A stretch of 20,870 bases of DNA, taken from positions 1-20,870 of the IMG/VR virus record IMGVR_UViG_3300021960_000647. One strand, written 5' to 3'. Below the pieces are notes generated by a model, which ran no database searches, had not been told where the DNA came from, and saw nothing but the letters and a program-made list of their open reading frames with translations. Position 1 is the stretch's first letter. Each line of letters begins with the position of its first letter. The stretch comes from a virus. A program made the position numbers and the translations under genes. Of this stretch, positions 1 to 20,870 are shown one piece after another.

Positions 1-57
1 TACCAGTAACGTAGGGGCCCCCAGTGGCCCATCCCCGCCCCCCACAGTCACGCATGA

Positions 58-152
58 ATTTACACTGTAAATAATCAAAGAGTGCCTAAAAAATAGGCAT
101 TTATTAGTTATTGCCTAAAAAATAGGCAAAATATATAATTTACAAGGTAAAT
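58..152. repeat. Operator-like palindrome family A, copies 1-2
   Basis: Perfect 6-bp inverted arms ATTTAC and GTAAAT separated by 3 bases at 58-72 and 138-152. A degenerate half-site CTTTAC at 163-168 lies 25 bases after the second copy, matching the 25-base spacing of the other pairs (386-425 and 718-757). Probably binding sites of a dimeric repressor; the binding protein is not identified. Confidence 0.55.
83..128. repeat. Operator-like palindrome family B, copies 1-2
   Basis: TGCCTA-AAAAA-TAGGCA occurs exactly twice (83-99 and 112-128), centres 29 bases apart, interleaved with family A copies 1 and 2. The 6-bp arms with an A/T-only 5-base centre look like a helix-turn-helix regulator site. 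Confidence 0.55.
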
Positions 153-220
153 GCATTAGTGACTTTACAGCGATTGAAAGTTGCCACCAGCTAAGTATTT
201 GATTTAAAAGGATTTATTGC

Positions 221-274
221 ATGACTATATATCATAATATACAGCAACTATGGCAGGGACTACCCAAACCCTAA
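221..274 (+). CDS. Possible 17-residue leader peptide
   Basis: A short frame MTIYHNIQQLWQGLPKP preceded by AAAAGGA (206-212) with 8 bases to the ATG, as good a ribosome-binding site as those of accepted genes in the window. No promoter is obvious and no family is recognised. It lies between the two groups of family B palindromes and could be a leader peptide, or chance. Confidence 0.2.
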   Translation: MTIYHNIQQLWQGLPKP

Positions 275-284
275 CGCCTTGAAT

Positions 285-301
285 TGCCTATTTATTAGGC
301 A
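285..301. repeat. Operator-like palindrome family B, copy 3
   Basis: TGCCTA-TTTAT-TAGGCA, with the same arms as the copies at 83-128 and a different A/T centre. Exact conservation of arms with a variable centre favours a protein binding site over chance. Confidence 0.55.
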
Positions 302-385
302 TGGAAACTATGGCACGATTCTTGCTTGTGAGTGTGACATTTGTGCAACACTGTGACTCGAAAGTCACTCATCAAGCCCCTTACC

Positions 386-425
386 ATTTACGCTGTAAAG
401 TCACGGCATAATGTACACTGTAAAT
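386..425. repeat. Operator-like palindrome family A, copies 3-4
   Basis: Two copies of the ATTTAC-N3-GTAAAT palindrome, each with one arm mismatch (386-400 ending GTAAAG, 411-425 beginning ATGTAC). Their centres are 25 bases apart. A weak third half-site CTTTTA follows at the same 25-base step (436-441). Confidence 0.55.
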
Positions 426-498
426 GCACCAGTAACTTTTAGGTGTTGCATAATTGCAACGTCAATAGAAAAATCGACAAGTCATGCAAAAATATCTA

Positions 499-528
499 TT
501 GACAGTCCCTTTTTAGACTAATTCTAAA
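499..528 (+). promoter_or_regulatory. Sigma-70-like promoter overlapped by inverted repeat
   Basis: A consensus TTGACA (499-504) is followed after 18 bases by TCTAAA (523-528). A perfect inverted repeat, TTTTTAGA (510-517) and TCTAAAAA (523-530), covers the spacer and -10 and could be an operator. A perfect TATAAT at 559-564, lacking a good -35, may be a second start. Transcription would run into the hairpin region at 602-717. Confidence 0.45.
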
Positions 529-534
529 AAACTA

Positions 535-720
535 GCTAAGTACTTGAAAACAAACGATTATAATGACAAGCCTACGTTGCGTTCTAAGCACTAGGAAAGC
601 TGGTCTATATAGTAGCATACCCGGGAACGTTTCAGCCCCTCACAAGCTATATAACCCCGCCTAGCGTGGATTCTATCCGCTAGTTCCTTGCGAGTACTCC
701 CCAGCACTAGGGGAGTAATT
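535..720 (+). ncRNA. Candidate structured non-coding RNA
   Basis: Downstream of a TTGACA promoter and a TATAAT box are three stable hairpins with no open frame. Stem 602-612 pairs with 647-656 as 10 base pairs with one bulged C. The second hairpin is CTAGC/GCTAG enclosing GGAT/ATCC (661-683). The third is TACTCCCC/GGGGAGTA with a 7-base loop (695-717) and may be the 3' end, though its tail is only AATTT. AGCACTAGG occurs twice (587-595 and 703-711). No known RNA family is recognised; it might instead be a structured DNA site. Confidence 0.35.
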
Positions 721-757
721 TACAACGTAAATTCACTAATGGTTTTACATTGTAAAT
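718..757. repeat. Operator-like palindrome family A, copies 5-6
   Basis: ATTTAC-AAC-GTAAAT at 718-732 and TTTTAC-ATT-GTAAAT at 743-757, centres again 25 bases apart. The pair sits between the hairpin at 695-717 and the terminator of the leftward gene at 817-1002. Confidence 0.55.
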
Positions 758-769
758 CATGAAGGCACA

Positions 770-794
770 AAAAAGCCCGCTGTCATAGCGGGCT
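770..794 (-). terminator. Rho-independent terminator after 817-1002
   Basis: Read leftward, arms AAGCCCGCT and AGCGGGCTT close a 5-base loop and are followed by six T then GTGC. It ends transcription of the small leftward gene whose stop is at 817. The hairpin is nearly identical to those at 1107-1131 and 1751-1776. Confidence 0.85.
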
Positions 795-816
795 TCAGTG
801 TCTCTATGGGATATCT

Positions 817-1002
817 TTAGACGATAAAAGCAAATCCCGCTTTTACTTCAATCAGCCCCTTATCCTCCAAATTAGCCAAGGCCCCGCCAATGGCGGACAA
901 GTCCAAGTCAAAGCGATTAGACAATTCACCTATTAAGTCGCCCAAAGCTATGGCTTCAATGGCAGTGACAAGGTTAAGCATGGTGGTTTCGACAATAGTC
1001 AT
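817..1002 (-). CDS. Small winged-helix-like protein, possible regulator
   Basis: A 61-residue protein. The ATG at 1002 is preferred over longer frames because it follows AGAAAG at a usable distance, and other small genes here have a similar leader. The sequence reads as short helices followed by a typical wing: a LGDLIGELSNRF helix, then LSAIGGALANLEDKGLIEV, then a beta-like tail FAFIV. This pattern resembles small winged helix-turn-helix regulators, but the assignment is only by eye. It is followed by its own terminator (770-794). Palindromes of the TGCAA-N3-TTGCA type lie upstream at 1067-1079, so it may be controlled by, or itself bind, such sites. It could equally be a phage protein of unknown role. 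Confidence 0.55.
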   Translation of the reverse strand: MTIVETTMLNLVTAIEAIALGDLIGELSNRFDLDLSAIGGALANLEDKGLIEVKAGFAFIV

Positions 1003-1066
1003 GATCTGTTCTTTCTGTTTGGTTTCTGATGGATACATAGAACCACACCCCAAGCCCGGGCACCAA

Positions 1067-1101
1067 TGCAATAATTGCAGGTGAGCATTGCAGAAATTGC
1101 A
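1067..1101. promoter_or_regulatory. Operator-like TGCAAT palindrome (family C)
   Basis: TGCAAT-A-ATTGCA at 1067-1079 is a perfect palindrome, followed by two direct TTGCA words at 1088-1101. It lies upstream of the leftward gene at 817-1002. The same motif recurs at 1414-1448 between two divergent genes. Confidence 0.5.
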
Positions 1102-1106
1102 AGCAC

Positions 1107-1131
1107 AAAAAAGCCCGCTATAGAAGCGGGC
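1107..1131 (-). terminator. Rho-independent terminator after 1155-1349
   Basis: Read leftward, GCCCGCT and AGCGGGC arms enclose 5 bases, followed by six T and GTGC. It lies just past the stop of the leftward gene at 1155. Sequence before the hairpin (ATAGAGACA) is also shared with the terminator at 770-794. Confidence 0.85.
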
Positions 1132-1154
1132 CCTAATGTCTCTATTTTATTAGT

Positions 1155-1349
1155 TCATGAAGCTACGCGGAAAACACCCCGCACGCTTTGCCCAAAGCTC
1201 ATGGACTTGTCGGGGGAATAGATATATCGCGTGGTATAGCCAGTGTCCAATGCGATGGAATGCTTGCAACGTCGTACCCCATATAGTTTCTTTTCTACAC
1301 GACGACGAATCAAAACTTGGCGGTTAAACAGTGACGTTTTCTTGAACAT
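1155..1349 (-). CDS. Small basic hypothetical protein
   Basis: A 64-residue protein not recognised from any family. It is rich in arginine and lysine in its first half (RRRVEKK, GVRRCKHS) and aromatic in the middle (GYTTRYIYSPDKS), which would suit a small nucleic-acid-binding protein, but this is only a compositional hint. The ATG at 1349 follows GAAAGGGAA with about 6 bases spacing. A plausible promoter is GTTACA (1407-1412), 16 bases, TATCTT (1385-1390), directly beside TGCAA-N3-TTGCA palindromes, and a strong terminator follows at 1107-1131. The gene is therefore a self-contained unit, divergent from 1515-1727. Confidence 0.6.
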   Translation of the reverse strand: MFKKTSLFNRQVLIRRRVEKKLYGVRRCKHSIALDTGYTTRYIYSPDKSMSFGQSVRGVFRVAS

Positions 1350-1384
1350 TGTATTTCCCTTTCATGTTCGGTTTCGATGTTTTG

Positions 1385-1412
1385 AAGATAGCACAAAAAA
1401 GGATTCTGTAAC
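1385..1412 (-). promoter_or_regulatory. Promoter of the gene at 1155-1349
   Basis: On the minus strand GTTACA (1407-1412) is separated by 16 bases from TATCTT (1385-1390). The palindrome at 1414-1426 abuts the -35 box, consistent with repression. Confidence 0.4.
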
Positions 1413-1413
1413 G

Positions 1414-1448
1414 TGCAATTTTTGCAATGCTCATCTGCAATTATTGCA
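1414..1448. promoter_or_regulatory. Paired TGCAA palindromes between divergent genes
   Basis: TGCAA-TTT-TTGCA (1414-1426) and TGCAA-TTA-TTGCA (1436-1448), centres 22 bases apart (about two helical turns). One abuts the leftward promoter; the other overlaps the -35 of the rightward promoter. This is the expected layout for one regulator controlling both divergent genes. Confidence 0.55.
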
Positions 1449-1472
1449 TAGCTTGTGAGTCCCTTCTATGCT
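1444..1472 (+). promoter_or_regulatory. Promoter of the gene at 1515-1727
   Basis: TTGCAT (1444-1449), 17 bases, TATGCT (1467-1472). The -35 is formed by the right arm of the palindrome at 1436-1448. Confidence 0.45.
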
Positions 1473-1514
1473 ATGATGCAATCACTTTAAACGGTACATA
1501 CGAAAGGACTCATT

Positions 1515-1727
1515 ATGTACACTATCGCCGCAATTAATCCCGAAACAAGGAATCTTGTTCGAGTTTCGGCAATGTCTCGCAAGGATACTATTTCTATTCT
1601 TGATGAATATAAGCTCGCTAACTTGCCCGGCTTTGCTGGTAATGTTTCAAATGAACTAGCTTGTGAGACCTTTAAAATATGGCACAAGCGGGAATTGCAA
1701 AAGGTGGCGGCTATTATGGCCATTTAA
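1515..1727 (+). CDS. Hypothetical 70-residue protein
   Basis: The product is not recognised. It starts MYTIAAINPETRNLVRVSAM and has a beta-like N-terminus, then two amphipathic helices (SRKDTISILDEYKLAN and CETFKIWHKRELQKVAAIM), so it is probably a small folded cytosolic protein. The ATG follows CGAAAGGAC with about 6 bases spacing. The rightward frame is preferred over the overlapping leftward one because it has a promoter (1444-1472), a ribosome-binding site and a terminator at 1751-1776. It is divergent from 1155-1349, with shared palindromic operators between them, and both may answer to the same regulator. Confidence 0.6.
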   Translation: MYTIAAINPETRNLVRVSAMSRKDTISILDEYKLANLPGFAGNVSNELACETFKIWHKRELQKVAAIMAI

Positions 1728-1750
1728 AACCCCTTAAATAAAAACAATTA

Positions 1751-1776
1751 AGCCCGCTGCAATAGCGGGCTTTTTT
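1751..1776 (+). terminator. Terminator, possibly bidirectional
   Basis: AGCCCGCT and AGCGGGCT arms enclose GCAAT, followed by six T and GTGC. It ends the rightward gene at 1515-1727. Read leftward the hairpin is followed by TTAATTGTTTTT, so it may also stop transcripts from 1887-2162 and 1798-1875. Confidence 0.85.
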
Positions 1777-1797
1777 GTGCCTTGATTAGTTCCTTTG

Positions 1798-1875
1798 TTA
1801 GTCGATAGCGTCGATAATGGCGAGCATGGCGAGTGCGCCTAAAACCATCACAACTATATCCATCACGGGTATCAT
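1798..1875 (-). CDS. Tiny hydrophobic membrane peptide
   Basis: A 25-codon frame lying 11 bases downstream of the stop of 1887-2162, on the same strand. The ATG at 1875 follows AAGGGAAA at good spacing. The peptide is one hydrophobic helix (MDIVVMVLGALAMLAI) bounded by acidic residues (D6 before, DAID after), so a single membrane segment is likely. It probably shares a transcript with the gene upstream and could be terminated by the hairpin at 1751-1776. No family is recognised; a role in membrane signalling or toxicity would be guesswork. Confidence 0.4.
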   Translation of the reverse strand: MIPVMDIVVMVLGALAMLAIIDAID

Positions 1876-1886
1876 GCTCTTTTCCC

Positions 1887-2162
1887 TTATTTGTCGCTAT
1901 ACTGTATACCGGCCATATATGCATCAATCAAGCCCGCTAGTTCCTTTTTAGGCATGTGCCCACGGTTGAAAATATCATGAACCCCGCCACCACTATTGGC
2001 TATTTGATAGAGGGCAACGCCCCCATAGGCTTGTGAAATATGATAGTTTCCAACTAAGCCTTGCACCCCCTTGTCGGTAACTTTCCAAGTCTCAGGTGAA
2101 TTGTTCGTTAAAGCATTAAGCGAATCAACTTTTGCTTCTAGCATTTTTGACGTTACCCGCAT
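1887..2162 (-). CDS. Conserved small phage protein, unknown function
   Basis: A 91-residue protein with a pattern often seen in phage and plasmid genomes: an N-terminal helix (TSKMLEAKVDSLNALTN), a central GNYHISQAYGGVALYQI block, then GGGVHDIF and a C-terminal PKKELAGLIDAYMAGI helix. The recurring GNYH, AYGG and PKKEL words match a widespread family of unknown function, from memory. The ATG follows AAAAGGAAC at 8 bases. A promoter, TTTACA (2219-2224), 17 bases, TAGTCT (2196-2201), lies upstream on the minus strand. The tiny hydrophobic frame at 1798-1875 follows closely. Confidence 0.75.
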   Translation of the reverse strand: MRVTSKMLEAKVDSLNALTNNSPETWKVTDKGVQGLVGNYHISQAYGGVALYQIANSGGGVHDIFNRGHMPKKELAGLIDAYMAGIQYSDK

Positions 2163-2195
2163 TGTTCCGTTCCTTTTGTTTGTTTCGATAATTAG

Positions 2196-2224
2196 AGACT
2201 ACGACAAAAAAAGAAGTCTGTAAA
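2196..2224 (-). promoter_or_regulatory. Promoter of the gene at 1887-2162
   Basis: Minus-strand TTTACA (2219-2224), a 17-base spacer and TAGTCT (2196-2201). The transcript would carry the ATCGAAAC leader word shared with other small genes here. Confidence 0.45.
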
Positions 2225-2262
2225 GTAAAAATTTCACAAAAAATAAATTATTTAAAGTGAAA

Positions 2263-2304
2263 GGGGCTTGTAAGTACTTTTAAGCACTACACAAGCCCCC
2301 TTTT
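2263..2304. terminator. Hairpin, possible terminator after 2426-3115
   Basis: GGGGCTTGT (2263-2271) pairs with ACAAGCCCC (2291-2299) across a 19-base loop that can itself pair partly. The T run is short: CTTTT on plus, CCCTTTCACTTT on minus. It lies about 125 bases past the stop of the leftward gene at 2426 and most likely ends that transcript. Confidence 0.4.
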
Positions 2305-2425
2305 GCTTTGACTGGCAATTTCCTTTTCTAGCTCAATCTATCTTTTCCCCCATGGTTTTATGACTTTTTGGATCAATTCAAAGTACCGAACAAGAATAGT
2401 ACAATAGCTACAAATACCTTCAATG

Positions 2426-3115
2426 TCAAGCCCCTTTTGCTACATTATCGGCTTTTTTCTTGCTAGTCCCATGAGCAGGGAACGCAATGATAAAGTCTCG
2501 CTCACTAATTGAGCACAACTTGCAAGTCTCGCAAGAAACCTTGTCATTATGCGTAGCAGGACAGACAACATACTTATTTCCGCTATCCGTGAAAGTTTTC
2601 CGTGTTTCTGTGGATGCTACAACTGAAGTAATAGGAAACTCAGGAAAACTTTTTTTGAGGTCGTTTGCTTCCTGAATGTTGTTTGCCGATACGTTCACAG
2701 TAAACCCGGCTTCATTAGCGGCAAAAACAGCCATAAAGTTTTTCGGGTTTTCTAAATCGTGGTGAGTATAAGTAAACCCACGCTTGCCTTCATTAGCTTC
2801 TACTAGCTTGGCTAGTTTAAACCCGTCAATAGTCCCTTTGCCGTCTTGCGGCAAATCCCCGGCTTGATTATGACGCCATAGTTGATTCTCTGGCAAGGCT
2901 TCAATTTCTTTGCAAAAGTCATTCCATGTCATGCCCCGGTCGTGACTGGATACCTTGTCCCAATGAAGCTTCAAGGGGCCACTTGCGGCATAACAACCCC
3001 CCTCATTCATGTGATTGAACGGGCATGTATTTGGGCATGATGCTTGTTCTGTAGTGGACACGGGGATTTTTCCCGTTTTTGCGTTGCTTGACTTTTTCGT
3101 TAGGTGGACTTGCAT
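2426..3115 (-). CDS. Cysteine-rich conserved phage/plasmid protein (DUF7227-like)
   Basis: A 229-residue protein that resembles, from memory, a family common on plasmids and phages without a known function. Marker blocks are MQVHLTKKSSNAKTGKIPVS at the start, ASCPNTCPF (Cys 27 and 31), GGCYAASGPLKLHW, QLWRHNQAGDLPQDG, KRGFTYTHHDL and a C-terminal CETCKLCSISERDFIIAFPAHGTSKKK. About seven cysteines in CX3C and CX2CX2C-like arrangements suggest a metal or iron-sulfur site; that is inference. The ATG at 3115 follows AAAAGGGAAA. A promoter (TTGACA, 17, TCTATT) lies at 3150-3178, next to the repeat array at 3200-3360. Confidence 0.7.
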   Translation of the reverse strand: MQVHLTKKSSNAKTGKIPVSTTEQASCPNTCPFNHMNEGGCYAASGPLKLHWDKVSSHDRGMTWNDFCKEIEALPENQLWRHNQAGDLPQDGKGTIDGFKLAKLVEANEGKRGFTYTHHDLENPKNFMAVFAANEAGFTVNVSANNIQEANDLKKSFPEFPITSVVASTETRKTFTDSGNKYVVCPATHNDKVSCETCKLCSISERDFIIAFPAHGTSKKKADNVAKGA

Positions 3116-3149
3116 TTTAGGTTTCCCTTTTTGCGTTTAACTGAAAACC

Positions 3150-3178
3150 AATAGAACACAAGCAAAACAAATTGTCAA
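3150..3178 (-). promoter_or_regulatory. Promoter of the gene at 2426-3115
   Basis: Minus-strand TTGACA (3173-3178), a 17-base spacer and TCTATT (3150-3155). The tandem repeats begin about 20 bases upstream of the -35, so proteins bound there could act on this promoter. Confidence 0.6.
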
Positions 3179-3199
3179 CCATAAAATTGCGTATTTTTA

Positions 3200-3360
3200 A
3201 AGAAACTTTATAAGCTATCTTGTAAGAAACTTTATAAGCATTTTGTAAGAAACTTTATAAGCATTTTGTAAGAAACTTTATAAGCATTTTGTAAGAAACT
3301 TTATAAGCATTTTGTAAGAAACTTTATAAGCATTTTGTAAGAAACTTTATAAGCTATCTT
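3200..3360. repeat. Seven tandem 23/24-bp iteron-like repeats
   Basis: The core AAGAAACTTTATAAGC occurs seven times, starting at 3200, 3224, 3247, 3270, 3293, 3316 and 3339. Copies 2-6 are joined by ATTTTGT (23-base period). Copies 1 and 7 are followed by TATCTTGT instead, so the array has matching edge units. The cores are identical, implying recent homogenisation or strong selection. Direct orientation, a period near two helical turns and the AT-rich flank fit iterons bound by a replication or partition protein. No such protein is recognised in the window. Confidence 0.8.
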
Positions 3361-3519
3361 GTGAGTATGTTTTTTATGTTTTATACAAAAAGAATAAAAA
3401 CCAAAAGTTACTTACAAGTAAGAATATTATACACTAAAAATTATTTCTGTCAATCATTATCTTTGTAATTATATTACTATTTTCCTACAAACAAAACAAT
3501 AATATTATTCTCTTTCTTG

Positions 3520-3548
3520 TTGACTTTCCTTCCAAGGCTTAGTATGGT
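3520..3548 (+). promoter_or_regulatory. First rightward promoter
   Basis: TTGACT (3520-3525), a 17-base spacer and TATGGT (3543-3548). It precedes the start of the rightward gene series at 3579. Confidence 0.6.
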
Positions 3549-3578
3549 CTAACTCAATCGAAACAGAAAGGTAAGGAA

Positions 3579-3746
3579 ATGAAAGACAATAGAAACCTGA
3601 TGCCAAACGAAAACTGGCAAACATCACAACGAGGACCTAATGAGGATGAATACAAAATTTATCTTTCTTGTGCTGATGATGGAAACGGCAATGACTTTAC
3701 GACAGGCAAGCCGCTAAAGTCCTATGATGAATGGTTGAACAGCTAA
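3579..3746 (+). CDS. Conserved small phage protein (TGKPLKSYDEWL type)
   Basis: A 55-residue protein. Its C-terminal half, with YLSCADDGNGND, then TTGKPLKSYDEWLNS, resembles a short family seen on many phages and plasmids, remembered rather than searched. No function is known. The ATG follows AAAGGTAAGGAA, a strong ribosome-binding site, and the promoter at 3520-3548 lies just upstream. It is the first gene of the rightward series. Its leader CAATCGAAACAGAAAGG is nearly repeated before the next gene at 3774. Confidence 0.65.
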   Translation: MKDNRNLMPNENWQTSQRGPNEDEYKIYLSCADDGNGNDFTTGKPLKSYDEWLNS

Positions 3747-3773
3747 ATCAATCGAAAAACAGAAAGGCCCGTT

Positions 3774-3956
3774 ATGAAAGACATTCAAGAAACATTAATA
3801 TCCTTGATAGTAGCATGTATGCTCGTATCAGTCTTCTTTTTTGTTACGTCTTGCGTGACAGAACAAGACGAGCGGCTCATGCTTGATCGTTGCTTGGAGC
3901 GTTCAACCCATATAGAGAATTGCATAGCATTGGTGAAGGACTATGAGAATGAATAA
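3774..3956 (+). CDS. Small lipoprotein-like or membrane protein
   Basis: A 60-residue protein with a short polar N-terminus (MKDIQET), a hydrophobic segment from about residue 8 to 25 (LISLIVACMLVSVFFFV) and then VTSC at residues 24-27, which fits a lipobox. Cleavage before Cys27 would leave a mature peptide of about 34 residues with two further cysteines (DRCLERS, ENCIAL), perhaps a disulfide. It could therefore be a small periplasmic lipoprotein or, uncut, a single-pass membrane protein. A role in lysis (spanin-like) or exclusion is possible but unsupported. The ATG follows AGAAAGG. Its end overlaps the next gene by 8 bases. Confidence 0.6.
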   Translation: MKDIQETLISLIVACMLVSVFFFVTSCVTEQDERLMLDRCLERSTHIENCIALVKDYENE

Positions 3957-4704
3957 ATATGAACTGGCAGAAAAGCAAGATAACGGGCTTTATCGTATAC
4001 GTGCCTTAAAAGGCTTTGGGGACGTAAAGAAAGGCGATTTAGGCGGGTTTGTAAGTGGCGTCCATAATCTCTCACAAGAAGGCTTGTGTTGGGTGCAAGG
4101 TGACGCTTTGGTGTCCGGTGACGCTTGGGTGTTCGGTAACGCTCGGGTGTCCGATGACGCTCGGGTTTCTGACAACGCTCGGGTTTCTGCCAACGCTCGG
4201 GTTTCTGATTACGCTCAGGTGTTCGGTAACGCTTGGGTTTATGGTGACGCTCGGGTGTTCGGTGACGCTTTGGTGTTTGATGACGCTCTGGTGTTCGGTA
4301 ACGCTCGGGTGTTCGGTTTCGCTCAGGTGTCCGATGACGCTCAGGTGTCCGATGACGCTCGGGTTTATGGTAACGCTCGGGTGTTCGGTTACGCTCAGGT
4401 GTTCGGTAACGCTTGGGTTTATGGTGACGCTCGGGTGTTCGGTGACGCTTTGGTGTTTGATGACGCTCTGGTGTTCGGTAACGCTCGGGTTTCGGGTATT
4501 ATGAGAAGTGACGGCTATTCTTTCATAGCTGTTCCTGACAAGAATAACGTTATCCGGGTTATCGCTGGTCGTCGTTATTTCACCTTTGATGAAGCCTATG
4601 AGCATTGGGAGCTTACACGTAAGGATACACCTTTAGGAGACGAAACTATAGAAATTTTGAACTTTATGAAAAAAATGGTTGACATTAAAGGATACGCAGG
4701 CTAG
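3949..4704 (+). CDS. Hexapeptide-repeat left-handed beta-helix protein
   Basis: A 251-residue protein built around about 22 consecutive six-residue units of the form A-[RWLQ]-V-[FSY]-[GD]-[ND] (bases about 4099-4497). This periodicity is typical of a left-handed beta-helix, as in hexapeptide acyltransferases and related phage proteins. The N-terminal 45 residues (KYELAEKQDNGLYRIRALK, GDLGGFV) and the C-terminal cap (VIRVIAGRRYFTFDEAYEHW) are non-repetitive and resemble the caps of similar phage proteins of unknown function. No transferase active site is recognised. The ATG at 3949 is chosen over 3943 because AAGGA (3936-3940) then lies 8 bases away. A 102-base segment is duplicated exactly at a distance of 180 bases. 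The gene's end holds the promoter for rIIA. Confidence 0.75.
   Translation: MNKYELAEKQDNGLYRIRALKGFGDVKKGDLGGFVSGVHNLSQEGLCWVQGDALVSGDAWVFGNARVSDDARVSDNARVSANARVSDYAQVFGNAWVYGDARVFGDALVFDDALVFGNARVFGFAQVSDDAQVSDDARVYGNARVFGYAQVFGNAWVYGDARVFGDALVFDDALVFGNARVSGIMRSDGYSFIAVPDKNNVIRVIAGRRYFTFDEAYEHWELTRKDTPLGDETIEILNFMKKMVDIKGYAG
4209..4490 (+). repeat. Internal 180-bp duplication in the beta-helix gene
   Basis: Bases 4209-4310 are identical to 4389-4490 (102 bases), an offset of 180 bases, i.e. ten 18-base hexapeptide codon units. Around it the 18-base unit (GGTAACGCTCGGGTGTTC-like) repeats imperfectly from about 4099 to 4497. Confidence 0.85.
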
Positions 4705-4707
4705 TAT
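4679..4707 (+). promoter_or_regulatory. Promoter in front of rIIA
   Basis: TTGACA (4679-4684), a 17-base spacer and TAGTAT (4702-4707), straddling the stop of the beta-helix gene. It gives a short leader before the ATG at 4737. Confidence 0.6.
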
Positions 4708-4736
4708 CCCAACATCACTTGAAAGAAGGAAGCAAG

Positions 4737-6950
4737 ATGAAACTGAACACTGAACAGAATGACATTGTAAAGATTGGGAACTTCGGAGAAACGGGTGCTT
4801 TTAATATTCAAGCCTCTGCGAAGGCTTTTAAAATCCTCTCGGATGGTCTCTACACCGATAAAATTCAGGCTTGTATTCGGGAGCTATCCTGTAATGCCTA
4901 CGACAGTCATGTTGCTGCTGGTAAGGCTGATGTTCCTTTTAAGGTTCATATGCCTACAATTCTGGAGCCCTTTTTCAGTGTTCAAGATTTCGGTTTAGGC
5001 TTGTCCCATGACGACATTATGCACCTGTACACTACGTACTTTTCCAGTACTAAAACAGACTCCAATGATTTCATTGGGGCGCTTGGGCTTGGAAGTAAAT
5101 CGCCATTCTCTTATGTAGATAGCTTCACAGTCGAAAGTATCTTTGAAGGTCGCCTGCGTAAGTACTCTGCCTATATTGGAGAGGATGGTTCGCCTCAGAT
5201 CACGCTTATGATGGAAGACATGACTTGTGGTACTAATGGTGTCACTGTGTCCTTCCCTGTTAAGAAAGAGGATATTAATACTTTCTCTAAATACGGGTAT
5301 CTTTTTGATCTGTTTCCTGTGGAACCTCTCAATAACTTCCAGTATGAGAACAAGACGGAAGTGGTAGAGGAGATTGAAGGCTTGTGCAGGTTCATTAATA
5401 ATGGGTATCTCCGCCAGCACCGGGAATATTACTTTGCCATTCAAGGTAGCGTATCCTATCCTATTACAATGTCAGAAGAACTTCTGGCAGAAATTGAGAA
5501 GTATGGTGATGAAACCATTCTTAAAAATTCCCATCCTATCAATGTCTGTCAAATGATCTTTCCTGTAGGCTCCCTTGATGTAGCTGCTAGTCGTGAAGCC
5601 CTATCCTATGACAAGCAAACGATTGAAGCGATTGCCAAGCGAGGGCATGAGGCCTACAAAGCCATTGAAGCTAAAATTCAAAAAGACATAGACGCTTGCC
5701 TTACTGAGTGGGAAGCCTACACTACAGCATATCATTTGGAGCAGGCATACAAGGGGTATTTTAATTTATCAACAGTCACTTATAAAGGTAAGAAGTACGA
5801 TTGTAAAAAGTGGGGTACTTCTCACCTTCATGGTACCCACAAATTTACCATGTACGCGAAGAACCTTCATGATTATCGCTTCAAGGAAGTTTCTAAAAGC
5901 TACGCAGCAGGTAATATAACTATCCCTCTAAAGTCCGATAAGGCACCTGCCTTCATTGTCGTGACAGGTGATGTACGGAATTACAAACAGCGAGCTAACA
6001 AGTACTTGCAAGACACCTCAGAGATTATTCGGGTCCTGACTATCCAACCACCTTCTTTTATTGAGCCAGAGAAGCTGCACGAGTTTCTTTCAGGTATCGT
6101 CGAAGGGTATCCTTACATTATGTATGATCGTGACCTGCCAGATGTGGAGCGTAGTTCCTCTGGTGCGCCTAAAGTAAAGAGTACGGTTGAGAAGACACCA
6201 GAGAACCTTACAGAATATTTCGAGGTTAAAGATACTCGCTGGTATGGTGGATTAGACCGCTGCTATAAGCCGCTACCTGACTCTGGTGGCTACTATGTAG
6301 AAATCAAGAACAACCATTGGCTCCGCTCTGATGGCGCAGAAGCCATTAGTTTGGCTACTGAAAATTCTTATCGAAATTTTGATTGGATTACTTCTCTGAA
6401 AGAAGCTCTTGGTATTAATACTCTTTATGGGTTCAACCAAGTACAGATGCGTCATATTCGTAATGACGCTCGCTGGAAGCCTGTCAATTCTCTTATTACG
6501 TCTAAGCTAGAGCACCCTAAAGCTGTAGAACATGCGGAAAAGGAAGCGGAGTTTGCTGCCGTTAGCGATTATGATAGAGGATATTTGAGGGATAACCGGC
6601 CTATTATTAGTGTCCTTTCAGAATTTCATCCAGAACTGGAAAAAGGTATCACTCAAATTCAGGCGTCAGAGGCTTTCTATGCTGATATGAAAGATGCGAC
6701 AGACGATGGTGTAAAGTTTGCACACAAAGCTGTATCCATTCACCAATTGAATACTGCCCTGCGCCGTATCCTTGGGAAAGATGAACTTTATCCGAAAAAA
6801 GACTTGACATCCTTAAATTTCTCGGGTATGGTATCAGACCTTGTAACAGAAAAATATCCTCTACTTATGTCGGCAAGCGGAGAATTTACAGACAACATAG
6901 AAGAAGCTAAGATTTACATTAACGCAAAGAAGGAAATGGAAAATGAGTAA
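4737..6950 (+). CDS. rIIA: rIIA-like GHKL ATPase-fold protein
   Basis: A 737-residue protein, close to the roughly 725 residues of T4 rIIA. The N-terminal third carries the ATP-binding (GHKL/Bergerat) motifs: E49-x3-N53-A-x-D56 (ELSCNAYD), D84-F-G86-L-G88 and GALGLGSKS at 114-122. In T4, rIIA and rIIB are membrane-associated and linked to rapid lysis control and to growth on lambda lysogens; the molecular activity is unsettled. The ATG at 4737 is chosen because AAGGA lies 6 bases upstream; an upstream TTG at 4719 lacks a site. It overlaps rIIB by 8 bases, as expected for an rIIA-rIIB pair, and is preceded by a good promoter (4679-4707). Confidence 0.88.
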   Translation: MKLNTEQNDIVKIGNFGETGAFNIQASAKAFKILSDGLYTDKIQACIRELSCNAYDSHVAAGKADVPFKVHMPTILEPFFSVQDFGLGLSHDDIMHLYTTYFSSTKTDSNDFIGALGLGSKSPFSYVDSFTVESIFEGRLRKYSAYIGEDGSPQITLMMEDMTCGTNGVTVSFPVKKEDINTFSKYGYLFDLFPVEPLNNFQYENKTEVVEEIEGLCRFINNGYLRQHREYYFAIQGSVSYPITMSEELLAEIEKYGDETILKNSHPINVCQMIFPVGSLDVAASREALSYDKQTIEAIAKRGHEAYKAIEAKIQKDIDACLTEWEAYTTAYHLEQAYKGYFNLSTVTYKGKKYDCKKWGTSHLHGTHKFTMYAKNLHDYRFKEVSKSYAAGNITIPLKSDKAPAFIVVTGDVRNYKQRANKYLQDTSEIIRVLTIQPPSFIEPEKLHEFLSGIVEGYPYIMYDRDLPDVERSSSGAPKVKSTVEKTPENLTEYFEVKDTRWYGGLDRCYKPLPDSGGYYVEIKNNHWLRSDGAEAISLATENSYRNFDWITSLKEALGINTLYGFNQVQMRHIRNDARWKPVNSLITSKLEHPKAVEHAEKEAEFAAVSDYDRGYLRDNRPIISVLSEFHPELEKGITQIQASEAFYADMKDATDDGVKFAHKAVSIHQLNTALRRILGKDELYPKKDLTSLNFSGMVSDLVTEKYPLLMSASGEFTDNIEEAKIYINAKKEMENE
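6804..6832 (+). promoter_or_regulatory. Promoter inside rIIA, ahead of rIIB
   Basis: TTGACA (6804-6809), a 17-base spacer and TATGGT (6827-6832), about 110 bases before the rIIB start. It would allow rIIB to be made independently of rIIA. Confidence 0.5.
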
Positions 6951-7761
6951 CAACACAAACGGCGCTATCCTCACCAGTGAAAGTATCACAGCTATTGTGG
7001 ATGGCAACCAATATACAGTAACACGAGACAATGTGAATTTCACAAAGGCTCTGGAAGCTGCTTCGGAACAACGATGGGATGATCTTGTGGAGATTCTCTC
7101 CCCAGTAACAGTCTTGATTAATTTTGGGAATGGCAGAGTGACTATTAAAGATGGTCAGGTGCTTTATATGGGAGATGTTGTTCACAACGTCCTTGCCACT
7201 CGAATGTTGGAAATGGCACAAACAGGCTTCAACGTTGAGCCGATGGCTAACTTCCTTGACAATCTTCATTCAAACCCCTCGAAACAGGCTGTAGATGAAC
7301 TATACCTGTTCTTGGAAGCTAACAATCTGGCAATTACGCCGGATGGTCACTTCCTTGCTTATAAGAGGGTCACAGAAGATTATATGGACATTCACAGCCG
7401 GTCTATGAATAACAGCGTGGGTCAGGTAGTTACTATGCCCCGTAATAAAGTGGATGATGTCCGTGCTAATACCTGCTCAGAAGGGTTGCACTTCTGCTCG
7501 CTGGAATACCTGCCTCACTTTGGTTCCCTTTCCCGAGGAGATCGGACAGTTATTGTCAAGATCAACCCGGCTGATGTTGTAAGTATTCCGAAGGACTATA
7601 ACAATGCTAAGGGTCGCACCTGTCGCTATCAGGTAGTAGCGGAGCATGACAGTGACACTGAGAGTGCTTTTTATGAACCTGTAGTGGATTACTCCCCTGA
7701 GGAAGAAGCCAACGAGCTCGGTGATAGTTTCTTTGAATTTTTAGAGGGACTTACGGACTAA
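6943..7761 (+). CDS. rIIB: rIIB-like protein
   Basis: A 272-residue protein directly after rIIA with an 8-base overlap. The middle and C-terminal parts carry blocks typical of phage rIIB proteins: FLEANNLAITPDGHFLAYKR, then YMDIHSRSMNNSVGQVVTMPR and ANTCSEGLHFCSLEYL, then a VVKINPADVVSIP-like strand and KGRTCRYQVV. T4 rIIB is 312 residues, so this one is somewhat shorter. It probably acts together with rIIA at the membrane in exclusion or lysis timing. The ATG follows AAGGAAATGGAAA, giving a good ribosome-binding site. Catalytic activity is not predicted. Confidence 0.85.
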   Translation: MSNNTNGAILTSESITAIVDGNQYTVTRDNVNFTKALEAASEQRWDDLVEILSPVTVLINFGNGRVTIKDGQVLYMGDVVHNVLATRMLEMAQTGFNVEPMANFLDNLHSNPSKQAVDELYLFLEANNLAITPDGHFLAYKRVTEDYMDIHSRSMNNSVGQVVTMPRNKVDDVRANTCSEGLHFCSLEYLPHFGSLSRGDRTVIVKINPADVVSIPKDYNNAKGRTCRYQVVAEHDSDTESAFYEPVVDYSPEEEANELGDSFFEFLEGLTD

Positions 7762-8060
7762 TGAACTTCCCTGCCCTAGAATATGTGCATGTGTTTGACA
7801 AGAGTGAGAAAGGCCACCGCCGTCTTTTCGTCTTGACAAAAGGAAAGAAGTGGGTTAATCTCTATTGTCCTTTTACTTGTACAGGAATAAAGGTTAGACG
7901 TATCAACTATGATGATATGTTCATAGAACAAGAACTTCCTAGTAGACGGCTATTGAATATCCTTAAAGACAATCGAAAGTCTTTTCAAGACACTACAGTA
8001 CGGACGGATAAGCTGGTAAAGGATTTAGAGACTACTCTAAAGAAAGATAAAAATAAATGA
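7761..8060 (+). CDS. Hypothetical basic protein
   Basis: A 99-residue protein, not recognised. It starts within the TAATG at the end of rIIB, so the two are likely translationally coupled. The first half is beta-rich and aromatic (EYVHVFDKSEKGHRRLFVL, KKWVNLYCPFTCTGIKVRRI). The C-terminal third is a charged helix ending in lysines (KLVKDLETTLKKDKNK). Two cysteines occur in YCPFTC. Nothing suggests a membrane location. It overlaps the next gene by 4 bases (ATGA). Confidence 0.65.
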   Translation: MNFPALEYVHVFDKSEKGHRRLFVLTKGKKWVNLYCPFTCTGIKVRRINYDDMFIEQELPSRRLLNILKDNRKSFQDTTVRTDKLVKDLETTLKKDKNK

Positions 8061-8260
8061 AAAAGTTGTTGACAAGTTCACTTACAGAGGCTATGGTAAT
8101 CCTTAAGGCTTCTGGTTTTGAGGAAGATAAGAGTTATCGCTTCTTTCGATTAGACGAGGATTATTCTCAAGCGGAAGCCCGAGTGTTTAAAACAGCAAAC
8201 GGTGGATATTCTATCCACTTTCTACCAGAGGAAGACCTTGATGAACATATTTGTCCTTGA
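8057..8260 (+). CDS. Hypothetical acidic protein
   Basis: A 67-residue protein, not recognised. An N-terminal helix (SLTEAMVILKASGFEED) is followed by a beta-like section (YRFFRLDEDYSQAEARVFKT and GGYSIHFL) and an acidic tail (PEEDLDEHICP). It is coupled to the previous gene by an ATGA overlap. The gene contains a consensus-like promoter at 8069-8097 and its last 20 bases overlap the next coding region, which is read in a different frame. Confidence 0.6.
   Translation: MKKLLTSSLTEAMVILKASGFEEDKSYRFFRLDEDYSQAEARVFKTANGGYSIHFLPEEDLDEHICP
8069..8097 (+). promoter_or_regulatory. Internal promoter ahead of 8241
   Basis: TTGACA (8069-8074), a 17-base spacer and TATGGT (8092-8097), within the coding region 8057-8260. 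Same architecture as the promoter before rIIB. Confidence 0.5.
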
Positions 8261-8747
8261 CGAAAACCCTAGAGTTGCTGCACAATATCATTGTGATAAG
8301 CATGTCGTGAAGATGGTTCTTGAGACAGCGCAGATACTCTGTACAGTAGTCTCCCAACATGGTGTTTCTAGTCCTTATAAACCTACTCACAAGAACCACC
8401 CATGTACTTTATGGGCCGGAGAGTCTCGAGATAACTTTCTATGGACGAAAGAGCTTGGAGAGGAACTTGGATGGGAGTATGCTAGACGATATAACAAGAT
8501 ACATAAGAGCGCCTTTGTTATTGACTCTTTGTATCCCCCTCTTACAATGCCAAACTCAGGTCTTACAGAGTTTGTCCAAGCTATGCCCGACCAGTATAAG
8601 AAGGAAGATGTGGTAGGAGCTTATCGTAATTATTATAAGGGCGAAAAGGCTTCTATAGCAAAATGGAAGGATGGCTGTATGCCATATTGGTGGAGAGATG
8701 AAGGGACATTCAGAGAGACTAAGGAAACAAAGGAACGCAGCACTTAA
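8241..8747 (+). CDS. Conserved phage protein with CDKHVVKM signature
   Basis: A 168-residue protein. The ATG at 8241 is chosen because GAGGAAG lies close upstream and the sequence from there (MNIFVLDENPRVAAQYHCDK) matches the usual start of a conserved phage and bacterial family. Marker blocks are CDKHVVKMVLETAQ (Cys18 onward), THKNHPCTLWAGES, YNKIHKSAF, LTEFVQAMPDQYK and YRNYYKGEKASIAKWK near the C-terminus. The invariant-looking Cys, His, Lys and Glu residues suggest an enzyme, and related proteins have sometimes been annotated as DNA-repair glycosylases, but I cannot support that from motifs. Function is left open. Confidence 0.75.
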   Translation: MNIFVLDENPRVAAQYHCDKHVVKMVLETAQILCTVVSQHGVSSPYKPTHKNHPCTLWAGESRDNFLWTKELGEELGWEYARRYNKIHKSAFVIDSLYPPLTMPNSGLTEFVQAMPDQYKKEDVVGAYRNYYKGEKASIAKWKDGCMPYWWRDEGTFRETKETKERST

Positions 8748-8862
8748 GGCTTTAAGGACTGACCCTCGGTTTACTCGTAATAAGACTGAGAAAGGTAATC
8801 GCAAGAAAGATCACCCAAGGAAGTTAAATAAACATAAGGATTTAATAGATTATGACCAATGA
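8698..8862 (+). CDS. Small highly basic protein
   Basis: A 54-residue protein whose ATG follows GGAGAG directly. It overlaps the end of the previous gene by 50 bases in another frame. The composition is extreme: arginine and lysine throughout (RLRKQRNAALKALRTDPRFT, NKTEKGNRKKDHPRKLNKHK). It ends LIDYDQ. Such proteins usually bind nucleic acid; KGHSERLRKQRNAALKAL may be a helix. No family is recognised. The next gene starts within its last codons. Confidence 0.5.
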   Translation: MKGHSERLRKQRNAALKALRTDPRFTRNKTEKGNRKKDHPRKLNKHKDLIDYDQ

Positions 8863-9214
8863 ACTGGACCTTACCAAGCCAATGCAGACCCGTGACGGGG
8901 GGTATGACGCAGAGCACATCTACACGTTTTCAAATGAGGGGCTTCTGTTTGCTATCAAGAACGCAGATGGAAAGGAGGGAGTCGTAGAGCGCCTAGCTGA
9001 CGGCAGGGTGTATGACAACACAGACGACAAGATGGACATCATCAACGCGCCGCAGGAAACGGTGGTATGGATGAACCTTTACGAAAGAGGTGAGGTCAGC
9101 CGTCATTACAACAAAGAGGTGGCTGACGCCTACCACGAAGAGTGCGGATACAGAATAGGGCAGCGCATTGCCTGCGCCAGATTTGTGCTGAAAGAGGGGG
9201 TGTGGGATGACTGA
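8852..9214 (+). CDS. Conserved phage protein (LTKPMQTRDG type)
   Basis: A 120-residue protein. The opening LDLTKPMQTRDGGYDAEHIY and the central GVVERLADGRVYDN, DIINAPQE blocks resemble a widespread phage family of unknown function that begins KPLQTRDGR (from memory). The C-terminal third (WMNLYERGEVSRHYNKEVAD) is probably a separate small module. Base composition here is visibly richer in G and C than the genes before and after, which, with the next gene, suggests a transferred cassette. It overlaps the next gene by 8 bases. Confidence 0.6.
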   Translation: MTNELDLTKPMQTRDGGYDAEHIYTFSNEGLLFAIKNADGKEGVVERLADGRVYDNTDDKMDIINAPQETVVWMNLYERGEVSRHYNKEVADAYHEECGYRIGQRIACARFVLKEGVWDD

Positions 9215-9560
9215 CGCAACACTGGAAGCCGTGAAGGCGGCGGTAAGACCCAGCATCATAAACGCAACAGGCGGCGGGGCAATGGGGTTGGCCAACTACG
9301 AAATTGAAGAAATAGTCAATGATGCAGCCCAAGCCGCCATCGGCGCCATGCCCAAACAGGAATGGCAGCCGATTGAGAGAAGCGATGTTGTGAGGACTGG
9401 GCTGCGAATGTCTGTCCGGCTAGAGGTCGGGGATGAATTAGGAATGCTGCGCGTGACGTATGATGGTGAGGGTTTCCGGTTGGACTTCTCACCGGAGCAA
9501 CTGCGCGACATTTACAATGCTGTGGGAGAGACCCTTCCAGCACCACCAGAGAAAGTGTAA
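9207..9560 (+). CDS. Hypothetical protein in GC-rich cassette
   Basis: A 117-residue protein, not recognised. The first half is alanine-rich and helical (LEAVKAAVRPSIINATGG, then YEIEEIVNDAAQAAIGAM). The second half is a compact alpha/beta unit (TGLRMSVRLEVGDELGMLRV, then GFRLDFSPEQLRDIYNAV) ending in a proline tail (LPAPPEKV). It is coupled to the upstream gene by an 8-base overlap and shares its unusual GC-rich composition. A non-cytosolic role is unlikely; nothing more can be said. Confidence 0.55.
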   Translation: MTDATLEAVKAAVRPSIINATGGGAMGLANYEIEEIVNDAAQAAIGAMPKQEWQPIERSDVVRTGLRMSVRLEVGDELGMLRVTYDGEGFRLDFSPEQLRDIYNAVGETLPAPPEKV

Positions 9561-9605
9561 AGATAGTTTGGGCTCCCGATAAAATAACACATGAAGGAAA
9601 GAAAA

Positions 9606-9842
9606 ATGAGCGACGATGATAATATTTTAAATGTTTCTTTTGGAGAAACGAAAATTTCACCGAATGAAGTACTCGACATGGCTAAGGACAAACTAAAGAG
9701 TGTTATCATTATCGGAGTAACAGATGAAGACTCAGACTTAGGAGAATCTATCTATTTATCTTCTTCTGAAAATAATGCAGCCAACGCTATCTTCACTATT
9801 GAACATGCGAAGATGCTTATTATGCAGCTTTCTTCACAATAG
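9606..9842 (+). CDS. Hypothetical acidic protein
   Basis: A 78-residue protein, not recognised. The ATG at 9606 is chosen over 9591 because GAAGGAAAG precedes it at suitable distance. It is acidic at the N-terminus (MSDDDNILN), has a central helix ending in a hydrophobic strand (NEVLDMAKDKLKSVIIIGVT), then a serine-rich turn (ESIYLSSSENN) and a final helix (IFTIEHAKMLIMQLS). The layout is like a small regulatory or inhibitor protein, but that is only shape. Base composition returns to that of the main replication genes. It lies just upstream of the integrase promoter. Confidence 0.55.
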   Translation: MSDDDNILNVSFGETKISPNEVLDMAKDKLKSVIIIGVTDEDSDLGESIYLSSSENNAANAIFTIEHAKMLIMQLSSQ

Positions 9843-9845
9843 TCC

Positions 9846-9874
9846 TTTACAATCACATAGAAGTCTGCTATGAT
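9846..9874 (+). promoter_or_regulatory. Integrase promoter
   Basis: TTTACA (9846-9851), a 17-base spacer and TATGAT (9869-9874), about 20 bases before the integrase ATG at 9895, with AATAAGGAA as ribosome-binding site. Confidence 0.55.
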
Positions 9875-9894
9875 TATACGTAATAAGGAATAAG

Positions 9895-10728
9895 ATGACT
9901 CTTGACGACGCTATCGACCTGTACATCGACTCCTCTTGGTTTGTCGGCTTGGCAAGTAATACTCAAACTAATTACTTAGCCTATCTCGATAAAGCGAAGA
10001 AATTACTTCCTACTACTACAGAAAAGGTAACTCCTTTACTTGCTGACAAAATCTATGCCAAAGTAAAATCAAAGAGTGGAGAGAGAACAGCAATTTACTT
10101 TTGCTCTGTTATGAGGAGACTTTGGAATTTTCTTTATAGGGCAGGAGAAGTTCAGTCTGTTCCTTGGGCTGCAATGGGCGTTAAGAATACGCTTAAGCCT
10201 CGTGATTCCATTTGGAGTCCTGAACAAGTAGATAAGGTCATTGATGAAGGTAGTCTTGGGTTGTCCTTGTTCGTATCTATGTCTTATGATACCGGGCAGC
10301 GTCCCTCTGATATTCTTTCAGTAACCAAAAGTAATGTTAAAGATGGTTGCCTGTCACTGGAACAGTCAAAAACAGGGACTAAAGTGGTTGTTCCTCTTAC
10401 CAGTAGAACGCTTAACCTACTCGACAGAAGGTATCAAGAGCTACCAAATACGGACACTCTTGTATGTACTAAGACAGGTCTAAAATATCACTTGACAAAC
10501 CTCAACAATGAGTTTAGAATAGTGCGAGATAAGTTGGGAATCCCTAGTAATATCCAATTGCGTGATCTTCGACGTACTACTCTGACTGAACTCGGGAACG
10601 CTGGTGCGACAGAGGATGAAATTATTGCTGTCTCTGGACACAAATCCCGACAAGTCGTATCTGTTTACGTACAGAAAACAAAACAACAAGCGTTTAACGC
10701 TATGGAAAAAAGGAAGAACAATCAATGA
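9895..10728 (+). CDS. int: Tyrosine recombinase (integrase)
   Basis: A 277-residue phage-type tyrosine recombinase. The N-terminal part (TLDDAIDLYIDSSWFVGLAS) is a core-binding SAM-like domain of about 100 residues. The catalytic half contains R136 (TGQRPSDIL), K159 (SKTGTK), the box QLRDLRRT with R226, H249 (SGHKS) and Y258 (VYVQKT) as the nucleophile. The residue usually His three before the second Arg is Arg here (R223). It would cut and rejoin DNA at an attachment site that I could not locate. It lies between small genes and the T7-like replication operon and has its own promoter. It could serve integration, or resolution of genome multimers. Confidence 0.85.
   Translation: MTLDDAIDLYIDSSWFVGLASNTQTNYLAYLDKAKKLLPTTTEKVTPLLADKIYAKVKSKSGERTAIYFCSVMRRLWNFLYRAGEVQSVPWAAMGVKNTLKPRDSIWSPEQVDKVIDEGSLGLSLFVSMSYDTGQRPSDILSVTKSNVKDGCLSLEQSKTGTKVVVPLTSRTLNLLDRRYQELPNTDTLVCTKTGLKYHLTNLNNEFRIVRDKLGIPSNIQLRDLRRTTLTELGNAGATEDEIIAVSGHKSRQVVSVYVQKTKQQAFNAMEKRKNNQ
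10492..10520 (+). promoter_or_regulatory. Promoter inside int, ahead of the MazG-like gene
   Basis: TTGACA (10492-10497), a 17-base spacer and TAGAAT (10515-10520), about 200 bases before the ATG at 10725. It would let the replication operon run without full int transcription. Confidence 0.5.
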
Positions 10729-11099
10729 GTTTCACAGTTGTAACGGCAGGTGATGTACTGACTCGGGTCTGTCATGGGGACGCCCGAGCAGCCGGGTGGT
10801 GGTCTGACATTCTTACAGGAGAAGATGTAGAGTTTAATGTTCCAGAGAAGCTGTGTTTGATCCACAGTGAGATTTCAGAAGCTATGGAAGCTGATCGTAA
10901 AGACCTTATGGACGACAAACTACCCCATCGTAAAGGGGTAGAAGTAGAGTTGGCTGATGCAGTTATCCGTATTTTTGATTTAGCAGGAGCTCTTGAACTT
11001 GATTTAGGGCTTGCAATTGACGAGAAACTGAGTTATAATCGTCAACGTGCTGACCATAAACCTGAAAACCGAGCTAAAGCCGGTGGGAAGAAATACTAA
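10725..11099 (+). CDS. MazG-like nucleotide pyrophosphohydrolase
   Basis: A 124-residue protein coupled to int by an ATGA overlap. The metal-binding signature of the all-alpha NTP pyrophosphohydrolase fold is present: E49-x2-E52 (HSEISEAMEA) and E75-x2-D78 (VEVELADAVIRIFDLAG). Members hydrolyse NTPs or dNTPs to monophosphates, and phage copies are proposed to adjust nucleotide or alarmone pools. It sits directly upstream of the amidase and the primase-helicase, consistent with a nucleotide-metabolism role. The ATG follows AAGGAAG. An alternative is dCTPase- or HisE-like activity within the same fold. Confidence 0.75.
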   Translation: MSFTVVTAGDVLTRVCHGDARAAGWWSDILTGEDVEFNVPEKLCLIHSEISEAMEADRKDLMDDKLPHRKGVEVELADAVIRIFDLAGALELDLGLAIDEKLSYNRQRADHKPENRAKAGGKKY

Positions 11100-11548
11100 T
11101 GAAAGTCCGTAAACAAACAGATACAATTATTGTTCATTGCTCTTATACGCCACCTTCTATGGATATTGGCGCATCCGTTATCCGAAACTGGCACTTGGAA
11201 CGAGGCTGGAGTGATATTGGGTATCACTATGTCATTACTCGGGACGGTACAATAGAGGATGGCCGACCAGTGGGACTTGTAGGCGCACATACAAAAGGTG
11301 TTAATTGGCGTTCTATTGGTATCTGTCTTGTGGGGGGTAAGAATGAGGATGAAGATGAAGATGAATTTAACTTCACCCAGCCTCAAATGACTTCGCTTAA
11401 CCTACTGGTTAAGGATATTCTTAAAACACATAAAGGTGAAAGTATTAGAGTAGCGGGTCATAATGAGTTCTCAGAGAAATCCTGTCCTTGTTTTAATGTC
11501 CCTGCATGGTGGTCTTTTGGTGATGTACTAAAGGTAAAGAATGGCTGA
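11099..11548 (+). CDS. T7-lysozyme-type N-acetylmuramoyl-L-alanine amidase
   Basis: A 149-residue zinc amidase, close to the 151 residues of T7 gp3.5. It cleaves the bond between muramic acid and the peptide in peptidoglycan. Zinc ligands H13 (IIVHCS), H121 (AGHNE) and C129 are in place, as are Y42 (IGYHYV) and K127 of the catalytic SEKSC block. An acidic run of seven residues (83-89) separates two core strands. In T7 this protein also inhibits phage RNA polymerase; no such polymerase is seen here, so that function is uncertain. It lies between the MazG-like gene and the primase-helicase, as gp3.5 lies before gp4, and starts in a TAATG junction. Confidence 0.9.
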   Translation: MKVRKQTDTIIVHCSYTPPSMDIGASVIRNWHLERGWSDIGYHYVITRDGTIEDGRPVGLVGAHTKGVNWRSIGICLVGGKNEDEDEDEFNFTQPQMTSLNLLVKDILKTHKGESIRVAGHNEFSEKSCPCFNVPAWWSFGDVLKVKNG

Positions 11549-13238
11549 TACTAACTTCATTACTAAGACAAACTGCGAGAAGTGTGGATCAAAAGATAAT
11601 GTTGGTGTTTGGGAAACAGAAGAAGGAAAGTATCACGGGTACTGTTTCTCACAGGAATGTGAAGCCCATTATAATTGGAACACGCTAGAGGATGTTGGAA
11701 TTGAAGGAAAAGGACATATGAGTACACAGAAAACGTCTTATAACCCTTCTAATAAAGGGGTGAGTTGGAAGACTCAACCTCTTGAAGATCGTGCTATCAT
11801 GCTTGATGCTGTTCAAAAGTTCCAGATCAAGACTGGCTCTAATGGTGAGATTGCTTTCCCGTTCTATAACAAAAACGGAGAAGTCGATTGGGTTAAGTAT
11901 AGGACACCTGACAAGGACTTCAAAGTACAAAAGAAGTCCGGTGCTAATTTCAATGATGCTCTCCTATTTGGTCAGAACCTCTTTCCTGCTGGTAAAGGGA
12001 CAGGTAAGTTCAAGAACATCATCACTATTGTAGAAGGTGAGTTTGATGCTGCATCAGCTTGGGAGCTCCTTGGACAGAAAGGCTCTGTAGTATCTCTCAA
12101 GAACGGAGCACAGTCAGTTAAGCAATCTTTGAAAAACCCTGATATTTATGAGTACCTTAACTCCTTTGACACTATCGTTGTTTGTTTCGACAATGACGAG
12201 GCAGGCAAGTCAGCAACCAAGACTTTCTGTTCGGCCTTCCATCCGAAGAAGCTCAAATTGTTCCCGCACCAGCCGGGGCTGAAAGATGCTAATGATTATC
12301 TGATGAAGGGGCTGTACAAGAAGTTCACGGACTTGTGGTGGAAGTCAGAACCTTATAAAGAAGATGGCATCATCGCTGCTGATACTCTTATTGGGAACAT
12401 TGTTAATAAGCCCCCACAGGTCTGCTATAGCTATCCTTGGGAGGGTTTGAATGAGAAGACATATGGCTGTCGTATGACTGAAATGGTCACTATCACAGCC
12501 ATGACGGGTGTAGGTAAGACACAGATTCTTCGTGAGTTTGACTATGGTATGCTGACTAACCCTGACCCCGTTTTGTTTACTGAGAACCTTCCTGATGGGT
12601 TTGTGCCAGAGAAGATAAAAGTCGGTATTCTTTCTATTGAGGAAGACCCGGAAGTATCTCTCGAGGGGCTTGCCAGCCTTCACCTGAACAAGAAGCTACA
12701 CCTTCCTGACGTACATAAAGACCCTGATGAAGTAACCACCGCTCTTAAAGAAATTGTATATGACGAAGATGGTGAGGTACGTCTATATTTCTATGACCAG
12801 TTTGGGTCTAATGAGATTGAGAACATCATCAATAAAATCTGGTTCATGGCTAAAGGCTTGGACTGTAATGTAGTAGTACTTGATCATATCAATATGGTTG
12901 TATCAGATCAGCGTCAGGAAGATGAACGTCGAGCCCTTGATGAAATTGCTACCAAGCTCAAGCAAATGACCAAGGATTTGAAGATCAACCTACATGTCGT
13001 TGCTCACCAGAACCGTGATGGTAAAATCCGTGGCACAGCAGCTATCGAGCAGTTAAGTAACACTGTTATCTTCGCTGAACGAGATATTGAAGCGGAGAAT
13101 GAGGAGCTTCGTAACACGACCTCCCTATCTATCCAGAAGTGCCGTTTTAGTGGCAAGACTGGACCGGCTGGTTGGTTGTATTATGATGATGAAACAGGCC
13201 GTATGATTGAAGTAGATTGCCCTACAATGGAGGTTTAA
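11541..13238 (+). CDS. T7 gp4-type bifunctional primase-helicase
   Basis: A 565-residue protein, the same length as T7 gp4 (566). Zinc-ribbon cysteines are C12, C15, C35 and C40. The TOPRIM primase core shows IVEGEFDAASAWELLG and VVCFDNDEAGKSA. The RecA-like helicase has Walker A MTGVGKT near residue 321, a Walker-B-like VVVLDHINMV near 447 and the RGTAAIEQL segment. It makes RNA primers and unwinds the fork with the polymerase at 13892. Unlike T7 gp4 it has no long acidic C-terminal tail; it ends EVDCPTMEV. It overlaps the amidase gene by 8 bases. An internal ATG at 11718 may give a shorter helicase-only form. Confidence 0.93.
   Translation: MADTNFITKTNCEKCGSKDNVGVWETEEGKYHGYCFSQECEAHYNWNTLEDVGIEGKGHMSTQKTSYNPSNKGVSWKTQPLEDRAIMLDAVQKFQIKTGSNGEIAFPFYNKNGEVDWVKYRTPDKDFKVQKKSGANFNDALLFGQNLFPAGKGTGKFKNIITIVEGEFDAASAWELLGQKGSVVSLKNGAQSVKQSLKNPDIYEYLNSFDTIVVCFDNDEAGKSATKTFCSAFHPKKLKLFPHQPGLKDANDYLMKGLYKKFTDLWWKSEPYKEDGIIAADTLIGNIVNKPPQVCYSYPWEGLNEKTYGCRMTEMVTITAMTGVGKTQILREFDYGMLTNPDPVLFTENLPDGFVPEKIKVGILSIEEDPEVSLEGLASLHLNKKLHLPDVHKDPDEVTTALKEIVYDEDGEVRLYFYDQFGSNEIENIINKIWFMAKGLDCNVVVLDHINMVVSDQRQEDERRALDEIATKLKQMTKDLKINLHVVAHQNRDGKIRGTAAIEQLSNTVIFAERDIEAENEELRNTTSLSIQKCRFSGKTGPAGWLYYDDETGRMIEVDCPTMEV
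11704..11720 (+). promoter_or_regulatory. Internal start for helicase-only form
   Basis: AAGGA at 11704-11708 lies 9 bases before the in-frame ATG at 11718 (Met60 of the primase-helicase), just after the zinc domain. T7 makes a 4B helicase from an internal start at Met64, so a similar product is plausible. Confidence 0.45.
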
Positions 13239-13319
13239 ATGGGAAAGATACTACTACGTATATGTATGATGATTGTGTTTGCCGGTGTAGGGGCTGCTGT
13301 TAGCAGTAAAAAGAAATAA
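13239..13319 (+). CDS. 26-residue single-pass membrane peptide
   Basis: The ATG follows directly on the stop of the primase-helicase, with GGAGG in the last codons as ribosome-binding site. The peptide is almost one hydrophobic helix (ILLRICMMIVFAGVGAAV) with a lysine-rich end (SSKKK), a positive-outside or inside anchor. It lies near another small membrane protein at 13534 and the amidase is nearby, so a holin-like or membrane-stress role can be imagined, but nothing more specific is shown. Confidence 0.5.
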   Translation: MGKILLRICMMIVFAGVGAAVSSKKK

Positions 13320-13324
13320 CAACA

Positions 13325-13522
13325 ATGGATGAAGAACAACCACTTGAACTCCTGTATGATGCTATAGCTAATAACAAGTCCTTGGGGAATATACACTTTT
13401 GGAAAAGTGATATACACTACACAAGGGCAGCTATACACTACGCCACTGGCGTATATCTAACCTTGAAAGAAACTCACAGATACCTTGTAGAAGAAGGATT
13501 GATAAAAGAACATGACAGATAG
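13325..13522 (+). CDS. Hypothetical 65-residue protein
   Basis: A small protein starting MDEEQPLELLYDAIANNKSL, with an ANNKSLGNIHFWKS core and a helix-like second half (THRYLVEEGLIKEH) that looks like the recognition half of a helix-turn-helix (VYLTLKETHRYLVEEGLI). It may be a small DNA-binding protein, but I cannot assign a family. The start sits 5 bases after the stop of the membrane peptide at 13239-13319. Confidence 0.5.
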   Translation: MDEEQPLELLYDAIANNKSLGNIHFWKSDIHYTRAAIHYATGVYLTLKETHRYLVEEGLIKEHDR

Positions 13523-13533
13523 AGAATACGTTG

Positions 13534-13701
13534 ATGAAGTGCAAGAATAACGTGTGGAAAACATGGGCAAGAGCCCTTGGGGGAAAATCTGGTAATTCTG
13601 ACAAAGAGGCTGATGCAGTAGCTAGAGTTAGAACATCAATCATCATCTTTGAAGTAATTGTCGGTGGGTTTATCATCGCCAACGCTATTAGACACTGGTA
13701 G
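13534..13701 (+). CDS. Small membrane protein, 55 residues
   Basis: A frame of 55 residues. The N-terminus is basic (MKCKNNVWKTWARALGGKS), followed by a charged linker (SDKEADAVARVR) and one hydrophobic helix (TSIIIFEVIVGGFIIANAI) close to the end (RHW). This predicts a single-pass membrane protein with a cytoplasmic basic head. The ATG has only a weak GA-rich ribosome-binding site (GAATACGTTG) and it overlaps a 12-codon frame, so the start is not certain. It could be a holin or pinholin candidate, given that no other holin is evident; that is inference. Confidence 0.5.
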   Translation: MKCKNNVWKTWARALGGKSGNSDKEADAVARVRTSIIIFEVIVGGFIIANAIRHW

Positions 13702-13710
13702 AGGGCTTTA

Positions 13711-13914
13711 ATGAGCATATACGATGATTACGAAGTACTAGAGCAAATTTTTATGGTTACTAAGGATGAATATGATGAGCTTGTCAGGTGGTTAGACGAA
13801 AATGTACTTGACAACCGCATTTCCTTAAACTATAATGAGAACTTCCGGGGTAGGCTATCACTTACCCACACAGAACTCATGGAGAAGCTGAATGAAAGTA
13901 ATTCTGGACATTGA
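13711..13914 (+). CDS. Hypothetical acidic protein
   Basis: A 67-residue acidic protein, not recognised. Two helices dominate: DYEVLEQIFMVTKDEYDELV and LTHTELMEKLNESN, with a middle DENVLDNRISLNYNENF. The start is a clear ATG after AGGGCTTTA. It carries the perfect promoter at 13808-13836 and its end overlaps the DNA polymerase start by 23 bases. Confidence 0.5.
   Translation: MSIYDDYEVLEQIFMVTKDEYDELVRWLDENVLDNRISLNYNENFRGRLSLTHTELMEKLNESNSGH
13808..13836 (+). promoter_or_regulatory. Perfect-consensus promoter ahead of DNA polymerase
   Basis: TTGACA (13808-13813), a 17-base spacer and TATAAT (13831-13836), both boxes identical to the sigma-70 consensus. It is buried in the previous gene, about 55 bases before the polymerase ATG at 13892. 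Confidence 0.75.
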
Positions 13915-15799
13915 GGCTGACAACTTCCTAAAAGAAGTTAAGAACATCTGGTGTATTGTGGTAAAAGAATACCACAAGAACAACTGGTGGGTGTTCGATA
14001 GCGAAGCCTTGGTACCAGAGTATTATCATAGTAAGCCTCGGTTTCCTTTAGAGGACTTTAACGACTTCTCTAAAGACATTGACACCATGATTGGACATAA
14101 TCTTCTCGGTTATGACTTGCTTGTTCTTGAAAAGTTACTTGGCGTTAAATTCCCTGTGACGAAAGTAGAAGATACCCTTGTCATGTCTTTGATGTTCAAC
14201 CCTGATCGTCGGGATAAACACGGGATGCACTCTCTTGATGCTTGGGGAGAGCGTTTAGGTAAACGCAAGATAAAGTTCAATGAGTTCCATGAGTACTCAG
14301 GAGAAATGTTAGAGTACTGCGTAGGTGACGTTGAAGTTAATGAACGTCTTTATGATGCGCTGTTGAAGGAAGGTAAGAAACAGCCTCCTGATGCCCTTCG
14401 AGTAGAACACTCGGTATACTACCTTATGCAGAAGGCAGCCGAAAGGGGTGTCGAATTTGACCTTGAGCGTGCCCAAAAGCTACAGGCCAAGCTGAAACAA
14501 AAAGCTGCTATCCTTGAACGTGAGGTTTATAAGGTCTGGTCTAAAGCTGCCAAGCCTTATAAGACCGCCTCCAAGGACCGTACATATACTCCTAAGTACA
14601 CCAAGGATGGCTCTTTGAGTAAGGTAGGGCTGAACTGGCTTGATGGAGATTTGGAGCTTGCTGAGGAAATCCTATTCCCCGGTGCTCCTTGTACACCTAT
14701 TGTGTGGGAGCCGTTCAACCTTGGTAGTTCTAAACAAGTTATCAATAAGCTGAACGCTGTAGGGTGGGAACCAGAGGACGTTACAGATGCTCACGAGAAG
14801 ATGATTAATGATCTTGATCGTGGCAAGAACGATATTCCTCAGAGTTACATCGACCATATGCAGACGTATGGCTGGAAAGTCAATGAAAAGAACCTTGGAA
14901 CGGTCTCCAAGAATGCTCCTAAGCCTGTCAGGGCGCTTGCTAAGTGGCGAATGTTCTCCTCACGGGTGAATACCCTCCAACAGTGGATGGATGCAGTATC
15001 AGAGGAAACTGGCCGGGTACATGGAGAGATTTTCCCTATTGGAACACCAACGCACCGCATGAGACACAGAAACCCTAACCTTGGCAATATCCCCGGTGCA
15101 GATGCTCCTTATGGCTTGGAATGTCGTCGTTGTTTCTATATTCCAGAGGATGACTATGTAATGGTCGGCACAGATGCTTTCAAACTGGAACTCTGCTGTA
15201 TCGCTAACGAAACTAAAGACCCCGGCTTGCTAGGTGCTTTGTCTCGTCGAGAGGATATGTGGGCAGTACTTCAAGAGCTAATTGACCTGCCGACTAAGAA
15301 AGTAACTAAGTCAACGACTTATGCGTATTGCTATGGAGCACAGAATCCTCGTCTTGGGTTGGTAGCTTTTGGAGGTGGCGCTAAAGAGGGCGCTAAAGTA
15401 CGAGACAAGATTCGTAAGAACATCCCTAATCTACAGAAGTCAGTGGACTCAGCGAATAACCAGTCTCGTCGATTTGGGAAGGTACAGGCTATTGATGGTC
15501 GGTGGTTGCACTCCCGTTATCATCACTCGTCCTTCAATCTTAAAATGCAGGGGAACGGGGCTATTGTGTGTAAGCGTTGGCTCTTGAAGATTATGAGAGA
15601 AGTCTACAGAGAGAAGTTGGATGTTACTTTGTTATTGGCAGTTCACGATGAATACCAATTTAAAGTACATAAGAAAGATGTAGACAGATTTAAAGAAATC
15701 TGTGAGAGTACTATTGGAGAGGTTGGAGAGGAACTTAACATGCTTCTTCCTCTTATGTCAGATGTTATGGTGGGGAGGTCTTGGGACCAGACTCACTGA
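13892..15799 (+). CDS. T7 gp5-type family A DNA polymerase
   Basis: A 635-residue polymerase with a 3'-5' exonuclease. Exonuclease motif I is D6-I-E8, and the third motif includes YCVGDVEV. Polymerase motif A holds D428 (GTDAFKLEL), motif B contains K473 and Y477 (TKSTTYAYCYGA), and motif C is H585-D586-E587 (VHDEYQF). Y477 corresponds to Pol I residue 762, a position said to affect nucleotide selectivity. Two usual arginines differ: motif A has Cys435 instead of Arg and motif B has Lys469 where Arg is common. T7 has 704 residues; a segment before FNLGSSKQ is shorter than the T7 thioredoxin-binding insert but may be its remnant. It replicates DNA with the primase-helicase. Confidence 0.95.
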   Translation: MKVILDIEADNFLKEVKNIWCIVVKEYHKNNWWVFDSEALVPEYYHSKPRFPLEDFNDFSKDIDTMIGHNLLGYDLLVLEKLLGVKFPVTKVEDTLVMSLMFNPDRRDKHGMHSLDAWGERLGKRKIKFNEFHEYSGEMLEYCVGDVEVNERLYDALLKEGKKQPPDALRVEHSVYYLMQKAAERGVEFDLERAQKLQAKLKQKAAILEREVYKVWSKAAKPYKTASKDRTYTPKYTKDGSLSKVGLNWLDGDLELAEEILFPGAPCTPIVWEPFNLGSSKQVINKLNAVGWEPEDVTDAHEKMINDLDRGKNDIPQSYIDHMQTYGWKVNEKNLGTVSKNAPKPVRALAKWRMFSSRVNTLQQWMDAVSEETGRVHGEIFPIGTPTHRMRHRNPNLGNIPGADAPYGLECRRCFYIPEDDYVMVGTDAFKLELCCIANETKDPGLLGALSRREDMWAVLQELIDLPTKKVTKSTTYAYCYGAQNPRLGLVAFGGGAKEGAKVRDKIRKNIPNLQKSVDSANNQSRRFGKVQAIDGRWLHSRYHHSSFNLKMQGNGAIVCKRWLLKIMREVYREKLDVTLLLAVHDEYQFKVHKKDVDRFKEICESTIGEVGEELNMLLPLMSDVMVGRSWDQTH

Positions 15800-15846
15800 T
15801 TGATGCTTGGAGATACACGAGAGGGGGGTAAAAAGCGATAAAGTAC

Positions 15847-15874
15847 TTGACAAACACGAGAAATGTGTTATAAT
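15847..15874 (+). promoter_or_regulatory. Strong promoter of the SSB gene
   Basis: TTGACA (15847-15852), a 16-base spacer and TATAAT (15869-15874), both perfect. It lies in the only sizeable gap within the replication cluster and drives 15928. Confidence 0.75.
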
Positions 15875-15927
15875 TAGCGTTCTCTTTGATTAACTTCAAA
15901 GAAACTACCTAGAAAATGGAGAATTAA

Positions 15928-16452
15928 ATGGCTAAAAAGAAAGAAAAAGAATACAAGGTCTTCCGAGGGAAAGCCTACTGGTTCAATAACCTGTTGAATA
16001 AGAACAAGTATAGCGACAAGTACGAGCTTGTCCTCGGAAATTTGTCTGAGGAGCAGGTGAAACTGGCTAAGGATACAGGCTTGTATGTACGGAGTAATGT
16101 GCCGGGCAAAGAAGAACAAGGAAGCTGGGTTAAGTTTAAATCCGGGTTCCCTCCCCGTAAGTTCAAGGACCGTACTAATCGTATTCTGAGTGAATATGAC
16201 GTACAAGAGCTTGGAGTAGGTAACGGCTCTGATGTAGCTGTACGAGTAAACATCTGGCATTATGAGCCTAATGCCTCTATGCAGGGGGCGACTGGTGTTG
16301 CGGGGAGCGTTGAGGCTGTTCAGCTTATTAATGTCATCGAGTATGATAGTGATGATGGTTTTGAAAACTATGATTCCGAAGAAAATGAACAGGAAGAAGT
16401 ACCTGACTATGATGACACCGACGAGGAGTTGAACGACGAAGTTCCCTTTTAA
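15928..16452 (+). CDS. gp2.5-type single-stranded DNA-binding protein
   Basis: A 174-residue protein with a basic, aromatic N-terminal half (AKKKEKEYKVFRGKAYWFNN) and a very acidic C-terminal tail that ends DDTDEELNDEVPF. An acidic tail ending in phenylalanine is the hallmark of T7 gp2.5 and of bacterial SSBs, where it contacts the polymerase, helicase and other partners. T7 gp2.5 is 232 residues, so this copy is shorter. The beta-barrel core shows FKSGFPPRKFKDRTNRIL and VAVRVNIWHYEPNAS. It coats single-stranded DNA at the fork and in recombination. The ATG follows TGGAGAATTAA, under its own strong promoter. Confidence 0.88.
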   Translation: MAKKKEKEYKVFRGKAYWFNNLLNKNKYSDKYELVLGNLSEEQVKLAKDTGLYVRSNVPGKEEQGSWVKFKSGFPPRKFKDRTNRILSEYDVQELGVGNGSDVAVRVNIWHYEPNASMQGATGVAGSVEAVQLINVIEYDSDDGFENYDSEENEQEEVPDYDDTDEELNDEVPF

Positions 16453-16655
16453 AATCTAGTGAGATAGTGTTATTGGACCTTTACACTATCTCTATAGAAG
16501 GCTAGGGTACTGAGCCAAAGGAGTGTGCCTGTCTACTACGACATACGTAGCCGTCATGGTCGAACTGACGAAAACGCTTCGCTACTAAGTAGTTGGGGAC
16601 GCTTGTAACAAAGGACTGGTCTACCATCCCCATTTTAAACTCAGGAGATTTCCTT
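16453..16655 (+). promoter_or_regulatory. Structured leader before the exonuclease gene
   Basis: About 200 bases with no clear gene. GAGATAGTGT (16461-16470) and ACACTATCTC (16483-16492) form a perfect 10-bp stem with a 12-base loop and no T tail. Smaller stems follow: CTACG/CGTAG near 16536-16550 and CGTCA/TGACG near 16552-16570. The gap in an otherwise compact operon, with a TTG start at the end, suggests post-transcriptional control. Confidence 0.4.
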
Positions 16656-17516
16656 TTGCCGAAGACAATCGACACACTATCACAAGACATCCGAGACATC
16701 ATCGACGAAGGTTTTATTCCTTCCGAGGAGAACTTGGAAGTAATGGCCGAGAACATCAAAGACCTCTTAAGAACTCGCTTTACAGACTACAAGGAGAAGG
16801 GTGAACCAAAAACCCTTCGTATGTCTAATTTAGGTAAAGGCATGAGGGCCTTGTACTATGACTTGAAGGAAGAAAACCCGCCTAACCAGATTTACTCCGC
16901 AGAGAACCGTGTACGGTTCCTTATTGGAGACCTGTTAGAGCAGTTGTTTATCTTCTTTATCAAGGAAGCTGGACATGAACTTTCCAGTGAACAGCTAGAG
17001 TTGGAGATTGACGGTGTTCTCGGCCACCCTGATGGAGTAGTGGATGGTGTTCCTCTCGATATTAAAACAGCCAGTACTTATTCTTATCGAGATAAGTTTG
17101 CTAATGGGAACCTTCTTCTTAATCCTGATAGTGATAGCTTTGGATATGTTGGACAGATTTCTGCCTATGCTCAGGCTCTCGGAGCTAAACAAGCGGCTTT
17201 CCTAGCTATTGATAAACAGAATGGTGATTGGTGTGTGCTGGAAGTCGATGAAATGGACATGATTAATGCCTCTGATCGGATTGCTGATGTTCGCCATCAT
17301 CTTGATAATGATGAACTTCCAGAACGATGCTATGAGCCTGTTACGCACAAGAACGGGAATATTGAGTTGAACAAGAATTGTTTTTGGTGTCGCCATAAGC
17401 ATGAATGCCATAGTGACGCTAATGACGGACAGGGTATTAGGACGTTCCAGTACTCTAACAAAAAGGTAGACTTTATTCATATTGAAAAGCTACCTAAAGT
17501 AGATGAAGTTATATAG
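16656..17516 (+). CDS. RecB/Cas4-like PD-(D/E)XK exonuclease
   Basis: A 286-residue protein if it starts at TTG 16656, chosen because AGGAG (16643-16647) lies 8 bases upstream; other in-frame starts lack such a site. The nuclease core reads GHPDGVVDGVPLDIKTAS: D126, D135 and K137 are the catalytic PD-(D/E)XK residues, and GQISAYAQALG follows as the usual helix with Gln. A C-terminal CX2CX5C cluster (NCFWCRHKHEC) may hold a zinc or iron-sulfur site as in Cas4/AddB relatives. It occupies the place of T7 gp6 exonuclease, next to SSB and the small endonuclease, and probably degrades or resects DNA in recombination and host DNA breakdown. Confidence 0.8.
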   Translation: MPKTIDTLSQDIRDIIDEGFIPSEENLEVMAENIKDLLRTRFTDYKEKGEPKTLRMSNLGKGMRALYYDLKEENPPNQIYSAENRVRFLIGDLLEQLFIFFIKEAGHELSSEQLELEIDGVLGHPDGVVDGVPLDIKTASTYSYRDKFANGNLLLNPDSDSFGYVGQISAYAQALGAKQAAFLAIDKQNGDWCVLEVDEMDMINASDRIADVRHHLDNDELPERCYEPVTHKNGNIELNKNCFWCRHKHECHSDANDGQGIRTFQYSNKKVDFIHIEKLPKVDEVI

Positions 17517-17526
17517 GAGGTAAATT

Positions 17527-17781
17527 ATGAACCTAGTAAACGTATCCTTTAAAGACGGCACACTTGGTCAGTACCCTGTTACTGAACCGTCGAAGGACTT
17601 GAGCGTAACAGCACAAACTATTACACTAACCTCTGTAAGTGGGGCGCTCAATATTATTTTGCGAGAGAATGTAAAAGAACTCTCGGTAGTAAAGGTAGAA
17701 GTCAATGAAGACACAAGCACGGAAGGCGAAAGGTCGTCGGCTCCAGCAGTGGACTCAGGACCAGATACTACAGAGGACTAA
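17527..17781 (+). CDS. Hypothetical 84-residue protein
   Basis: Not recognised. It has a very strong ribosome-binding site (AGGAGG, 7 bases before the ATG). The first half is beta-rich (NLVNVSFKDGTLGQYPVTEP, TITLTSVSGALNIILRE), the second is acidic and disordered (SGPDTTED at the end, rich in Ser, Thr, Glu). The last 77 bases are shared, in another frame, with the endonuclease gene that starts at 17705, so the acidic tail may simply be the consequence of the overlap. Confidence 0.55.
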   Translation: MNLVNVSFKDGTLGQYPVTEPSKDLSVTAQTITLTSVSGALNIILRENVKELSVVKVEVNEDTSTEGERSSAPAVDSGPDTTED

Positions 17782-18067
17782 TCTCTCAGAGGAGGATGTT
17801 CGCTCTACACCTATGGGAACTCAGGGGGCTGACTTATTGATGTCGAGAGCAGCTTATGAGACCTTCCCTTATAGTATCGAATGTAAGAACCAAGAGAAGT
17901 TCAAAGGCATCTATGATATAGTCCAACAAGCTATAGACCAAGATGATGGATATGAGCCTCTTGTTATCCTCAAAATGAACCATAAGAAACCTTTAGTGGT
18001 TTTGGATGCCGAGCATTTCTTTGACTTGGTGTTACAAAACCCCGGACAGAATGAAGAATTGTCATAG
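17705..18067 (+). CDS. Small PD-(D/E)XK phage endonuclease
   Basis: A 120-residue protein starting MKTQARKAKGRRLQQWTQDQ. It resembles a widespread phage family annotated as a Holliday-junction resolvase or endonuclease: a basic N-terminal helix, then SEEDVRSTPMGTQGADLLMS with D43, then YSIECKNQEK with E59 and K61 forming the (D/E)xK pair, and PLVILKMNHKKPLVVLDAEHFFDL. T7 endonuclease I is a different sequence, so this is likely an analogue. It would resolve branched intermediates or cut host DNA. The ATG at 17705 lies within the previous gene, with AGAAG before it. Confidence 0.75.
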   Translation: MKTQARKAKGRRLQQWTQDQILQRTNLSEEDVRSTPMGTQGADLLMSRAAYETFPYSIECKNQEKFKGIYDIVQQAIDQDDGYEPLVILKMNHKKPLVVLDAEHFFDLVLQNPGQNEELS

Positions 18068-18080
18068 GAGTTATAACAAA

Positions 18081-18305
18081 ATGAAGACAATTAGAATGAC
18101 AGTTGATCTGGAGTATGATGATGAACAAATGCATGGAAACAACCTCGAAGAAATTGAGTGGTTCCATAAAGAAATCCTACGGGACGGAGGGCTTACTCTT
18201 CATAGTAACGAGCTAGGCGATATCATCGGTGACATCACTTTGATTCGAGAAGAACCTAAGAGTACTCCTAACTCTCGCACAAGAAAATCATATAGTCCGA
18301 TGTAA
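18081..18305 (+). CDS. Hypothetical acidic protein
   Basis: A 74-residue protein, not recognised. The ATG at 18081 follows AGGAG (18066-18070); a longer frame from 18006 is rejected because it lacks a site and overlaps the endonuclease. The sequence is acidic, with DLEYDDEQMHGNNLEEIEW, then a short helix, GGLTLHSNELGDIIGDITL and a basic tail (RTRKSYSPM). The next gene starts in its stop codon. Confidence 0.55.
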   Translation: MKTIRMTVDLEYDDEQMHGNNLEEIEWFHKEILRDGGLTLHSNELGDIIGDITLIREEPKSTPNSRTRKSYSPM

Positions 18306-18574
18306 TGCCTAGACGCAAAGGACTCACTAACGTATACGTTATCTACTCTAGGTTCTTAAAGCGTATACTAACAAATAGTCGAGGAGAAATGTTCCTCTAT
18401 CAGAACTTTACAGACGCTAAGAAGGGGGCTGCGGCCATTCTCAAAAATGTCTTGAAGAGTGATGAAAGAATGGAGCTAGTGATTGTTGAGTGTAAGCTCA
18501 ATGAGTACGCTCATGTGGACTATCGACGCTCAGATAGGTCGATTAAAAGGGACAAGATGACAAAATCCACTTGA
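18305..18574 (+). CDS. Hypothetical basic protein
   Basis: An 89-residue protein, not recognised. It starts in a TAATG junction with the previous gene. It is basic at both ends (MPRRKGLTNVYVIYSRFLKR and SDRSIKRDKMTKST) with a middle YQNFTDAKKGAAAILKNVLK helix and a VIVECKLNEYAHV strand. The last codons overlap the -35 box of the promoter at 18571. It could be nucleic-acid-binding, on composition alone. Confidence 0.5.
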   Translation: MPRRKGLTNVYVIYSRFLKRILTNSRGEMFLYQNFTDAKKGAAAILKNVLKSDERMELVIVECKLNEYAHVDYRRSDRSIKRDKMTKST

Positions 18575-18598
18575 CTTTTTAGCCCTATCTGATATAAC
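18571..18598 (+). promoter_or_regulatory. Promoter immediately ahead of a terminator
   Basis: TTGACT (18571-18576), a 16-base spacer and TATAAC (18593-18598). Transcription would start near 18605 and meet the terminator at 18614-18637 at once. Confidence 0.5.
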
Positions 18599-18613
18599 TA
18601 TATGTCCCTTTCA

Positions 18614-18637
18614 AGCCGATTTCATATCGGCTTTTTT
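18614..18637 (+). terminator. Rho-independent terminator before nrdJ
   Basis: AGCCGAT (18614-18620) and ATCGGCT (18626-18632) enclose a 5-base loop and are followed by T(6). It closes the 15847-18574 transcription unit and sits between a promoter and the ribonucleotide reductase gene. Confidence 0.8.
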
Positions 18638-18663
18638 AGTCTCTAACACACAAGGAAATAATA

Positions 18664-20376
18664 ATGACAGACAAAACCTATGGCCCTCAAAACCCCTTCT
18701 CAGAAGACCTTCATGCAGTAAAATATAGAACCGAAGGAGAATCCTTTTATGAAGCTATGTGCAGGATTTCTGCCGAGCTTTCTGACACAGAGGAAGAACG
18801 ACAAACATATAAAGACATTCTTTTGAACATGCGGTTCCTCCCTGCTGGTCGAGTACAGGCGGCTGTGGGGGCTGCTCGGGAAGTAACTCCTTTTAATTGT
18901 TATGTAAGCCGCACTATTGAAGATGATTCCCACTCCATTATGGATGCTCTTAAGGAGTCCTTCCTTACAATGCGTATGGGCGGAGGGATTGGCTATAACT
19001 TTAGTAACCTGCGTCCTCGGAGGTTTCGTATTGCTTCCCTAGACGCCGAAGCATCGGGCCCTCTCTCGTTCATGGATACCTTTGACGCCAACTGTAAGAC
19101 GGTCCTTTCTGCTGGTCATCGCCGTGGCGCTCAGATGGCAGTTCTGGACGTATCTCACCCGGATATTGAGGAGTTTATTCACTCAAAACAGAACGAAGAT
19201 CGTCTAAGGAACTTCAATATTTCCGTTGGAGTGACTAACAAGTTCATGGAAGCACTTAAGAGTGATTCTCAGTTCCCTTTGGAATTTGAAGGTAAAGTAG
19301 TTAAATGGGTTAGCGCCAGAAAGCTTTGGGATGAAATCATGCGTTCCACATGGGAGTGGGCAGAGCCGGGGGTTCTGTTTATGGACCGTATTAATGAGGC
19401 TAACAACCTATATTATATTGAAACCATTGAAGCAACAAATCCTTGTGGAGAGCAGCCGCTCCCGCCGTATGGAGCTTGTCTTCTTGGAAGCTTCAACCTG
19501 ACACAGTATATTAAAGAGGAAGAAGGAACACGATACTTCGACTATCGTTCCTTTGAAAAAGACATTCCGCATGTGGTCCGTATGGTTGATAACATCATAG
19601 ATGATGCTATTTTCCCTCTGCCAGAACAGCATGAGGAAGCTGTCAGCAAGCGCCGTATGGGCTTGGGAGTAACTGGCCTAGCTAATGCAGCAGAGGCTTT
19701 AGGCTTCTCTTATGGCTCTCCTATCATGTTGGAGTTCACCAGAAAGGTATTGGAGACCCTCCGTAATACCTCTTACATGGCCTCTGTAGAGCTTGCAAAA
19801 GAACGTGGACCCTTTCCTTTGTTTGATCGTGACAAGTATATTGATGGAAAATTCGTACAAACTCTCCCCCGAGAAGTAAAAAAAGCGATTTATCAGAATG
19901 GAATTCGAAATTCACACTTGACTTCTATCGCTCCTTGCGGTACAATTAGCCTTACTTCTGACAATGTTTCATCTGGACTAGAACCAGTGTTCTCACTCGA
20001 AACAGAACGGACAGTAGCTCTCCCAGATGGGACTGTAGAAGTAACACTAAAAGACTATGCTTACGAAACTTGGGGCGTTAAAGGCAAAGAATCCAAGGAC
20101 GTAACAGCACAGGAACATATAGAGGTTCTAAAAGCGGCTGTTCCATATATTGACAGTGCTATTAGCAAGACTTGTAACGTAGGTGACGAAGTAACTTGGG
20201 ATGAATTCAAAAATATCTATATCCAAGCATGGGAGGCTGGTGCGAAAGGTTGCACCACTTTCCGACCATCAGGAAAGCGATTTGGAATTCTTAACACTAA
20301 ACAAGAAGAGGAAGAACATGAAGAAGGTACAGCCTGTTACATTGATCCGGAAACTGGGCAGAAAGAGTGTGGTTGA
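18664..20376 (+). CDS. nrdJ: Class II cobalamin-dependent ribonucleotide reductase
   Basis: A 570-residue reductase that makes deoxyribonucleotides using adenosylcobalamin. The active site is N259-P-C261-G-E263 (NPCGEQPLPPYGACLLGS): C261 is the thiyl radical cysteine. The redox pair is C79 (FNCYVS) and C272. The C-terminal tail carries C558 and C569 (TACYIDPETGQKECG), the usual shuttle cysteines. No nrdA/nrdB or free-radical subunit is near, which fits class II, used by many marine phages independently of oxygen. It would boost dNTPs for the polymerase. The host must supply or import cobalamin. The ATG follows AAGGAAATA, downstream of a terminator, so expression may involve readthrough or attenuation. 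Confidence 0.93.
   Translation: MTDKTYGPQNPFSEDLHAVKYRTEGESFYEAMCRISAELSDTEEERQTYKDILLNMRFLPAGRVQAAVGAAREVTPFNCYVSRTIEDDSHSIMDALKESFLTMRMGGGIGYNFSNLRPRRFRIASLDAEASGPLSFMDTFDANCKTVLSAGHRRGAQMAVLDVSHPDIEEFIHSKQNEDRLRNFNISVGVTNKFMEALKSDSQFPLEFEGKVVKWVSARKLWDEIMRSTWEWAEPGVLFMDRINEANNLYYIETIEATNPCGEQPLPPYGACLLGSFNLTQYIKEEEGTRYFDYRSFEKDIPHVVRMVDNIIDDAIFPLPEQHEEAVSKRRMGLGVTGLANAAEALGFSYGSPIMLEFTRKVLETLRNTSYMASVELAKERGPFPLFDRDKYIDGKFVQTLPREVKKAIYQNGIRNSHLTSIAPCGTISLTSDNVSSGLEPVFSLETERTVALPDGTVEVTLKDYAYETWGVKGKESKDVTAQEHIEVLKAAVPYIDSAISKTCNVGDEVTWDEFKNIYIQAWEAGAKGCTTFRPSGKRFGILNTKQEEEEHEEGTACYIDPETGQKECG
19918..19946 (+). promoter_or_regulatory. Promoter inside nrdJ
   Basis: TTGACT (19918-19923), a 17-base spacer and TACAAT (19941-19946). 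A second candidate is TTGACA (20150-20155), 17 bases, TGTAAC (20173-20178). Either would feed the genes from 20318 onward. Confidence 0.4.
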
Positions 20377-20509
20377 TTACCTAAAAGGCTTCTTTATTGA
20401 GGTAGGGGTTTCCCCTTTTGATTGGGGGCTGGATTGTTATTCAATCCCCGGAGGAGCTACCATTTACCTTGGTCCCATTGATATTTCAATAGGATCACAC
20501 AACGCATGA
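20318..20509 (+). CDS. Hypothetical 63-residue protein
   Basis: Not recognised. The ATG at 20318 follows AGAGGAAGA with 2-3 bases; it overlaps the end of nrdJ by 59 bases in a different frame. The product has a basic start (MKKVQPVTLIRKLGRKSVVD), an amphipathic stretch (YLKGFFIEVGVSPFDWGLD) and a strand-rich end (YSIPGGATIYLGPIDISIG). It may be cytosolic. It is coupled to the following DUF3310 gene by an ATGA junction. Confidence 0.5.
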   Translation: MKKVQPVTLIRKLGRKSVVDYLKGFFIEVGVSPFDWGLDCYSIPGGATIYLGPIDISIGSHNA

Positions 20510-20802
20510 GTACGCTCAAAGATGCTTTAGAAGCTATCCGAAAGGGCAACAGTGAAGGATTTGGCAGTCAGGTTGGTGGTACACACTATCAGGACTGCCT
20601 TATCCAGCCCATGCTCTACTCGGAAGTAAACAAACTTGGTCCCAATGCCCATAGCATCATTAAGTATGCTACCCGAGCAGGGAAGAAGGACGGAGAGAGC
20701 TTCTATAAAGAAATGGCAAAGATACGGCAATGTACTTATCTTTGGGAGGAAGCTTGGGAAGCAATGACTGGAGAAACGAAGGAGGATTATATTGGAGATT
20801 AA
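20506..20802 (+). CDS. DUF3310 phage protein
   Basis: A 98-residue protein with the SQVGGTHYQDCLIQPMLYSE opening of the DUF3310 family, followed by IIKYATRAGKKDG and a helix KEMAKIRQCTYLWEEAWEAM. The family is common in phage genomes, often annotated as nucleotide kinase-like, but no activity is established. Its place after the ribonucleotide reductase fits a nucleotide-metabolism role. It starts in the ATGA at the end of the previous gene and overlaps the next one by 11 bases. Confidence 0.75.
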   Translation: MSTLKDALEAIRKGNSEGFGSQVGGTHYQDCLIQPMLYSEVNKLGPNAHSIIKYATRAGKKDGESFYKEMAKIRQCTYLWEEAWEAMTGETKEDYIGD

Positions 20803-20870
20803 TAAAAAGACAGGTGCTAAAGATGCCTTTAATATGGGGCATAATGCCTTCTATCAGGGAATGACAGATG
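20792..20870 (+). CDS. Partial gene running off the right edge
   Basis: A frame starting TTG at 20792, with GGAGG (20781-20785) 6 bases upstream, open to the end of the window. It reads MEINKKTGAKDAFNMGHNAF with YQGMTD after it. No family is recognised with so few residues. The TTG start is chosen on the strong ribosome-binding site. Confidence 0.5.
   Translation, partial: MEINKKTGAKDAFNMGHNAFYQGMTD

Follow-up and report, generated by a model that had tools for sequence, protein, structure and literature searches.

The gamma origin of plasmid R6K contains seven 22-bp iterons, and a DnaA box is a common, but not universal, part of iteron origins. In the lactococcal phage c2, the origin is intergenic and sits beside an early promoter. 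Repeat arrays can also act as centromeres or provide the arm sites of integrases, and a tRNA gene is a common att target. Phage SPP1 has two origins, which consist of direct repeats and an AT-rich unwinding element, and it encodes the origin-binding protein gp38 and the loader gp39 (PMC6316719). Cluster A mycobacteriophages have operators and stoperators of 13 bp that are scattered through the genome and have been proposed to halt both initiation and elongation of transcription (PMC9283540).

The array described here lies in a 20.9-kb linear virus contig from IMG/VR (the whole of which we call the window), a fragment of the larger genome of an uncultured virus of bacteria. It occupies positions 3196–3362 and is genuine, though its class, the repeat arrays of phage control regions, is an ordinary one. 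The core AAGAAACTTTATAAGC occurs seven times exactly and head to tail between 3200 and 3354 (starts at 3200, 3224, 3247, 3270, 3293, 3316 and 3339, thus steps of 24, 23, 23, 23, 23 and 23), which agrees with the original prediction of seven identical cores at 23/24-base steps. The unit reads GTAAGAAACTTTATAAGCATTTT on the plus strand and GCTTATAAAGTTTCTTACAAAAT on the minus strand, and each unit holds the dyad ACTT-TAT-AAGC. The joints between cores are 7–8 bp long and nearly all identical; joints 2–6 read ATTTTGT, while TATCTTGT follows the first and last copies, so that the deviant edge joints noticed earlier are also borne out. Tandem Repeats Finder (TRF) delimits the array at 3193–3362, with a period of 23, 7.3 copies and 95% matches. 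No exact copy of AAGAAACTTTATAAGC is found elsewhere in the window, where the sole other near match lies at 20519 with 3 mismatches, and dinucleotide shuffles never reached the 8 matches seen at ≤3 mismatches (mean 0.39). The copy number should be read with caution, as the array, at ∼165 bp, is about the length of a short read and the assembler may have miscounted. As predicted, the array adjoins AT-rich DNA between the leftward and rightward gene blocks, in a non-coding interval that extends from the DUF7227 gene (2426–3115) to ∼3579. The GC content is 25% at 3116–3570 vs. 43% across the window. The AT-rich stretch itself covers 3363–3520; the least stable 100 bp of the entire window start at 3408, and the second least stable at 3207, within the array.

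To the left of this divergence are small leftward genes, the first of which encodes a DUF7227 (phrog_2554) protein on the minus strand. To the right, a small ORF of 55 amino acids, read from the sequence (3579–3746, plus strand), comes first, and the block continues with genes for a beta-solenoid protein, rIIA- and rIIB-like proteins, an integrase (9895–10728), an amidase, a primase-helicase, a family A polymerase, an ssDNA-binding protein, a Cas4-type exonuclease, RusA and a ribonucleotide reductase. The original prediction had called this phage T7-like, which is only partly right. Its replisome genes are of T7 type, but by polymerase and helicase the closest named phages are the Pelagibacter podophages HTVC103P, HTVC104P and HTVC115P, Zobellviridae (SIO1, P12053L) and Pseudoalteromonas phage Slicky01, all at 28–36% identity. 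A T7-type RNA polymerase (PF00940) was not found in the window or in the two relatives described below (three incomplete contigs), in a search that detected it in both control phages, Pasto and CHOED.

A single close lineage was found, comprising a 31.7-kb contig (L045) and a second contig (L046), with 69% identity to the window in the helicase and 72–73% in the polymerase. These two contigs are counted as one lineage because they are identical across the 700 bp compared. Most genes shared by L045 and the window are in the same order, and the DUF7227 protein is 62% identical in L045, where its gene also adjoins an array. Searches for further relatives through rIIA, the integrase and the promoter pattern yielded none, a search of genome contigs gave remote helicases only, and a polymerase profile found 78 more loci, which are only ∼30–34% identical and are without a comparable non-coding array. 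In the coding DNA of the rightward block, window 4053–4556 holds ∼22 copies of 18-bp in-frame repeats that encode the YdcK-like beta-solenoid; the copy number of this repeat is 38.6 in L045 and 43.6 in L046, despite identical neighboring DNA. The rIIA- and rIIB-like genes occupy window 4719–7761 in this podophage-like genome, and L045 does not have them at that position.

Two promoter-like sites, in tandem and both leftward, flank the array; they were called as σ70 consensus matches in a scan and are thus predicted rather than mapped starts. The upstream site, P1 (3426–3453, minus strand), is a perfect consensus, TTGACA-16-TATAAT (12/12), with an expected start at ∼3419, and would transcribe through the array. 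The second, P2 (3150–3178, minus strand; TTGACA-17-TCTATT, 10/12), stands directly ahead of DUF7227. A possible rightward promoter is seen at 3520–3548 on the plus strand (TTGACT-17-TATGGT, 9/12), although matches this good are expected by chance. The same order of perfect P1, repeats, P2 and DUF7227 is present in L045, with P1 at 4480–4453 and P2 (10/12) at 4112–4084, and the distance from the P2 −35 element to the array edge is 17 bp in the window and 26 bp in L045. The longest palindrome of the intergenic region, TTACTT-AC-AAGTAA (TTACTTACAAGTAA, 3408–3421), lies over the expected P1 start, so that, going by these consensus matches, the repeated sites lie between the two promoters and a related one overlaps the expected P1 start, as in an operator array. 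The plus-strand sequence AAAGTTACTTACAAG (3404–3418) matches the array edge unit AAAGTTTCTTACAAG at 14 of 15 positions in inverted orientation; on its own, this inverted match at 3404 lacks significance, as 36 of 500 shuffles equaled it.

L045 also has tandem repeats between DUF7227 and its rightward genes, although these differ in sequence and have 13-, 91- and 60-bp units. Compared as a whole, the unit of the window is no more similar to the L045 region than shuffles are, and the dyads alone are common to both. The dyad ACTT-N2/3-AAG(C/T) occurs at 8 sites in the window region, namely the seven units and the P1 palindrome, and at 10 sites in its L045 counterpart; its probability in a random 23-mer of equal composition is 0.005. 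A second dyad, GTAAT-TAT-ATTAC, is present in the window at 3465–3477 as the sole match, even at one mismatch, while the L045 region (4583–4775) has six exact copies of GTAAT-N3-ATTAC and one with a mismatch (P = 0.00065 in shuffled flank). Both of these P values are optimistic, because the motifs were defined after inspecting both sequences. An untuned comparison of window 14-mers with L045 was weakly positive, with 2 of 60 shuffles reaching the observed value. The sequence following the P1 −10 element also aligns between the two phages (TATTCTTACTT..AAGTAACTT in the window vs. TAGTCTTACTT..AAGTTACTT in L045), with a score reached in 15 of 2000 shuffles. The conservation that the original prediction had looked for in related genomes, checked here in one close lineage, therefore holds for position and half-site and fails for the repeat unit. 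Sequence alone shows the array, the order of the promoter-like sites, the dyads found in both phages and the layout shared with this one lineage.

Outside its divergence, L045 carries the motif at 1098–1362, ahead of a late leftward block, and at 12439–12476, just upstream of the polymerase gene. The same site thus stands at three places in L045 and, in the window, at the divergence only; the array motif is not clearly seen at other promoters of the window, from which the left part of the genome is cut off. L045 1098–1362 and 4139–4444 are related arrays in inverted orientation that flank leftward early genes, and ∼100 bp of them align at ∼86%. Beyond this lineage, DNA of the region compared with phages and plasmids gave no match better than E = 0.4. 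An exact 18-mer of the unit had one match in IMG/VR, which falls in the coding sequence of a contig (L044) that is unrelated, and was judged to be chance. Other phages mostly have no array near their DUF7227 genes; one DUF7227-bearing phage contig (L033) contains a non-coding array of 26-bp repeats at 129–322, with ∼7 copies.

The best reading of these features, which we consider an even call, is a multivalent, rapidly turning-over array that binds a regulator of the early leftward promoters. On entry, strong promoters of host type would fire; a DNA-binding protein of the phage would then probably occupy the array together with the similar palindrome at the P1 start, and thereby control P1 and the adjoining P2, the putative drivers of the leftward early gene or genes from DUF7227 on. 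With accumulation of this protein, multiple filled sites would prevent P1 from initiating and stop elongation within its leader, or would set P2. Here we infer the binding of a protein, its identity and the sign of the regulation. The motif recurs at several loci in L045, as would be expected if the regulator had more than one target. The array resembles the cluster A stoperators in having many short asymmetric sites near promoters and in transcribed stretches, in one orientation relative to transcription (PMC9283540), but its 23-bp units follow one another directly, head to tail, and its regulator is represented by candidates. A multivalent regulator site had been among the original suggestions, and it gains from the promoter geometry, from the palindrome at the expected P1 start and from the dyad that the relative shares at the same place, with the binding protein as the piece that did not emerge.

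An HTH_3 repressor is absent from the window, L045 and L046 contigs. Two small proteins are weak candidates for binding the array. One is a small helical, putatively DNA-binding protein encoded between the helicase and the polymerase (13325–13522, plus strand; 62% identical in L045), which weakly resembles gp81 of phage CRP-345 (small search, E = 0.0008), the product of the first leftward gene at the divergence of that phage. Its structure model is helical, with a pLDDT of 75 and no match in the PDB. The other is a small winged-helix-like ORF (817–1005, minus strand) that is MarR-like at E ∼0.001, below the Pfam cut-off. The structure model of the 1155 protein is of low confidence (57).

An iteron-like origin, also named in the original prediction, is a tentative and somewhat doubtful alternative, in which an initiator would bind the seven direct repeats and the AT-rich flank would melt, helped to open by transcription from P1, as at SPP1 oriL/oriR or the lambda ori. 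The seven repeats, at 23/24 bp, fall among the ∼17–24 bp direct repeats of iteron origins, and they lie head to tail next to an easily melted AT-rich flank. Of all 100-bp stretches in the window, the two with the lowest stability are the array and its right flank, and L045 likewise has its least stable DNA in its arrays (1185, 4104, 4347), although AT-rich DNA is expected at promoters anyway. Cumulative GC skew bottoms out close to the divergence in each phage (window 3008, L045 4777), a pattern that the change of coding strand would also produce. The likeness to R6K gamma extends to copy number, unit length and the AT-rich neighbor, but no Rep_3-type initiator was found here and no DNA similar to the array region is present in the plasmid collection. 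In SPP1, too, direct repeats lie beside an AT-rich stretch, and its two direct-repeat origins parallel the two arrays of L045, yet no initiator was recognized with lambda-O (Phage_rep_O) and Rep_3 models in these incomplete contigs. Like c2, a member of a different phage group, the window pairs an early/late divergence with a predicted strong promoter of host type. The array region also has no DnaA box; the only TTWTNCACA match in the window is at 13553 and L045 has none. The copies of the motif adjoining the L045 polymerase gene would not be needed by an origin. In favor of the origin suggestion are the repeats, the low stability and the nearness to the skew minimum. Regulation and origin function are compatible, and it is conceivable, though unlikely, that this is a combined control region for transcription and replication of a Zobellviridae-like, integrase-bearing podophage, where two dyads are kept while a different one is multiplied in each lineage, turnover of the array re-tunes the switch and a small phage protein binds.

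The remaining explanations are less probable still. Neutral expansion by slippage of the spacer between promoters, with a copy number of no function, has some appeal as the inner units and joints are identical, with the edge joint TATCTTGT likely an older form, and as in L045 it is other, dissimilar units that were expanded at this position, which indicates rapid turnover. This identity within and difference between the two phages would suit the idea, but the amplified units carry shared dyads, in both phages and at the same place relative to the two promoters, and we regard it as improbable. A partition centromere, a recombination site of the att arm type or a packaging site is more improbable again. 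The integrase gene and, as read from translations, the terminase and portal genes in the relative's left arm would suit the latter two; however, the integrase gene is 6.5 kb distant, and no tRNA gene is present in the scanned loci, which cover the array and part of the window. The centromere, put forward in the original prediction, goes unsupported because ParB (PF02195) was not found in the three incomplete contigs (window, L045 and L046). The least probable reading, to which we attach very little weight, is a transcribed repeat RNA acting as a sponge, a CRISPR-repeat mimic or a structured leader. The predicted P1 would indeed transcribe the array, but the units have no spacers between them, and hence none of the unique spacers of a CRISPR array, no Rfam match was obtained, and the leader folds no better than shuffles (z 0.34), which makes DNA rather than RNA the likely target.

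The papers searched contain no description of an origin or an early switch of Zobellviridae-like phages, and the array, as a binding array for an early regulator or otherwise, is one short, testable DNA target that could reveal either. A control region that keeps its position and half-sites while the repeat unit changes would also be a handle on the evolution of phage control regions.

Other features lie to the left of the array. The non-coding DNA at window 1–800 contains several TTTACANNGTAAAT-like palindromes and three TGCCTA/TAGGCA palindromes, which are possibly operators or part of a terminal or packaging region. At 1066–1101 and 1414–1449, TGCAATTATTGCA-like palindromes make up a 36-bp inverted repeat (94%), which precedes two ORFs, one leftward and winged-helix-like, the other rightward, and looks like the operators of a second regulator. 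Three similar GCCCGCT...AGCGGGC hairpin terminators, at 748–807, 1086–1145 and 1744–1772, separate small genes.
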